From positions 1 to 64,000 of the forward strand of contig JAUUZY010000001.1 of NCBI GenBank assembly GCA_030592015.1: a DNA stretch of 64,000 nucleotides, given 5' to 3'. Within the stretch, counting starts at the first letter, position 1; each line of letters starts with the position of its first letter. Made by a program: the position numbers and the translations under genes. Under the pieces are notes generated by a model. That model did not search any database and was not told where the DNA came from. It saw only the letters and a program-made list of their open reading frames with translations. This document shows, piece after piece, positions 1 through 64,000 of the stretch. Source of the DNA: Candidatus Peregrinibacteria bacterium. Its GTDB lineage: Bacteria; Patescibacteriota; Gracilibacteria; UBA1369; LOWO2-01-FULL-3.

Positions 1-41
1 GATGTAATGGAAGATTACTTCATAGTAGTTCCAGAACTCAG

Positions 42-632
42 TTAGAAGAACTTGTGCTTAAAAACAGGCCTGTGCTCACGCACACCATTCATAAGCTTTG
101 AGAACGCAATAAGACCATGCTCAAAGGTTCTTTCTGAAAACAACCCACTACACACAGCATTAAGCAAAAAGTCCAAAACTTTAGCCCAATTTTCATCATA
201 TTTGCCCTTCCAGATACCAAGAACTTTCCTAACAAAATCCGCACCACGTGCCTTCATAGCAATCACATACCTATCACGGTGCTCAATCACATGTAAAAGC
301 AGATTGTCATTTGCAATTACAATAAAATCAAAAATTTTCTCCCACGAATCATCATATTTTGCAGCAGTAACCTCCAATATATCTCTCAAATGAGTCATCC
401 CATGCTTGATATACGTATCATCAAAGAAACTCGGACTAAAATTAACGCATTTCTGCAATAAATCCTTTTCAAAAATCAAATAATCAAAGATCACCTGCCA
501 ATCATCCTCTGAAACCTTAAGATACTCTTTCAAAGAAGTCGGCCCATGTACAATATAACTTTCTATAACAAAATCCTCCCTACCAAAGACATGTTTCTTC
601 AATACTCTATTTTTCTCTGATTTGTGCGGCAT
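42..632 (-). CDS. Hypothetical protein with about 52-residue internal repeats
   Basis: This 196-aa protein matches no family I recognise. It has at least three tandem repeats. Each carries a Tyr/Met-x-x-x-Gly element, then D-D/E-x-W, then a hydrophobic 'FDF/FDYL' helix. The repeat tryptophans fall at residues 45, 97 and 149, exactly 52 apart, and a partial fourth unit (HG near residue 172) closes the protein. No signal peptide or membrane segment is seen, so it is probably a cytoplasmic helical-repeat scaffold. I chose the ATG at 632 over a TTG at 656, because a consensus promoter (TATAAT at 665-670) would start transcription close to 656. Divergent from the efflux operon. Confidence 0.7.
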   Translation of the reverse strand: MPHKSEKNRVLKKHVFGREDFVIESYIVHGPTSLKEYLKVSEDDWQVIFDYLIFEKDLLQKCVNFSPSFFDDTYIKHGMTHLRDILEVTAAKYDDSWEKIFDFIVIANDNLLLHVIEHRDRYVIAMKARGADFVRKVLGIWKGKYDENWAKVLDFLLNAVCSGLFSERTFEHGLIAFSKLMNGVREHRPVFKHKFF

Positions 633-664
633 AAGTCTTAGATTAGTGTTTACCAAAGCTGTGG

Positions 665-692
665 ATTATATACAGATTCAAGATTTTGTCAA
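665..692 (-). promoter_or_regulatory. Sigma-70 promoter for the repeat-protein gene
   Basis: On the minus strand, TTGACA (687-692) is followed after 16 bp by a perfect TATAAT (665-670). The predicted start of transcription is near 658, giving a leader of about 26 nt to the ATG at 632. Confidence 0.7.
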
Positions 693-714
693 GGGGGTGA
701 TATAAACAAAGATC

Positions 715-728
715 TCGTCCCGGGACGA
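715..728. promoter_or_regulatory. Perfect 14-bp palindrome, possible operator
   Basis: TCGTCCCGGGACGA is a perfect, loop-free, GC-rich palindrome in AT-rich intergenic DNA. It lies between two divergent promoters, 27 bp upstream of the -35 box of the efflux operon and 22 bp from the -35 box of the opposite gene. A dimeric repressor or activator site is a reasonable guess. The regulator is not identifiable here. Confidence 0.4.
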
Positions 729-755
729 AAAAGGAAGAGCGAGTCCATCTTAGCC

Positions 756-784
756 TTGACAGATTCATCATTTTGAGCGATAAT
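756..784 (+). promoter_or_regulatory. Sigma-70 promoter of the efflux operon
   Basis: TTGACA (756-761), a 17-bp spacer and GATAAT (779-784). Transcription should begin near 791. This rules out a TTG codon at 773, which lies inside the promoter, and fixes the start of the adaptor gene at the ATG at 821. Confidence 0.75.
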
Positions 785-820
785 TCATCGCTATCAATCG
801 AATCACATAAATCAACGAAA

Positions 821-2317
821 ATGTTCAAGATTAAAGCAATTAGCCTAATAGTACTTACAACATTCATTTTTTCTGCATGCGAACTGGAGAATCCTTTTGC
901 AAAAGAAGAAGAAACACCTATAGAAACAGTAAAAACAGAGAAAATAGCGCGATTTATAGAGAAAAATATCGATAAGGAAGACACTTTCACCCTAGGAGAG
1001 GATAAAGCAGAGATAATATTCACCTCTACAGGCACAGCAAGCGCATCAAACACAGCGCATGTAATTCCTCAAACAAGCGGTGAAATCACTGAAATGAAGG
1101 TAGAAATCGGAGATAGCGTAAATGAGAACACTCCCCTATTCACATTAGGGAATTCTTTGAGTACTACAATCAATGCAATTCAGTACCAATCAGCGCTAGA
1201 TAGCCTAAATATCGCTCAACAATCACAAAACTTAACTGCAATTTCAGCAGAAACAACAATAAATGCAGCCCAAATTGGACTGGCAATGACAAGAGACGTA
1301 TACCAAAATACTCTAACTACAAAGATAAACGCTAAAAGAATATTCGAAGAACAATTAAAAAGCGTAGATCTTGCACTTGAAACTGCCGAAGACAATTACG
1401 AAGATGTAAGAGATGCCTACAATGACGCAAAAGACGCCCTAGAAGACGCTGAAGACAGCGGCATTACAGAAGCAATAATCGCAGCTGAAGCACGGCTGGA
1501 AGGAGCAAAAATGGCCAAAGACAATGCAAGGTTTGGAGCAGAACAAGCAGAAAACAGCATTGGGCAAATAGAAGAAAACTATTACGCACAAGTTGATCAA
1601 TTGGATTTTGCTATAGAAAGTGCCTATACACAAGAAAAATCGGCTGAAACACAACTGATAGCAGCTCAAAATGCGACTACTCAACAAGAGCTAGGAGCAA
1701 TAAACCAGGTGCTACAAGCAGAAATGGCTGCTCAAATAGCCAGAGTAAACGCTGATATAAACACAGTAAAAGCACCAATTAGCGGAATAGTTACCGAAAT
1801 CCTCGTAAAAGAAGGGAATTTCGTAAATCCGGGACAAGCGGTAATAAAAATATCTCAAACAGATACCCTATTGATAAAGACTCAAATCAACCAATCTGAA
1901 GCAAGATTGATCACAGTAGGTAGCGAAGTGGAGCTGGAAAACGACAACGGCACAACCACAGGACTAATTACTTCAATTAATCCGACACTAAATCAAATGA
2001 CAAAAAAGGTAGAACTCGAAATAGAAACAGGAGCAAACAGCAAAATTGTTTCCGGAGATTTCCTTAGAGTAAATTTCAGTCCAAAGATAAGAAAACAAAT
2101 TTTCATTCCTCTAAACAGTATATTTATAAAAGAAGGAAAAAAATTCGTACGAGTCATAACAAGTAAAAACGAAATAGATCACAAAGAAATAACTGTAGCA
2201 GATATAATGGGCGAATTCGCAAAAATTCAGTCAGGACTAGATGGCGATGAAACTATTGTAAAAGCATCTACAACATTTCTAGACGAAGGAGATAAAGTAA
2301 AAATTGCTAGCAAATAA
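821..2317 (+). CDS. HlyD/AcrA-type membrane-fusion lipoprotein (efflux adaptor)
   Basis: Periplasmic-adaptor-type subunit that would partner the RND pump encoded 5 bp downstream. The 498-aa product begins with a hydrophobic signal and a lipobox (FSAC, Cys20), so it should be lipid-anchored. A first half-lipoyl segment (GEITEMKVEIGDSV) is followed by a long Ala/Glu-rich coiled-coil hairpin of about 200 residues. The second half-lipoyl segment (APISGIVTEILVKEGNFV) and beta-barrel-like domains come after it. The order lipoyl, hairpin, lipoyl, barrel is diagnostic of the family. The start is set by the promoter at 756-784 and the signal peptide. No TolC-like outer-membrane partner is in the window, which fits a cell with one membrane. 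Substrate unknown. Confidence 0.9.
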   Translation: MFKIKAISLIVLTTFIFSACELENPFAKEEETPIETVKTEKIARFIEKNIDKEDTFTLGEDKAEIIFTSTGTASASNTAHVIPQTSGEITEMKVEIGDSVNENTPLFTLGNSLSTTINAIQYQSALDSLNIAQQSQNLTAISAETTINAAQIGLAMTRDVYQNTLTTKINAKRIFEEQLKSVDLALETAEDNYEDVRDAYNDAKDALEDAEDSGITEAIIAAEARLEGAKMAKDNARFGAEQAENSIGQIEENYYAQVDQLDFAIESAYTQEKSAETQLIAAQNATTQQELGAINQVLQAEMAAQIARVNADINTVKAPISGIVTEILVKEGNFVNPGQAVIKISQTDTLLIKTQINQSEARLITVGSEVELENDNGTTTGLITSINPTLNQMTKKVELEIETGANSKIVSGDFLRVNFSPKIRKQIFIPLNSIFIKEGKKFVRVITSKNEIDHKEITVADIMGEFAKIQSGLDGDETIVKASTTFLDEGDKVKIASK

Positions 2318-2322
2318 TTCTT

Positions 2323-5300
2323 ATGACAGAAAAAGATCAAGAAAAACTAGCAAAGATAAAAAATAGCCCATGGTCATTCTTCATAAACAGAAGACCTGTA
2401 GCCTGGTTATTGGTTATCGCCATAATAGCCTTTGGACTTACAGCTGTTATGGGATTGCCTCGTGAAATGCAACCTGAGATAGACATCCCCATTGCATCAG
2501 TAGCAACAATGCTTCCTGGTGCAAGCCCGAGTGACACTGAGTCATTAATAACAGAGCCGCTAGAAAAAGAAATTGCCACAATTTCGGATATAAAAAGTTT
2601 AAGCTCAAGTTCAGGGTTCGGATCATCAATTATAATGATAGAATTTGAAGCTAACACTGACCTAACTCAAGCAATTCAAGAACTAAAAGACGCAGTAGAC
2701 AAAGGAAAAAGTGAACTGCCGGAAGATGCTACAGAACCAATGGTTGTAAGGGCAGAAGCAAATGAATTTTCTATCATCACTTTTTCATTAATCGGTGATC
2801 GACCACTTTATGAGCTCACTGAAATTGCAGAAACCATCCAGGATGAACTGGAAAAAATATCAGGAGTCTCCTCTATCGATCTTGTGGGAGGACAGAAAAA
2901 AGAAATAAGAGTAACTCTGGATCAAAAGAAAGTAGAAGGCTTTGGATTAAATATTCAAGACATTTCAAGCATAATAAAACTTTCAAACCACAATCTTCCA
3001 ATAGGAATAACACAAATAGAGAACCTTAACTATTCAATCCGTGTAGATAATTTATATAAAGATTTAAGTGAAATCAGAGACATTCCAATCATAACGATAA
3101 ATCAAACTAGCCCTCCAACAACTATTTTTCTAAAAGACATAGCGAGCGTAGAAGAACTTTATCCGGACGAAAGCCGAATTACAAAATTTTCAATAGACGG
3201 ACAAGAATCAAAAAGAACTATCTCGTTAAGAGTAAATAAAAAAAGCGGAACTAATTTAATAGAAATCGCAGATGCATCAAAAGAAAAAATTGAGGAATTA
3301 CAAAATTCTGAACTTATACCAGATGATGTAGAAATTAGTGTAAGCAACGATAATTCATTTTTCATAAGAACAGATTTGGGAATCCTTACAAAAAATGGGA
3401 TACAAACAACAGGACTAATCATATTACTTTTATTCCTTGCACTCGGACTAAAAGAAGGACTAATAGCAGGGCTATCAATCCCCCTAACCTTCCTTGTTGC
3501 ATTTATAATAATGGATCTAACAGGAAGTACCATAAACAGTCTTTCACTATTTTCATTAGTGATAGCACTCGGACTGATGGTAGACACAGCCATAGTGATA
3601 ATGGAAGGAATACACGAAAACCTAAAAAAAGGATATACACCAAAGGAGTCCGCCATGTTGTCTGTAGACACATATAAATGGCCATTAATTGCAGGAACAT
3701 TAACAACTATATTTGCATTCGTGCCAATGTTACTTGTTAGTGGAATGCTTGGGCAATTTCTAAAAACTTTGCCAATCACAATTTCAGCAGCATTGTTTGG
3801 ATCACTTTTTATATCATTAACTATTGGTCCTTCAATCTCTGTAAAATTTCTAAAAACCAAGAGTACAAAAAAATACACAAGTATTTTGGAACCAATGTTT
3901 AAATGGATTGGAAAAATGTTTCATAAATTTATCCATGGATTAATAAAAAGAAGAATTTTTAGATTCCTAACAATATTAATATCGTTAGTACTTTTCGCAG
4001 CCAGTATGGCCCTACCTATAACAGGTCAACTTGCAGTAGAAATGTTCCCCAAAACCGACGTTCCATATTTTATAGTAGACATAGAAGCTCCAAAGGGAAT
4101 AATTATTGAAGAAACAGAAAAGGCCACAGAAAAAGCTGAAGAAATAGTATATAACATTCCGGAAGTTAAAAGCTTCCTTACAATAATCGGATCAAGCCAA
4201 GCACAAGCATATACGGACATTATTGAAGTAGGAGGTGGAACAAGCTCGAATGTTGCAAACATAACAGTAAATCTTATTCCATCGGAAGAAAGAGAAAAAC
4301 GAAGTTATGAAATAAGTGAAGAATTGAGAAAAGAATTCAAGAAAATAACTGATTCAAAAATAACAATCAGAGAAATAACTGAAGGTCCACCAACAGAAGC
4401 TCCAATAAACATAAAAATAAATGGAGAAGAATTGGATGTACTACAAGAAATAGCTACAAAAGTTGAAGAAATAATAGAAAGTATTCCGGAAACTACAAAT
4501 ATAAATACTACACTCACACCAGGGCTAAATGAATTTAAATTTACATTAGATAGAAATAAACTCTCATACCACGGACTATCTGCTATGCAAGTTTCAGGCA
4601 CCATAAGAAACGCATTGCAAGGAATCAACTCCACAGAAATAAAACTTGGAGGTGAAGAATTGGATATAATTGTGAAATACGATCTATTAGGAAAAAACAA
4701 CACAACAGTTGTCTCAATCGATGAATTGAAAAATTTCAAAATACAAAGTCCAAAAGGATACGCAGTAAGCCTGGGAGAACTTGGAAACTATGAATTGGGA
4801 GAAAGCCTATCATCTATATCTCGTGAAGAACAAAAAAGAGTAGTGAAAGTAAGAAGTGATGTAACAAAAGATGGAAACGCAGTAGCAATCACAAAAGAAA
4901 TTCAAGAAAAACTGGAAGACTACGAAATACCAAAAGGGTATGAATTGCAATTTGCAGGTGACCTGGACGATATCGCACAATCATTCAACGAACTATATAT
5001 ATCAATGAGCGTAGGAATATTGCTTATAATATTCACATTGGTGCTAATGTTCAATTCCTTCAAACAACCATTCATAGTAATATTCACGTTACCACTCGCA
5101 CTTATAGGAGTATTCCCGGGACTTATGTCAGTAGGACTAAACCTATCCTTCCCAGCGTTCTTAGGAGTCGTAGCGCTATCAGGAGTAGTGGTAAACGATG
5201 CAATAGTATTGATTGATCGAATAAACAATAACCGTAAAGAAGGCATAGAATTCAAAGAAGCTATTGCAGAAGCAGCCAACGCAAGACTACAACCGATAGT

Positions 5301-5511
5301 AATGACAACTATCACAACAGTAGTAGGAATCTTACCTCTCGCAATCAGTAATGAATTTTGGGCGGGACTTGGATTTTCACTCGTATTCGGTCTTTCTTGC
5401 GCAACAATGCTTACACTAGTAGTAATGCCTGTTCTTTATTACATGCTGGAAGTTAGACAAGACAGAAAGATGCAAAAGCTTAAGCAACAGCGCTTCCAAA
5501 ATGACGTCTAA
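2323..5511 (+). CDS. RND-family efflux transporter (AcrB/MexB type)
   Basis: A 1062-aa proton-driven inner-membrane exporter, normal length for HAE-type RND pumps. It shows the duplicated layout: an N-terminal helix near residues 28-46, a large extracytoplasmic loop, a helix cluster with the TM4 motif GLMVDTAIVIME, a second loop, and a C-terminal cluster with SGVVVNDAIVLID. In the TM4 motif the usual Asp-Asp proton-relay pair is Asp421-Thr422, so one acidic residue is missing, as in divergent RND branches. It forms an operon with the lipoprotein adaptor, and its 3' end overlaps the convergent gene by 32 bp. Substrate specificity cannot be read from the sequence. Confidence 0.93.
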   Translation: MTEKDQEKLAKIKNSPWSFFINRRPVAWLLVIAIIAFGLTAVMGLPREMQPEIDIPIASVATMLPGASPSDTESLITEPLEKEIATISDIKSLSSSSGFGSSIIMIEFEANTDLTQAIQELKDAVDKGKSELPEDATEPMVVRAEANEFSIITFSLIGDRPLYELTEIAETIQDELEKISGVSSIDLVGGQKKEIRVTLDQKKVEGFGLNIQDISSIIKLSNHNLPIGITQIENLNYSIRVDNLYKDLSEIRDIPIITINQTSPPTTIFLKDIASVEELYPDESRITKFSIDGQESKRTISLRVNKKSGTNLIEIADASKEKIEELQNSELIPDDVEISVSNDNSFFIRTDLGILTKNGIQTTGLIILLLFLALGLKEGLIAGLSIPLTFLVAFIIMDLTGSTINSLSLFSLVIALGLMVDTAIVIMEGIHENLKKGYTPKESAMLSVDTYKWPLIAGTLTTIFAFVPMLLVSGMLGQFLKTLPITISAALFGSLFISLTIGPSISVKFLKTKSTKKYTSILEPMFKWIGKMFHKFIHGLIKRRIFRFLTILISLVLFAASMALPITGQLAVEMFPKTDVPYFIVDIEAPKGIIIEETEKATEKAEEIVYNIPEVKSFLTIIGSSQAQAYTDIIEVGGGTSSNVANITVNLIPSEEREKRSYEISEELRKEFKKITDSKITIREITEGPPTEAPINIKINGEELDVLQEIATKVEEIIESIPETTNINTTLTPGLNEFKFTLDRNKLSYHGLSAMQVSGTIRNALQGINSTEIKLGGEELDIIVKYDLLGKNNTTVVSIDELKNFKIQSPKGYAVSLGELGNYELGESLSSISREEQKRVVKVRSDVTKDGNAVAITKEIQEKLEDYEIPKGYELQFAGDLDDIAQSFNELYISMSVGILLIIFTLVLMFNSFKQPFIVIFTLPLALIGVFPGLMSVGLNLSFPAFLGVVALSGVVVNDAIVLIDRINNNRKEGIEFKEAIAEAANARLQPIVMTTITTVVGILPLAISNEFWAGLGFSLVFGLSCATMLTLVVMPVLYYMLEVRQDRKMQKLKQQRFQNDV

Positions 5512-7672
5512 AGTCCCCACCACGTTTTGAATCGTTTAGATTATCCGTAACAAGAGAAGACACGGTTGCAAAACGAATTGTGTTCCATGGAGGAGCATAT
5601 TTATTTTGTCTTTTGGACAAGAAATAGGCTAGAGGTAATTCATTCACCTTAGAACCACGATCCCTTGTACACAAGGTAGAGCCACTCTTACGAGAGTAAC
5701 CAGATGGGACCTCTTTTCCCATAGCAACAGTAATTCTCCTAGGTCGTACATCAACACCGGAATGATTTATCATTATCGTTCCATCAGGCTCTTTATAAAT
5801 CCAAAACACATGATCCCAAAAATCCGCAACCGCAGCCTCACCTACAGCCAAATGTCTTCCAACAAGCGCATCTACATTTCCTGGCGTAACTTTCTCTCTC
5901 AAAACAGTCTCACTTGAAGCAGACAAATTTCGAATATAATGCGACTTATCCCCCCATTTATAATTACTGGCATACCTTCTTTTGTTCTTTTGCCTTCCAC
6001 TCAAGACAGCAAAAGGAAGCCCTGCAGATACAGCCATAGCATGGCCCACACATTTATTAGGTATCGTCCATTTAGTATCATCTGCACTTTTAATAGTAAC
6101 CCTATCACTATAAGCTTTCCCTTGTCTTGATTCCATATTGCTATAGAGTTTTCTCAAAATTTTCACATTCAAATTTCTTTTATAACTAGACATATTTCTC
6201 GCAGTTGGCGAATTTAGAAATGCCCTAATTCTTTTCTCCACCCTAGCTCTACTTTCCCTAGACCCAATAGCAAGATCATTCTCATCATATCTAAGTTCAC
6301 CCCTATAATCCTGTCTTAACTCCTTCCCTTTCTCTCTTCCTCTCCTTCTTGGAGGCTTAGATTTTTCACGCTGCTTTCTAACTCTCGCAGGAGCAGATTT
6401 TTTTTCATACCTCACTGCCTTCTTCGCCCCATTTTTCTTTTTATAATTCAAAATAACACCGGGAAATTTATTATATTCATCTATAATCTTCAAAATAGAT
6501 TTTTCAGGCATTTCCTTGTACTCATTGAACAATGCAAAACGATCCAAGGCATAGCTTACAAAATCCACACTGTAATGTCCCCCTTCAATCGCACTACCAT
6601 TAGAAGCTTCATATCTATTTTCTGCATTTTGAATATAACGACCTGCAATATGCAAAAACTCCTCAGGATCACTAATAGAATTCTCACTATCCTCCTTTAT
6701 CTCAGATACTACAGCCTTCAAAAAATATGGATCAACCATAAAGTCTCTCGCAGTTTTCAAAATATCTTTCTCCTCAATCTTGCTATGGTCAGTAGTAAAT
6801 CTTCTTTTTAACTCTTCATCCGGAGAATAATTTTTGTCCTCTTTGCCAATTGTCACTCTAGTTCCTGTACTTATCGCTAAATATCGACCATTAGAATAGA
6901 AGCCCTGACTTCCCCTTCTCTGATAAGTCCTATTTCCAACAGTCAATTCACGAATAGAAGGAGGCATCACATCTCCAAGTCCAACCTGATAATACAAGGC
7001 ATCATTAGAACCAAAGTTGAAAACAACCAGAGTATCGGCTTTCAACTCGTTCCAAGAATGAATATTTGAAATAAGTCTTAATCGTTCCTCCAAAGGTAAC
7101 TTAAAGAAATCTTTAGGCTTAATACTTTCTCTCAAGGCCTCTAAATCCTTATACATAGCAACCTTACCCATCTTAGTCTCAATCTCCTTTAATGAATTAC
7201 TGGCCTTAGTCAAATCCAGCTTACTACCTTCAGACTCTTTATAAATTTCATGACCACCAACAATTTCAACTCCATAAGTATCACCAATATATTCAATTAA
7301 AAATTTCACCTCCTCAACTTTCTTCTTCACAGACAAAACAAACTTTTCCTTTTCCTCTGCCTCCATTCCACTAATCTGATCAAATTTTTCAGCATTTTTC
7401 TTCAAAGCCCCAAAAACAGAGTTAAAATATTTCAGACTAAAAAGACCCTTTTCCTTTTTTTCCTTAAGCTCAGGACTTTTAGTCAAATCAGAAGATATAT
7501 TCTCAGAAAGATCCTTTTTCTTATCATCAGACATAACATCAAGCTCCGCAGAGACTTTTCCTCTCTCACTTTCACTTTTATCCTTAATCTTCTTTACATC
7601 ATCATTCTTCTCCTGCTTAAGAGTTTTTTTATTCTCAGATAGTTTTTCGTTTGAATCAGCCATAGAAGACAT
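5480..7672 (-). CDS. Hypothetical 730-aa protein with possible Cys/His hydrolase domain
   Basis: Not recognised as a known family. The N-terminal 100 residues are Lys/Glu/Ser-rich and probably coiled or disordered. A middle region reads 'ARDFMVDPYFLKAVVSEIKE' then 'AGRYIQNAENRYE', faintly like lysozyme-type helices. A very basic linker (KPPRRRGREK) follows. The C-terminal part has NKCVGHAM (Cys541) and, 80 residues later, DHVFWIY (His621) followed by 'MINHSG', an arrangement like NlpC/P60 or CHAP papain folds. No signal peptide is present. I chose the ATG at 7672 (another lies at 7663), because a TTGAAA-17-TATAAT promoter ends just upstream and longer reading frames would overlap the priA start. 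Enzymatic function is inference only. Confidence 0.65.
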   Translation of the reverse strand: MSSMADSNEKLSENKKTLKQEKNDDVKKIKDKSESERGKVSAELDVMSDDKKKDLSENISSDLTKSPELKEKKEKGLFSLKYFNSVFGALKKNAEKFDQISGMEAEEKEKFVLSVKKKVEEVKFLIEYIGDTYGVEIVGGHEIYKESEGSKLDLTKASNSLKEIETKMGKVAMYKDLEALRESIKPKDFFKLPLEERLRLISNIHSWNELKADTLVVFNFGSNDALYYQVGLGDVMPPSIRELTVGNRTYQRRGSQGFYSNGRYLAISTGTRVTIGKEDKNYSPDEELKRRFTTDHSKIEEKDILKTARDFMVDPYFLKAVVSEIKEDSENSISDPEEFLHIAGRYIQNAENRYEASNGSAIEGGHYSVDFVSYALDRFALFNEYKEMPEKSILKIIDEYNKFPGVILNYKKKNGAKKAVRYEKKSAPARVRKQREKSKPPRRRGREKGKELRQDYRGELRYDENDLAIGSRESRARVEKRIRAFLNSPTARNMSSYKRNLNVKILRKLYSNMESRQGKAYSDRVTIKSADDTKWTIPNKCVGHAMAVSAGLPFAVLSGRQKNKRRYASNYKWGDKSHYIRNLSASSETVLREKVTPGNVDALVGRHLAVGEAAVADFWDHVFWIYKEPDGTIMINHSGVDVRPRRITVAMGKEVPSGYSRKSGSTLCTRDRGSKVNELPLAYFLSKRQNKYAPPWNTIRFATVSSLVTDNLNDSKRGGDFRRHFGSAVA

Positions 7673-7685
7673 ATTTAATCCCCAT

Positions 7686-7714
7686 ATTATAGCAAAAAAG
7701 CAGAAATTTTTCAA
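7686..7714 (-). promoter_or_regulatory. Sigma-70 promoter for the 730-aa protein
   Basis: On the minus strand, TTGAAA (7709-7714), 17-bp spacer, TATAAT (7686-7691). The expected transcription start near 7679 leaves a 5' leader of only about 7 nt to the ATG at 7672, or 16 nt to 7663. It is back to back with the priA promoter. Confidence 0.65.
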
Positions 7715-7717
7715 TCT

Positions 7718-7745
7718 TTGACAAAGCAGAAATACAATATATGCT
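7718..7745 (+). promoter_or_regulatory. Promoter of priA-trpS, predicted leaderless
   Basis: TTGACA (7718-7723), 16-bp spacer, TATGCT (7740-7745). The priA ATG at 7752 is only 6 bp beyond the -10 box, so transcription should start at or next to the start codon. Confidence 0.5.
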
Positions 7746-7751
7746 TCATTC

Positions 7752-9734
7752 ATGAAATACGCAGAAATACTATTCCAACAAAAAGTAGGAGAAGGGAAAG
7801 ACACACTTACATATTCTATCCCAGAAAGATTGAACACAAAAATTGGTCAGAGTGCCATGGTGACAATAAGAAACAGGCCAAAGGCAGGCATTGTTTGGGA
7901 TATCCATGAAAAGAAACCACCATTCAGAACTCAAGCAATTAAGGAAATAATTCACGAAAAACCACTTCTAAGCCAAAATCAGATAGAAACAATTAAATGG
8001 ATGAGCAAATATTATTTTTGTCCAATTTTCAAAATCCTCAAACTTTTCATCTATAAAAGGATATTAGACGGAAATCCTGTAAAAAGTCGTACAAAAGAGC
8101 TTGAACAAATTTCTAGATCAGAAAGCAAGGAGCTGACAGCAGCACAAAAGGAAGCAATCCACAGAATAACAACAGAAAACGTGAACAACTTTTTGATTCA
8201 CGGAGTTACCGGGTCAGGCAAAACAGAGATATATTCAAGGCTCGCAAAGCATCAACTTGAAAAAAACAAGCAAACACTAATTTTGGTTCCCGAAATCTCT
8301 CTTACACCACAAATCATTGAATACTTCGAACAAAGCTTAGGAATCAGAGTCACAGTCATTCACTCAAAGCTTTCATTAGGAGAAAGACACAAAGCATGGA
8401 AGGATATATGGAAAAACAAGGCAAAACTGGTAATAGGATCCAGATCAGCACTCTTCTCCCCCTTTCAAGAACTGGGAATGATAATTATCGACGAAGAACA
8501 CGAATTCTCCTACAAACAAGACAATTCACCAAGATACACCACACACAGAGTAATAGAAAAAATGCAGACCCTAGATCCATCCCTAAAAGCAGTATATGGA
8601 AGCGCAACTCCAAGCATAGAGAGCTCAGAAAAGTTTAAAGACTCAATAATCAGACTGGAAGAACGAATCGGAAACGCTACATTGCCAGAAGTAACACTTG
8701 TAGACCTCAGAGAAGAGTTCAAGAAGAAAAACTACTCCATCTTCAGCGACAAACTGCGAGAAGAGATAACAAAAACCCTAAAAGAGAAACAACAAGCACT
8801 ATTGTTCATAAACCGTAGAGGAGCTGCATCATCAGTTGTATGCAGAGACTGCGGAATCTCCGTAAACTGTGATGATTGTGAAATACCAATGACATACCAT
8901 GCAAAAACAATGGCACAGCCAAAACTAATATGCCATCACTGTGGAAAAATATCCGCAGTTCCAAGCAGTTGCCCGGGATGCAAAGGGATAAACATACGCT
9001 ACCTGGGAATAGGAACTCAAAAAATAGAAGCAGAACTGTTGAAAGAATTCCCAAATGCAAGAGTCCTCCGCGCCGACAAGGACACAACATCCAAGAAAAA
9101 CAGCTTCAAAGAAATATATACGGCATTCAGAAATCACGAAGCAGATATACTCATTGGAACACAGATGATCGCAAAAGGATTACATCTTCCAATGGTTAAC
9201 TTAGTTGGTGTAATTATCGCCGACATAGGACTAAACATACCTGACTTTCGCAGTACAGAAAGGAATTTTCAATTACTCACACAGGTCGCAGGTCGAGCCG
9301 GAAGAGGAGAGTCAAAAGGAAAAGTAATCATACAAACATACAACCCGGATAATATAGCCCTAGTATCAACAAAAAGTCACAACACCGAAGGATTCCTAAA
9401 ATACGAAAGAACTCAAAGAAAAATACTTCGCAATCCCCCATTCAGTAAAATTGCAAAAATATTAATAGAGAATCCTTCATTGGAAAATTGCAAAGCAAGA
9501 GCTGAACAATCCGCAAAAAAACTAAAGGCAATAATGACTGATGAGGGAATGGAGAAAATTGAGATAAACTCATACCCAGCTTATCTCACAAGGCTACGGA
9601 ACAAATATCGATTCATAGTACTGATAAAATCAGAAAAAGAAGAACAAATACATTATCTCTTAGAAAAACTTCCAAAAGAATATATAATGGACCCAAATTT
9701 CAAGATAGACGTAGATCCCATAAGCATAACTTAA
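7752..9734 (+). CDS. priA: Primosomal protein N' (replication restart helicase PriA)
   Basis: A 660-aa superfamily 2 3'-5' DNA helicase that reloads the replisome at stalled forks. The N-terminal 3'-DNA-binding domain starts MKYAEILF. Walker A is GVTGSGKTEIY, Walker B is DEEH, and a late helicase motif reads QVAGRAGRGESKG. Between the helicase lobes are the zinc-binding cysteines CRDCG, CDDC, CHHCG and CPGC. All expected parts are present and the length is slightly short for the family (about 730). The stop is 2 bp before trpS, so the two are co-transcribed. Confidence 0.96.
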   Translation: MKYAEILFQQKVGEGKDTLTYSIPERLNTKIGQSAMVTIRNRPKAGIVWDIHEKKPPFRTQAIKEIIHEKPLLSQNQIETIKWMSKYYFCPIFKILKLFIYKRILDGNPVKSRTKELEQISRSESKELTAAQKEAIHRITTENVNNFLIHGVTGSGKTEIYSRLAKHQLEKNKQTLILVPEISLTPQIIEYFEQSLGIRVTVIHSKLSLGERHKAWKDIWKNKAKLVIGSRSALFSPFQELGMIIIDEEHEFSYKQDNSPRYTTHRVIEKMQTLDPSLKAVYGSATPSIESSEKFKDSIIRLEERIGNATLPEVTLVDLREEFKKKNYSIFSDKLREEITKTLKEKQQALLFINRRGAASSVVCRDCGISVNCDDCEIPMTYHAKTMAQPKLICHHCGKISAVPSSCPGCKGINIRYLGIGTQKIEAELLKEFPNARVLRADKDTTSKKNSFKEIYTAFRNHEADILIGTQMIAKGLHLPMVNLVGVIIADIGLNIPDFRSTERNFQLLTQVAGRAGRGESKGKVIIQTYNPDNIALVSTKSHNTEGFLKYERTQRKILRNPPFSKIAKILIENPSLENCKARAEQSAKKLKAIMTDEGMEKIEINSYPAYLTRLRNKYRFIVLIKSEKEEQIHYLLEKLPKEYIMDPNFKIDVDPISIT

Positions 9735-9736
9735 GT

Positions 9737-10708
9737 ATGAAACGTATACTTTCAGGAATACAACCAAGCGGCAGACCTCATCTAGGGAATTATCTAGGGG
9801 CAATGCGACAACATATAGAAATGCAAGAAAATTTCGAATGCTATCTATTCATAGCCGACCTACATGCATTGACAACAGTAAAAGACCCCAAACTAATGCA
9901 TGATCAAACTTATGATCTTGCAACTTCATACCTTGCATTAGGGTTAGACCCTAAAAAAACAGTATTTTTCAAACAGTCAGATCTATCAGAACATGCAGAA
10001 TTATGCTGGATTCTTGACTGCATGGTAAAAATCCCATTCCTAGAAAGAGCACACGCATGGAAAGATGCAAAACAGAAAGGAAATAAGGACGTCTCAGTTG
10101 GCTTGTTCAATTACCCTATTCTACAGGCAGCAGACATTCTTTTATACGAACCCGACCTAGTCCCTGTAGGACAAGATCAAAAACAACACATAGAGATGAC
10201 TAGAGACATAGCTACAACTTTCAACACAACATTCGGAGAAACCTTTAAGCTACCAGAGGCATATATCAAAGAAGAGGTAGCTGTAGTTCCGGGAACAGAT
10301 GGACAAAAAATGAGCAAATCATATGGCAACACTATTGAAATTTTTGCTCCGGAAAAGGAATTAAAGAAACAAGTAATGGGAATTATTACTGATTCAATTC
10401 CGCTAGAAGATCCGAAAGACCCAAAATCATGTAATGTTTTCAAATTGTACAAGTTAATAGCAAGCAAAGAAGATACTCAAGAGTTAGCAAATAAATACAT
10501 GGCAGGAGGATTTGGCTATGGAGATGCAAAAAAGACACTACTTACAAAGATTTTAGAATATTTTGCAGAGGCACGAGAGAAATATGAAGAAATCTATCAG
10601 AAAAAAGATTTTGTATACGGAGTAATAGAAGAAGGAAACAAAAAAGCCAAAGAAACATCATCTAAGACACTGGAAAAGGTCAAGAAAAAGATAGGCTATA
10701 TACGCTAA
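9737..10708 (+). CDS. trpS: Tryptophanyl-tRNA synthetase
   Basis: A class I aminoacyl-tRNA synthetase that charges tRNA-Trp. The 323-aa length is normal. The ATP-binding HIGH-type signature appears as PSGRPHLGNYLGA near residue 10 and the second signature as GQKMSKSYGN near residue 190. Substrate-pocket sequences such as VGQDQKQHIEMTRD are conserved. The gene follows priA after 2 bp, with no ribosome-binding sequence visible at the junction. It is probably expressed from the priA promoter. Confidence 0.97.
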   Translation: MKRILSGIQPSGRPHLGNYLGAMRQHIEMQENFECYLFIADLHALTTVKDPKLMHDQTYDLATSYLALGLDPKKTVFFKQSDLSEHAELCWILDCMVKIPFLERAHAWKDAKQKGNKDVSVGLFNYPILQAADILLYEPDLVPVGQDQKQHIEMTRDIATTFNTTFGETFKLPEAYIKEEVAVVPGTDGQKMSKSYGNTIEIFAPEKELKKQVMGIITDSIPLEDPKDPKSCNVFKLYKLIASKEDTQELANKYMAGGFGYGDAKKTLLTKILEYFAEAREKYEEIYQKKDFVYGVIEEGNKKAKETSSKTLEKVKKKIGYIR

Positions 10709-10725
10709 GAAGATACGGGCAAGTA

Positions 10726-10760
10726 AAAATAAGTAAAATTGCTTATTTTCAATTGAAAAT
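10726..10760. promoter_or_regulatory. Inverted repeats upstream of pyrG
   Basis: Two overlapping elements sit in the 98-bp gap between trpS and pyrG. AAAATAAG (10726-10733) pairs with CTTATTTT (10742-10749) across an 8-nt loop, a weak AT stem that might end trpS transcription. ATTTTCAATTGAAAAT (10745-10760) is a perfect 16-bp palindrome. It contains a TTGAAA (10753-10758) that could be a -35 box, 17 bp before TAAATT (10776-10781). An operator over the pyrG promoter is possible. Confidence 0.35.
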
Positions 10761-10806
10761 TCAGCTATCATAGACTAAATTTAGTAGGTATTTAAATCAC
10801 GGAATT

Positions 10807-12420
10807 TTGTGTAAATATATATTTGTTACCGGTGGAGTATGTAGTTCCTTGGGAAAAGGGATTGCTATCGCATCTATTGGGGCATTGTTAAAATCGTCCG
10901 GACAAAAGGTTTTCACTCAAAAACTCGATCCCTACTTAAATGTAGATCCGGGGACAATGAGTCCATTTCAACATGGAGAAGTATTCGTTACAGACGATGG
11001 AGGAGAAACAGATCTCGACTTAGGACATTATGAAAGATTTATCGGAACAAACCTAAGCAAACTTTCCTCAGTAAGTACAGGTATGATATATGCTGAAGTA
11101 TTGGAGAAAGAAAGAAAAGGAAGCTATCTGGGAAGAACACTTCAAATAATTCCACATATAACAAACGCCATTCAAGAAAAAATCACAAAAGCAGCAGAAA
11201 AGAGCGGCTGTGACATAATGATGGTAGAAATAGGAGGAACAGTTGGAGATATAGAAGGACTCCCCTATTTGGAAGCAATAAGACAGCTAAGAAACAAGCT
11301 GGGACAAGAAAACACATTCTTCATACACTTAACCCTACTTCCATACCTAGCAGCCTCAAAAGAGCTAAAAACAAAACCTACTCAAGCATCTGTGCGAGAA
11401 CTCCGATCTATTGGAATCCAACCAGATATGATATTGGCACGAGCAGACAAAGGAATTAAAAAAGAGCACCTAAAGAAAATCTCTTTATTCTGCGATGTAG
11501 AAGAAAAATATGTAATTCCAGCACAAACAGTAAACTCAATATATGAAGTCCCACAAAACTTGGAGAAATACGATATTACTCAGCTAATAGCTGACAAATT
11601 ACAACTTGGAAAAACAAAACCAAAGCTAAAAGAATGGGAAAATCTTGTAAAGAAAATTAAAGCAAAAAGACCTAAAACAAATATTGCGCTAGTAGGAAAA
11701 TATACAGGACTGGACGACGCATATTTGAGTGTAATAGAGTCACTAAAAATAGCTTGCTACCACGCAGAGCGAAAACTGGAACTAAGCTGGGTCTCAGCAG
11801 AAAAGCTAGAAGAAAAAGATAAAAAATCATGGGAAGTACTAAAAAAGGCAGACGGAATTGTTGTTCCGGGAGGATTTGGGATTAGAGGAACAGAAGGGAA
11901 AATCATGGCCGCAAAATATGCACGAGAAAACGAAATTCCTTACCTTGGACTTTGTCTGGGAATGCAAATTATGACAATTGAATTTGCAAGAAATGCATTA
12001 AAAAACAATAAAATAACTTCCGAGGAATTCGATGAAGAAGAGAAAATAGACAAAAAAAACTACCTTATACATTTCCTCGAAGGTCAGCACAAAGGAAAGG
12101 ATAAGGGGGGCACACTTAGACTTGGATTATATCCATGCAAATTACAAAAAGGTACAAAGACATACAACCTCTATAAAAAAGACTTAATAGAAGAAAGACA
12201 CAGGCATAGATATGAAGTAAACAATAAATTTAAGGACCGTCTTGAAAAAGAAGGATTAATATTTTCAGGAATATATCCAAAACAAAATTTAATAGAAATC
12301 GCTGAAATTAAAGATCATCCTTTCATGATAGGATCTCAATTTCATCCTGAATTCAAATCAAGACCAAACAAACCACATCCACTCTTCAAAGGTTTCATAG
12401 AAGCAACTAAAAAAAGATAG
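10807..12420 (+). CDS. pyrG: CTP synthase (glutamine hydrolysing)
   Basis: Makes CTP from UTP, ATP and glutamine. The 537-aa product has both domains. The N-terminal synthetase starts KYIFVTGGVCSSLGKG, with the P-loop-like element and TQKLDPYLNVDPGTMSP. The C-terminal class I glutamine amidotransferase has LGLCLGMQ (catalytic Cys) and FHPEFKS (His-Glu). The start is a TTG: an ATG is lacking and the family's conserved N-terminus begins directly after it. The downstream gene follows after 1 bp, so pyrG heads a four-gene operon. With pyrH at 58.9 kb it marks a pyrimidine nucleotide branch in the window. Confidence 0.96.
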   Translation: MCKYIFVTGGVCSSLGKGIAIASIGALLKSSGQKVFTQKLDPYLNVDPGTMSPFQHGEVFVTDDGGETDLDLGHYERFIGTNLSKLSSVSTGMIYAEVLEKERKGSYLGRTLQIIPHITNAIQEKITKAAEKSGCDIMMVEIGGTVGDIEGLPYLEAIRQLRNKLGQENTFFIHLTLLPYLAASKELKTKPTQASVRELRSIGIQPDMILARADKGIKKEHLKKISLFCDVEEKYVIPAQTVNSIYEVPQNLEKYDITQLIADKLQLGKTKPKLKEWENLVKKIKAKRPKTNIALVGKYTGLDDAYLSVIESLKIACYHAERKLELSWVSAEKLEEKDKKSWEVLKKADGIVVPGGFGIRGTEGKIMAAKYARENEIPYLGLCLGMQIMTIEFARNALKNNKITSEEFDEEEKIDKKNYLIHFLEGQHKGKDKGGTLRLGLYPCKLQKGTKTYNLYKKDLIEERHRHRYEVNNKFKDRLEKEGLIFSGIYPKQNLIEIAEIKDHPFMIGSQFHPEFKSRPNKPHPLFKGFIEATKKR

Positions 12421-12421
12421 T

Positions 12422-13885
12422 ATGCCGATTTTTAAATATACAGTTGCCAATAAAGAGGGTAAAAAACTCAGTGGTAACGTAGAAGCTCCAGACGAAAAAA
12501 CAGCAAGAGCAGAGTTAAATAATCTCGGTTTTTCCATAATAGACCTAAAAGAAGTAAAGAAATCTGCAGCAGCTCCAAAAGATACGTACACAGGAATAAA
12601 ATTTGTATTTGAAGCAATAGACAAAAACTCAAGATTGATATCAGGAACAATTCCTGCCGAAAACCAAAAATCTGCACTAACAAGATTAAAAAAAGAATAC
12701 GAATTAACAGTAACCGCAATATGGAAAGAGGGATCAAGTGAAGAACAAGTTGCAGAAGCCAAAAAGCAAGGATCAACAAGGTTACAAAATCAAGTCAAAG
12801 AAGAAACAACAGAAGAAACAACAGAAGAAACGAAAGAAGAAACAACAGAAATTGTAAAAGAAACAAAACCAGGACAAGAGAAAGAAGAAGGACCGATAAA
12901 AACTCAAGAACAGATAAGACAAGAAGCATTTACAAAAGTAAAAATAGAAAGAATTTTGGCTGAAGTCCATGAATTACTTCAGAAATTTGACAAAAATATA
13001 GCAAAAGATCAGAAAGCTGAAATAAACAAAAAAATAGACAAACTACTTAGAATCAAAAACAGTACAAATATTGAATATATCCTTGCAACTGCAGAAAGTC
13101 TTTTAAATTTCATACGGGGTCAGGAAACAGACCTAAAAGAAAAAGGGCTACAAGAAGAACGTTTCGAACTCAGGGTAGAAACTAGCAATATGCTTGGTGA
13201 GCTTAAAAAAACATCAAAAGCAAGCTCTCTTTCAGAAGATATTTTAAAAAAGATAACAATATGGCAAAAATCTCATTCATCAAATAACTCCACAAAAAGT
13301 AAAACAGAGAAAACGATAAATAAGTTTCTCAATTACCTAAAGGTAAAATTTAAAACTCCACAAACAATATTGGTTGTCAGAGAAGAAATAAGACTTTACG
13401 ATAAACAACTATGGGATTTTACAAAACTATATTTTAAAGAACCAACACCTGAATATAAGAATAAAGTAAAAAATAGTTTGAAAACCGTGTGGGAAGCTCG
13501 AAAAAAAGCAAAAGCAAAAATTAGAGAGATAAAAAAAGGAATAAAGCAAAAAAAGGAGAGTATAGAAAGTATAGAAACTAAAGAAGAGCTAATACTTCCA
13601 TTTGTTAAAGAAATAAATGCACTAAGTGGATGGCTTCTAACATTCTACATAACATATTACTTTGCTTCCCTTTACCTAAGCACAAAAGACTTCGGGTTCG
13701 TTAATATACCAAAAGGCTTCATAATATATGAATCGCAACTATTCAAATACGTACTAGTTATATTGTTCCTATTTCACATGAGTAGCTCAATAAAAGTAAA
13801 CTATTTCAAAAACAGCAAAATAGCTGACATAGTGCTGCCAGTAGTATTTATCTTCGGAAGCATCATAACACTACTTAACTTCTAG
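12422..13885 (+). CDS. Protein with two PilC/GspF N-terminal-like repeats and C-terminal membrane segments
   Basis: The first 43 residues (IFKYTVANKEGKKLSGNVEA and following, with A-R-A-E-L-N-N-L-G-F) match the N-terminal domain pattern of type IV pilus platform proteins PilC/GspF. A second, diverged copy follows at about residues 59-101 (FVFEAIDKNSRLISGTIPAE). Then comes an ETTEET repeat tract, a long Lys/Glu-rich helical region, and three or so hydrophobic segments after residue 395. The usual PilC transmembrane platform, with its two duplicated halves, is absent. So this is not an ordinary PilC, and may be a lineage-specific envelope protein that borrowed the domain. No pilus ATPase or pilin gene is nearby. 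Confidence 0.7.
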   Translation: MPIFKYTVANKEGKKLSGNVEAPDEKTARAELNNLGFSIIDLKEVKKSAAAPKDTYTGIKFVFEAIDKNSRLISGTIPAENQKSALTRLKKEYELTVTAIWKEGSSEEQVAEAKKQGSTRLQNQVKEETTEETTEETKEETTEIVKETKPGQEKEEGPIKTQEQIRQEAFTKVKIERILAEVHELLQKFDKNIAKDQKAEINKKIDKLLRIKNSTNIEYILATAESLLNFIRGQETDLKEKGLQEERFELRVETSNMLGELKKTSKASSLSEDILKKITIWQKSHSSNNSTKSKTEKTINKFLNYLKVKFKTPQTILVVREEIRLYDKQLWDFTKLYFKEPTPEYKNKVKNSLKTVWEARKKAKAKIREIKKGIKQKKESIESIETKEELILPFVKEINALSGWLLTFYITYYFASLYLSTKDFGFVNIPKGFIIYESQLFKYVLVILFLFHMSSSIKVNYFKNSKIADIVLPVVFIFGSIITLLNF

Positions 13886-13887
13886 CA

Positions 13888-14691
13888 ATGCACCCCATAA
13901 TATTTCAAACAAAATATTTTACTCTTCATTCTTTTTGGATTTTCGTTGTAATCGCAATCATGGCAGGAACATATGCATTGATAAAACTTAGCATTAAAAA
14001 TAATCTAAAACTTCAATTTTTAAGTGACAATTCTTTTAAGTTAATACTTTTAACAATACTGGGAGCAAGAATTATTTCCCTAATAAAAAATTACGACACC
14101 TATTTTTATGAATTAAGCCTGAATGCAAACATAAAAATTTTCTATATATGGGATAAGGGACTAGATTCATGGGGAGCAATCGTGGCATTCCTTCTAGCTT
14201 TATATATCATATGCAAAAGAAAAGGACAGAGCGTTCTAAAATGGCTCGATGCGCTAATTCCAGCCATAATACTCATGATTGCAATCACTTCAATAGGAGC
14301 ATTTTTTGATGGAATAAGCTACGGAAAAGAAACATTGCTTCCATGGGGAGTAAATTTTGAAAACCCATCAATTAAATACACAGTACCAATTCACCCTACT
14401 CAAATTTATGCATTCGTTTACTCAACAATAATAACAATTACTTTAATACTGTTAACAAAAACTCATAAGCTAAAAACAGGAATGATTGGACTGGGTGGAA
14501 TAATTGCATACACTTTCATGCGCTTTTTGGAAGAATTCTTGAGAGGAGATGACACTCTATTAATTTTTGGAATTAGACTCCCTCAAATAGTATTTTTACT
14601 GATTAGTATAGGGACTGGTATATTTTTCTTTCTTCGCTATAATAAACGCAATAAAAGTTCAAAAATAAAGAAAACACGATTAACACAATAA
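13888..14691 (+). CDS. lgt: Prolipoprotein diacylglyceryl transferase-like protein
   Basis: Lgt transfers diacylglycerol to the lipobox cysteine of prelipoproteins. The 267-aa protein has about seven hydrophobic helices, the N-terminal FTLHSFWIF element, WDKGLDSWGAI, PIHPTQIYAFVY and the C-terminal EEFLRGDD with its conserved Arg. The signature that normally reads GRxGNFxNxEL is TSIGAFFDGISYG here, so its Arg and Asn are replaced. Function is likely but catalytic competence is uncertain. At least two lipobox proteins (821-2317 and 50941-51435) would be substrates. It sits 2 bp after the PilC-like gene. Confidence 0.8.
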   Translation: MHPIIFQTKYFTLHSFWIFVVIAIMAGTYALIKLSIKNNLKLQFLSDNSFKLILLTILGARIISLIKNYDTYFYELSLNANIKIFYIWDKGLDSWGAIVAFLLALYIICKRKGQSVLKWLDALIPAIILMIAITSIGAFFDGISYGKETLLPWGVNFENPSIKYTVPIHPTQIYAFVYSTIITITLILLTKTHKLKTGMIGLGGIIAYTFMRFLEEFLRGDDTLLIFGIRLPQIVFLLISIGTGIFFFLRYNKRNKSSKIKKTRLTQ

Positions 14692-14695
14692 ACAA

Positions 14696-15115
14696 ATGGA
14701 ATTCATCAAAAGTTTACTAGCATATTTTTTCTCAAAAGCACCAGGACCAGAGATGAGATACTACATACCTTTAACAGTACTTGTAGTTCTTCTAATAGTA
14801 GGATACTTCGTATTCTCAGCCATTTACAAATCAAAGAAAAAACATGATTTCGCATTCAAAAGGCTATTTAGAAAAGTGCCAAAAGTACTATTAACGTTTG
14901 GAATAGTACTAATATTGCTACTGATGGTAAGAAGAGAAAACATTCCATATTTTTCTATGAGAATATGGCTTTATATTACGTTCGCAGCAATGACATATTT
15001 TGCATACAGGTACATAAAAATCTACAAAACAAAGTATCCTCTTGAAAAAGAGAATGCACAAAAGAAACCGACCACAGCAAACAAGAAGCCTAGATACACA
15101 ACTAGTAAAAGATAA
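14696..15115 (+). CDS. Small membrane protein, three predicted helices
   Basis: A 139-aa protein with hydrophobic segments at about residues 20-45, 60-80 and 85-105, and a basic, Lys/Thr-rich C-terminal tail. No family recognised. It follows the lgt-like gene after 4 bp and ends 8 bp from the convergent greA, so it is the last gene of the pyrG operon. A link to envelope biogenesis is only suggested by position. Confidence 0.65.
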   Translation: MEFIKSLLAYFFSKAPGPEMRYYIPLTVLVVLLIVGYFVFSAIYKSKKKHDFAFKRLFRKVPKVLLTFGIVLILLLMVRRENIPYFSMRIWLYITFAAMTYFAYRYIKIYKTKYPLEKENAQKKPTTANKKPRYTTSKR

Positions 15116-15123
15116 GGATCGAC

Positions 15124-15660
15124 TTAAACAATCTTTATTATTTCGTACTCTACACTTCCTGCAGGGACAATCACTTTAATTTTGTCACCCTTTTTCTTAT
15201 CCAAAAGAGCACTACCCACAGGTGATTCATTAGAAATCTTTCCTTCAAACGGATTAGCCTCTGTAGAACCAACTATTGTATACACCTCAGGATCACTCTT
15301 TGCCTTTGAAAGATTCTTCAAGTGAACATTTGTTCCAAGCTGTATAGATTTACTAGTGTTTTTTTCAGAAATGATCTTTGCATGCTTAATTTTTGACTCA
15401 AGCTCCAAAATTCTCCCCTCAACAAAAGCTTGCTCATTTTTTGCCTCTTCATATTCAGAATTTTCAGAAAGATCTCCAAAAGAAATCGCTTCCTTAATTC
15501 GAGCTGCAACTTCTCTTCTTTTTATAGTCTTTAAATGCTCAAGCTCCTCTTTTAACGCAGCAAAACCTTCTTTTGTAAGCAAAGTAGCCTTACTTCCATC
15601 TTCAGTATAAAACTCATCATGAACTTTCGTAGTATTTTTTTTAGTCGCTTTCTTAGCCAT
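15124..15660 (-). CDS. greA: Transcription elongation factor GreA
   Basis: GreA rescues backtracked RNA polymerase by stimulating transcript cleavage in the secondary channel. The 178-aa product contains the N-terminal antiparallel coiled coil with the tip motif DLSENSEYEEAK, which carries the acidic catalytic residues. The C-terminal FKBP-like domain (SPVGSALLDKKKGDKI) follows. It is about 20 residues longer than usual, because of a Lys/Thr-rich N-terminal extension (MAKKATKKNTTK). The ATG at 15660 was chosen over a longer frame that would run into rpoD. It follows rpoD by 19 bp as the last gene of the operon. Confidence 0.94.
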   Translation of the reverse strand: MAKKATKKNTTKVHDEFYTEDGSKATLLTKEGFAALKEELEHLKTIKRREVAARIKEAISFGDLSENSEYEEAKNEQAFVEGRILELESKIKHAKIISEKNTSKSIQLGTNVHLKNLSKAKSDPEVYTIVGSTEANPFEGKISNESPVGSALLDKKKGDKIKVIVPAGSVEYEIIKIV

Positions 15661-15679
15661 AATATAATTATTAAATAGA

Positions 15680-16867
15680 TTAAACTTTAGGGCGGATCTT
15701 AACACTTGTAGGGTGTTCCTTCAACTTTTGTAACACCTTAGCTTCAATTTGACGAATACGTTCTCTTGTAACGTTAAATTCTCTTCCAACTTCTTCAAGA
15801 GTATGTCCCACTCCATCTTCCAAGCCAAAACGCATAACAATAATCTTTCTTTCACGTGGAGAAAGATACTGAAGCATCTCATGTATATTTTCCTTAAGTA
15901 ATTGGCGATTTGTAGACTCCATTGGAGAAAGCGCATCATCATCTTCAATAAAATCTCCAAGTTTACTATCCTCCTCAGTACCAACAGGCGCCTCAAGAGA
16001 AACAATATCCTGGGATATTTTCATAATATGACGAACTTTCTTGATTTCCATATCCATTTCCGCAGCCAATTCCTCAACAAGAGGTTCACGTCCAAGCTCC
16101 TGCACCAATCTACGCTGTGCATGAGTCAATTTATTAATCGTCTCAACCATATGCACAGGAATTCTAATTGTCCTAGCTTGATCAGCAATTGCACGAGTTA
16201 TAGCCTGACGAATCCACCAAGTTGCATATGTAGAAAATTTAAACCCTCTATTATAATCAAATTTCTCAACCGCTCTAAACAGTCCAATATTCCCCTCCTG
16301 AATCAAGTCCAAAAAGGAAAGTCCCCTACCAATATATTTTTTCGCAATACTAACAACTAAACGTAAATTTGCCTCCGCCAGCTTTGACTTAGCAGACTGA
16401 TCCCCCTTTTCAATACGTTTAGCCAAATCAACCTCTTCTTTTGCAGTCAAAAGCTTTACCCTTCCTATCTCACAAAGATAAAGACGAATAGAATCATTTG
16501 CTATCTCCTTAAACTCAGCAGCCTTCCTTTTCTTTTTTTCTTTTCTTTGGGTGACTGTTTGCTTTATCTTTTTTTCTTTCACTTTAGGCTCCTCTGAACT
16601 AACGACTTTTGCCTTTTTCAAGTCACTATCAGCAACCATTAAGGTTTCTTTAGTATCAATCACTTCAATCCCCAAATCCAAAAAGAGAGTATAAATCTCA
16701 TCAAGAAGTATAAGATCAGACTCAATATTCGGCATTGCCTTCAGCAGTTCCTGATGAGTAACAAATCCCTGTTCCTTTCCCTTCTTAACCAAATGCTGAA
16801 CTCCCTTAGGGAATTTAGCCAACTGTTCATCTGTAGGGTGTGTTATAAACTTAGTAGTTCTAGCCAT
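15680..16867 (-). CDS. rpoD: Primary sigma factor RpoD (sigma-70)
   Basis: Housekeeping sigma subunit of RNA polymerase, 395 aa. Region 1.1-like residues precede a Lys-rich linker (residues 85-115). Region 1.2 ([20 protein letters not shown]), regions 2.1-2.4 ([40 protein letters not shown]), region 3, and regions 4.1-4.2 ([35 protein letters not shown]) are all present. The clear TTGACA/TATAAT promoters in the window agree with this factor. It lies downstream of dnaG as in the classic macromolecular-synthesis operon, here with greA added. Confidence 0.97.
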
Positions 16868-16894
16868 ATTCTTTCGTAGGTAATTCTATAGAAT

Positions 16895-18670
16895 TTAAGA
16901 CGAGTTTGAGAGTAGGTCCTGTTGGATAGTCAATAACTTGATCAATTTTTCCTTTTCGTTAGCCCTTTCGGCTTCAACGATTTGACTCTGTATATCCTTA
17001 AGCTTTTGGGCTTTTCTCGTTGCTTTCATTTTTTCTGTCAGTTTTTCAATCTCCATAAGCAAAGTTTCTTTTGGAAAGTTTCCGTATTTCCCCTCTGCAA
17101 ACAATAAAAATACATCTACTTTTCCTCTTAAGTCAGCCAAAACTTTACAATCAAGATCCCAACTGTCAAAAACATCTCGGGACGAATTATACTGATCAGT
17201 CAACACCTTGTAAACACTTTTAATATCATCATTAAAATCATTTTCAGAAATTGATTTTACAACTTTTTCAAACAAAAATGGATACTCCAAAAGCAATGCC
17301 ATAACAATATCATCAATATTCATCTTGGCCACAATACCTGAACCATCACCTTCTGACGGTTCAAAAGACTTCGCTGGATGGCCAACTGGCAACTGAAAAT
17401 GCTCTATTTCATCATACAAAGACTTCTCAGTAACACTCAATTTAGTAGCCAATTCACGAATATAATGATCCTTTCCCACCGACATCATATCTTTAAAATA
17501 AGGCAAAAGTTCTTTCAAGACCTTCACACGACCATCAAGACCAGAAATATCATTTCGATTAAGCAGGCTATCAATATAAACACTAATAAAAGCTTTAGCA
17601 TCAGAAATCACAAGCTTGAACCCATCCAAATCATCCAAAACAAAATCAGCCGGATCCTTTCCCGTCATAGCAGAAACAGTTTTCATCTCTATCCCCTGAG
17701 CCTGCAACAATGGATACGCCCTCTTTGTTGCCTCAAATCCAGCATCATCAGCATCAAAACAACTAACAGCAAGAGAAGTAAACCTTTTAAGCAATTTTGC
17801 ATGAGCAGCCGTAAGCGCAGTTCCAGAAGTTGCAACAATATTCTTAACACCAGATTGGTAAGGCAAAATTACATCAAAATATCCCTCCACCAACACAACA
17901 GAGCCAGATTCCTTTATAAACTTTTTTGCATGAGAAAACCCATACATAACATTACTTTTGCTATAAATCATATTCTCAGGAGAATTTAAATACTTTGGCA
18001 TTTGATCCTTTTTCAAAGCCCTTCCTCCAAATCCGCAAATTCGCCCTATATTATCAAAAATAGGAAACATTAATCTTCCACGAAATTTGTCATAAATATT
18101 ATCAGCGGCAATATTCTTTGAAGATACAAACCCGGACTTTATCAAAACCTTTTTACTTATCCCCTTTTTCAATAAATAACTATGCAGTACCTTATAATCA
18201 TCAGGGGCAAAACCAATCCTGAACTCCTTTATACTGGAATCGTTAAGTCCCCTTTTCTTCAAATAGCCTAAAACTTTCTTTCCATCATTTGTCTCAGTTA
18301 ACTCCTTCTCAAAAAAAGCACAAGCCAAATCATGCGCCTTATAGTATTCATCCTTCTCCGACTTTTTAGCATGATTTTGTTTTTCAAACTTATCCATCTT
18401 TACACCAGCCCTATCAGCCAAAAGTCTCAAGGCCTCTGAAAAAGAAATGCCTTCAACTTCTTCAACAAAAGAAAAAATATCTCCTCCCTTGCTACACCCA
18501 AAACAATGACATATCTGTTTTTCAGGACTAACAACAAAACTTGGTGTTTTTTCACTATGAAAAGGACAAAGCCCTTTATAGCTTTTTCCAGCCTTCTTTA
18601 GCTGAACATATTGGGAAACAACTTCCACAATACCCAAGCGACTTTTTACTTCCTCCACCAAATCAGCCAT
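16895..18670 (-). CDS. dnaG: DNA primase DnaG
   Basis: Synthesises RNA primers for replication. The 591-aa product has the CHC2 zinc-binding domain (Cys35, His38, Cys56, Cys59 in GLCPFHSEK and ICHCFGC). The catalytic core and Toprim fold follow, with VVLVEGYFDVI and SCFDADDAG, and a C-terminal region that would contact the DnaB helicase. Length is normal. It precedes rpoD by 27 bp, and the gap holds no clear terminator, so both are expected on one transcript. Confidence 0.97.
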   Translation of the reverse strand: MADLVEEVKSRLGIVEVVSQYVQLKKAGKSYKGLCPFHSEKTPSFVVSPEKQICHCFGCSKGGDIFSFVEEVEGISFSEALRLLADRAGVKMDKFEKQNHAKKSEKDEYYKAHDLACAFFEKELTETNDGKKVLGYLKKRGLNDSSIKEFRIGFAPDDYKVLHSYLLKKGISKKVLIKSGFVSSKNIAADNIYDKFRGRLMFPIFDNIGRICGFGGRALKKDQMPKYLNSPENMIYSKSNVMYGFSHAKKFIKESGSVVLVEGYFDVILPYQSGVKNIVATSGTALTAAHAKLLKRFTSLAVSCFDADDAGFEATKRAYPLLQAQGIEMKTVSAMTGKDPADFVLDDLDGFKLVISDAKAFISVYIDSLLNRNDISGLDGRVKVLKELLPYFKDMMSVGKDHYIRELATKLSVTEKSLYDEIEHFQLPVGHPAKSFEPSEGDGSGIVAKMNIDDIVMALLLEYPFLFEKVVKSISENDFNDDIKSVYKVLTDQYNSSRDVFDSWDLDCKVLADLRGKVDVFLLFAEGKYGNFPKETLLMEIEKLTEKMKATRKAQKLKDIQSQIVEAERANEKEKLIKLLTIQQDLLSNSS

Positions 18671-18709
18671 AGCCCGATAAATTTAAAGAGTAAAGACTTT
18701 ATACCGCAA

Positions 18710-19774
18710 TTACTTCTTCTTGGGAATAAAAATCAATGCAGCTGCCAAAATAGACATCAAAACAAGCAAAGCAATCAACATAAAAAATTTCTGCTGACCA
18801 CTAACCAAGGACACGGCCAATAGCCCCAAAAAAGCGGTAATCCCATAATAACTAAGAACAACTTTTCGCTTAGAGAAGCCCAAATCCAACAAACGATGAT
18901 GAAGATGCTTCAAATCCCCCTGCCAAAATTTCTTACCCTCCAAAGTTCTTCTCAGTACAACCCAAATCATATCCAATATAGGAATTCCCAAGACCAAAAA
19001 AGCAGTTGCAACCTTTCCACCTGAAAAAATAGCCAAACTAGCCAATAAGAAACCAAGAAAAGTACTACCTGTATCCCCCATCAGAATTTTTGGTTTCGGA
19101 AAATCAAAAATCATAAATGCCAAAGAAACCATTGCCAAAATAAGCGCCAAAGTAGCAACAACTACCTGAGTCTCGGGAGCATCATGAACGCCGGGATGAA
19201 TACTTAGAAAAAATATAGTCAAAGCGGCAATAAAACTAACACCACTATTAAGACCACTGACACCATCCAAAAAATTCATTACATTCACAATTGCCATAAC
19301 CCAAAAAATCGTAAAGATAGCACTCCAGAAAATTATTTCGACATTGAAAACTTCAAAAGAAACCCCTGTCAGATCCAGGACACCAAAAAACGGCAAGCTA
19401 AACGACAAAATTCCAATCCCAAACAAAACCAAAATGAGAGTAGCCAGAAATTGGAAAGCCAAACGAATCCAAGGACTTAAATCCAACAAATCATCAAAGA
19501 AACCCAAAAGTGCAATCAAGGATCCGGCAACAAGAAGCCCAATCAAAAGCTTGCTCATTGGAAGAAAAACAATAGAAGAAACAAAAAAGGCCAAATAAAT
19601 AACTATTCCACCATAGTAAGGAATAGGTTTTCTGGAAATACCATACTTTTCAGGCCTATCTAACAAGTTAATCTTCGGAAAAACCTTCGTAGCAAGAACA
19701 ACAAGAAACAAAGCCAAAACAAAAGAAAAAACCGCTGGCTTCCAAAATTGGGCAATAACACTATTTATATCCAT
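18710..19774 (-). CDS. Undecaprenyl-phosphate sugar-1-phosphate transferase (WecA/TagO type)
   Basis: A membrane enzyme of glycosyltransferase family 4 that links a sugar-1-phosphate, usually GlcNAc, to undecaprenyl phosphate to begin surface-polysaccharide or wall-polymer synthesis. The 354-aa protein has about ten membrane helices. Its cytoplasmic motifs are DDLLDL, NVMNFLDGVSGLNSG, LMGDTGSTFLGFLL and the HLHHRLLDLG histidine motif typical of WecA/TagO rather than MraY. It lies between truB and dnaG. The O-antigen-ligase-like gene at 23.2 kb could act later in the same pathway. Confidence 0.9.
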   Translation of the reverse strand: MDINSVIAQFWKPAVFSFVLALFLVVLATKVFPKINLLDRPEKYGISRKPIPYYGGIVIYLAFFVSSIVFLPMSKLLIGLLVAGSLIALLGFFDDLLDLSPWIRLAFQFLATLILVLFGIGILSFSLPFFGVLDLTGVSFEVFNVEIIFWSAIFTIFWVMAIVNVMNFLDGVSGLNSGVSFIAALTIFFLSIHPGVHDAPETQVVVATLALILAMVSLAFMIFDFPKPKILMGDTGSTFLGFLLASLAIFSGGKVATAFLVLGIPILDMIWVVLRRTLEGKKFWQGDLKHLHHRLLDLGFSKRKVVLSYYGITAFLGLLAVSLVSGQQKFFMLIALLVLMSILAAALIFIPKKK

Positions 19775-19812
19775 AAAATCAAATGATGATTGGCCAAAAT
19801 ACTAACATATAT

Positions 19813-20676
19813 TTAACTGAAAATCCTCTTTTTGTACTTGATACCAGTACCATCGCTGGAATTCTCCAAAACACCAACAAGCTTGTCTCTATACAAAGCC
19901 ATAACCACAACATCGTGATCAAATTTTTTACTCAAAAGAACCCTTCCATCACTCAAGCCCTCAAACTCCTCATCACTAAGCGCCAAAACCTCAAATCCAC
20001 TCAAAACATCCTCAAAAGGAATCAAAACATCCTCAATTTTATCAATTTCATCCAACTTCTTTGCATTTTCAAGCAAAAAATCACCAATTTTAGTCCTATT
20101 GAGCTCAAGAACATAAGCTCCAGAGCCCAATTCCTGCCCCAAATCATGCACTAACGAACGTATATAGGTACCCGAACCACAATTCACCCTAAATTTCAAC
20201 TCAGGCCACTCTCCACCTATCATTTCAAAGCCATCAATTTGAACTTTTCGTGATTTCAACTCCACATCACCTCCGGCACGCACAATGTCACAAGCACGCT
20301 TCCCTTTTACCTTCAAAGCAGAGTATTTAGGAGGCATCTGGTCAATCTCACCCAAAAACAGTGAGTTTATAGTATCTTGAACCTCTTTATCGCTTAAAAC
20401 GCCAGAAAACCCTGTTTCCTCAATCTCTCCATCAGCATCATAACTATCAGAAACAGCTCCAAACTTCGCCAAGACCTCATATTCCTTATCAGACCCAATA
20501 AAATACTCCAACAACTTAGTTCCATCCCCAACCGCCACAAGTAAAAGCCCCGTAGCCAAAGGATCCAAAGTCCCTGCATGTCCCACTTTTTTCACTCTCG
20601 TCAACCGTCTAACAGCAGAAATAACAGAAAAAGACCCCACACCACTACCCTTATCTATAAGAAAAAAACCATTCAT
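19813..20676 (-). CDS. truB: tRNA pseudouridine-55 synthase TruB
   Basis: Converts U55 of the tRNA T-loop to pseudouridine. The 287-aa protein begins MNGFFLIDKGSGVGS, the normal TruB N-terminus, so the ATG at 20676 is preferred to a longer frame entering murE. The catalytic motif KKVGHAGTLDPLATG contains the essential Asp. Motifs YSALKVKGKRACD and SGTYIRSLVHDLG are conserved. Only 2 bp separate it from the upstream murE-like gene. Confidence 0.95.
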   Translation of the reverse strand: MNGFFLIDKGSGVGSFSVISAVRRLTRVKKVGHAGTLDPLATGLLLVAVGDGTKLLEYFIGSDKEYEVLAKFGAVSDSYDADGEIEETGFSGVLSDKEVQDTINSLFLGEIDQMPPKYSALKVKGKRACDIVRAGGDVELKSRKVQIDGFEMIGGEWPELKFRVNCGSGTYIRSLVHDLGQELGSGAYVLELNRTKIGDFLLENAKKLDEIDKIEDVLIPFEDVLSGFEVLALSDEEFEGLSDGRVLLSKKFDHDVVVMALYRDKLVGVLENSSDGTGIKYKKRIFS

Positions 20677-20678
20677 AA

Positions 20679-22028
20679 TTAAGATTCTAAACGAACATTC
20701 GGCCTTTTTACCCATTCATCACGAAACAATTCAACCTCAACCTCCCTATCCAAAAGCTCCTCAACTACTTTTTTATCATTAAACGGAATCGCCTTCCCTT
20801 TTAAATAAAGATATTCCTGCGCCCCCTTTCCGGAAATAAGCACAGTATCATCCTCCTTTGCCAAGGTTAATGCCAACCTTATAGCTTCTCTCCTATCTGG
20901 AATCTTCCAAAAATCCTTCCCCTCGTCTCTCGAAATCCCCTCAGCCAATTGGTCAATTATACCCAACTCACTCTCATAATAAGGATCATCATTAGTTAGA
21001 ATAATATAATCCGCATTATCATTAGCAATCTTACCCATTCCAGGCCTTCTAGCCTTATCGCGCCCACCTCCGGTAGCCCCAAAAACAACAAAAAGCCTAC
21101 CCTTTGTAAGCTTCCTATACATAGCAAATAAATTCTCCAAAGCATCAGGAGTATGTGCAAAATCCACAATTACACCATATTTCTGACCACAATCCACAGA
21201 CTCAAACCGTCCAGCAACAACAACGCTATCCTCCAAACCGGATTTGATTTTTTCTATAGGAACCTGCAAAGCAATCGCACAAGAAGCAGCAGCTAACGCA
21301 TTATAGACATTAAATTCTCCAGGCATCTTTAGATCTATCGGAATAGCACTATTGGGAACATGAAGAATAAAACTGGATCCATCAGGCCTCTTTTCTACAT
21401 TTTCAGCATAAATCGTCGCAGATTTAAGCCCATAATTCATTTTTCTATCAGCAACAAATTGTCCGAAATAATCGAAATATTTATCATCAACATTTGAAAT
21501 AAGAACCTTAGCTACACCAAATTTTCTCCTACTGTTAGAAACATTCTTAAAAAGCTGCCCCTTTGCATTCAAATACGAATCAAAATTTCCATGATATTCA
21601 ATATGCTCAGGAGTTACATTCGTAACAACAGCCATATCAAAATTCACCCCATAAACTCTCGATTGAGTAACAGCATGTGACGAAACCTCCAAAACAGCGT
21701 ATTTACAGCCATTTTTTACCATCTGTCTAAGCAGTTTCTGAAAGGCAAACGGCCCCAAAGTCGTCTTGTTTGTATTATTTGTCCAAGCCTTATCACCAAG
21801 CACAAAATTGATAGTAGAAGCCATCCCCACCTTATGACCTGTCCCCTTCAATATATTAGTAAGAAGATTCACGGTTGTAGTCTTTCCATTGGTACCGGTA
21901 ACACCAATAACAATCATCTTATCAGAAGGAAACCAATAAAGAACAACCGCCAGCATGGCTTTTAGCCGATGAAAAAGAAGCCTAACAGGGTGAGTTTCCG
22001 GCAGTACCTTACGCAAATATTTCTTCAT
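20679..22028 (-). CDS. murE: MurE-like UDP-MurNAc-tripeptide synthetase lacking the N-terminal domain
   Basis: A Mur ligase that adds the third amino acid to the peptidoglycan stem peptide. The P-loop GVTGTNGKTTT lies near residue 43, instead of about residue 110 in standard MurE, so the uridine-binding N-terminal domain is essentially absent. The central motifs (EVSSHAVTQSRVYG, NVTPEHIEYHG, VDFAHTPDALEN, GGRDKARRPGMG) and the C-terminal domain are intact. The DNPR motif of diaminopimelate-adding enzymes is replaced by NDDPYYESE, so the amino acid added is uncertain. Length is 449 aa. It follows the riboflavin kinase gene after 6 bp. It could also be a MurE paralogue acting on another substrate. 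Confidence 0.85.
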   Translation of the reverse strand: MKKYLRKVLPETHPVRLLFHRLKAMLAVVLYWFPSDKMIVIGVTGTNGKTTTVNLLTNILKGTGHKVGMASTINFVLGDKAWTNNTNKTTLGPFAFQKLLRQMVKNGCKYAVLEVSSHAVTQSRVYGVNFDMAVVTNVTPEHIEYHGNFDSYLNAKGQLFKNVSNSRRKFGVAKVLISNVDDKYFDYFGQFVADRKMNYGLKSATIYAENVEKRPDGSSFILHVPNSAIPIDLKMPGEFNVYNALAAASCAIALQVPIEKIKSGLEDSVVVAGRFESVDCGQKYGVIVDFAHTPDALENLFAMYRKLTKGRLFVVFGATGGGRDKARRPGMGKIANDNADYIILTNDDPYYESELGIIDQLAEGISRDEGKDFWKIPDRREAIRLALTLAKEDDTVLISGKGAQEYLYLKGKAIPFNDKKVVEELLDREVEVELFRDEWVKRPNVRLES

Positions 22029-22034
22029 AGGAAT

Positions 22035-22415
22035 TTAGTCATCAAAAATGTCAGAGCGATTATAGCAATTTTTAACATATTCTACATCCTTTGAAATTTG
22101 CTCTTTTAGATGCGCCAAATCAGCAAAATCCTGAATATCACGGATTTTTTCCAGAATTTCAAGCTCCAATGTAGCACCCGGCAAAACCTCTCCAGACCAA
22201 TCAATCAAGTGTATTTCAGCCAAAACCTCGCCATCATCAATAGTAGGTCTATCCCCAATATGCACAGCAGCAGGCAGCCAAAGCTTATTCACAAGCGCTT
22301 TAGCTACATATACACCAGAAAACTCTCCATCATAAGAAATATTTAAGGTAGGAAACCCCAAAGTTCTGCCAATCTTATTCCCTTCCCTCACAATTCCAGA
22401 AAATTTATTCAACAT
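22035..22415 (-). CDS. ribF: Stand-alone riboflavin kinase domain (RibF C-terminal half)
   Basis: Phosphorylates riboflavin to FMN. The 126-aa protein corresponds only to the kinase half of bacterial bifunctional RibF. It has FSGIVREGNKIGRTLGFPTLNI (the PTAN-type motif), GVYVAKA, AVHIGDRPT and the helix FADLAHLKEQISKDVE. The FAD-synthetase half is missing, and no break or frameshift is evident upstream. The ATG at 22415 gives the family's usual N-terminus. A separate nucleotidyltransferase at 42.8 kb may supply the second step. The gene heads the minus-strand operon. Confidence 0.9.
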   Translation of the reverse strand: MLNKFSGIVREGNKIGRTLGFPTLNISYDGEFSGVYVAKALVNKLWLPAAVHIGDRPTIDDGEVLAEIHLIDWSGEVLPGATLELEILEKIRDIQDFADLAHLKEQISKDVEYVKNCYNRSDIFDD

Positions 22416-22441
22416 AACTGGATAATAACACAGACAAGCTG

Positions 22442-22470
22442 TTGACAAAACCGCATTCGATTGTTAGTAT
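22442..22470 (+). promoter_or_regulatory. Sigma-70 promoter of the 217-aa protein gene
   Basis: TTGACA (22442-22447), 17-bp spacer, TAGTAT (22465-22470). Transcription would begin near 22477, so the coding start is the ATG at 22502 and not the TTG that forms part of the -35 box. On the opposite strand a TTGTCA (22443-22448) and a TATTAT lie in the right order for the riboflavin kinase operon, but only 15 bp apart. Confidence 0.6.
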
Positions 22471-22501
22471 TAAATGCTTTTATTTTCTAGCTATAAAACA
22501 A

Positions 22502-23155
22502 ATGGAAAATCAAACAAGAAGAGCATTCTCAATTGTCCAAAATGAAGAGCTTGTCCCAATAGGTGTTAGCCCTGAGACAAGAGACTCAATCATAGGAATG
22601 ATACAGGAGGCTTTAGAAGTACAAAAACTGTCAATTTCAGAAAAAGAAGAACTTATTGAGATACTAAATATATTTATTGTCGCCAAACCAGACATAGGCT
22701 ATGGAAGGGACAACAATATCACACCCCATAAACTCACACGAAGACAAGTATCAATAGTAGAAGCTCTAAGCAACTATAGAGACATATCCACTCTTGAAAA
22801 TAATGGTTTTTTTGAAACACAAGCTGGAGACGAAAGAACTATAGCGGAAAGAATAGAAGTCCTAACAAATGAAGGAAAATTAGACCTATTAGGATCTGCA
22901 AATGAAATAAGCACAATGGCAGAAAAAAGATACGAAACATTAATGAGGATAAGAAATGCAAAAAATCCAGATATACCGTATCTAACACAAAAATACCGGA
23001 AGAGACTTACTCAAATGCTAGCCGCCGAAGAACTTGCAGAAGACAAAAACCTAGAAGCACCAATTAATACTTCAACAAAAACAATTGGAAATAACGACAT
23101 ATTGAAGCTGACAGCCCCAGAAGGAATGCTTTCAAAAATCAAAGTTTCCAACTAA
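22502..23155 (+). CDS. Hypothetical soluble protein, 217 aa
   Basis: No recognised family. It is rich in Glu, Lys, Ile and Asn, predicted mostly helical, without signal peptide or membrane segments. A stretch near residues 80-115 (LTRRQVSIVEALSNYRD) loosely resembles a helix-turn-helix, but not strongly enough for an assignment. The start is set by the upstream promoter. The O-antigen-ligase-like gene begins 29 bp downstream on the same strand. Confidence 0.6.
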   Translation: MENQTRRAFSIVQNEELVPIGVSPETRDSIIGMIQEALEVQKLSISEKEELIEILNIFIVAKPDIGYGRDNNITPHKLTRRQVSIVEALSNYRDISTLENNGFFETQAGDERTIAERIEVLTNEGKLDLLGSANEISTMAEKRYETLMRIRNAKNPDIPYLTQKYRKRLTQMLAAEELAEDKNLEAPINTSTKTIGNNDILKLTAPEGMLSKIKVSN

Positions 23156-23184
23156 ACTAGCTTTGTAACTTTTTAAAAGAGCAA

Positions 23185-24414
23185 ATGCGCAAACTGGGAT
23201 TTTTTTCAAAGATAAATAAGAAGCTCCTCTTTTTTAATCTGTTTTTCCTACAGATTTATCTACTTCGATTTCAAATAGGACCATTGCCTACAAATATGCA
23301 GGAAATCCTGATAGGACTGCAAGGGATTGCCTTCCTTGCAAGCATTATTCAAGAAAAAAAGGCAGTTAAAATTATCGAAAATATACGCAAACATTGGGTC
23401 ATTATAGGATTTGGAATACTCACATTAATATCTATTTTTACTGTAAAAATAGTAGAAAGAATCGACTTTATAAGACATTTGAAATTTACCTATCTTGCAA
23501 TAATTTTTGTATTTATTTTTCTAGAAACATTTAAAGAAAAGAGAGAGAGAGAAAATGCCGTAAAAATAATGGGATTTGGGGCCATAGCTTTTGGAATTTT
23601 TTCAATAATTTTTAACCTATTAGGCTACAATATTGCACATGACCTTCGCCTACTTGGACCGCTAGATGCAGCCGTATATCTCGCCTACTACCTAGTACCA
23701 TTTTTCATATTTTTTAGTATAAAATTTATAAGCAAAACAAAACAAAAAGATAATTTAATTTTTGCAATAATCCTAGGACTACTAATAATAGCAACACGCT
23801 CAATGGGGGCAATCGGAGGAAGTTTTCTGATTCTAACAATCTTCATAGTACAAAGGCACAGAAAAACGCTACTCAAAGGGAAAATTCGCAAAACTGCACT
23901 AGCTTTGGCAATAATCACAATTTCTGTCGTAATTTTCTACAGCAAAGTCTTGCCAACACTAAAAACTGACTACTCAAGTCTCGACGAAAGAGGCGAAATA
24001 TGGAGAACCTCAATGCAACTATTGAAAGAACCTAAACATATAGTTTTCGGCGTAGGCTTCGGACAATTCCAACAGCATTATGTCGAGAATGTAGAACAAG
24101 CCCTGGGACAAAAACCATTAGATTATTTCGTCCTTCAACCACACAATATTTTCTTGTTATTCATATTTCACTATGGAATTTTCGGATTAATTTTCTTACT
24201 CTTTCTAATGTACGAAATAACAAGAAACATTATAAAAACAGATTCAAAAACAGATATACAGATAATAAGTAGCTATATAGTGCTGTACTTTTTTATTCAC
24301 GGACTAATAGACACGCCTTTCTTTAAGAACGACATGCTAATTTTGCTAATACTCTTCCTAGAAATGGGATTCCCCTACCCCAAACCGGCAACCAAATCCA
24401 TCAAAACAGAATAA
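23185..24414 (+). CDS. O-antigen ligase/polymerase-like membrane protein
   Basis: A 409-aa integral membrane protein with about ten or eleven hydrophobic helices and one larger external loop (roughly residues 255-315). The loop and the following helix contain the Wzy_C/WaaL-type element LQPHNIFLLFIFHYGIFGL. Family members polymerise surface polysaccharides or transfer them to a lipid or protein acceptor. The 3' end overlaps the convergent tpiA gene by 40 bp. A role together with the WecA/TagO-type transferase at 18.7 kb is plausible. The acceptor cannot be read from sequence. Confidence 0.8.
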   Translation: MRKLGFFSKINKKLLFFNLFFLQIYLLRFQIGPLPTNMQEILIGLQGIAFLASIIQEKKAVKIIENIRKHWVIIGFGILTLISIFTVKIVERIDFIRHLKFTYLAIIFVFIFLETFKEKRERENAVKIMGFGAIAFGIFSIIFNLLGYNIAHDLRLLGPLDAAVYLAYYLVPFFIFFSIKFISKTKQKDNLIFAIILGLLIIATRSMGAIGGSFLILTIFIVQRHRKTLLKGKIRKTALALAIITISVVIFYSKVLPTLKTDYSSLDERGEIWRTSMQLLKEPKHIVFGVGFGQFQQHYVENVEQALGQKPLDYFVLQPHNIFLLFIFHYGIFGLIFLLFLMYEITRNIIKTDSKTDIQIISSYIVLYFFIHGLIDTPFFKNDMLILLILFLEMGFPYPKPATKSIKTE

Positions 24415-25034
24415 GGATCATCGGCTTTTATAACTCCTGAAGCCAACAACACACCACTTGCTCCTAGAGATAAGGCAATACACACATCCTCTCTATCTTT
24501 TACACCTGCACCAACCAAGAGTCTATTTTCTCCTACCAATCCAACAGCATCTTCAATAACTTCAGGACCAGCTTTTGAAACAGAAACATCTCCACCAATA
24601 AGCTCCGGCGGCTCAACAGCTATCAAGTCCGGGCCCCATTCAACAATCTTCTCTGCCGCAGCAGGAGTATCCGCACAAACTATAGTAAAAAGCTCTGCAT
24701 CACGAGCACTCTCAATGGCTTTCATAAGCTTCTGATTTTCCAACTGATATTCAGCATGATTCAACAAAGTTCCATAAGCACCGGTCGCTTTCACCACATC
24801 CGGCAAAACATGACCGGTAAAACTACCATATCCAACAGGATCAATATGTTGAGCAAAGACAGGAATATTTACAGCTCTAACCACATCAAGCAAATCAATA
24901 TGATTAACTGCAACCCCAATAGAGGCACCCGTTTCCTGCGCAACTCTCTCATGGATTTTTGCAAGCTCTACAGCAGAAGCTCCAGTCGCTTGCTCGTAAG
25001 CCTTAAAATTGACTATAATTAGAGGTAATTTCAT
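24375..25034 (-). CDS. tpiA: Triosephosphate isomerase, archaeal type
   Basis: Interconverts dihydroxyacetone phosphate and glyceraldehyde-3-phosphate in glycolysis. The 219-aa length and the sequence pattern are those of the short archaeal family rather than the roughly 250-aa bacterial family. Landmarks are IIVNFKAY (Asn and Lys), GTLLNHAEYQ (catalytic His) and IAVEPPELIGG (catalytic Glu). The phosphate-binding end reads VGAGVKDREDV and LASGVIKADDP. The ATG at 25034 was preferred to an in-frame ATG at 25049, because a -10 box occupies 25041-25046. Confidence 0.93.
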   Translation of the reverse strand: MKLPLIIVNFKAYEQATGASAVELAKIHERVAQETGASIGVAVNHIDLLDVVRAVNIPVFAQHIDPVGYGSFTGHVLPDVVKATGAYGTLLNHAEYQLENQKLMKAIESARDAELFTIVCADTPAAAEKIVEWGPDLIAVEPPELIGGDVSVSKAGPEVIEDAVGLVGENRLLVGAGVKDREDVCIALSLGASGVLLASGVIKADDPYSVLMDLVAGLG

Positions 25035-25040
25035 AGAGAA

Positions 25041-25068
25041 AATATACACAAATTATAGAACTAAACAA
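25041..25068 (-). promoter_or_regulatory. Promoter of tpiA, predicted leaderless
   Basis: On the minus strand, TTGTTT (25063-25068), 16-bp spacer, TATATT (25041-25046), then 6 bp and the ATG at 25034. A second TATAAT lies at 25052-25057 but without a good -35 box. Confidence 0.45.
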
Positions 25069-25069
25069 A

Positions 25070-25098
25070 TTGACTGCTTAGCCATTTTTTGCTATAAT
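25070..25098 (+). promoter_or_regulatory. Strong sigma-70 promoter of the giant-gene pair
   Basis: TTGACT (25070-25075), 17-bp spacer, perfect TATAAT (25093-25098). The expected transcript start near 25105 gives a 28-nt AT-rich leader without a Shine-Dalgarno sequence before the ATG at 25133. It is the best-matching plus-strand promoter in the window. Confidence 0.75.
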
Positions 25099-25132
25099 TA
25101 TATGAACTAACAAAAACAAAACAAAAATAAAT

Positions 25133-28100
25133 ATGTGCACACAAAAATTCTTATACCTTTTCTCGCCTGAGAAAAACAGAAATCTCCATGGATTCAAGGA
25201 GAAATTTTTTGTATTTGACGAATCAAAATCCGTACCTAAAACACTTGGAGAACAAATAGGAAATACAGAAGAAAGATTAGCAAAGCTTAAAAAGCAAAAA
25301 GAAAGGCTAAAAGAAAAAACAACAACAGCGCGAAAATCACCATCAATCCAACCAAGCCTAACAAACAATCCTGAAAAAAACAGAGAAGCACTGAACAACG
25401 ACCTAAAAGATCTAAAAAAGAAACCGGAAATAGCTCAAGCTGCATACGAAAAAATCGTAAAAACAAACATAATCGACAACGACATATACGGTATGCTGAT
25501 TGGAACAAATGAATTAATTCAACTAATAAGTTACTGCGAAACGTCAGGAACAAATAGAGAAAGTAATGACAAGCAACTACTGATTTCAGTCTACAGAACA
25601 AGTAGCAACTTTGAAGATCCAAAAGGAATGATCACTTTTTACTGTGATTATTTCAAAGAAGACAAAAATGCACTTGTGCAAATAAGCAGATACTTAAATC
25701 CAAGAGATCTGAATACATTCATCGAAGTAAACGAAGATACCAAACACAAAAAAGAACTATTCCAAGAAGTCTTTAAAAACGAACTAAACGGACAAACAGT
25801 AATAGCAGCGGTCCTAAGCAAAAAAGCTTTGGAAATTCTTTTGAAATACAACAAAAACAAACTGGAAACGATAACAAAAGCAGCCCTACTCAATAACAAC
25901 AACATAGACGAAAAACAAAAAGACAAATACGTTAAACAAATTAAAGGTGAAATAAAAAAGGCTAACAAAGAAGAAAGAATAGATATTGTTAAAGCAGTAA
26001 AAAACAAAAAATATAGTGAAAAACTCATTGCTGTACTTGATCCAAAAACGAAAAAAATACTGGAAGAGGATGCGGAAGCGATGAGAAACAAAATCATAAG
26101 AAGCAAACTTGCAAGTCTGGAAGTTAATATAGAGCCTACAAACATAGACAAAATGTCAGAGGAGCAATTTGAAGCAATCAAAAACTTCCACGACAGTGTT
26201 GAAACAAGTTTGGCAGAAGATTCAAAAGGTGAATTAGAAAAAAGATTAGATAAAGAAAACACAAAACTTACGACTAAATTTGGAAAATCAAAAATAAAGA
26301 GTATCGAATTCAAATTTGCAGGAAAAGAAGAAGCCTTTGCACTAACTTGGACAGGAAAAGGGGGAAAAGTGGACATAGACGCTGTGGACAAAGCAAGAAA
26401 AAGAAAATCACAACTTAGTCTAGTAAAAGAAATCTACCCAAATGCAAAATCAGTTGGAAAAGAAATGGAAATAAGTTTCGAAATGGTTTCAGAAAAACAA
26501 ATAAATTTCCCGAGATTCTATGTTTCACAAGATGCAAAAACAGGCACATTTACACTAAGACACAAAAAAACAATCGTCGGAGATTTGGTAGAAGGAAACG
26601 ATAAAATAATCGCAAATATTCAACCGAGCCAACTAAAAGCAACTATTGAACACGAAAAAAATGAAGTCACTGAAGAATTGAATGTAATTTCACCTATAGA
26701 AACAAACAAAGACGACTGGGACCTACCTGAAGCTGAAAAAGAATTCAAAATTACAGACGAAAGAATTGCAGAATTCACAGACGAAGACTGGGAAAACAAC
26801 CTAAGTAATGTGGAAGGATACGAAATGTACGACAGTATACTCGAAAACAAACCATTCGGAATCAAAGACAAAAATGAAAGAAGAAGAGTTCTAAGAAATA
26901 TAGTTCAAGAAGGATGGAACAGCACAATGAAATTTGAAGACTTCCTAGTTCACCTAAAAGACTACATAAAGAAATCAACGAAAAAAGATCTAAAGGGAGA
27001 AGAATTTTTCTTTGGAAGCGGAGAATATAGCGAAGCCTTCGTGGAAGAATATCAAAACCTGTCATTCGAACTTGCAAAACCATATGACAAATCAAACAAA
27101 AATGTAGTTGCCGCAAGAAATGCAAAAATAGAAAGACTTCAATCCCTAAGTGACATATACGTAGGAGCTATGCGAATAATGAAAGGTTTGAGCACTGCAA
27201 AATACAAACCCGATGAAGCAGAAACTGACACAGATAAAATCAGATACCAAATAAAACATGTGGCAGAAAAAACAAACCCAAATACTGAAAAAGTAGAAAA
27301 AGCTTACTACAACATGGATCTACTTGGAGGAGAAGCGGTAATCGGAATATCAGAAGCTGCACACAGAGAATTCAAAACAATTTACGCAGAACATCAGAAA
27401 AACGTTGGACCTCGTCCCCCACTGGGATCAGACAGCGAAACAAAAATGATAAGAGCTCTACTAAGAGGATATTCATTAGAAGAATTAATAAACAAAAAAC
27501 ACGTAAAAAAAGACGTAACTGCTCCTACAGAAGCGACTGCCCTACTTGTGGTTAATCTACCAAAATCGTTCACAGCAGATAATGAGGGAGCAAAGATTTT
27601 ACTAGATGCTCTGAACAAAGATGATCTTGGAGATGAAACAGATTTGTGGAGTTTCCGACATCGGAAAAAAGTATACAGAGAAGGACAAATGGCAGCTCCT
27701 GAAAAAGCTGAACTTGCAAAAAGAGAACTAAAGTCAAACCAAGCATACAGAGAAACAATTCTAAGAAAACTTCAGGAATCCTTCGATGCAGACAAAGAAG
27801 GAGTAACAGAGTGGGGTTCATTCTTCCTTGGAACTGACATCGCAGACTTGGATGAAGACATAACATTAAACAGAGAAATAAAACATTATGACGCAGGAGA
27901 AGCAAGAAGATATACATCTCCTGAAGCAATGGTGAACTGGATTATGAGTCAACAAAAATTGAAGGGAATAAGCAATGATGGATACGTAGGAGATTCACAA
28001 TTATTTGAATGGACAAACGGAACAAAAGTAATAAAAGAAAAAGCGTTAACTCGACATTTCAATCTCCTTATAAAGGAAGGAATCGAAAGAAAAAGAACCC

Positions 28101-31100
28101 AAGAAGATTATAAAGAAAGAGCTCACTATGATTTCGATGACATGACTGGTGAAAACCTACTTGGTGGAACTTTAGACGTTGAAAGTCAAAACAAATCATT
28201 AGACACTTTCCTGAAAACAAAATACGAAAACAAAGCAGCGTTAACTACAAGCTGGAAGGCTGTACCGGGATCAGAAAGAGTAAATCAAATACTTGCAGGA
28301 CGTCCATTCGAAATAAGAAATAAACAAGACCAAGCAGAAGCAATGAGACTAATCATAGGAGACGATAGAGAAGTTTCAATGGAGCATATTTTCGAAACAT
28401 TGATGGTAAATATCAACAAATCATATCTATCAACTTTCAATATAAAAATAGATAGCTTTGAAACACTAATGGACCAAACTAAAAAAATGGCAAAATACGC
28501 TGAAGAAATTAGAGAAGATGATTCGCTATCTGCAAAAGAAAAAGAAGAAGCATTAACAAAGATAGGAAAAGCATACACCCCACGAAGAGTGGTAATAGAT
28601 TTCTGTGCTGTCCTAATGCAAAGAACTGTAAAACTAGGAGACAAATACATCACAGCAGATGAAGAATACCAATCAATAAAATTAGACGAAAAAACACATT
28701 TCCTGGAACAAAAACTATCTGCAAAACAATTCGACTACTATAAAGGAGGATATGTTACAGAAACAGAAAAAGATGCAGCAAGCCAAGAATTGGAAGCTGA
28801 GAAAATAATTAAATCAAAACATGTAAACATAGAGAAGGTGCAAGAAATGCTGGAAGCAGCAGGAGCATCAAAAACAACAATAAACGAAGTAGAAAGCAGA
28901 ATTCTCCTAGGAGCCTTCGCAGCCATAGAAAATGGAGACTTTAAAGGAGGAGGAGTTGGAACAGCAATACCGTTGGGAGAAAACTTTAGCCTAGTATTGG
29001 TACTAAGCAAACCCGGAAGTATAGGAGTTGGAGCAAGAGCAAAATTAAGTGAAAGAGCAAATGCCGGAATAGGAATAAACCAAGAAGGAGTAGGATTTGA
29101 ATTCGACATGAAACTGTACAAAACAGATGACGCGACAGGTCAATTGACACTGGCAGCGGGTGTAGGTTATAGCGGAAACATCGCTAATCCTCTTTCATAC
29201 TCACACACACAAGCAATGTCTGAAAAAGTAGACCTATCACTAATAGCCGGAGCAATACTTGTTGGAGGAACCGTACCAGGAGTAGGAGTAGGTGCTGGAG
29301 TTTCATACAACGAAGCAAGAGCAATCAAAGCAAACTATGAAAGACGAAGACAAGAAAAAGGCTATGACAGAATAGATAAAATAAAAAACCCAAGTGAAAA
29401 AGTTGCAGCAATCAGAGAATTGGAAGATTTCAAACAATTCAATCAAGGAGACTATCAACTGGATAACGTAGATGTACTTGCCATATATGAGCAATACAAA
29501 GCTATGGATTCTATGGAAGCCCTAAAAGATGGTGAAAACCCTACCCCACTTCAAGGAATTGGACTGGGTATTGGATTCCCTCCATTCACAGGATTTGCCG
29601 GTGTAATGATCAAAATCGGTAGTGCAACATTGATTAAGCCAAGAGTCGGAGAAAGAGAAAGATTGGCAAAATTCATTTCACAAGACAAAATCAATAAACA
29701 ACTGGATGCAAAACTTGAAAAACTAAATCCTGACGTTAGATGGGTAGCAAATAGTGGTGATACATACCTAGATGAAAATGGGAACCATTCAATCATAACT
29801 GACAAAGTTGAACAAGAAATAAAATTCACTACAAATGTAGAAGCAATGCAAAAAGAGTTAAGAGATATAAGAATGGATGTGCAAATAGTGACAATTGAGG
29901 GAAAACAATATTACGAATTGATTGCATTAGACACAGAAAACACAAATACAAAAATCTTCCCTGATGACAATGCAGAAAACTTGGAGATAGCATTTTCAAA
30001 AGAGAAAAACAAAGAAGGAAAAATTCTTTTACCTATGAATACTGCCGGATTGGTAGTAGTAAGAGAAAGATTCCACTATCCATACAGACTAACTAAAGAT
30101 GGTCCAACAAGTATCGATCTAATAGCAATTAGTACAATCAAACAGTTACAAAAAGGAGAAATAAATACTGAAAATATCAGAGAAGAAGCAACTGAAATAA
30201 TTGCAAAGAAAATGGGTAAACACATGGACATCATTGCTGGACCTAATTCCGGAGGAGTAAGGAAAATAACTAAAAATCTTGAAGGATTTAAGGGAGCAAA
30301 AGAAACAACTCTAGGAATGGAACAAGCAAAATGGAACAAGATAGATACAGATGTAAAAGAAATGAACGAAACGTTTAATGGAAAAAGTCTTGAAGAACTA
30401 AATAAACCAGCATCAAGATGGGAAGGCGAAAAAGGAGATGCCCTTGCCAAAGCACTGTATAACAAGATGCAGGGAAGAATCAAGAACGGAAGACCTGCTA
30501 TCAATGACACAGAAAAAATAATTGCATTAGCAAACAACAAATTACAAGGTTTATACAAAAGAAAAGGTCTTGGAGAATTCAAAGCATTAAATGCAAAAGA
30601 AACAGGACAAATCTACACCTATATATTGGATAAATATTTTACAAATCTATGGGCAAATAAAAGAGGAGAAAAAGCTCTTACAAGAGCATTCAAAAAACAC
30701 AATAGTGACATAATAAATAAAGTTCTAATCCCTGAATTTACAGGAAAAATTAAAAACCTAGGACTGAAACCAAACAAAGAAAGAAAGTATGCAAAAGAAA
30801 TGACAGACAGACTATATAAAAGTGCATATTCAAACTTCCAAGAGTCAATAGAAGGATACAAAGCCGAAAAAACAGAAACAAAAAACTGGAAAGTGCCACA
30901 AGAATTCATGTTCTATTCAGGAACAACAGTAAGAAAATCAAAGAAAGGTATTTTGGCAGGAGCTCCATATGCATTCCAAATGCCAGGTGGAAAAACAATT
31001 GGAATTCTCGGGAAACCAAACGAATGGAAATTAGATTCTAACGACCAAGTTGAAAGCGACATAGCCAAGGTAATATTAGAAACAGTAAGCGAAGTCCCTA

Positions 31101-31816
31101 AAGCTCCAAGCTTAGACAGTTTCTACTCCCCTATATCTATCAAATTGGCAAATTTCCATGCTACACGAATACAGCTAGGAGAAAGTGCATACAGAGAATT
31201 AACTGATTTTTACAAAAGACCCAATCAAGAAAAACAACAAAAAATATTATCTGCACTAGCGAAGAAACAGAAAAAAGGTACAAAACTAAACAATCAAGAG
31301 GAAGCACTCGTAGAATTCATGGCATTCGCAAAAAAAGTACGAGAAGCAACAATACAACCGGGACAAACACATATGGGATTGGCAGATGACCTATTCATGG
31401 TAATAGCAGAACCTACAATCTACAGTGGAGCATATGCAAAATGTGGAAACCTATCATTGTTAGTGCACGAATCATTCGGACTTTCCGGAAAAGGAGCACC
31501 GAACATGATAGCTGTATCCACAGACACAAGAGTTCACACAAAAACAGGTGTTTCAAAGAGAGAAGTTACAGTAGTAGCTGGAGCTAGCTATGCAAATACG
31601 CATGAAGAGAAACCTGTAGAAGATATACCGGAAGAGGAGGTACCAAGAAAACCGGGAAAAAGACCAGAAAAAAAACCTAACAGAAAACCAAGCAAAAGAC
31701 CCACTAGAGAAGAAGCCCCAGGAAGCATCGGAAGTATAGACTCCCCAGCTGGAGAAGAAACAACAGGAGCAACAAGACCAGAAAGTACAGGACATATCGG
31801 AGGCATAGATTCATAA
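25133..31816 (+). CDS. Giant hypothetical protein, 2227 aa, no signal peptide
   Basis: No family recognised. The first 1200 residues are Lys/Glu-rich and mostly helical (for example RLAKLKKQKERLKEK near residue 45). Residues about 1260-1510 change character to Gly- and Val-rich alternating strands (GGGVGTAIPLGENFSLVLVL, SIGVGARAKL, GIGLGIGFPPFTGFAGVMI), resembling a beta-barrel or beta-solenoid. A helical region follows, then another strand-rich stretch near residues 2085-2160 and a Pro/Lys/Arg-rich tail ending in Gly/Ser-Ile-Asp-Ser repeats. No signal sequence or clear membrane helix is present. It is uninterrupted and shares the promoter at 25070 with the giant secreted protein 44 bp downstream, suggesting a joint role. 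Confidence 0.75.
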   Translation: MCTQKFLYLFSPEKNRNLHGFKEKFFVFDESKSVPKTLGEQIGNTEERLAKLKKQKERLKEKTTTARKSPSIQPSLTNNPEKNREALNNDLKDLKKKPEIAQAAYEKIVKTNIIDNDIYGMLIGTNELIQLISYCETSGTNRESNDKQLLISVYRTSSNFEDPKGMITFYCDYFKEDKNALVQISRYLNPRDLNTFIEVNEDTKHKKELFQEVFKNELNGQTVIAAVLSKKALEILLKYNKNKLETITKAALLNNNNIDEKQKDKYVKQIKGEIKKANKEERIDIVKAVKNKKYSEKLIAVLDPKTKKILEEDAEAMRNKIIRSKLASLEVNIEPTNIDKMSEEQFEAIKNFHDSVETSLAEDSKGELEKRLDKENTKLTTKFGKSKIKSIEFKFAGKEEAFALTWTGKGGKVDIDAVDKARKRKSQLSLVKEIYPNAKSVGKEMEISFEMVSEKQINFPRFYVSQDAKTGTFTLRHKKTIVGDLVEGNDKIIANIQPSQLKATIEHEKNEVTEELNVISPIETNKDDWDLPEAEKEFKITDERIAEFTDEDWENNLSNVEGYEMYDSILENKPFGIKDKNERRRVLRNIVQEGWNSTMKFEDFLVHLKDYIKKSTKKDLKGEEFFFGSGEYSEAFVEEYQNLSFELAKPYDKSNKNVVAARNAKIERLQSLSDIYVGAMRIMKGLSTAKYKPDEAETDTDKIRYQIKHVAEKTNPNTEKVEKAYYNMDLLGGEAVIGISEAAHREFKTIYAEHQKNVGPRPPLGSDSETKMIRALLRGYSLEELINKKHVKKDVTAPTEATALLVVNLPKSFTADNEGAKILLDALNKDDLGDETDLWSFRHRKKVYREGQMAAPEKAELAKRELKSNQAYRETILRKLQESFDADKEGVTEWGSFFLGTDIADLDEDITLNREIKHYDAGEARRYTSPEAMVNWIMSQQKLKGISNDGYVGDSQLFEWTNGTKVIKEKALTRHFNLLIKEGIERKRTQEDYKERAHYDFDDMTGENLLGGTLDVESQNKSLDTFLKTKYENKAALTTSWKAVPGSERVNQILAGRPFEIRNKQDQAEAMRLIIGDDREVSMEHIFETLMVNINKSYLSTFNIKIDSFETLMDQTKKMAKYAEEIREDDSLSAKEKEEALTKIGKAYTPRRVVIDFCAVLMQRTVKLGDKYITADEEYQSIKLDEKTHFLEQKLSAKQFDYYKGGYVTETEKDAASQELEAEKIIKSKHVNIEKVQEMLEAAGASKTTINEVESRILLGAFAAIENGDFKGGGVGTAIPLGENFSLVLVLSKPGSIGVGARAKLSERANAGIGINQEGVGFEFDMKLYKTDDATGQLTLAAGVGYSGNIANPLSYSHTQAMSEKVDLSLIAGAILVGGTVPGVGVGAGVSYNEARAIKANYERRRQEKGYDRIDKIKNPSEKVAAIRELEDFKQFNQGDYQLDNVDVLAIYEQYKAMDSMEALKDGENPTPLQGIGLGIGFPPFTGFAGVMIKIGSATLIKPRVGERERLAKFISQDKINKQLDAKLEKLNPDVRWVANSGDTYLDENGNHSIITDKVEQEIKFTTNVEAMQKELRDIRMDVQIVTIEGKQYYELIALDTENTNTKIFPDDNAENLEIAFSKEKNKEGKILLPMNTAGLVVVRERFHYPYRLTKDGPTSIDLIAISTIKQLQKGEINTENIREEATEIIAKKMGKHMDIIAGPNSGGVRKITKNLEGFKGAKETTLGMEQAKWNKIDTDVKEMNETFNGKSLEELNKPASRWEGEKGDALAKALYNKMQGRIKNGRPAINDTEKIIALANNKLQGLYKRKGLGEFKALNAKETGQIYTYILDKYFTNLWANKRGEKALTRAFKKHNSDIINKVLIPEFTGKIKNLGLKPNKERKYAKEMTDRLYKSAYSNFQESIEGYKAEKTETKNWKVPQEFMFYSGTTVRKSKKGILAGAPYAFQMPGGKTIGILGKPNEWKLDSNDQVESDIAKVILETVSEVPKAPSLDSFYSPISIKLANFHATRIQLGESAYRELTDFYKRPNQEKQQKILSALAKKQKKGTKLNNQEEALVEFMAFAKKVREATIQPGQTHMGLADDLFMVIAEPTIYSGAYAKCGNLSLLVHESFGLSGKGAPNMIAVSTDTRVHTKTGVSKREVTVVAGASYANTHEEKPVEDIPEEEVPRKPGKRPEKKPNRKPSKRPTREEAPGSIGSIDSPAGEETTGATRPESTGHIGGIDS

Positions 31817-31860
31817 ATCAAAAATTAATATATAAATAAAAATAAATAATTAATAAAAAA

Positions 31861-34800
31861 ATGAAAAAACTAATAAATCTAAAAATCCTAGCAGTAATCG
31901 TTGCCTCAATGTTCTTCACAGGAAGTATGACATTTGCTCATGCCCCTGAATGGCATATAGATCAAGGAATATGTGACGCTGAAAAAATTGTAAGCAGTTG
32001 GATAGACGAGAATGGAAATGCCACCTGTGACCCCCTTAATCCACCAAACATACTGGATGGAATCACACATGATGATTATCCAAATGGACTATGTTATCCA
32101 TCATTTAATAATTACACAGATTCAGCAGACGTTGACGTAAACAATATTCCAATAGGACTTGATCCTCCAGGAAGTCAACCACCAATATTTGAGGACGAAA
32201 GAAATTTCTTCCAAGTTAGAAAAAAAGTTGCAAATGATGTCGATAATGCACAATGGTCAGACTATGAAGATCGTTTACTTGCTGATGTAGAAGCCGGAGA
32301 TGAGTTAGTTTTTGCAATGTACATACATAACGATGGAGACCCATGTCTAAACGACAACGTATTAGACAGTGGACTAAGAAATGCATTAAGAGGAACACCC
32401 TTAGCAAATTGGCAAACAACGTCATACAATACAAAAATTCAAGTAAATCCATTCTTTTCACTTGAAGACGGAGAATTAACAAGAACTGTAAATGGCGAAG
32501 CAGTATTCAATGGAAATATATGGTCAGACAATGCAATAAAAGCATTCGGAGCACCAGCAACACAAAGTGCACCAACAAACGACACGGTTAGAATAAGCAT
32601 CAAAGATGGAAAAACTGTTAAATTTAAGTATGTAGAAGGATCCGCAAGATACATAGACTACAATATGGATTACTACACTGGAATTGATCGTAATGGAACA
32701 GAGTTTAGTATCCACAACATCAACAATGCCAGTAGCCTATTTAGCCAAAACGGATACTCCCTATCAACACTAATAGGAGGAGTAATCAAAAGAAATGATG
32801 GAGATTACTATGCAAGTGAACCTTATATTGGAGTAGTATTTTTCACAGTTAGAGTAGAAGGACCTCCAGTCTGCGAAGACCTAACGGCAGGACTAGTTGC
32901 AACAAACGTAACATTACCTGGAATTGACGGACCTCTATATAAAGTAAATACAACAGTTACATGGAGTCCAGCTCAAGTTTTGGAAAATTCAAGACTTGTT
33001 TGGGAATCTGATGATCCAAACGGAATATTTCACCGAAAAGTAGGTACCAATTATCTACCTGGTGGATCTAAAGTTGTATTGAACCTATCAGACGCAATCC
33101 CAACCTTTAATGACTTATATTACACAGGTCAAGGACCAATAACTATTAAAGTAGTAGATAAAGACGACGCTACAGAAAGAGCGTTAACAACTTCATGTCA
33201 GTACAGAATTCCTGCAATAGATAAGATTTGTGAAAATCTTACAATCGAAGAAGGAACTCAAACACATACACTTTACGGGGAAGATGGAATATATCTTACT
33301 CCAAGAGTAACTTTCGAAAACGGTCAGGAAGTACCTAGTGAAACAGAAATTAGATGGTCAACATCTAATGGAAAATTTTTGGACCTAGTAGGAATATTCA
33401 CAGGAAGAATAACGGAAATAGAAGATATATTTAAACAAATACTGCCATATCAATTCGACATGCCAGTATTCTTCACAACAGAAACAACAACAACTATAAA
33501 CGCTGAGGTAATAGGATTCGAATCTATATGTAACGACCAACTTACAATTACAGTAGAAGAAGAATCAAATGTTTGTGAAAAATTGGAAACAAGCATGTAT
33601 CCAGTAAAAGATCCTCAAAACACACTAACACCTGGATTCCCAATAGCAGGAGTAAGTGTATATAACTTGAGAATGGATAACGTGGAATTTTCAGGAGAAA
33701 CACCTGACCCGGTCCTTCTACATTGGTTTTCAACTGATGCAAACGGACAATTCTGGATCCTTAAAAACGGAGAATGGAGAGCAACAGGAATCGGATCAGG
33801 AACAGCAGGAATACACGCTCTATCAAATGTAACAGTTCTATACACAGGAGAAGGAAAAATAAATGTAGGAATATCAAAAGACGCAGGATTCGGAAGCGAT
33901 GAAGTAAAAGGTTGTTTAGATGACTACACCATTCCAGATGAACCACTAGTTTGTAAGGAAATAAGAGTCACCTACCAAGATCCAATTTTGCTTGGATTCT
34001 ATACAGAATTCACAGCAGTAGCTATAGATCAAGATGGAAACGAATATGAAGCAAATATAGAATATACTGCAAACGGAGGAACTGTTTCAGAAGAAAAACC
34101 AACTGACACAGAAAAAAATCCATCACCAGTAAAACGGAATTGGGTAGCAAACCAAAGTTATGCCAATAATGGATTTGCAAATCTATTGGCATTTAGCCCA
34201 ACAAATCTGCAAGTTCCTACAACATCTATACAAACTCCAACTATTTCAAAAAACATTCAATCTATACAAGGAATACAAATTCCTGCATATAGCCTGGAAA
34301 CAACAACATACACAGAACCTAAAACGAGTATAATTCCTGAAGGATTCGGTGGAAGCACAGGAACAACAGTGCCATCACAAGTATATACAGTAAATCCTGA
34401 AGATTTCGTTGTAAATACAACTGTAATTAAGGGTATATTTATAGACGATCCGGAAGGATCAGGTACAGACAAAAATCTTGGAAGTATTGATAAAATAAAA
34501 ATCATCACAAACGATCCAGACGGATCAAGTGCAGGATCTAAAGAAGTAACAACTATAGACATGTCAGGAGACAAAGAACCTACAGCTAACGTAACAGACT
34601 TTGGGAAAACCGTAGACTTAACACCTGACACAATAGACTTCCTAAGAAGAACTGGGGTAAATCTAGGAGACACTACTGTATTCGTAGACCAACCTGGAGA
34701 ACAAGAAGACAATGTCTTCGTAGACCAACCTGGAGATGGATCAGCAAGAGTAACCGGAACAATAGTTACCGACACTGGAGAAATCATATATTATACACCT

Positions 34801-37800
34801 AACGAAGCTGGAGACGAAATATGTCTAAGTGTACCAGGTGCAGAAGAAGGAGTATGTGAACAATGTTTCCCTGTAACTCAACCAGTAGAAGTATGTGAAG
34901 CAAGTACAATAACAGTGAGTCAATATGACGCTAATAGCTCATCAGGCTCAAAAATTGTACAATGTTTAGAAGAAAATGGAACATACCTAATGACTGCAAG
35001 ATTTTACAACGATGCAGCAAAAACTGATCCAATCAATACAGCAAACACAAAAGTACATTGGAAGACAACTGATCCAAACGGTAGATTCTCAAACCCTACC
35101 CAAGGAATTTTGCCAACAAGAGAAGTTACAGGATCAACAAAGATGTTCTATAGCGGTGGCGGAACAGTAACTACAAAACTTATCGAAGTAGCGGGACAAG
35201 ATGTAGAAAAAGATACTGTTTGTCAGAATATAATCGAACCATGTAACGACGCTAACGTTTGTGGAGAATTAACAATCACAAGCGAACCTGCAGATCCATT
35301 GGAAATCGGTGAAACTGCACTACTCACAATAAGTGGAACCGATGTAAACGGTAATCCCCTACCAGGGACCACAGCCATAACATGGGTAACAGATACTGGT
35401 GGAAATATGCACTACAATGACCAAAATCAAAGCAACAGCAAGCTAGAAGTCACAATGAAAAACTCTCCTCTAAAATTCCTTGAATCACAACAAGCTGGAA
35501 TCGTAGGAGCATTCATACCTAAAACAGACCCTCTATATTCAAAAGCCTGTGCAGATCAAATCACAGTAATCGACAAGGCAATACCACTAGTCTGTGAAGA
35601 TCTACAATTAAGACAAATAAACAGTTTTGGAAAAATGGTTCCACTGGACGTTCTAACGCCAAGCACAGCATACAAATTATCAAGCACTGCTACATTCAAC
35701 CCAGCAGACGGCACTGATACTGTAAGCTATTCTAGCAACAATGGTGTATTCACACCGGTTCCAGACTTCGGAAACTTAGTCCCTGGCTTCATGAACAATC
35801 TTCCAGATGCTGCAAGACAATCAGCATTCGAAGAACTAATGAAGAATTACATTCTGGACGCAAACCTTTCATCAGGAAACTACAAGAATATAAGCCTAAA
35901 CCTTTCTGAAACCAGCATAGGAATAAACTATCCGGTTCCATTAGGAAAAACTATCACCGTAGAAAACGGAACAGCTGTATTCTTCTTCTCATTTAGAGAT
36001 GCAGTTAAAACCGACAACGGACTGATAGTTAAAACAACAAATATAGTAGATGAAGACTGTCAAAAAATAGTTCCAATGGAAGTTATACCTCTAGTTTGTA
36101 TAGACCTTGAAGTATATAGCTTAAGCTCACTGGACAAACCTAGTCGTTTGGGAACATTGGAATCAGGCAGAGTTTACAAACTTGCAAGTATCGGAGAATT
36201 CAACAACGAACTGGAAGCTGCAAAACAAACCATTACTTACAGAAGTAAATTTGGAGCATTTGCAGAAGTTCCATCAGCTGAAGATATCGACGACATACTA
36301 AGTCCTATCCCAGAAGCTGAAAGACAGCTAATTCTTGAAGAATTGATAATTGCAAAACTAACTGCAGCCGAAATTGATTCTCAAAACTACAGAGATCTAG
36401 AAATAGCTCTTGGACCTAATACAACTATAAAATTGAGCTCTACACTTGAGGTAAGTAACAAGAAAAAAGTATTCTTTGTAACTTTCGCAGATGCGGAGAC
36501 TACGCAGAACGCTCTAACAGTTCAGGTAACAACTAGACTTGAAGAAGCATGTCAAGAAAGCTTCGATCTAGAAAGACTAGTTATACCGAAAGTACCTGAA
36601 TGTATAAATCTTGAAATCATCACTCCGAAGGGAACATGGAAAGAAAATGATTTCACAGATAACGATGAACAAAAATTTGAAATCGAAGTTAGCACAAATG
36701 AAGATGCAACTATAGATGATTTCGAATATGAATGGACAGTATCTCCAAGCAGAGCCGGTGATTGGAGCAAAGGAGAAATAACCGACAGAAGCGATAATAA
36801 TCCACTTGTAAACTATTTGGAGGATATAGACATAGATGACGAGCCAACTGTGACAGTACAAGCAATAGATCCTGAAACAGGAGACGAAATCCAAGCTTGT
36901 GCTGACGAAACAGAGCTACAAATCGACGAAGATGATGAAGAACCGGAAATAGAAAAATTTGTTTACGATACAAAGGGTGAAAACTGGAGAAACACTATAA
37001 ACATTAGTGGTAGAACAGACGATCTAAGCAGATGGTTAGACAATGATTACAGGTATGTAACATACTTTGCAGGGTTCTCTGTGGGATCTGCAGATTCAGT
37101 AAACATTTGGGAAGATCAGTTAGATGAAGGATCTATCAATTCTGTAAACTACACCGGAGAATTTGAATTCGAAGGTATAGCTATAATGATTGACAGCAAG
37201 AAAGGCGACGATTACGTACTATACAGGAGTGAAGAATTCGATGAAGACAGATATAACGATGAAAAAATCGGAAGTGACAACGTATCAGATTATGACGATT
37301 TCGACGAAGACAACGACTACTACGACGAAAAATACTCTTGTGATAACGCATCAAGCGATGTTGTATGTATAGAAAATGACATTGAAGATATAGACAGAGA
37401 CTTCAGAAACGGTGACAAGTTGGAATTCAGAAATACAGACAAAGCAGAAAACATCTACTTTATCTACCAACTGGAAAACCACACAGATATCAGTGATGAA
37501 AACTGTAAAGACATCATGAGCAGAACAGGAAGTTGTGGTGAAAGATTCGACAACACAATCCAATTCGAAGGATCAAAAGACAACCGTATCATCAACAGTA
37601 ACGATATTGATTACGAAGGTGATGACAGTGCTAAGGTGATCGTTATATGCCCATTCATCCTTACAAGACAAGGTGGAGACGTATTCTTCCATAGTGAAGT
37701 AGATACGGGAATAGATGTATCACAATGTACTCAGGTAAAAAGTACACCTGGCGTAGTTGTTACACCTCCTCCGGTTGAAAGACCTTACGTACCTAAGACG

Positions 37801-38607
37801 GGTGCAGGTGATGAAATAGTATTCCAAACACCTACACATGATGTTTGTAAGCTAAGTAACACAGAAGACGCAGAACAATTGGCAGAATACAGAAACGTAC
37901 TGTCAAACTTCTCAAGTTCAATCTGTGAACTAGAGGCTGAAGTAGCTGAAGACTGGAAAGAAACAAACATTACCTCTGCAATCAACGCAAACATAGAAAA
38001 AATTGCAAGGTTTGGAACAATAGCAAATAGAGACATAACTCTAAGAGCTGTAAGCGACCTAACAACACAAGGATTCTCCAATCTTGAAAGCGGAGTATTT
38101 GTAATCGAAGCTGGTGACCTTACAATCGATAGCAGAACAGGATATATGATCAAAGGAACAGATATTATACCTGCAGCACAAACCTACATCGTTATAGGTG
38201 GAGATCTGATAATTAACAGTAATATCACATACGATGATAGCTCTATCAATCCGGTAGATCCTAATAGTTTCCCTTCAGCTGCATTCATAGTAGTAGATGG
38301 AAATATCAGAATATCAAACGATGTAACAAATCTAGACGGTATATTCATGGCTGTAGACACAGATCGTAGCGGAGAAGATGGACAATTGATATCTTCAGAA
38401 AATACACCAACATTCGAAAACACACTAGTTGTGAAAGGTAGTCTTATCGGAGACGTTTACAACCTATTCTTCAACAGAAGAGCAATAGGTGATCCTCTGA
38501 AAGACGAAGCTGCAATCACAGTAAGATACGATGAAAGAATACTCTTGAACACTCCTCCGGGACTACAAGAACTAATAGACATCGCGCAATTAAGAATTGC
38601 AAACTAA
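31861..38607 (+). CDS. Giant secreted multidomain surface protein, 2248 aa
   Basis: Begins with a Sec signal peptide (MKKLINLKILAVIVASMFF, cleavage near residue 26-28). About nine consecutive modules start with a Cys motif (V/I-C-E/K-x-L or similar) near residues 337, 456, 570, 697, 1011, 1132, 1243, 1411 and 1579. Most contain the Ig-like signature W-x-S/T-x-D-x-N-G-x-F (LVWESDDPNGIF, LHWFSTDANGQF, VHWKTTDPNGRF). A very acidic Asp-rich segment (about 1780-1840) and a Pro-rich linker with PKTGAG (near 1978) follow. The C-terminal 230 residues form strand-rich repeats (IVIGGDLIINSN, FIVVDGNIRISN, LVVKGSLIGDV). Likely an adhesin or cell-surface filament. Alternatives are an S-layer or pilus-tip component. 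Confidence 0.8.
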   Translation: MKKLINLKILAVIVASMFFTGSMTFAHAPEWHIDQGICDAEKIVSSWIDENGNATCDPLNPPNILDGITHDDYPNGLCYPSFNNYTDSADVDVNNIPIGLDPPGSQPPIFEDERNFFQVRKKVANDVDNAQWSDYEDRLLADVEAGDELVFAMYIHNDGDPCLNDNVLDSGLRNALRGTPLANWQTTSYNTKIQVNPFFSLEDGELTRTVNGEAVFNGNIWSDNAIKAFGAPATQSAPTNDTVRISIKDGKTVKFKYVEGSARYIDYNMDYYTGIDRNGTEFSIHNINNASSLFSQNGYSLSTLIGGVIKRNDGDYYASEPYIGVVFFTVRVEGPPVCEDLTAGLVATNVTLPGIDGPLYKVNTTVTWSPAQVLENSRLVWESDDPNGIFHRKVGTNYLPGGSKVVLNLSDAIPTFNDLYYTGQGPITIKVVDKDDATERALTTSCQYRIPAIDKICENLTIEEGTQTHTLYGEDGIYLTPRVTFENGQEVPSETEIRWSTSNGKFLDLVGIFTGRITEIEDIFKQILPYQFDMPVFFTTETTTTINAEVIGFESICNDQLTITVEEESNVCEKLETSMYPVKDPQNTLTPGFPIAGVSVYNLRMDNVEFSGETPDPVLLHWFSTDANGQFWILKNGEWRATGIGSGTAGIHALSNVTVLYTGEGKINVGISKDAGFGSDEVKGCLDDYTIPDEPLVCKEIRVTYQDPILLGFYTEFTAVAIDQDGNEYEANIEYTANGGTVSEEKPTDTEKNPSPVKRNWVANQSYANNGFANLLAFSPTNLQVPTTSIQTPTISKNIQSIQGIQIPAYSLETTTYTEPKTSIIPEGFGGSTGTTVPSQVYTVNPEDFVVNTTVIKGIFIDDPEGSGTDKNLGSIDKIKIITNDPDGSSAGSKEVTTIDMSGDKEPTANVTDFGKTVDLTPDTIDFLRRTGVNLGDTTVFVDQPGEQEDNVFVDQPGDGSARVTGTIVTDTGEIIYYTPNEAGDEICLSVPGAEEGVCEQCFPVTQPVEVCEASTITVSQYDANSSSGSKIVQCLEENGTYLMTARFYNDAAKTDPINTANTKVHWKTTDPNGRFSNPTQGILPTREVTGSTKMFYSGGGTVTTKLIEVAGQDVEKDTVCQNIIEPCNDANVCGELTITSEPADPLEIGETALLTISGTDVNGNPLPGTTAITWVTDTGGNMHYNDQNQSNSKLEVTMKNSPLKFLESQQAGIVGAFIPKTDPLYSKACADQITVIDKAIPLVCEDLQLRQINSFGKMVPLDVLTPSTAYKLSSTATFNPADGTDTVSYSSNNGVFTPVPDFGNLVPGFMNNLPDAARQSAFEELMKNYILDANLSSGNYKNISLNLSETSIGINYPVPLGKTITVENGTAVFFFSFRDAVKTDNGLIVKTTNIVDEDCQKIVPMEVIPLVCIDLEVYSLSSLDKPSRLGTLESGRVYKLASIGEFNNELEAAKQTITYRSKFGAFAEVPSAEDIDDILSPIPEAERQLILEELIIAKLTAAEIDSQNYRDLEIALGPNTTIKLSSTLEVSNKKKVFFVTFADAETTQNALTVQVTTRLEEACQESFDLERLVIPKVPECINLEIITPKGTWKENDFTDNDEQKFEIEVSTNEDATIDDFEYEWTVSPSRAGDWSKGEITDRSDNNPLVNYLEDIDIDDEPTVTVQAIDPETGDEIQACADETELQIDEDDEEPEIEKFVYDTKGENWRNTINISGRTDDLSRWLDNDYRYVTYFAGFSVGSADSVNIWEDQLDEGSINSVNYTGEFEFEGIAIMIDSKKGDDYVLYRSEEFDEDRYNDEKIGSDNVSDYDDFDEDNDYYDEKYSCDNASSDVVCIENDIEDIDRDFRNGDKLEFRNTDKAENIYFIYQLENHTDISDENCKDIMSRTGSCGERFDNTIQFEGSKDNRIINSNDIDYEGDDSAKVIVICPFILTRQGGDVFFHSEVDTGIDVSQCTQVKSTPGVVVTPPPVERPYVPKTGAGDEIVFQTPTHDVCKLSNTEDAEQLAEYRNVLSNFSSSICELEAEVAEDWKETNITSAINANIEKIARFGTIANRDITLRAVSDLTTQGFSNLESGVFVIEAGDLTIDSRTGYMIKGTDIIPAAQTYIVIGGDLIINSNITYDDSSINPVDPNSFPSAAFIVVDGNIRISNDVTNLDGIFMAVDTDRSGEDGQLISSENTPTFENTLVVKGSLIGDVYNLFFNRRAIGDPLKDEAAITVRYDERILLNTPPGLQELIDIAQLRIAN
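34681..34736 (+). repeat. 20-bp direct repeat inside the giant surface-protein gene
   Basis: The 20 bp at 34681-34700 recur exactly at 34717-34736, in frame, 36 bp apart. They encode two copies of FVDQPGE/D. This suggests a recent small duplication and a site for slippage. Confidence 0.8.
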
Positions 38608-38632
38608 AGCATTCGATTCCTATTAAGGAGAG

Positions 38633-38664
38633 AAAAGAGCCGCTTGAATCAAGTGGCTCTTTTT
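38633..38664 (+). terminator. Rho-independent terminator after the giant-gene operon
   Basis: A 14-pair stem (38633-38646 with 38650-38663, one G-T pair) with an AAT loop, ending in a T run. Core arms are GAGCCGCTTG and CAAGTGGCTC. Confidence 0.9.
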
Positions 38665-38673
38665 GAGTATAAT
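38644..38673 (+). promoter_or_regulatory. holA promoter overlapping the terminator hairpin
   Basis: TTGAAT (38644-38649) lies in the loop and right arm of the terminator, 18 bp before a perfect TATAAT (38668-38673). The holA ATG at 38682 is 8 bp after the -10 box, so the mRNA should have almost no leader. Confidence 0.55.
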
Positions 38674-38681
38674 CTAGCCCT

Positions 38682-39671
38682 ATGACAACACCCCCACCAC
38701 AAAACATTTTTCTCTTCCACGGAGACGACAGCTACTCAAGCAGTAAAAAGCTAAAGAGCTGGGAAAAAGCATTCCTAAAAAAATATGGAGAAGATGCGAA
38801 TATCGAAATCATTGAGGGAAAAAAAATGGATGTATCCCAATTTGAGACAAACATAGAAACAGTACCATTCCTATGCGACAAACGATTCATAATAATAAAA
38901 GACTTTTTAGCTAACGCAAAAGATGAAGCCAGAAAACGAATAACTAAAAGTATAGAAAAAACACCCGACTTCTGCATTCTCGTATTCCATGAAAACAAAT
39001 CAACAGACAAAAGAACTTCTCTATACAAAAAACTCGTAAAAATAGGGAAAGTAGAAACCTTCAATCCCCTATCACCGGGAGAGCTAACAATGTGGATACA
39101 AAAAAAAGCAAAAGAAGAAAATATAAAAATACCTATAGTCACATCGCAGTATCTCAGCCACTACGCAGGACCTGAGCTCTGGCGCATAGCAAGTGAACTC
39201 GAAAAACTAAAAGTATACGCAAACGGAGAGGAAGTAACAAAAGAAATGATAGAAACATTGGTCACACCATCGCTTTCAGCTTCAATTTTCAAACTAACAG
39301 ACTCAATAGCACAGAAAAACGCTAAAGTTTCACTAACTACACTAAAAACATTAAAAGAAAGTGGAGAAGAGCTCACAAAAGTGTTCTTTATGATAGCAAG
39401 ACACTTCAGAATACTAATTCAAGTGCACGACATGGTACAAAAAGGCAATCCTGCCCATTCCATTTCAAAGAAACTGCGACAGCCACCATTTGTAATACAA
39501 AAGACATCCAGCCAATCAAAAAACTTCACAAGTGAAAAACTGGTAGAAATATATAAAACCCTCCTTCAAATAGATATAGCCACAAAAACAGGACTAATAA
39601 AGGCATATCAAAAAGACGACAGAGAGTATCAATTAGCTATTGAAAAACTCATTTTGGACTGTTGTAAATAA
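38682..39671 (+). CDS. holA: DNA polymerase III subunit delta
   Basis: The delta subunit opens the sliding clamp as part of the clamp loader. The 329-aa protein has the family layout: NIFLFHGDDSYSSSKK at the start, then FLCDKRFIIIKDF, LVFHENKSTDKRTSLYKKL, TMWIQKKAKEENIKI and a helical C-terminal domain (IFKLTDSIAQKN, IARHFRILIQVHDM). Degenerate AAA+ motifs are normal for delta. It is the first gene after the giant operon and has its own promoter. No other clamp-loader gene is in the window. Confidence 0.92.
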   Translation: MTTPPPQNIFLFHGDDSYSSSKKLKSWEKAFLKKYGEDANIEIIEGKKMDVSQFETNIETVPFLCDKRFIIIKDFLANAKDEARKRITKSIEKTPDFCILVFHENKSTDKRTSLYKKLVKIGKVETFNPLSPGELTMWIQKKAKEENIKIPIVTSQYLSHYAGPELWRIASELEKLKVYANGEEVTKEMIETLVTPSLSASIFKLTDSIAQKNAKVSLTTLKTLKESGEELTKVFFMIARHFRILIQVHDMVQKGNPAHSISKKLRQPPFVIQKTSSQSKNFTSEKLVEIYKTLLQIDIATKTGLIKAYQKDDREYQLAIEKLILDCCK

Positions 39672-39688
39672 ACTTTTCCAAGAATTTA

Positions 39689-39717
39689 TTGAACATAAAG
39701 AAACAGATTGATAGAAT
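39689..39717 (+). promoter_or_regulatory. Promoter of the TrmB-like regulator gene
   Basis: TTGAAC (39689-39694), 17-bp spacer, TAGAAT (39712-39717). The predicted start near 39724 gives a leader of about 33 nt to the ATG at 39757, clearly longer than at several other genes here. Confidence 0.55.
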
Positions 39718-39756
39718 CTGAGTCGTCGTAATTTTCTACAACCAACCCCCTTGAAT

Positions 39757-40641
39757 ATGACTACAGGTCTAATAGAAGTACTAAAACACATTGGATTAAC
39801 AGAAAAAGAAGCCAAAGTTTATCTTTCATGCATAGAAAGCGGAACAGCAGCGGTATCAACAATCGCTTCCAATGCCGGAATAAATCGAGTCACAACATAT
39901 GACATAGTCGATAAATTGAAACAAAAAGGACTTGTAAGCTATTTCATAAAAAACAAAGTTAAATATTTCACGGGAGCAGAACCTGAAACAGTACTAGAAG
40001 AGTTCGAAAAAAGAACAAACAACCTACGAAATGCATTACCCCAATTCAAAAGACTAACAGGAACAACTAACCACCCAAGAATCCGTTACTTTGAAGGACT
40101 TGAGGGAATCAAAGCTATATACACAGATACCCTAACAAGCCAAACAGGGATACTGAACTTCTCAAATTCAGAGGAAATCAGAAAAATATGGACAAACTAT
40201 GACCAAGAATACGTAGAACAAAGAGCAAAAAAGAAAATATTCCTAAAAGGAGTATGTCCAGACGACAAAGGTGGAGTCCTCGTTCATTCTGAAGATAAAA
40301 AATATCACAGAGAAATGCGCCTAGTACCAAGCGAAGAATACCTTTTCACAAATGAAATCAACATTTACGACGACAAAGTTGCAATAATATCATTCAAAGA
40401 TGAACTAATAGGAATGATCATAGAAAGTATTGAAATCGCAAACAGCCAAAGAGCCATCTTCAACATGTGCTGGCAATTTGCAGACATAATGAAAAACAAA
40501 AAGATCATCAAAAACAAGATGATGGAACCATTATCAGAGTCTGAACTGGAAACAACACTGGAACGTGAAACTCAGCCAATAAAAAAGACCCCTATTCCGG
40601 AAACAAAGCCAAAAGAAAAAAACAACCTTTCGTTATTCTAA
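39757..40641 (+). CDS. TrmB-family transcriptional regulator
   Basis: A 294-aa protein with an N-terminal winged helix-turn-helix (GLTEKEAKVYLSCIESGTAA, IASNAGINRVTTYDIVDKLKQKG), typical of TrmB regulators. A short coiled coil and a C-terminal ligand-type domain (RIRYFEGLEGIKAIYTDTL, VAIISFKDELIGMIIESIEI) follow. TrmB proteins often sense sugars, but the effector here is unknown. The ATG at 39757 is preferred over a TTG two codons earlier. Its stop overlaps the stop of the convergent gatA by 4 bp. Confidence 0.88.
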   Translation: MTTGLIEVLKHIGLTEKEAKVYLSCIESGTAAVSTIASNAGINRVTTYDIVDKLKQKGLVSYFIKNKVKYFTGAEPETVLEEFEKRTNNLRNALPQFKRLTGTTNHPRIRYFEGLEGIKAIYTDTLTSQTGILNFSNSEEIRKIWTNYDQEYVEQRAKKKIFLKGVCPDDKGGVLVHSEDKKYHREMRLVPSEEYLFTNEINIYDDKVAIISFKDELIGMIIESIEIANSQRAIFNMCWQFADIMKNKKIIKNKMMEPLSESELETTLERETQPIKKTPIPETKPKEKNNLSLF

Positions 40642-42074
40642 AGTTTTTCCAAAACAGAACCAACCTTCAAACACCTTCCCTCTTCAAACTGAGGTGCAAT
40701 AACCTGTAAGCCAATTGGCAAACCATTAGCAGACTTCCCTACCGGACAAGCCAAAGCGGGAATACCGGCAACACTTGCCGGAATTGTTAAAACGTCAGCC
40801 ATATACATGCTCAAAGGATCATTCACCAATTCCCCTACCTTAAATGCAGGAAAAGGAGAAACAGGAGCAATCAACACATCGTATTTCTCAAAAACATTAT
40901 TGAACTCCTCAATAATCAAAGTCCTAACCCTCTGGGCTTTCTTGTAATACGCATCAAAATACCCTGCAGACAAAACATAAGTACCAATCATAAGCCTAAG
41001 CTTTATCTCATCACCAAAGCCCTCTCCTCGCGCATCAAAATATGCATCAACCAAATTATCCACATCGTCCACAGCCCGCTTACCATAACGAATTCCATCA
41101 AATCTCTCCAAATTAGCAGAAAGCTCCGCCGGAGTTGAAACATAATAAACAGCCACAGCATATTTAGTCAGAGGCAATTCCATTTCCTCCACTATCGCCC
41201 CAGCCCCCTCCAATTTCTTCACCGCATCACGAACCAACTCTGCAGTTTCCTTTTCAACACCCTCACCAAAATATTCCTTAGGCAAACCTATCCTCAACCC
41301 CTTCACATCCTGATCCAAAAATTTCGTATAATCCGGAACTGCAACATCAGGAGTCGTAGAATCTCTTCGATCTCTTCCTGAAATAGCATTTAGAATATAA
41401 GAAATATCCTCGGTAGTTTTCGCAAAAGGTCCAATGGTATCCCAAGAAGAAGCCATAGCAGACACTCCTGACCTACTCACACGACCATAAGTCACTTTCA
41501 TTCCATAAACTCCACACAAAGAAGCAGGCTGTCTTATAGACCCCCCTGTATCAGTCCCCATAGAGTAAATACACATATCAGCAGCTAAAGCAGCAGCACT
41601 TCCACCAGACGAACCTCCGGCAACCCTCTCCAAGTCATACGGATTCTTCGTCACACCAAAACAAGAATGCTCAGTAGAAACACCACAAGCAAACTCATCC
41701 ATATTCGTCTTCCCCAGCATAACCATGCCATTATCATTCAACATTTCCACAACAGTCGCATCATAAGGAGGAACAAAATCCTTCAAAATCGGCGAACAAC
41801 ATGTAGTTCTCACCCCCTTAGTATTAAAAATATCTTTAAGTCCAGCAGGAATTCCCGCCAAAATAGGCAAATCATCACCGACTGCAAGTTTTTTATCAAC
41901 TTCTTTCGCCTTCTCAATAGCCAATTCATCACTAAGAGTAACAAATGCATTTATATCTTTGTCTCGCTCCTTAATCGCTCCCAAACAGGCATTAGTAAGA
42001 TCTTCCGAAGAAAATTTCTTCTCTCTTAGCCCTTTTGAAGCCTCCGCAATCGACAATTTATTTAAATCTGACAT
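40638..42074 (-). CDS. gatA: Aspartyl/glutamyl-tRNA amidotransferase subunit A
   Basis: Releases ammonia from glutamine for the conversion of mischarged Glu-tRNA-Gln (or Asp-tRNA-Asn) to the correct amide form. The 478-aa length is standard. The amidase Ser-cisSer-Lys triad is visible: GLKDIFNTKG (Lys), AGGSSGGSAAALAA and GTDTGGSIRQPASLCG (serines). It follows gatC after 2 bp. gatB is not in the window. Presence of this system suggests the organism lacks a direct glutaminyl- or asparaginyl-tRNA synthetase. Confidence 0.96.
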   Translation of the reverse strand: MSDLNKLSIAEASKGLREKKFSSEDLTNACLGAIKERDKDINAFVTLSDELAIEKAKEVDKKLAVGDDLPILAGIPAGLKDIFNTKGVRTTCCSPILKDFVPPYDATVVEMLNDNGMVMLGKTNMDEFACGVSTEHSCFGVTKNPYDLERVAGGSSGGSAAALAADMCIYSMGTDTGGSIRQPASLCGVYGMKVTYGRVSRSGVSAMASSWDTIGPFAKTTEDISYILNAISGRDRRDSTTPDVAVPDYTKFLDQDVKGLRIGLPKEYFGEGVEKETAELVRDAVKKLEGAGAIVEEMELPLTKYAVAVYYVSTPAELSANLERFDGIRYGKRAVDDVDNLVDAYFDARGEGFGDEIKLRLMIGTYVLSAGYFDAYYKKAQRVRTLIIEEFNNVFEKYDVLIAPVSPFPAFKVGELVNDPLSMYMADVLTIPASVAGIPALACPVGKSANGLPIGLQVIAPQFEEGRCLKVGSVLEKL

Positions 42075-42076
42075 AT

Positions 42077-42367
42077 TTATTTTATAGCATTCATTACACG
42101 CACCTGATTACTGTCCACAGCTAGCTCGCTGCAACCCAAAAGCTCTTCCCTCGTACTTTGAGACTTCTTTATTTCATCTTTCTCCATAACATTCGCCAAG
42201 CCGGTTACCTGACTGGTTTCCTTCACATTTTCCGTATCAACTTCTCCCAAAATATCCACATATCCCAAAACACTGGTTAATTGTTTTGAAAACTTGCTTA
42301 CTTCCTCATCAGTAAGCTTAATCCTGGCTAATTTTGCAATATCCCGTACCTGCTCTTCACTTAACAT
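42077..42367 (-). CDS. gatC: Aspartyl/glutamyl-tRNA amidotransferase subunit C
   Basis: A 96-aa GatC, which wraps around GatA and stabilises the GatCAB complex. The N-terminal LSEEQVRDIAKLARIKLTDEE and the QLTSVLGYVDILGEVDTENV element are characteristic. It is the first gene of a gatC-gatA pair. A weak minus-strand promoter is possible upstream (TTGACA at 42414-42419 and TAGACT 18 bp on). Confidence 0.95.
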   Translation of the reverse strand: MLSEEQVRDIAKLARIKLTDEEVSKFSKQLTSVLGYVDILGEVDTENVKETSQVTGLANVMEKDEIKKSQSTREELLGCSELAVDSNQVRVMNAIK

Positions 42368-42424
42368 AAGACTTGGTTAAATCATTGCCAGTCTACAAAT
42401 TACGCCAATCAATTGTCAATACAC

Positions 42425-42453
42425 TTGTTAGTCAGAGCCCCCACCTATATAAT
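42425..42453 (+). promoter_or_regulatory. Promoter of the membrane protein-ftsX-recO cluster
   Basis: TTGTTA (42425-42430), 17-bp spacer, TATAAT (42448-42453). The ATG at 42463 is 9 bp after the -10 box, predicting a 5' leader of about 3 nt. Confidence 0.6.
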
Positions 42454-42462
42454 CAGATCACA

Positions 42463-42771
42463 ATGAAAACAATAGAAGACATCAAGAAAGTTGCATTAGC
42501 ATTCTTTATCATCACCGGATTGATCCATCTGGGGTCAACAGTGCTAATCTCCAACAGTTTATACCTCAAGCAAACGGAGATAATAAACAAAATAATGGAT
42601 ATTCCATTCATAATAACCGGAATGACATACGGTTTATCTTCACTAAGAATATCACTCACCGATCCGGAAAAGAATCATAAAGCCCTAGATATTTCATTCA
42701 TAATACTAATAGTATTAGTTTTAGCTGGGCTTTTATATATTAATTTAGCAGTTCCCACAATTCAAGCATGA
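42463..42771 (+). CDS. Small membrane protein, three helices
   Basis: A 102-aa protein with hydrophobic helices near residues 8-30, 42-60 and 75-97. No family recognised. The ATG at 42463 is chosen because a promoter lies at 42425-42453, excluding a longer frame. Its TGA stop overlaps the ATG of the next gene (ATGA), evidence of translational coupling and that TGA is a stop in this genome. Confidence 0.7.
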   Translation: MKTIEDIKKVALAFFIITGLIHLGSTVLISNSLYLKQTEIINKIMDIPFIITGMTYGLSSLRISLTDPEKNHKALDISFIILIVLVLAGLLYINLAVPTIQA

Positions 42772-43232
42772 ACAAAGACAACGAACAAACTCTGGTAATG
42801 GTGTTTGGTACCTTTGACTACCTCCACGCCGGTCACGAAAACTACATTTTTCAGGCAAAAGAACTGGGAGATAAAGTAATGGCAATAGTTGCAAGAGACA
42901 AAACAGTAAAAACAATTAAAGGAGATCTTCCTGATCACAGTGAAAAAGATCGATTAAAAAATCTACAAGAAACAGAGTGGACAGATTTCGCAATCCTTGG
43001 GAATAACAAAGATAAAACAAAAGTAATAAAAAGTTACAGACCCGACATAATCGCTTTGGGATACGATCAATTCGCATTTACGTACAGGCTGGAAAAGCTG
43101 GTAATTGATCTAAAACTCAACACAAGGATAGTACGACTTAAACCATATCGGCCGGATATGTACAAATCTTCTATCATAAAAAGGGAAAACAAAGTTAAAA
43201 ACTTTGAGATTAAAGAAGCTAATGTTGTATAA
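42768..43232 (+). CDS. Cytidylyltransferase-like protein (RibL/TagD family)
   Basis: A 154-aa nucleotidyltransferase of the HxGH superfamily. The nucleotide-binding motif is MVFGTFDYLHAGHENYIFQA. Further conserved parts are VIARD-like 'AIVARDKTVK', 'DRLKNLQE' and 'YRPDIIALGYDQ'. In archaea, RibL of this size makes FAD from FMN; in Gram-positive bacteria, TagD makes CDP-glycerol. A role in FAD synthesis is attractive because the riboflavin kinase at 22.0 kb lacks its partner domain, but this is inference. It overlaps the upstream gene by 4 bp. Confidence 0.85.
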   Translation: MNKDNEQTLVMVFGTFDYLHAGHENYIFQAKELGDKVMAIVARDKTVKTIKGDLPDHSEKDRLKNLQETEWTDFAILGNNKDKTKVIKSYRPDIIALGYDQFAFTYRLEKLVIDLKLNTRIVRLKPYRPDMYKSSIIKRENKVKNFEIKEANVV

Positions 43233-43233
43233 T
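43204..43233 (+). promoter_or_regulatory. Internal promoter before ftsX
   Basis: TTGAGA (43204-43209), 18-bp spacer, TATAAT (43228-43233). It overlaps the end of the nucleotidyltransferase gene, 20 bp before the ftsX ATG. Confidence 0.5.
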
Positions 43234-43253
43234 GGAGAAAATAAAAATCATCC

Positions 43254-44186
43254 ATGAAGAGCAAAACATCAAGTCTATCACTAATAAGGAAAGGATTTAG
43301 CATCAGTATCAAAAATATTTGGCGCAACAAAGTGCTTTCTATAGCGACAATCTTTGTAATGGGGATAATCATATTTATCTTCAATATAATCATGGCAATA
43401 AATTTTATCGCCAATGATTCGCTAATAAACCTAAGTCAAAAAGTAGATCTGGTCGTATATTTGAAAGAAACAACGAGTTTTCAGGAATCACAAAATCTAA
43501 CAGATGACCTAAATAGAATAGGAGGAGTAAATGAAGTAATTTACACGTCAAAAGAAGAAGCACTGCAACAACTAAAGCTAACACATCCGGACCTGACATT
43601 GGCTTTTGAGAAATATGGCCTGGGCAATCCCCTACCTGCAAGTCTAAATATAAAAACAATTCATCCAAAATATCACAAAAGTGTAGCAGAATTCTTGGAA
43701 CAGGAAAAATATCAGAGATATCTTTCAAAAATAATCACAAACGAAGGCGCAGAAAGCAATAATATACTTACAAGCGTATCCAAAAACCTATTGGAACTAA
43801 CAAATTTCGCTGAACAAATAATGTTCTGGCTAATAATAACATTCATAGTAGGTGGCGCCCTAATCATCCTAAACGCCCTACAAATCACAATCTTTAGTCG
43901 TAAAAAAGAAATAAGTGTAATGAAATTGGTAGGTGCTCCACATTGGTTCATTCGACTTCCATTCATTCTAGAAGCTATAATGTACGGAATTCTGGCAATC
44001 ACATTGAGCTTCCTCATGCTACTGCTACTATCCCGAACCATAGAAATAGAAAACACAAGTATATGGCACTATTATCAGGACATAGAATTCCAAGTAGTCT
44101 TCCTGGTTGAACTGATAATCACCGTATTACTCAGTGTTTCAAGCTCTCTAATTGCAGTACACGAACATCTAAGGAAAAGGCTATGA
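43254..44186 (+). CDS. ftsX: Cell-division permease FtsX
   Basis: With the ATPase FtsE, FtsX relays signals across the membrane to wall hydrolases during division. The 310-aa protein has one N-terminal helix (about residues 25-50). An extracytoplasmic domain follows (VDLVVYLKETTSFQESQN, GGVNEVIYTSKEEAL), and then three C-terminal helices, including the FtsX/MacB motif EISVMKLVGAPHWFIRLPFILEA. ftsE, usually just upstream, is not in the window. The stop overlaps the recO start (ATGA). Confidence 0.92.
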   Translation: MKSKTSSLSLIRKGFSISIKNIWRNKVLSIATIFVMGIIIFIFNIIMAINFIANDSLINLSQKVDLVVYLKETTSFQESQNLTDDLNRIGGVNEVIYTSKEEALQQLKLTHPDLTLAFEKYGLGNPLPASLNIKTIHPKYHKSVAEFLEQEKYQRYLSKIITNEGAESNNILTSVSKNLLELTNFAEQIMFWLIITFIVGGALIILNALQITIFSRKKEISVMKLVGAPHWFIRLPFILEAIMYGILAITLSFLMLLLLSRTIEIENTSIWHYYQDIEFQVVFLVELIITVLLSVSSSLIAVHEHLRKRL

Positions 44187-44818
44187 AAAGCTTTACATCG
44201 GAATGTATAGTTTTGGGCCATAGAAACTTTGGAGAATCAGATAAACTGGTTTTTCTTTATAGTAAAGATTTTGGAAAAATAAGAGTAATCGCAAAAGGAG
44301 CAAGAAAAATAACAAGCAAATTTACCGGTCACCTAGAGACTTTAAACTCATGCACAAGCCAGTTATACTTCGGACCAAGAAATATAATACTCACAGAAAT
44401 AAGTACAAAAACACACAATAAAAGAATCCGAGAAGACTTCAAAAAACTATGTAGCGCATTACAAATCGCAGAAGTAACAAATCAAATACTCTATGACAAC
44501 CAAAGTCTGGAAAATCTAATTCCGCTACTGGAAGGAGCAATTCAACAATTAGCAAAAACTGAAAAAGCTTCCCTACTCGCAATCGCATACACAACAAAAC
44601 TTCTGGATAAAACAGGACTAATCCCCGACTTCAAAAAAACAGGAGGAAGTATGGATATGAAATATCGCAAATTCTTTGAATTTATAAAAAAGGCTTCATT
44701 GGAAGAAATAGAACAAATAACTCTCACAGAAAGTGAACAGGAGGAAATTAAAAAAATTATAAAAAAACTTTTCGAATATCACACCGAAAGAAAATTCAAA
44801 TCTCTAGACCTTCTATAA
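44183..44818 (+). CDS. recO: DNA repair protein RecO
   Basis: A recombination mediator that helps load RecA at gaps with RecF and RecR. The 211-aa product starts SFTSECIVLGHRNFGESDKL, has the N-terminal OB fold (GKIRVIAKGARKITSKFTGHLE) and ends with RKFKSLDLL, like the usual R-x-L-K-S motif. It is shorter than the typical 240 aa and lacks the zinc-binding cysteines of many RecO proteins. Its 3' end overlaps the convergent RelA/SpoT gene by 6 bp. Confidence 0.9.
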   Translation: MKSFTSECIVLGHRNFGESDKLVFLYSKDFGKIRVIAKGARKITSKFTGHLETLNSCTSQLYFGPRNIILTEISTKTHNKRIREDFKKLCSALQIAEVTNQILYDNQSLENLIPLLEGAIQQLAKTEKASLLAIAYTTKLLDKTGLIPDFKKTGGSMDMKYRKFFEFIKKASLEEIEQITLTESEQEEIKKIIKKLFEYHTERKFKSLDLL

Positions 44819-46768
44819 AGCTCTACCACTTTTCCAGCTAGCAGTCATAAACCTCTCCTCATCAAGCTTTTCAAGTAAGAAACACATGGAAGAATGAATC
44901 GTAACAGTATTTCCCCTAGTTATATATGCAATAATTTCCTGACCACGCTTTGGTCTGCAACATCCTGCAATTCGAACCGGAAGATCCGATTCCCCTCCAA
45001 TCAAAATTCGACTCTCAATATCATTAACACCCTTATTAATCTTCTTATGCTTTGTCCTAGGCTTAACAGAAGACTGAATTAGAGACAATCGATCCTTTGG
45101 AAACAATTTCCCAACAATATCACTGGCCATTTGCGCACCTTTTCCAATTTCCTCAAGCACATGCTCTCTATCACTCAAGTTTAGCTTTCCATCAAGATAA
45201 TTTTTTAAAATAGAGTAATTTTGATCCAACAAAGGCCTACCATGTTTGAGCAACTGATCATTAACAAGCTTTTTTCCCTCCTTTACATTGGCATCCTTAT
45301 TCAGTGTTCCAAACCAATTTTTAACTTTATTTCGAGCCAAACCGGTCTTCACAATAGAAAGCCACTGTAATTTCGGACGATTTCCTTTCTTGGTAATAAT
45401 ATCAACCATATCACCATTCTTCAGTTCATGATTCAATGGAACAAGATTCCCATTCACCTTTGCCATTAAACATTCATGCCCAACATCGGTATGAATATAA
45501 TAAGCAAAATCAATAGGACAAGCACCGGCAGGCAAATCTTTCACCTCCCCTCTAGGAGTCAAAACAAATATTCGATCCCTAAAGATGTCCAATTCAACCT
45601 CTTTCATAACAGAATATTCACTTCCCAAATAACCATGTAATTCCCTAAGTCCACGAAGCCAATCCACCTGTGAGTTCACAGTGTCCCCGTTAGAGTGACC
45701 ACCACCTACACTATGTTTATACAACCAGTGTGAAGCAATTCCATACTGAGCCTCTCTATGCATTTCCGCGCTCCTAATTTGAACTTCCACAGGTTGCTCC
45801 ATATTCTTCGGTGCAAGCCCAAGAACAACAGTATGCAAGCTTCTATACCCATTAGGCTTAGGAACAGCAATATAGTCCTTAAATTTTCTCGTAACAGGCC
45901 TCCATCTACTATGAAGCAATCCCAAAGCTCCATATAGACCTTCAACCAATTCATCTGAGTCTTTATTAAATTTCGAATCAAGAATAACTCTCATCGCAAA
46001 AATATCGTACAACTCTTTTACAGAAGATAACCCCTTTCGCTTAAGTTTTTTATATATACTGTAAACACTTTTGATCCTACCAAAAACTTCCACATCAATG
46101 CCCCTACTATCAAAGAATTCTTCAAGATCCTCCTTCACCTTTGTAATACTTAACTTACTAACTTTGCTAAATTCCATAAGTTGTGTGGAAATATCACCAT
46201 AATCTTCCGGATTAAGATATTTAAAGGACAAATCTTCCAACTGAATTTTCATATTGTACATACCCAATCTGGTAGCAATAGGTACATATACATTCAAAGT
46301 TTCATTCGCAATCAATTTTCTAACCTTGGCATCAATAAATTCATCTAAGTTTTTCATAACAAAAAGCCGCTGCGCCAAACCAATAATGATAACACGCATA
46401 TCTTTTGCCATAGCCATAAACATCTTCCTGAAAACCTCAACCTGAGAACTTCGATCATTCTTGGCATAGTTCAAATTTTCAAGTTTTACCAAACCAAGCA
46501 ACAAAGTACAAACTTCCTGCCCAAATCGACGTTTTATGTCAAGCCCCTTCAAATATTCATTTTTATAAAGAGGATAAATCAAAGTCGCAAGCACTCCAGC
46601 CTCATCTGGTCTAAAAGGGAGCAACAAACGAACAATGTCACAAGAAACCTTCAAATCCAGATCGCTATTTCTATATGCCTCAACAATATACTCAAAATCC
46701 TCCTCCATTTTTTCCTTATCGAGAAAAGAATTATACCTAATTATCTCCTTCAAAATACCATCAAGCAT
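44813..46768 (-). CDS. relA: RelA/SpoT-family (p)ppGpp synthetase
   Basis: A 651-aa stringent-response protein. The N-terminal hydrolase-like domain has lost its HD metal ligands: the place of ALLHDVVED reads LATLIYPLYKNEY, as in synthesis-only RelA. The synthetase domain is intact (RIKSVYSIYKKL, ELYDIFAMRVILD, FKDYIAVPKPNGYRSLHTVV). TGS (VKDLPAGACPIDFAYYIHTDVG) and a Cys-containing domain (RIAGCCRPKRGQEIIAYITRG) follow. No ACT/RRM domain remains at the C-terminus. It keeps the RxKD-type substrate motif (RKFKD) despite the dead hydrolase, so its class is mixed. Probably in an operon with the upstream gene. Confidence 0.92.
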   Translation of the reverse strand: MLDGILKEIIRYNSFLDKEKMEEDFEYIVEAYRNSDLDLKVSCDIVRLLLPFRPDEAGVLATLIYPLYKNEYLKGLDIKRRFGQEVCTLLLGLVKLENLNYAKNDRSSQVEVFRKMFMAMAKDMRVIIIGLAQRLFVMKNLDEFIDAKVRKLIANETLNVYVPIATRLGMYNMKIQLEDLSFKYLNPEDYGDISTQLMEFSKVSKLSITKVKEDLEEFFDSRGIDVEVFGRIKSVYSIYKKLKRKGLSSVKELYDIFAMRVILDSKFNKDSDELVEGLYGALGLLHSRWRPVTRKFKDYIAVPKPNGYRSLHTVVLGLAPKNMEQPVEVQIRSAEMHREAQYGIASHWLYKHSVGGGHSNGDTVNSQVDWLRGLRELHGYLGSEYSVMKEVELDIFRDRIFVLTPRGEVKDLPAGACPIDFAYYIHTDVGHECLMAKVNGNLVPLNHELKNGDMVDIITKKGNRPKLQWLSIVKTGLARNKVKNWFGTLNKDANVKEGKKLVNDQLLKHGRPLLDQNYSILKNYLDGKLNLSDREHVLEEIGKGAQMASDIVGKLFPKDRLSLIQSSVKPRTKHKKINKGVNDIESRILIGGESDLPVRIAGCCRPKRGQEIIAYITRGNTVTIHSSMCFLLEKLDEERFMTASWKSGRAL

Positions 46769-46791
46769 AGTTCACAGAATACCACAATACT

Positions 46792-48135
46792 CTACGGCTC
46801 CAAAGGAATAATGGCATCAATATCAGACCCAGGAATGTCGAAGATTTTTACACCTTTAATCAAAGCTTCTGTATTAACCAGAATATCATCATATCTTGGA
46901 CTAAGGAAATCAATAGAACTAAGCATCATGTCCCCAACAGTCACATAAGAATTATACAGAGCCTTCACTTCAGCAGCTTCCTGCTCCAAAGAAATAAAGA
47001 GTTGCATGAAATCATACGCATCCTGCCCCAAAAGTTGATCCATAGACAAGAAAAACGAATCTTCATGTAATGCTTTCTCACTAATAACATCCTCATACTG
47101 CCTTTCCAGCCTTGCTAGCTCTACCTCCATTTCAACCACAGCAGCCTCGGCATTAAGTATAAGTTCATACATATCAGTCAAATGAGCATTAATGGCTGTA
47201 CGCCTATTTAAAGACATATCCATAAGATGATATACATCCGTATTATAGATATTTTCCATATTTCTAAGTAAACTCACATAATATACAAATTTCACCCTAT
47301 AAGGGTCGTAATCAACCCCAATAGCATAAGCTGCATCCAGTCCGGAAAGATCTCCATAGCTGGTAATAGGCTCAATATCAAACTTTGGCCTAGCAGACAA
47401 AGTAGACTCCAATCCAAAAATATAAGAAGACATAATTCCAAAATTATTAGCCTCACTTACAGTTACATCAGGATCATCTTCCACCTCACCTACCTGTTCA
47501 ACTACAGAATCAGACTTAATTTCAAAATTCATAATTTTACCAAACCAGCCAAAGACAAATCCAAAAATCATCACAGCTATCACCATAACTATAATAAAAA
47601 ACCATATCAATTTACCCTTTGTAATACCAGCCTGTTCAAGAATATCCCAAAAACTTTCTGTAAACTCCTCAATCTCTCTTTCATTTTCACTAAGCTCCTC
47701 CTCCACCGGCTCAACATGACCAGCAATAACATTCTCCTCATTAACACCAACATCAATTACCTCCGTCTCTACAACAATCTTCTCAGTCGCTTTCTCATCA
47801 ACCTTGCCAACAGAGTCAACCTCAGGCAACGCTGTGTCAGAAAACTCATACGAAGGGTCTTGGGGCTCAACCACAGGTTCAACAGGCTGTGGTGCTTCCA
47901 CAGGGTCCACAGGCTGTGGTGTTTCAAAAGCCTGCGGTGGACCAACAGGCTCCATCGGACTTACAGGCTGAACTGAAGCAGGTTTTTTCCTTCGTCTCCT
48001 AGTTTTTTTCTTATTAGAACTAGATTCATTTATCTCACGCCACATATTTTTAGTATAATCGTCAGACTTACGAACATTTTCATCTTTTGAATTCGCATCA
48101 CCTTGGGCTCCTTGATTTTGATTCTCTGAAGGCAT
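46792..48135 (-). CDS. Single-pass membrane protein with Pro/Glu-rich cytoplasmic arm
   Basis: A 447-aa protein of unknown function. Residues 1-60 are polar with a basic patch (KKKTRRRRKKP). Residues 60-120 hold imperfect P-V-E/D-P repeats (PQPVDPVEAPQPVEPVVEP). One hydrophobic helix lies near residues 178-202, followed by an external, mainly helical and acidic domain of about 240 residues (NAEAAVVEMEVELARLERQYED is a likely coiled coil, quoted in part). The orientation suggests an inner-membrane anchor with a cytoplasmic proline-rich tether. It precedes the RelA/SpoT gene by 23 bp. Confidence 0.7.
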   Translation of the reverse strand: MPSENQNQGAQGDANSKDENVRKSDDYTKNMWREINESSSNKKKTRRRRKKPASVQPVSPMEPVGPPQAFETPQPVDPVEAPQPVEPVVEPQDPSYEFSDTALPEVDSVGKVDEKATEKIVVETEVIDVGVNEENVIAGHVEPVEEELSENEREIEEFTESFWDILEQAGITKGKLIWFFIIVMVIAVMIFGFVFGWFGKIMNFEIKSDSVVEQVGEVEDDPDVTVSEANNFGIMSSYIFGLESTLSARPKFDIEPITSYGDLSGLDAAYAIGVDYDPYRVKFVYYVSLLRNMENIYNTDVYHLMDMSLNRRTAINAHLTDMYELILNAEAAVVEMEVELARLERQYEDVISEKALHEDSFFLSMDQLLGQDAYDFMQLFISLEQEAAEVKALYNSYVTVGDMMLSSIDFLSPRYDDILVNTEALIKGVKIFDIPGSDIDAIIPLEP

Positions 48136-48159
48136 ACTAAGATATAATTACATCCATAC

Positions 48160-48168
48160 AGTATAGCA
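48160..48168 (-). promoter_or_regulatory. Extended -10 promoter of the proline-rich membrane protein gene
   Basis: On the minus strand TGCTATACT (48160-48168) is an extended -10 element without a convincing -35 box. It lies 24 bp before the ATG at 48135. Confidence 0.35.
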
Positions 48169-48218
48169 CAAAAACGGCTTACCATAAAGAAACAAGTAAC
48201 TAGTATAGCAGACTTTTA

Positions 48219-48803
48219 CTATAGAAATCTATAGAAATCTCCAACTAAAATCTTTCCTAGGGAAGATTGAACCAAATAATACACAAAAAAGCCCAAAATG
48301 ACTGTAATCATGGCAGCTTGATCCTTCATGGTACAAACTTTCATCAAGGTATTGTATGCGATATAAAGCACCCACCCCAAAGCCACTAAAGATATCAAGC
48401 CAAAAGCCCCAAAACTCATAAATCCAATAAAGGAAAGTAACAATAAAACCATTGATAGCCACAGGATTATAGATCCGTACGACATGACACGAAAAATCCC
48501 CATATACTCAACCTTAGCTTTATAAACTTTGTCAGCAAATAGCCCAATAAAAAACATTACTGCAAGTATAGAAAGCGCAGGAATGAAAATCGGCCAAAAT
48601 ACGAAACTAGAGAAAATCGCAGAAAACCCGGAAGGAAAACTCAAAGAAGATAAAATAACATTAACAACAAAGGGCAGAAAAAGGATTATAGCAGCCCAAG
48701 CAGTCAAGTTTTTTCTATCATAGACAGCCTTCGTCACAACAGCATCCAATCGAACCACGTCGAAAGCATTCTTAATTTCCTTTTGAAAATCAGTAATTTT
48801 CAT
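48219..48803 (-). CDS. Yip1-domain-like membrane protein
   Basis: A 194-aa protein with an amphipathic N-terminus and five hydrophobic helices. The pattern (KNLTAWAAIILFLPFVVNVIL, then four further helices with 'ALGWVLYIAYNTLMKV') resembles Yip1/YIF1-type bacterial membrane proteins. Function unknown. It follows hppA by 21 bp, and a TATAAT-like box lies in the end of hppA just upstream. The stop region contains a short 10-bp tandem repeat that encodes the C-terminal FYRFL. Confidence 0.65.
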   Translation of the reverse strand: MKITDFQKEIKNAFDVVRLDAVVTKAVYDRKNLTAWAAIILFLPFVVNVILSSLSFPSGFSAIFSSFVFWPIFIPALSILAVMFFIGLFADKVYKAKVEYMGIFRVMSYGSIILWLSMVLLLLSFIGFMSFGAFGLISLVALGWVLYIAYNTLMKVCTMKDQAAMITVILGFFVYYLVQSSLGKILVGDFYRFL

Positions 48804-48824
48804 AGCCTTATTGTTAAATTTTTA

Positions 48825-50858
48825 TTATAGAATTCCTGTAGTTGTGAAAGCAGTAGCAAAGATCAATGACACAACCGTCATCAACTTTATCAGAATATTG
48901 ATACTAGGACCAGATGTATCTTTGAAAGGATCACCAACTGTATCTCCTACAACTGCAGCCTTGTGTGGATCACTTCCCTTTCCACCAAGATTTCCAGCCT
49001 CAATATATTTCTTTGCATTGTCCCAAGCTCCACCGGAGTTAGCCATTGAAATAGCCAACATAACACCGGAAACAAGTGCACCTGCAAGAAGTCCTCCAAG
49101 AGCAACTGATCCCAATACATATCCAACTAGGACAGGAACAATTACTGCCATAAGACCAGGGACGATCATTTCACGAATAGCAGCTTTTGTAGAAATATCT
49201 ACACAGGTTTTTGTATCACCCTTTGCTTTACCCTCCATAAGCCCATCAATCTCTCTAAACTGACGTCTCACCTCTTCGATCATATCAAATGCAGCTCTTC
49301 CCACAGCAGACATTGTCATTGCTGAGAATACAAATGGAAGCATTCCACCAATAAACATACCAATGATTACTCTTGGCTGCATAATATCGATAGAAGTCAG
49401 ACCAGCGGCAACAGCGAAAGCAGAAAACAACGCTAAAGCAGTCAAAGCAGCAGAACCAATAGCAAATCCTTTACCAATAGCAGCTGTAGTATTTCCAGCA
49501 GAATCTAAAGCATCAGTTCTTTTTCTAACCTCTTCTCCAAGCCCTGCCATTTCCGCAATACCTCCAGCATTATCAGCAACAGGACCATAAGCATCTATCG
49601 CCAAAGAAATACCTAAAGTAGAAAGCATTCCTACGGCTGAAATAGCGATTCCATACAAACCTGCAAATTCAAAAGCAACATAAATTGCGATACAAATAAA
49701 GATAATAGGTAAAGCAGTAGATTTATAACCTAGTGCCAAACCGGCAATAATATTAGTAGCAGCACCTGTTTTTGAAGTATCAGCAAGATCCTTCACAGGC
49801 TTAAAATGTTCAGAAGTATAGTATTCAGTAATCAAACCAATAATGATTCCAACCACAAGACCAGAAAGCATTGCAATGAAAACATTAAAAGACTTATCAG
49901 CAGGCAAGAAGTAGTTAGTCAAAAAGTAAGCAGCAACCACTGTAAGACCTGAAGCAGCCCAAAGTCCGTTCTTCAAAGCTCCATGTATACTCCCCTTCTT
50001 TCCAACTCTTACAAAGAAGGTTCCGACTATAGAAGCCAATATACCTGCACCTGCAATAGTTAAAGGTAAATAAACCGCGTTAATTCCCATACTAGCTCCC
50101 AAAATCATAGCAGCAATAAGAGAACCAACATAAGATTCAAACAAATCAGCTCCCATACCGGCAACATCACCAACATTATCACCCACGTTATCAGCGATTA
50201 CAGCCGGATTTCTAGGATCATCCTCAGGAATACCAGCCTCCACCTTACCAACAAGATCAGCTCCAACATCAGCAGCTTTTGTATACACACCACCACCTAC
50301 ACGAGCAAAAAGTGCTATAGAAGAAGCACCAAGTCCAAACCCAGTAACTACAGTTAAAACTACTGAAACATCAAGACTCATCAAGCCTAAGAAAACATAC
50401 AATAGAACTGAAAGTCCCAACAAACCAAGTCCAACTACAGCAAGTCCCATAACAGCACCTGATCTAAAAGCTATAATTAAAGCCTTAGCCAAACTTCCTC
50501 TAGCTGCATTAGCAGTCCTAACATTTGCCTTTGTAGCAATTTTCATTCCAAAGAAACCTGCCAAAGCACTACTTAGAGCACCATAAACAAAAGAAATAGA
50601 AGTCAAAAATCCTTCATGTACATTTGGAGTATCCGCATTATCAAGGAAACCAAATAATATAACAGCAAGAACAATCACAAAAATTGCAATAACTCTATAT
50701 TCACGAAGCAAAAACGCCATAGCCCCATCATAAATAGCATTTGCGATTTCCTTCATTTCATCTGTCCCTTCAGGCTTTTTCTTTATGCTAGATGCAAAAA
50801 CAAACGCAGCAAGCAAAGCCAGGACACTTATCAAGGCCATCATCAGTAGGTAGTTCAT
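48825..50858 (-). CDS. hppA: Membrane-bound pyrophosphatase (ion-pumping, K+-dependent type)
   Basis: Couples hydrolysis of pyrophosphate to pumping of H+ or Na+. The 677-aa protein has about 16 helices and the catalytic acidic motifs [36 protein letters not shown] and, near the C-terminus, DNAKKYIE with [19 protein letters not shown]. The segment [10 protein letters not shown] carries Ala where K+-independent enzymes carry Lys, so a K+-dependent enzyme is expected. Whether it moves protons or sodium cannot be decided by eye. It offers a fermentative or parasitic cell a cheap ion gradient. Confidence 0.96.
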
Positions 50859-50899
50859 AGTACTTTAGTTAAGTTAAACATATTAAAATTGACTCCAGC

Positions 50900-50928
50900 A
50901 GTTTAGAAGGAAAGAGCTTGAAAATCAA
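50900..50928 (-). promoter_or_regulatory. Promoter of hppA
   Basis: On the minus strand, TTGATT (50923-50928), 17-bp spacer, TAAACT (50900-50905), giving a leader of about 35 nt to the ATG at 50858. Confidence 0.45.
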
Positions 50929-50940
50929 CAAATTTTTATA

Positions 50941-51435
50941 TTAATAAACCTCCTCCTTAAATAGAGAAGTTATATCGTAATAATAATCCACAATCTCCGT
51001 AACCTGATTTCTATCATCAGCTAAAGAAAACTTGTAATCTTCCATGAGCCCATCACTACGCTCAATAAAAAAGGAAAGTTCACCATCCATATCTTCAAAA
51101 TCAGACAATTCAACAATTCCATTATCAAGAATCATCAAAATCTCCTCAAAGCGATCAAAATAATCTCCACCAACAATTCCATCAGTTTGAATATCCAACT
51201 CAATAGTTTCCTCAGTCCTATCCGGAAAGGTTAACCTATACTCAACCTGAAGAGTTCTAAGCTCCTTATCTGGAACCACCATCACATCCGAAACAGAATG
51301 AAAAGGACCATCAACCCCCTCGTCCACATTAAACCCCAAAGAAATAATTTCAGCCTTTTCATCAGACCCCACTTGCCCACAAGCAGAAAAAAGAAATAAC
51401 GAAAACGCAGTAATCAACAAAAAAAGCTTTTTCAT
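50941..51435 (-). CDS. Small predicted lipoprotein
   Basis: A 164-aa protein with a typical lipoprotein signal (MKKLFLLITAFSLFLFSAC, lipobox Cys19), so it should be lipid-modified by Lgt and anchored outside the membrane. The mature part is acidic, with alternating strands (ELRTLQVEYRLTFPD, ELSFFIERSDG). No family recognised. It lies between rplY and hppA on the same strand. Confidence 0.75.
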   Translation of the reverse strand: MKKLFLLITAFSLFLFSACGQVGSDEKAEIISLGFNVDEGVDGPFHSVSDVMVVPDKELRTLQVEYRLTFPDRTEETIELDIQTDGIVGGDYFDRFEEILMILDNGIVELSDFEDMDGELSFFIERSDGLMEDYKFSLADDRNQVTEIVDYYYDITSLFKEEVY

Positions 51436-51473
51436 AAAAAAAGTCTACTACAAAAGCTAAAGCAGCACAATTA

Positions 51474-52154
51474 TTATTTGTCAGCCGGAGCATCATCACC
51501 TCCCTCTTTCTTTTCTCCTTCAGCTCCTTCCTCACCTTCAGCACCCTCAACTCCTTCTTCACCTTCAGCAAGCTCAGCAGCAACCGGCTCTTCTTCCTCA
51601 ATTCTAGGAGCAAGAACTGTAGCCACTACATCATCAGGATTGCTAACCACCTCAAGAGTATCCGGGAATATTACATCCCTAACAAACACACTATGATGGA
51701 AGTCCTCCAGAGAATCTATACTAACCTCGATATTGTGAATAAGATCTTTAGGTAAACATTTAACTTCAATTTCATTAAGATGAGTCATCAAAGTACCACC
51801 TTGGTCCTTTACAGCCAAAGATGTACCTATAAATACTAATGGAATCTTTGCATTAATTACTTCATCCATTCTTACATTAATAAAATCAATATGAGTAATT
51901 AAGTCAGTTACAGGATGATAGTCCACATCATGCACCAAAACATTAAATTTTTCTTTTCCTCCTACACTTAGCTCAATAACAGTATTGTTACCTGCTGTCC
52001 TGTAGGCTTTTCTAAATGTTTGATAATCAAGCTGTAGAGATTTATTGTCCACTCCCCTACCATAATATACGGCAGGAATAAGACTAGACCGTAAAAGGTC
52101 TTTCGCTTTTACGCCCATCTCTCTCGGCTTTGCTTCTAATGATACTATATCCAT
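51474..52154 (-). CDS. rplY: 50S ribosomal protein L25 (general stress protein Ctc form)
   Basis: Binds 5S rRNA in the large subunit. The 226-aa protein has the L25 N-terminal domain (LIPAVYYGRGVDNKSLQL, VHDVDYHPVTDLITHIDFI) and the TL5/Ctc C-terminal domain (EVKCLPKDLIHNIEVSIDSL). A Glu/Gly-rich low-complexity tail of about 40 residues ends in APADK. The ATG at 52154 gives the family start DIVSLEAK. It is divergent from ybaB. Confidence 0.94.
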   Translation of the reverse strand: MDIVSLEAKPREMGVKAKDLLRSSLIPAVYYGRGVDNKSLQLDYQTFRKAYRTAGNNTVIELSVGGKEKFNVLVHDVDYHPVTDLITHIDFINVRMDEVINAKIPLVFIGTSLAVKDQGGTLMTHLNEIEVKCLPKDLIHNIEVSIDSLEDFHHSVFVRDVIFPDTLEVVSNPDDVVATVLAPRIEEEEPVAAELAEGEEGVEGAEGEEGAEGEKKEGGDDAPADK

Positions 52155-52227
52155 AACAAATACTTTCAATATACTTTGCTGGCCCAGTCTAGATTAAATC
52201 AAAGCCCTATGCAATAGTTTTTTATTA

Positions 52228-52255
52228 TTGTTTAAAAAGTAATATATGATAAAAT
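52228..52255 (+). promoter_or_regulatory. Promoter of ybaB-mltG
   Basis: TTGTTT (52228-52233), 16-bp spacer, TAAAAT (52250-52255) preceded by TG at 52247-52248 (extended -10). Leader of about 25 nt to the ATG at 52287. Confidence 0.55.
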
Positions 52256-52286
52256 CGAGCACAGTAAAATTAAACCAAAATAAAGT

Positions 52287-52580
52287 ATGTTAGATAAAGC
52301 AAAAGACCTGTACAAACTTCAAAAACAAGCAAGGAAAATTAAAAAGGAACTTAAGAAAACACACATAGAAGCTGAATATGAAGGTGTGACAATAGTTATC
52401 AATGGAGAACAAGAAGTTATGAATGTAAAAATCAGCGACGAAGCATTGGAAAATAAGAAAAAATTAGAAGCAAATCTAGAAAAAGCATTCAACAGAGCAA
52501 TTAAAAAATCTCAACAAGTTGGAGCAGAAATGATGAAAGACGTTATGGGAGATCTAAATATTCCAGGATTAGGAGGATAA
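52287..52580 (+). CDS. ybaB: YbaB/EbfC-family nucleoid-associated protein
   Basis: A 97-aa DNA-binding protein of the YbaB family: long N-terminal helix (AKDLYKLQKQARKIKKEL), a three-stranded sheet (EYEGVTIVINGEQEVMNVKI) and a C-terminal helix ending MGDLNIPGLGG. In many genomes it neighbours dnaX or recR, but here it sits 9 bp upstream of mltG. The GGAGG at its 3' end is part of the coding sequence, yet could also act as a ribosome-binding site for mltG. Confidence 0.93.
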   Translation: MLDKAKDLYKLQKQARKIKKELKKTHIEAEYEGVTIVINGEQEVMNVKISDEALENKKKLEANLEKAFNRAIKKSQQVGAEMMKDVMGDLNIPGLGG

Positions 52581-52589
52581 AAACAAAAA

Positions 52590-53606
52590 ATGTATAGAAA
52601 TCACTACAAAAGACGAAAAAAGAAAAGAATTCTGCTAAAACTGACTCTAAGCTTAGTTCTATTAGCGGGAATTTGCTTTTGGCAGTATAACAATTACATA
52701 TACAACTCTGTAGACGAAAACGACGACACGAATATTTCCTTTCAAATAAAGCAAGGAACACCAATAAAGGAAATCGCAGCAAACTTGAAAGAAAAGGAAC
52801 TTATAAAGAGTGACACTGCATTCTACCTACATACAAAATTCAACAACTTAGGAGAAAACATCCTAGCCGGACGCTTCCTTCTAAATAAAGGGATGAATAT
52901 TCCTGAGATAATTGAAGGAATTAGTGACCCGTCACAAGCGGAAGCGATTATCACAATACAGGAAGGCCTTAGAATAAGAGACATAGACCAAAAACTAGTA
53001 GATATGGGGATAATAGAGAGCGGAGAATTCATAGAAGCAACAAAAAACTTTAACGGATGGGAATACTACTCATTTTTAGACCAGAAAAGCTTAGAAAAAC
53101 TTGAAACACCACTGGAAGGATACATTTATCCGGATACATATTTCTTAGACTCAATAGAATTCAACCCAAGTGACCTTATTTACCTTTCATTAGATAACTT
53201 TGAAAGAAAAATCGCAGATATCGACATAGATGAAGAAATAATAATAATGGCATCTATTATAGAAAATGAGGTTTTTGGCATCGAAGATAGACGCATAGTT
53301 TCAGGAATATTGTGGAAACGACTGGAAAGCGGATGGACAATTGGTGCAGACGCAACATTGCTATACATAACAGACGACAGAACAATCACCAGTGCAGACT
53401 TGGAAATAGATTCTCCGTACAACACCAGAAAAAACGGAGGACTTCCACCAGGACCAATTTCAAGCCCAAGCATAGAAAGTATAGAAGCAGCAGCAAACCC
53501 AACAAAGAGCGAATACTGGTTCTACTTAACAACTCTTGATACAGGAGAAGTTATATATGCAAAATCAAATGAGGAACACAATCAAAACAAGGTGAAATAC
53601 CTTTAA
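52590..53606 (+). CDS. mltG: Endolytic murein transglycosylase MltG
   Basis: Cleaves nascent glycan strands in the membrane and sets their length. The 338-aa protein has a basic N-terminus, one membrane helix (about residues 11-30), a LysM-like domain (FQIKQGTPIKEIAANLKEK) and the YceG fold. The catalytic Glu is Glu225 in MASIIENEV. Further conserved segments are GADATLLYI, DSPYNTRKNGGLPPGPISSP and YWFYLTT. Its end overlaps the convergent FecR-domain gene by 4 bp. It shows that the cell makes peptidoglycan, with the murE-like gene. Confidence 0.95.
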   Translation: MYRNHYKRRKKKRILLKLTLSLVLLAGICFWQYNNYIYNSVDENDDTNISFQIKQGTPIKEIAANLKEKELIKSDTAFYLHTKFNNLGENILAGRFLLNKGMNIPEIIEGISDPSQAEAIITIQEGLRIRDIDQKLVDMGIIESGEFIEATKNFNGWEYYSFLDQKSLEKLETPLEGYIYPDTYFLDSIEFNPSDLIYLSLDNFERKIADIDIDEEIIIMASIIENEVFGIEDRRIVSGILWKRLESGWTIGADATLLYITDDRTITSADLEIDSPYNTRKNGGLPPGPISSPSIESIEAAANPTKSEYWFYLTTLDTGEVIYAKSNEEHNQNKVKYL

Positions 53607-54904
53607 TCCTCAGGTGCAACAGGCACCTCTTCATCAACAGGCTCTTCTTCAACTACAGGAGCAGGTGTTGGCGGTGTATATAAAACCTTCACAGTCAACG
53701 TTTCGCTCTTCTTCCCCTCAGCATCAATAGAATTGATTTCATAGATATTTTCCCCAACCTCCATTAAGTCATAATCAGCATTGGCATGATAAATCCAAAC
53801 ATCATTGCCAGCTTTAAATTCTTGAAGAGTGTATCCACTAACAATCACCTGAGCAGCACCGGAAACAGATCCGGTCAAAGTTGCAACACGTGAAGAAACT
53901 TCATAAAAACCATCAGAATTAGTAGTAGTAATATTGGCTACAGAACTAATTGTAGGAACTGTAAGATCAGCAGAAAGCTCCACTTCCTCTTCTGCTAATT
54001 CCTCCACGATTTCATCTTCTAGCTCATCAACAATCTCTTCCTCTGGCTCTGCACTTGAACTTACTTCACCTTCAGCAAGTTCAGGCTCAACCTCTAGAAA
54101 CCCCTCGATAGCTTCCACAGGCCTAACAACATCACCACTAGAAAAATCCGTTGGCCTAACATCCTCCTTAACATTCCAGATATACCATCCAGACTGCTTG
54201 AACTCATCAGACAAAACAGATAAAACAGTAGGACTTTGATACTCCCAATATTTACTTAAAACTTCATCACTAAACGCTATTTCCTGACCAAGACCAATTT
54301 TCTCAGTCTCAACCACCTTTTTATCACCTTCACTCAAAACATCCACAAGCAAATCATCACCATTCAAGATTCGAACAGTTTCGTCAAATTCATTTTCAAC
54401 ATCAAAAATACTAGCTCCATTAGCATTAATCAAAACATTATCCATAGCAACAACCATGGCCGTTCTTCCAGTATCCCTATATACCTTATTTACCCAAACC
54501 TTCCCCTCAACAAGCAAAACCTTGATAAAAGGAATCTCCTCAGATCGAATTTCCTCAAAAATCAAATCACTATCACCTCCAACACGCATAATAGTCCCAT
54601 CATAAAACTCAACTATTATCTTTGCATTAGCAGAAGTCTGCAACTCATCCCCTTGGAACAAAATAGACCCAGAACTCAGGTCAAAAAAATCATCAGTACC
54701 CCAAGTCTTCATTTTCGCACTACCTTCAACTATATACATATGTGCAACCTGCTCAGGTTCACTATCATAAATCGCCTTCCACAAATTAAAAAGCAAAATC
54801 ACAATTATCCCAACTGCAATAACAATCAAAAAAGGCATCAAATAATCAACAAGACCGGAAGAACTACGACGACCCCTAGACCTGTAAGTAGACCTATAAC
54901 GCAT
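53603..54904 (-). CDS. FecR-domain membrane protein
   Basis: A 433-aa protein with a short Arg-rich N-terminus (RYRSTYRSRGRRSSS), one membrane helix (about residues 22-45) and an external FecR-like domain. That domain shows IVEGSAKMKTWGTDD, SGSILFQGDELQTSANAKIIVEF, VEGKVWVNKVYR and MVVAMDNVLINANGASIFDVE. An acidic Glu-rich linker and an Ig-like C-terminal domain (VATLTGSVSGAAQVIVSGYT) follow. FecR domains usually sense or scaffold at the envelope. No TonB receptor or ECF sigma gene is nearby, so a structural role is more likely. The ATG at 54904 is preferred over a longer frame. Confidence 0.75.
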   Translation of the reverse strand: MRYRSTYRSRGRRSSSGLVDYLMPFLIVIAVGIIVILLFNLWKAIYDSEPEQVAHMYIVEGSAKMKTWGTDDFFDLSSGSILFQGDELQTSANAKIIVEFYDGTIMRVGGDSDLIFEEIRSEEIPFIKVLLVEGKVWVNKVYRDTGRTAMVVAMDNVLINANGASIFDVENEFDETVRILNGDDLLVDVLSEGDKKVVETEKIGLGQEIAFSDEVLSKYWEYQSPTVLSVLSDEFKQSGWYIWNVKEDVRPTDFSSGDVVRPVEAIEGFLEVEPELAEGEVSSSAEPEEEIVDELEDEIVEELAEEEVELSADLTVPTISSVANITTTNSDGFYEVSSRVATLTGSVSGAAQVIVSGYTLQEFKAGNDVWIYHANADYDLMEVGENIYEINSIDAEGKKSETLTVKVLYTPPTPAPVVEEEPVDEEVPVAPED

Positions 54905-54967
54905 AGACAAAAGGTTAATTGATTGTAGACATACTAACCCATTAACGCGTTCAATCAAAACTTTTTT

Positions 54968-56404
54968 TTAAAGTCCCATTTCACGCTTGATAGCATTCAC
55001 ATCCTTGACCAAGTTCACATCCTTTTTAAGCATGTCAGACATCTTGTTACAAGCATGCATAACAGTTGTATGATTACGCCCACCAAAGCCACTACCAATC
55101 TTTTCATAAGAGTCACCCAGCTCATTTTTGATCAAATACATGCAAAGCTGTCGCGGTCGCATAACTTCTTTGTGCCGATCCTTCCCCTGAAGATTTTGAA
55201 CAGTAACATTGTAGAATCCAGCAACAATATTCATTACATCTCCAGCCGTTCTCGCCATATAATTCTGTCTCTTAGCCTCAATATCATAACCGATAATCTT
55301 TTGCGCTTTATTTAGCCTCTTTATAATTGCAGCAACAGAACTAATCGTAGGAACTCTATTTTCCAACTGACTTTCCGCAATCGCCTGCCGAAGAACACCT
55401 TCAAGCTCACGTACATTATTATGAACATTCGTCGCAATAAACTCTAAAACAGCAGGGTCGATAATGCCCTCAAACTCACGACATTTCTGGTGTAGAATCG
55501 CAAGTCTTGTCTCAAAATCAGGGAATAGAAGCTCAACAACCATACCCATACCAAAACGACTTGTTAGTCTTTCCTCAAGATCATCCAACTCTGATGGTGG
55601 TCGATCACTTGTAATCACTATTTGTTTATTTCTGTCATATAATTCATTGAAAGTGTGGAAAAATTCCTGCTGTGAAGAATTTTTTCTAGCAAAGAACTGA
55701 ACATCATCAAGCAAAAACACATCTACGTTACGATACTGTTCTTTGAAGCTGGACATTTTCCTTTTGCTGATAGCCTGAACCACATCAGTTACAAACTTTT
55801 CAGCAGTAATATACTTTACAACTTTGTCAGGAAAACTACTTAGAATCCCATTACCAATAGCTTGAAGCAAATGAGTCTTTCCCAGACCAACATTTCCATA
55901 AATATATAAAGGATTGTAAATCCCTCCTGGCATATTGATTACCGCAGTAGAAGCAGCATGAGGAAGTCTATTGTCATTCCCAACAACAAAAGTATTCATA
56001 TCATATTTAACATTCAACATCTTACTCGCAACTCTTTCGTTATTTGGACCACGTGAAACAACCACCTCATTAACATTTCTAACTTTCCTAACCTTTTTAT
56101 CATCACCAGAGACCAATTTTTTTACATCTACACCCTCATTACATCCCTTCTCGGCAAGACGACTATGAATTTCGTATTCAACCCCCGTCAACTCAGAATC
56201 AAGCTCCTTAACAGCCTGTTCCACTTTCACACCATACTTAGCTGAGATCCAATCTCTAGCAAATGACGTCGGAACACCAATGACCAAAATCCCCTCTTTA
56301 TTCTCAAGAGCAATCGTGTTCTGAAACCAAGTAATGAAATGAGCCTTTTTTATAGTAGGTTGAAGTCTTTTAAGTACGGAAATCCACAAATCTTTTGAAG
56401 CCAT
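54968..56404 (-). CDS. dnaA: Chromosomal replication initiator DnaA
   Basis: The AAA+ initiator that binds and melts oriC. The 478-aa protein has domain I (DLWISVLKRLQPTIKKAHFITWF), a variable linker and the AAA+ domain. In the latter, Walker A is YGNVGLGKTHLLQAI, Walker B is DVFLLDDVQFF and sensor 1 is IVITSDRPPSEL. The C-terminal helix-turn-helix reads GFGGRNHTTVMHACNKM. The ATG at 56404 gives the standard N-terminus. Neither dnaN nor gyrB follows. The FecR-domain gene is downstream and rseP upstream. Confidence 0.97.
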   Translation of the reverse strand: MASKDLWISVLKRLQPTIKKAHFITWFQNTIALENKEGILVIGVPTSFARDWISAKYGVKVEQAVKELDSELTGVEYEIHSRLAEKGCNEGVDVKKLVSGDDKKVRKVRNVNEVVVSRGPNNERVASKMLNVKYDMNTFVVGNDNRLPHAASTAVINMPGGIYNPLYIYGNVGLGKTHLLQAIGNGILSSFPDKVVKYITAEKFVTDVVQAISKRKMSSFKEQYRNVDVFLLDDVQFFARKNSSQQEFFHTFNELYDRNKQIVITSDRPPSELDDLEERLTSRFGMGMVVELLFPDFETRLAILHQKCREFEGIIDPAVLEFIATNVHNNVRELEGVLRQAIAESQLENRVPTISSVAAIIKRLNKAQKIIGYDIEAKRQNYMARTAGDVMNIVAGFYNVTVQNLQGKDRHKEVMRPRQLCMYLIKNELGDSYEKIGSGFGGRNHTTVMHACNKMSDMLKKDVNLVKDVNAIKREMGL

Positions 56405-56692
56405 AGAAAATATAGAGGTTAGATAATTGCCCTTTTCGAAATTTTTTGTTTTGCCCACAAAACTTCTCTTCGGGATTAAAATACTAATGGTTTTGCCCAA
56501 CCCAAACAAGGACAATACCACCCACCTCCCTACCCCCTATATATAGAAAAGTTTTGCACATTACATACTACATTTTGTAATGAAATATCATTAAAAAACA
56601 ATTTCGCTTCACACACAATCATCCCACAGTACAATCTTGACAAGAGGAGCAAGTTAAAAAAAGACCCAACTCCGTGGAGACAGGCATTAAGC
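56405..56692. promoter_or_regulatory. Intergenic region upstream of dnaA with repeated DnaA-box-like sites
   Basis: This stretch without a gene holds three same-orientation copies of TTTTGC(C/A)CA at 56449-56457, 56491-56499 and 56552-56560. The last differs from the TTATNCACA DnaA box only at position 3. A C-rich tract on the + strand at 56518-56537 is a G-rich tract on the dnaA coding strand. CATTACA and TGTAATG (56559-56565 and 56576-56582) form an inverted repeat. Autoregulation of dnaA or an origin is possible. No strong DnaA-box cluster or skew switch is seen. Confidence 0.4.
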
Positions 56693-56722
56693 TAAAAACA
56701 CGTAGTCGAAACTGTCGACTAC
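56693..56722 (-). terminator. Rho-independent terminator at the rseP stop codon
   Basis: On the minus strand an 8-bp stem GTAGTCGA/TCGACTAC (56715-56722 with 56702-56709) with a 5-nt loop is followed by a T run (56694-56698). The rseP TAG stop lies inside the stem, so termination separates rseP from dnaA. Confidence 0.7.
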
Positions 56723-58332
56723 CCCCCCACAAGACGAATAATATCGCTGTACGTAACAGCTAAAATCAGAAGCAATATTAGACCATAACCAATAGCGTGA
56801 ATGAAAGATTCCCACTTTTGATTCACTCTTCTTCCGATAATCAATTCGATCACAATAAACAGAAGTCTTCCACCATCCAAAGCCGGGAAAGGAAGAATAT
56901 TAATCACAGCCAAACTCAATGACAAAATAGCCACAAAACGAAGAAGCGGAATAAGTCCTTCCTGCACAAAGACATGAGTAAGTTGAGCAATTCCAACCGG
57001 TCCAGCAACAGAATCAGGAATCTCACCATCCCCAACAACACTGGAAATAAAATCCAAGAACATTCCAGCCGTCAATTTCGCCAGGCGCACAGACTCACCA
57101 AAAGATTTATAAACAGCAACATGAACAGGATACTGCTCGTCCTTTATACCCAAAACAGTAGAAATAAGATCAACATTATAAATACTAACTCCAACGCCCA
57201 TTCCTTCAACTATCAATTCAGACAGAAGCACACCAATTTTCCCATCCTCAGGCTCTATTTCATAAAAGATTTTCTCATGATCCCTCTCAATCAAATAAGC
57301 CAGCGCCTCATCCTGACGACTTCCCACAAAATCAATCATCTCCTGACTATCATTAATCTCTCTACCATTAATAGAAATAATAACATCACCTTCCTGCAGG
57401 CCTATTGTATAAGCAGGACCATTTAAAAGAACTCTGGAAATAACAACCTTACGTCCAGCCTCAGGCAAATCAACAATAACTTTCTCCACTTGCCCATCTC
57501 TATATACCTCATAATCAAGAATAGACTGACCGCGAACAAGTTCCTCAAACTGACTCACATAAAACACCTGCTCATCATTCACGCTCAAAACTACATCATC
57601 AGGTTGCAGCCCAGCCATCATAGAATCAAAAACCTTCACTCTAGGAAAAGGTACAAAATCATACAACTCAAGCCCTATTCCATCTTCAAAATTATAATTC
57701 TCAACATTTTCCGCAATAATCTCATAACTATATACATCTCCAGCTCTCACAACCTTATAACTGCCAACCGGATCAAGAATAAGACTTTGAACAGAATCAA
57801 CATTTATGGACTGATCATCAATAGAAAAAAGCAGATCTTCAGCCTTGAAACCAAGTTCATCAGCCAAACTACCCTCCTCAACGGACTTTATCTTCACACC
57901 CCCCTGCAACTCAATAACACCATCATTCACAGCACCAAGCACATCATCCGGCCCAAGCAAAGGCTCCATTCCAAAAGAAAAACCAATAGCCAAAAGAAAC
58001 CATGCCAACAAAAAATTCATCACAACACCCGCAACAATCACCTTTACCCTAGCCCTCATAGGCTGCGCAACAAAACTCCTTTTTGACCTAAGCATCTTAG
58101 GATCCAAAGAATCCTCACCCAACATCCTCACAAAACCACCAAAAGGAATCCAATTGATAGAATAAATCGTCTCACCTTTTTTCTTCCCCCAAAGCCGCGG
58201 TGGCAAACCAAAACCAAACTCCTCAACTTTGATCCCTGCCCTCTTTGCCATAACAAAATGACCAAGTTCATGAATAAGAATCAATAAAGAAAAAATTAAA
58301 ACAAACGCTATTATGGTGATTACGATCGACAT
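56719..58332 (-). CDS. rseP: RIP metalloprotease RseP (site-2 protease)
   Basis: An intramembrane zinc protease that cleaves membrane-bound regulators or signal-peptide remnants. The 537-aa protein has the HExxH motif at residues 21-25 (LIHELGHF), FGLPPRLWG and GGFVRMLGED. Two to three PDZ-like repeats follow (for example NGPAYTIGLQEGDVIISING), then the C-terminal NxxPxPxLDGG motif (NILPFPALDGGRLLF). It is longer than E. coli RseP (450 aa), which points to an extra PDZ unit. It follows frr by 4 bp in an operon with pyrH. Confidence 0.94.
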   Translation of the reverse strand: MSIVITIIAFVLIFSLLILIHELGHFVMAKRAGIKVEEFGFGLPPRLWGKKKGETIYSINWIPFGGFVRMLGEDSLDPKMLRSKRSFVAQPMRARVKVIVAGVVMNFLLAWFLLAIGFSFGMEPLLGPDDVLGAVNDGVIELQGGVKIKSVEEGSLADELGFKAEDLLFSIDDQSINVDSVQSLILDPVGSYKVVRAGDVYSYEIIAENVENYNFEDGIGLELYDFVPFPRVKVFDSMMAGLQPDDVVLSVNDEQVFYVSQFEELVRGQSILDYEVYRDGQVEKVIVDLPEAGRKVVISRVLLNGPAYTIGLQEGDVIISINGREINDSQEMIDFVGSRQDEALAYLIERDHEKIFYEIEPEDGKIGVLLSELIVEGMGVGVSIYNVDLISTVLGIKDEQYPVHVAVYKSFGESVRLAKLTAGMFLDFISSVVGDGEIPDSVAGPVGIAQLTHVFVQEGLIPLLRFVAILSLSLAVINILPFPALDGGRLLFIVIELIIGRRVNQKWESFIHAIGYGLILLLILAVTYSDIIRLVGG

Positions 58333-58336
58333 AGAA

Positions 58337-58897
58337 TTATACAGTCATTACATCCTTTTCTTTTCCCTTAGCAAGCTCATCGATCTGTTTGTTTACATCA
58401 TCGACTTTATCCTGCAAGTGTTTATTTGCAGAGTGCAAATCATCTTCAGTGATTTCACTGGAAGTTTTTAATTGTTTGAAATGGTTATGAGCATCCTGCC
58501 TAGCAGTCCTCACAGAAATACGAGCATCTTCAGCCAATTTATGAACTATCTTTGTTAGATCTTTTCTTCTCTCTTCAGTTAGAGGTGGAATATTAATTCT
58601 AATACACAGCCCATCATTCACAGGATTAAGACCAGTTCCAATACCAACAATCCCCTTTTCAATAGGAGCAAGCATTCCCTTATCCCAAGGTTGAATTTGA
58701 ATCGTTTTTGGATCAGGAATAGAAATACTCGCAACAGCCTTAACGGGTTGTGAAGTTCCATAACTATCCACAGGAATATTTTCAACTAGAGCAGAATGCG
58801 CTCGCCCTACCTGCAATCTTGTAAATTCAACTTTCATATGATCCACAGCCTTGTGGAATTCTGCTACAGCCTTTGAGCTTCCATCTTGTACTGACAT
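58337..58897 (-). CDS. frr: Ribosome recycling factor
   Basis: Splits post-termination ribosomes together with EF-G. The 186-aa length is standard. Characteristic segments are LQVGRAHSALVENIPVDSYG, VKAVASISIPDPKTIQIQPW, INIPPLTEERRKDLTKIVHK and RTARQDAHNHFKQL. It follows pyrH by 12 bp, the conserved pyrH-frr order of many bacteria. Confidence 0.97.
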   Translation of the reverse strand: MSVQDGSSKAVAEFHKAVDHMKVEFTRLQVGRAHSALVENIPVDSYGTSQPVKAVASISIPDPKTIQIQPWDKGMLAPIEKGIVGIGTGLNPVNDGLCIRINIPPLTEERRKDLTKIVHKLAEDARISVRTARQDAHNHFKQLKTSSEITEDDLHSANKHLQDKVDDVNKQIDELAKGKEKDVMTV

Positions 58898-58909
58898 AAA
58901 TATTTTATA

Positions 58910-59626
58910 TTAAGTAATAATCGTTCCAATTTTACCTCCTGTCACAGCTTTTTCAATACTTCCTTTCGTATTTAGATTGAAAACAAGCATCGGCAAATCC
59001 CCTCCTTTACAAAGAGAAGCACAAGTCAGATCCATAACACCAAGACCCATCTCTATAACTTGCTGATATTTTAATTTTGTAAACTTTTTCGCATTTTTAT
59101 ACTTCACAGGATCCTTATCGTACACATAATCAACCTTTGTCGCCTTCAATAGAACATCACAGTCCATTTCCAACGCTCTAAGAGCAGCAGCAGAGTCAGT
59201 AGTAAAGAATGGACTACCAGTCCCTCCTGCAAAAATCACAATCTTTCCTTTATCCAAATGATGCTTAGCTCTTTTCGGAACATAATTCTCCATAGCTTTT
59301 TCACAAGGGAAAGCACTCACAGCTCGAACATCAGCCCCCACTTCTTTCAGAGCACTTTCAAAAGCCAGCGCATTCATCACAGTCGCCATCATCCCCATAG
59401 TGTCAGAATTGATTCTTCCAAGAAAATCCAGATGCTTAAAATCTCTAAACCTCCAAATATTCCCTCCACCAATCACAATCCCTACCTGCACACCTTTTTT
59501 CTGTAATTTCTTCACTTCCTTCGCAAGCGAAAGGATCACTCCCCCATCCAATCCGTAATTGAGATCACCTTTGAAAACTTCTCCGGAAAGTTTCAGTAAA
59601 ATTCGTTTGTATTTTATTTTAGCCAT
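58910..59626 (-). CDS. pyrH: Uridylate kinase (UMP kinase)
   Basis: Phosphorylates UMP to UDP, upstream of PyrG in pyrimidine synthesis. The 238-aa protein shows KRILLKLSGEVF, GIVIGGGNIWRF, DTMGMMATVMNALA, FAGGTGSPFFTTDSAAALRA and KATKVDYVYDKDP, all typical of bacterial hexameric UMP kinases. It follows the small tail-anchored protein gene by 3 bp and heads the pyrH-frr-rseP set. Confidence 0.97.
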   Translation of the reverse strand: MAKIKYKRILLKLSGEVFKGDLNYGLDGGVILSLAKEVKKLQKKGVQVGIVIGGGNIWRFRDFKHLDFLGRINSDTMGMMATVMNALAFESALKEVGADVRAVSAFPCEKAMENYVPKRAKHHLDKGKIVIFAGGTGSPFFTTDSAAALRALEMDCDVLLKATKVDYVYDKDPVKYKNAKKFTKLKYQQVIEMGLGVMDLTCASLCKGGDLPMLVFNLNTKGSIEKAVTGGKIGTIIT

Positions 59627-59629
59627 AAT

Positions 59630-60019
59630 TTAAGTCTTTAAAAGAATCCAAGTAACTGCAATCCCCAACAAAATCCCCACAAGAAAAATAAAAGGAGTCT
59701 TGTTCCCCTCCTTCACATCAGCCGTACTGGCCAAATCAGTCAAAAGTTCAGCAGAAATAATAACATCTTCATCCATATGCTTATCGAAAACATCCTCAGA
59801 ATCTCGACTGGCAATAAGAGTTACAAATTTATCAAATTTCAATTTCACCATGGTTGAAGTATTCACAGCATCATGTCCAACCTTCTGAAAACTAGGCTCA
59901 GAATGCTTAGAAGGCTCTTCTTCATCATCAATATGACTGATACGAAATTCCGCATCTTCCTCAGCAGAATCATCATCCCGCAGATTTATCACCCCCTCAT
60001 CCTGACTAAAACTTTTCAT
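59630..60019 (-). CDS. Small tail-anchored membrane protein
   Basis: A 129-aa protein, unrecognised. Residues 1-50 are very acidic, residues 55-85 helical (MVKLKFDKFVTLIASRDSED), and the last 20 residues form a single hydrophobic helix (IFLVGILLGIAVTWILL). There is no signal peptide, so it should be anchored by its C-terminus with the bulk in the cytoplasm. It precedes pyrH by 3 bp and is likely co-transcribed with it. Confidence 0.65.
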   Translation of the reverse strand: MKSFSQDEGVINLRDDDSAEEDAEFRISHIDDEEEPSKHSEPSFQKVGHDAVNTSTMVKLKFDKFVTLIASRDSEDVFDKHMDEDVIISAELLTDLASTADVKEGNKTPFIFLVGILLGIAVTWILLKT

Positions 60020-60083
60020 AGAAATGCTTTTATACTTCTCTTAAGAAAGAGATTAGCACATTTCCATGTCTATAAAAACAAAA

Positions 60084-61253
60084 TTAGTCAGTAAATTCAA
60101 AAGTCTCTAACAATAAATCAACATTCTCCTCAAGATTAGAGTCCAACCTCCACACATAAAAAGTATCTTCATTTTTAGCAATCATTAGAGTTGTATTAGT
60201 AGGCGACGGTTCTCCCCAATAACCAGGACCTTCAAAGCCACCTTCAGTCGCAAATCCAAACCAAGCAACACCATTAATATTTTTTTCAAACATATCTGAC
60301 AAAACAACATTGTCAGATATTAAATTTATATTCCACCACTCTAAAGCAAGTTCCCGCGCAGTCAGGTCCATCTTATCCGTAAGCTCTGGAAAAGTACCTG
60401 AATCTTGCATAGCATTAAACCTAGCAATATTCCCCTCAGAGAAAATAACAGATAGCCAAATTGTCTCTTCAAGTTCTGGATCTAACATAAGACCAGACAT
60501 AACATCCACAGCAGCAAATTCCGGAATAAGAAATTTGTATCCAAATTCTGTATTAACATATTTAGCAATTCTATCTGGAAGATCTAAAAAATCATATTTA
60601 TCCTTTCCATTGTCCTTTACTATTTTCATTCTATAAAGCATCTCTGCAACTTCTTTACGGGTCATTGATGCTGCAGGAACATAATATCTCTCTGGGTATC
60701 CCTGAGAATTGATATATTCAAATACATGTTCTTTCCCTAAAAGGTTATATTGTCCTGCAGTTTGAACAAATGGAAAATACCATTCATCAAAATCTAAATC
60801 CGAAAACATAATTCCTCTACCTTCATATGCCAAATATGAATAATCAAAATCAAACTTATTCATTCCCATCTTTATAGCTTCAGCCCGATTCACACATTGC
60901 GCAGGTCTAAAGTTTCCATCTGCATATCCCTGTACAATACCCATCAAAGTAGCTTTTTTGACATAGGGTTGATACCAAGCATCATGTGGTACATCCGGAT
61001 AAAGTCCACCCGCCGTCATGTCGTTCAAATCTTCACCAGTTATCTCAAATAACATCTTCAGCATTTCAGCACGATTCACACAAACATCCGGCTTAAAAGA
61101 TCCATCAGGATGTCCATCGATTACTCCATTAGCAGCCATCCATTCTATAGCAACGCTATAGTCAGTACTATCATCTACATCAGTAAAATCAGCCAATGCC
61201 GCTTGTGACATAAGCAAGAATACAATGACAAGACCTGTTAATAATTTTTTCAT
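60084..61253 (-). CDS. Secreted S-layer-homology (SLH) domain protein
   Basis: A 389-aa exported protein with a signal peptide (cleavage after ALA, near residue 22) and three SLH repeats. The repeats are residues about 24-75 (VIDGHPDGSFKPDVCVNRAEMLKMLFE), 88-135 (IVQGYADGNFRPAQCVNRAEAIKMG) and a diverged third to about residue 210 (ASMTRKEVAEMLYRM); motifs are quoted in part. Each of the first two contains a Cys before NRAE. SLH domains bind secondary wall polymers. The C-terminal 180 residues are of unknown fold. It fits a cell with an S-layer or similar coat. Confidence 0.88.
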   Translation of the reverse strand: MKKLLTGLVIVFLLMSQAALADFTDVDDSTDYSVAIEWMAANGVIDGHPDGSFKPDVCVNRAEMLKMLFEITGEDLNDMTAGGLYPDVPHDAWYQPYVKKATLMGIVQGYADGNFRPAQCVNRAEAIKMGMNKFDFDYSYLAYEGRGIMFSDLDFDEWYFPFVQTAGQYNLLGKEHVFEYINSQGYPERYYVPAASMTRKEVAEMLYRMKIVKDNGKDKYDFLDLPDRIAKYVNTEFGYKFLIPEFAAVDVMSGLMLDPELEETIWLSVIFSEGNIARFNAMQDSGTFPELTDKMDLTARELALEWWNINLISDNVVLSDMFEKNINGVAWFGFATEGGFEGPGYWGEPSPTNTTLMIAKNEDTFYVWRLDSNLEENVDLLLETFEFTD

Positions 61254-61321
61254 ATTACTGTGTTAACTATTTAAATTAGTTAGCAAACTACCACATTCGT
61301 TCAAATATGGCAACAACGCGT

Positions 61322-61350
61322 TTGACATATCTAGAAAACCATGATTAACT
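61322..61350 (+). promoter_or_regulatory. Possible promoter of the 323-aa protein gene
   Basis: TTGACA (61322-61327), 17-bp spacer, TTAACT (61345-61350), with TG at 61342-61343 giving an extended -10. Leader of about 20 nt to the ATG at 61377. Confidence 0.4.
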
Positions 61351-61376
61351 AGGCGCTAAATTATTAATTTCAAAAA

Positions 61377-62348
61377 ATGGAAACTATAACTGAAAAATCA
61401 TTCCTAGAAAGCAGAATCTACAAATATCCTGAACTCGCATTCGTTCAAGTAATAGACAGATTGGATGTAGACCCAAAGATAAATCAATACCTAAAAACAG
61501 TTCTCTCTTCTAACCCAAAAGCAGTCAAGCTTCAGGAAACAATGAAAGAAATATTGGACGGAATGATGGCAGAAGGACAAAAGGAAGAAGCAGGCCTCCT
61601 TTTCAATATTCACAGAACTCTAACAGAATTTAGCGGCTACGGAGCAAACGACAAAGCAAGTAGTGATGTTGAAGCTTGTTTTGGAGGAGATTTCGAAATT
61701 CCTGAGGAAGGAGTGATTGTAGTTGATTATTTCGTAGTAAGAAATTTACCAAGAGTTATAGAACTTTGCGAAGAAAGAGGAATAGACCTAAGCAGAATCC
61801 AAGTTTGCGTACCAAAAGGAGTTTTCGCAGCTCAGTTAATGAGAATGACTAAAGAAAAAAAGCATGAATTTGAAACCGCAGTAGAAAAATTAAACGAAAG
61901 TCAGTTCTTAATTGATGATGTAAACCACAACGCAGACATCAACATAGATGAAGACATAGCAGTCTGGTTCTCACCTAGAACAATGCCAATCTGCCCAAGA
62001 CTTCACGCAGAAACAGAAGAACAAACAATCGAAAATTATTGTACTTTTTTCAGCGAAAAAGTAGCAAACGTAGTCAAAGGAGGAAGAGTCTTTGCAAATC
62101 TCGCATACAGCACCGACTGGGAAGCATTAACCGTAGAAGACCCATCAAGCACAAAAGACAGAAAAGGCAGACATATCACTAAAATCAACGGAATGTCCAA
62201 AAGTGTAGCAGTAGCTGTTTCAAAAGCACTAACATTTGAAGGCTTCACTCAAAAAGGAAAAGACGAATTCAACCCAGCTGATGTAAATGCAGAAATTGAC
62301 CACGCAAAACTAGCAAAAGGATTGGACTTGGTAAAAACCGCAAATTAA
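61377..62348 (+). CDS. Hypothetical soluble protein, 323 aa
   Basis: Not recognised. The protein is acidic and soluble. The N-terminal 95 residues look helical. From about residue 118 an alternating pattern appears (GVIVVDYFVVRNLPRVIELC, IQVCVPKGVFAAQLMRM), which would suit a Rossmann-like fold. A later segment, ENYCTFFSEKVANVVKGGRVF, loosely recalls the end of a methyltransferase core, but no SAM-binding glycine motif is clear. Six cysteines are spread through the chain. Convergent with groL across a shared terminator. Confidence 0.65.
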   Translation: METITEKSFLESRIYKYPELAFVQVIDRLDVDPKINQYLKTVLSSNPKAVKLQETMKEILDGMMAEGQKEEAGLLFNIHRTLTEFSGYGANDKASSDVEACFGGDFEIPEEGVIVVDYFVVRNLPRVIELCEERGIDLSRIQVCVPKGVFAAQLMRMTKEKKHEFETAVEKLNESQFLIDDVNHNADINIDEDIAVWFSPRTMPICPRLHAETEEQTIENYCTFFSEKVANVVKGGRVFANLAYSTDWEALTVEDPSSTKDRKGRHITKINGMSKSVAVAVSKALTFEGFTQKGKDEFNPADVNAEIDHAKLAKGLDLVKTAN

Positions 62349-62359
62349 ATCGGCTCTAT

Positions 62360-62458
62360 CCCCGCAAGGGGCATTGTCCCCTAAACTTGTCCCAAGGAAG
62401 AAAACCTTAGACACAAGCCAAAAATTCACCCCGCCATCAATTCTCCGGGGACAGGTTT
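62360..62458. repeat. GC-rich palindromic REP-like element
   Basis: In the gap after the 323-aa gene, a CCCC-GCAA-GGGG hairpin with a GNRA-type loop (62360-62371) is followed by TGTCCCC (62375-62381) and AAACTTGTCCC (62383-62393). These can pair with GGGGACAGGTTT at 62447-62458. The GGGGACAGGTTT/TGTCCCC pattern resembles dispersed REP-type palindromes. It stands out from the AT-rich surroundings. Only one copy is visible here. Confidence 0.5.
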
Positions 62459-62479
62459 GAAATTATTCAACAAATACAA

Positions 62480-62511
62480 AAAGAGGCCATTCTGTAAAGT
62501 ATGGCCTCTTT
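62480..62511. terminator. Bidirectional terminator between the 323-aa gene and groL
   Basis: An 11-bp perfect stem AAAGAGGCCAT (62480-62490) with ATGGCCTCTTT (62501-62511), loop of 10 nt, with T runs at both ends. It suits the convergent genes on each side. Confidence 0.9.
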
Positions 62512-62532
62512 AAATTGTATAAAATCACACCA

Positions 62533-64000
62533 CTACATCATCCCAGGCATCCCACCCATTCCCGGTGGCATTCCTCCTGGCATAGCTCCGGCAGCAGGTT
62601 TTTCTTCAGGAAGATCGCTGATCGCAGCTTCCATAGTAAGGAATAGAGCCGCAACACTCGCTGCATTCTCTATAGCACTCCTCACAACCATTTTCGGATC
62701 GATGATTCCGGCCGCTACCATATCTACATATTCATCCTTAGCTGCATCATAACCAACACCGGGCTTTTCAGATAAAACCTTATCAACTATCACAGCACCA
62801 TCTTTACCTGCATTTTCCGCAATCTGCATCAAAGGATAAGCAAGAGCCTTCGCAACAACTTTTATTCCAGTCGCTACATCAGGATCCAAACCTTTCCCCA
62901 TCCCCTCTAATTCCTTCATAACAGTCAATAACGCAACTCCACCACCAGGTACAATCCCCTCCTGCACAGCAGCTCGAGTAGCATTTAGAGCATCTTCAAT
63001 TCGTAACTTCTTTTCCTTCAATTCAACCTCAGTTGCAGCACCAACTCGGATCACTCCAACACCTCCACCCAATTTTGCCAACCTCTCAGTAAGTTTGTCT
63101 TTATCAAAGTCTGAAGTTGATTTTGAAATCAAAACTTTTAATTCATCAACTCTAGCATCAATCGATGCTTTATTACCTTTTCCTTCGACTATAACTGTGT
63201 TGTCCTTATCTGCAACAACCTTTCTTGCTTCTCCAAGATGACTCAAGTCAGCAGTATCCAAACTCAAACCAATATCATCACTAATCACAGTTCCTCCTGT
63301 CAAAATAGCAAGATCCTGTAACATTTCCTTTCTTCTATCTCCAAACCCAGGAGCCTTAACCGCTAGAATATTGAAAACACCTCGCAACTTGTTCAAAACC
63401 AAAGTCGCAAGAGCTTCACCGTCTACATCTTCAGCAATAATCACGATTTCCTTCTTGCCGGTCTCAGCAACCTTTTCAAGCAATGGAACGATATCCTGTA
63501 CAGAAGTAATTTTCTTGTCTGTAATCAAGATCTTCGCATCAGCGTAAACAGCTTCCATTCTCGCAGGATCAGTAATGAAATATGGTGAAATATAACCATT
63601 ATCAAACTGCATTCCTTCTACAACTTCCTTCTCAAGTCCCATTGTCTGTGATTCCTCAACTTGAATCACCCCATCATTTCCAACCATCTCCATTACATCG
63701 GCAATAAGCTCACCAACTTCAGAGTTTTGTGCAGAAACAGTCGCAACTTGCGCCACCATCTCCTTACTATCTCCTATTTGTATAGCCATAGCAGCCAACG
63801 CTTCTTCAATTTTACGTACAGCCTTCTCAATTCCAATTCTCAACTGAACAGGATTAGCACCTGCAGTCAGGTTTCTAAGGCCTTCTTTTATAATAGCCTC
63901 TGCCAATACTGTAGCAGTCGTAGTACCATCGCCAGCCACATCATTTGTCTTTGTCGAAACTTCCTTCACCATCTGTACTCCCATGTTTTCGAAAGCATCA
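62533..64000 (-). CDS. groL: Chaperonin GroEL, 5' end outside the window
   Basis: The 60-kDa chaperonin that folds proteins in an ATP-driven double ring. About 488 C-terminal residues are present; the frame continues past the window edge ([14 protein letters not shown]). Visible hallmarks are the ATP-site motif [45 protein letters not shown] and the GGM-rich tail ending GGMPGMM. An internal ATG at 63984 is not the start. No groS is visible downstream. Confidence 0.97.

Follow-up and report, generated by a model that had tools for sequence, protein, structure and literature searches.

The genes that we call A and B, which lie in tandem in a 64,000-nucleotide stretch of a Candidatus Peregrinibacteria genome (the window), are read here as encoding a highly expressed two-protein surface apparatus in which A is exported by an unidentified route; we place this reading a little below an even chance. 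Gene A (25133..31816; the pair and all of its features given below are on the forward strand) encodes a giant of 2227 residues with no export signal and no family in the searched libraries, and gene B (31861..38607) encodes a cysteine-rich exported protein of 2248 residues. A reading made earlier from the sequence only had described two intact giants of nearly equal size; the coordinates and lengths were confirmed, and both reading frames are intact and separated by 44 bp.

A sigma-70-type promoter close to consensus, with an extended −10 element (TTGACT-17-TATAAT, with TG preceding the −10), was located at 25070..25098 using a pattern scan and comparison with relatives. It has 11 of 12 consensus matches and lies 34 bp upstream of A; the promoter scan of the window showed nothing comparable within 160 bp upstream of B. 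Downstream of B there is a strong hairpin with a T-run (38632..38664; −20.9 kcal/mol, z = −6.2), which a simple terminator scan had missed. The pair thus has the one promoter and the one terminator that had been assigned to it. The exact pattern TTGACN-N14-TGN-TATAAT has a single match in the organism's own 1.2-Mb assembly, at 25070, and 12 matches in the 880 kb of the window and its relatives (0.045 expected), all of them 24–61 bp upstream of A. It occurs one to seven times per genome in ten related genomes, always just upstream of an open reading frame, and in four of the ten (G002, G005, G020 and G025) the promoter of A is itself not an exact match. Promoter scores of at least 9.5 were obtained before A in 15 of 18 loci, and the region before B reaches 9 of 12 at most in all 18. 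Separate promoters had been named as grounds for abandoning a joint system; close relatives instead share the conserved strong promoter, with none between A and B. Judged from the promoter sequence, A and B would be among the most strongly transcribed genes. In six related genomes (L264, L266, L273, L274, L276 and L280) this pattern is also found before the gene of a recurring protein of ∼170–178 residues, possibly a serine-kinase-like regulator. A search of Rfam gave nothing relevant near the other strong promoters.

Relatives were collected from 89 genomes of the order using one profile for the core of A (A1) and one for the C-terminus of B (A2). A was found in 60 of the 89 genomes and B in 68, far beyond what chance would give, and wherever both are on one contig (41 of 41 genomes) they share a strand, with A upstream. 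The synteny proposed as a check is therefore kept throughout, and the single, unlinked homologues that would have spoken against the pair were not encountered. In 11 further genomes the two are on different contigs, with several of the matches near a contig end. Several genomes with a match to B only still have a giant open frame filling the place of A, so that A is probably present there and too diverged for the profile. The gap between the genes is −8 to 44 bp in 12 loci of the same family and is wider in other families; in two loci of family f8 (L062 and L063) an open reading frame of 178 residues lies between A and B and is a possible third component. A sample of 380 genomes of the phylum yielded A from this order only, except for one marginal match. 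The C-terminal domain of B has weak relatives on other proteins in this sample, and the examined loci of other members of the class have a B-type domain without A. One weak relative from another lineage of the phylum (L126; G149 C2:312000-331500) is in a frame reported as 25,343 residues long, a length that is uncertain as part of the stretch reads N. Most of the relatives returned by a search with an alignment of the family only carry the label Ca. Peregrinibacteria, Peribacteria or Gracilibacteria; two are named Nitrospirota or Nitrospirae, probably in error.

The genes typically run Wzy-like, tpiA (reverse), A, B, holA, TrmB-like, and in most loci tpiA, holA and a TrmB-like gene are found around the pair. 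As this entire neighbourhood is conserved, synteny alone is weak evidence of joint function: A and B could be functionally unrelated and be neighbours only through conservation of the whole chromosomal stretch. We consider this very improbable, since the genes share one promoter with minimal gaps and no internal promoter in close relatives, and since A is never separated from B on shared contigs, although other genes have come to lie between B and holA. The transcription architecture is stronger evidence for joint function than adjacency. A phage origin of the pair was rejected because housekeeping genes surround it in almost every locus. The window also encodes an SLH protein (60084-61253), separate from A and B. 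Relatives of this protein are found beside or near holA, close to A and B, in four loci (L038, L051, L052 and L059) from one genus and one other family.

The claim that B is a surface protein was borne out, with a Sec-type start in nearly every complete B across the order. In the window this signal-peptide-like start covers about residues 1–28 (31861..31944); it was called from a hydropathy peak and a basic N-terminus. B has 34 cysteines, many of them in tandem modules led by C-x-x-L (about residues 338–1690; 32872..36930), and ends in a conserved domain (residues 1890–2248; 37528..38604). This domain does not match DUF7305 (PF23981) above the Pfam curated cut-off. It aligns with the CPR protein L096 (hhalign 98.9%), which matches DUF7305 with a score of 27.9 against a curated cut-off of 27, and a relationship of B to DUF7305 is thus suggested through L096 only; B also differs in being a giant chain of modules paired with A. 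Neither A nor B has a significant match in Pfam, NCBIfam or PHROGs, and sequence searches of the PDB with the conserved core of A and the C-terminus of B gave no match. Ca. Peribacter riflensis is described as having large extracellular cysteine-rich proteins (PMC4736985), and in Vampirococcus lugosii giant membrane proteins have been linked to host attachment (PMC8080830). The likeness to these lies in the very large size of CPR proteins and in the export and cysteine-richness of B; the Vampirococcus giants are predicted membrane proteins with known interaction domains, whereas A has no signal peptide and no known domain and contains a barrel-like module. Giant surface proteins of CPR bacteria are recognized by very large size together with predicted export, a combination found in B and not in A. 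Likewise, B resembles the SLH proteins of S-layers in its strong promoter, large size and surface location, but according to Pfam neither A nor B has an SLH domain, and the SLH protein of the window is a separate gene.

A Sec signal peptide is absent from every A examined, so that the lack of an export signal noted in the window holds across the order; there is also no transmembrane helix in A, apart from one weak glycine-rich stretch. That A might truly start earlier, with a signal peptide, was discounted because A begins so soon after the conserved promoter in 12 loci. The N-terminal half of A is long, charged and helical and has diverged strongly among relatives. The alignment of relatives places the conserved core at residues 1190–2165 (28700..31627), which is followed by a hydrophilic low-complexity tail (31628..31813). 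As A has no recognizable export signal, the cytoplasm is its default location, and this is an argument against a surface apparatus. In the main rival reading A accordingly never leaves the cytoplasm; it would be an abundant scaffold or a platform for assembly, organizing for instance cell shape or the machinery of export or of pili, and co-transcription would keep it in stoichiometry with B. The missing signal peptide, the lack of a clear transmembrane helix and the charged helical half are all in keeping with such a role, and a low cysteine content is compatible with a cytosolic protein too. The cysteine content of A (0.20% across the family) is, however, far below that of the neighbouring cytosolic proteins (0.72 and 0.93%; 1.91% in B), and an amphipathic glycine-rich module together with a hydrophilic low-complexity tail is commoner outside the cytoplasm. 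We regard a cytoplasmic A as possible but doubtful. The few cysteines of A include a conserved one: almost every A whose C-terminus is complete has a C-x-N motif near it (C2104 and N2106 in the window, 31442..31450, assigned from conservation in relatives), and in some members this motif holds the sole cysteine.

The glycine-rich strand region reported within A (about residues 1260–1392; 28910..29308) is real and is conserved across the order. Its β-type hydrophobic moment is above that of shuffled sequences (median z of 2.8 over 45 members), and the family average shows polar/apolar alternation in each of eight strands. A fold search with the whole core of A was dominated by its low-confidence β part, and this part was thus remodelled with a deeper alignment. 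The homologous stretch of L038 was modelled as eight up-and-down strands, mostly with pLDDT values of 89–96 and with a weaker first strand, while the window copy was modelled only with low confidence. The region is thus predicted to be an eight-strand amphipathic β-meander. The best matches in fold searches were mostly outer-membrane barrels (the EspP barrel, OprD, OmpG and intimin), with a best E value of 5e-4 against the PDB, yet the TM-scores were low (0.25–0.34 in that search, and about 0.2–0.4 by query length over the fold searches) and designed soluble barrels and the lipid-transfer sheet of Ups1 were also among the matches. Closure of the barrel and its insertion into a membrane are therefore conjectural. 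The module shares with outer-membrane barrels the up-and-down amphipathic glycine-rich strands and the transmembrane-type alternation, and differs in having eight strands inside a giant helical protein that lacks a signal peptide. Two-partner and type V secretion need a partner with a Sec signal, POTRA domains and a 16-strand barrel; A has no such signal, and neither POTRA nor a 16-strand barrel domain was found in A or B using Pfam. CPR bacteria are usually described as monoderm, although data on their envelopes are sparse (PMC8871954), and a module resembling an outer-membrane barrel is unexpected in bacteria thought to have no outer membrane.

A porin-like module in such a lineage, which is moreover regarded as dependent on other cells (PMC4736985, PMC8080830), would make sense if A were a contact protein, released or injected, that B presents or passes to a partner cell, with the β module forming a pore in the outer membrane of that partner. 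The very strong promoter and the presence of A throughout the order speak more for a structural component than for an effector, neither an effector domain nor an immunity gene was seen, and the low TM-scores leave closure conjectural here also; we consider an injected A to be improbable.

Many A proteins have a short basic or hydrophobic stretch near the N-terminus followed by a box, E-x-R-[LF]-[VI]-[FY]. Comparison with relatives shows a degenerate copy in the window (KEKFFVF, residues 22–28; 25196..25216), which has lost its arginine. Among the 524 open reading frames of the collected loci the strict box is found in A proteins only. N-terminal matches number 15 against 0.16 expected, a biased figure, as this motif had served to select some of the loci; a census of genome G012 is the fairer test. 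There, 32 matches were found in the DNA, of which 30 were inspected and seven are in long frames: five have it at the N-terminus, namely A and four further proteins, and in two it is internal. In G036, from another family, the box is N-terminal on A and two other proteins. Six non-A proteins with the box have eight cysteines in 5552 residues, no signal-peptide-like start by eye and no known domains, save for one with WG repeats. Three consecutive genes in G012 (L160; C6:60000-73000), encoding 1868, 360 and 1325 residues, start with the box, and none has a Pfam family above the cut-off. A looser pattern gave mostly noise in the window's own genome, with one N-terminal match in a protein of at least 384 residues (L180, contig C29); its box, NESRLVY, is the only clear intact copy seen in that genome. 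Its recurrence on other cysteine-poor proteins without signals makes the box a candidate sorting tag. Were A cytoplasmic, the box would instead recruit clients to an internal structure and would not be an export mark.

In the surface-apparatus reading, A and B would be the two structural proteins of one order-specific apparatus, made as one operon. B would be exported by Sec and fold into a chain of disulfide-stabilized modules ending in the DUF7305-type β domain. A would be made without a signal peptide and probably be exported by a route that perhaps reads the N-terminal box; its eight-strand module, for which the β fold is a prediction, would then sit in or against a membrane, either its own or that of a partner cell, and the C-terminal core with the conserved cysteine and the disordered tail would make contact with B or with further copies of A. 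The export of A, its membrane insertion, the contact between A and B and the role in cell contact are inferred. The reading as a whole is favoured by the obligate adjacency and order of the genes, the near-unique strong promoter before A with none before B, the minimal gaps, the apparently secreted, cysteine-rich B with its putatively DUF7305-related end, the near-invariant C-x-N and barrel-like amphipathic module of a cysteine-poor A, and the recurrence of the box on other cysteine-poor proteins without signals, and it has a precedent in the giant surface proteins that are linked to host attachment in related CPR bacteria (PMC8080830). Besides the default location of A, the mixed fold matches with low TM-scores, the conserved neighbourhood, which weakens the synteny, and the degenerate box of the window copy argue against this reading. 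Of the sequence-only reading, the surface B, the signal-less A and the glycine-rich strand module hold across the order; its interpretation as a dedicated surface or contact system is supported in part, and its ideas that A is cargo or helps in assembly, and that the system serves cell contact, are conjectural. A bolder form of the proposal, which we think unlikely, is that the order uses a signal-peptide-independent sorting or export route that reads the box, with the giant A as its main client, and that the β module of A inserts into a membrane and acts with the Sec-exported B as a contact apparatus unlike the known secretion and S-layer systems.

Ca. Peregrinibacteria are tiny, uncultured and probably host-dependent. 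To our knowledge, the means by which such ultra-small cells make contact with others are almost wholly undescribed, and we found no paper on the A–B operon in a literature search that left bioRxiv preprints and most subscription journals outside its scope. A and B together may build an undescribed cell-surface structure. The operon, which is probably highly expressed, gives proteomics and imaging two concrete proteins to look for; reporters could test the N-terminal box as a candidate sorting tag; and A offers a module that resembles a barrel in cells expected to have no outer membrane. Through the pair, the tag or the module alone, the surface of a whole order would become open to experiment.
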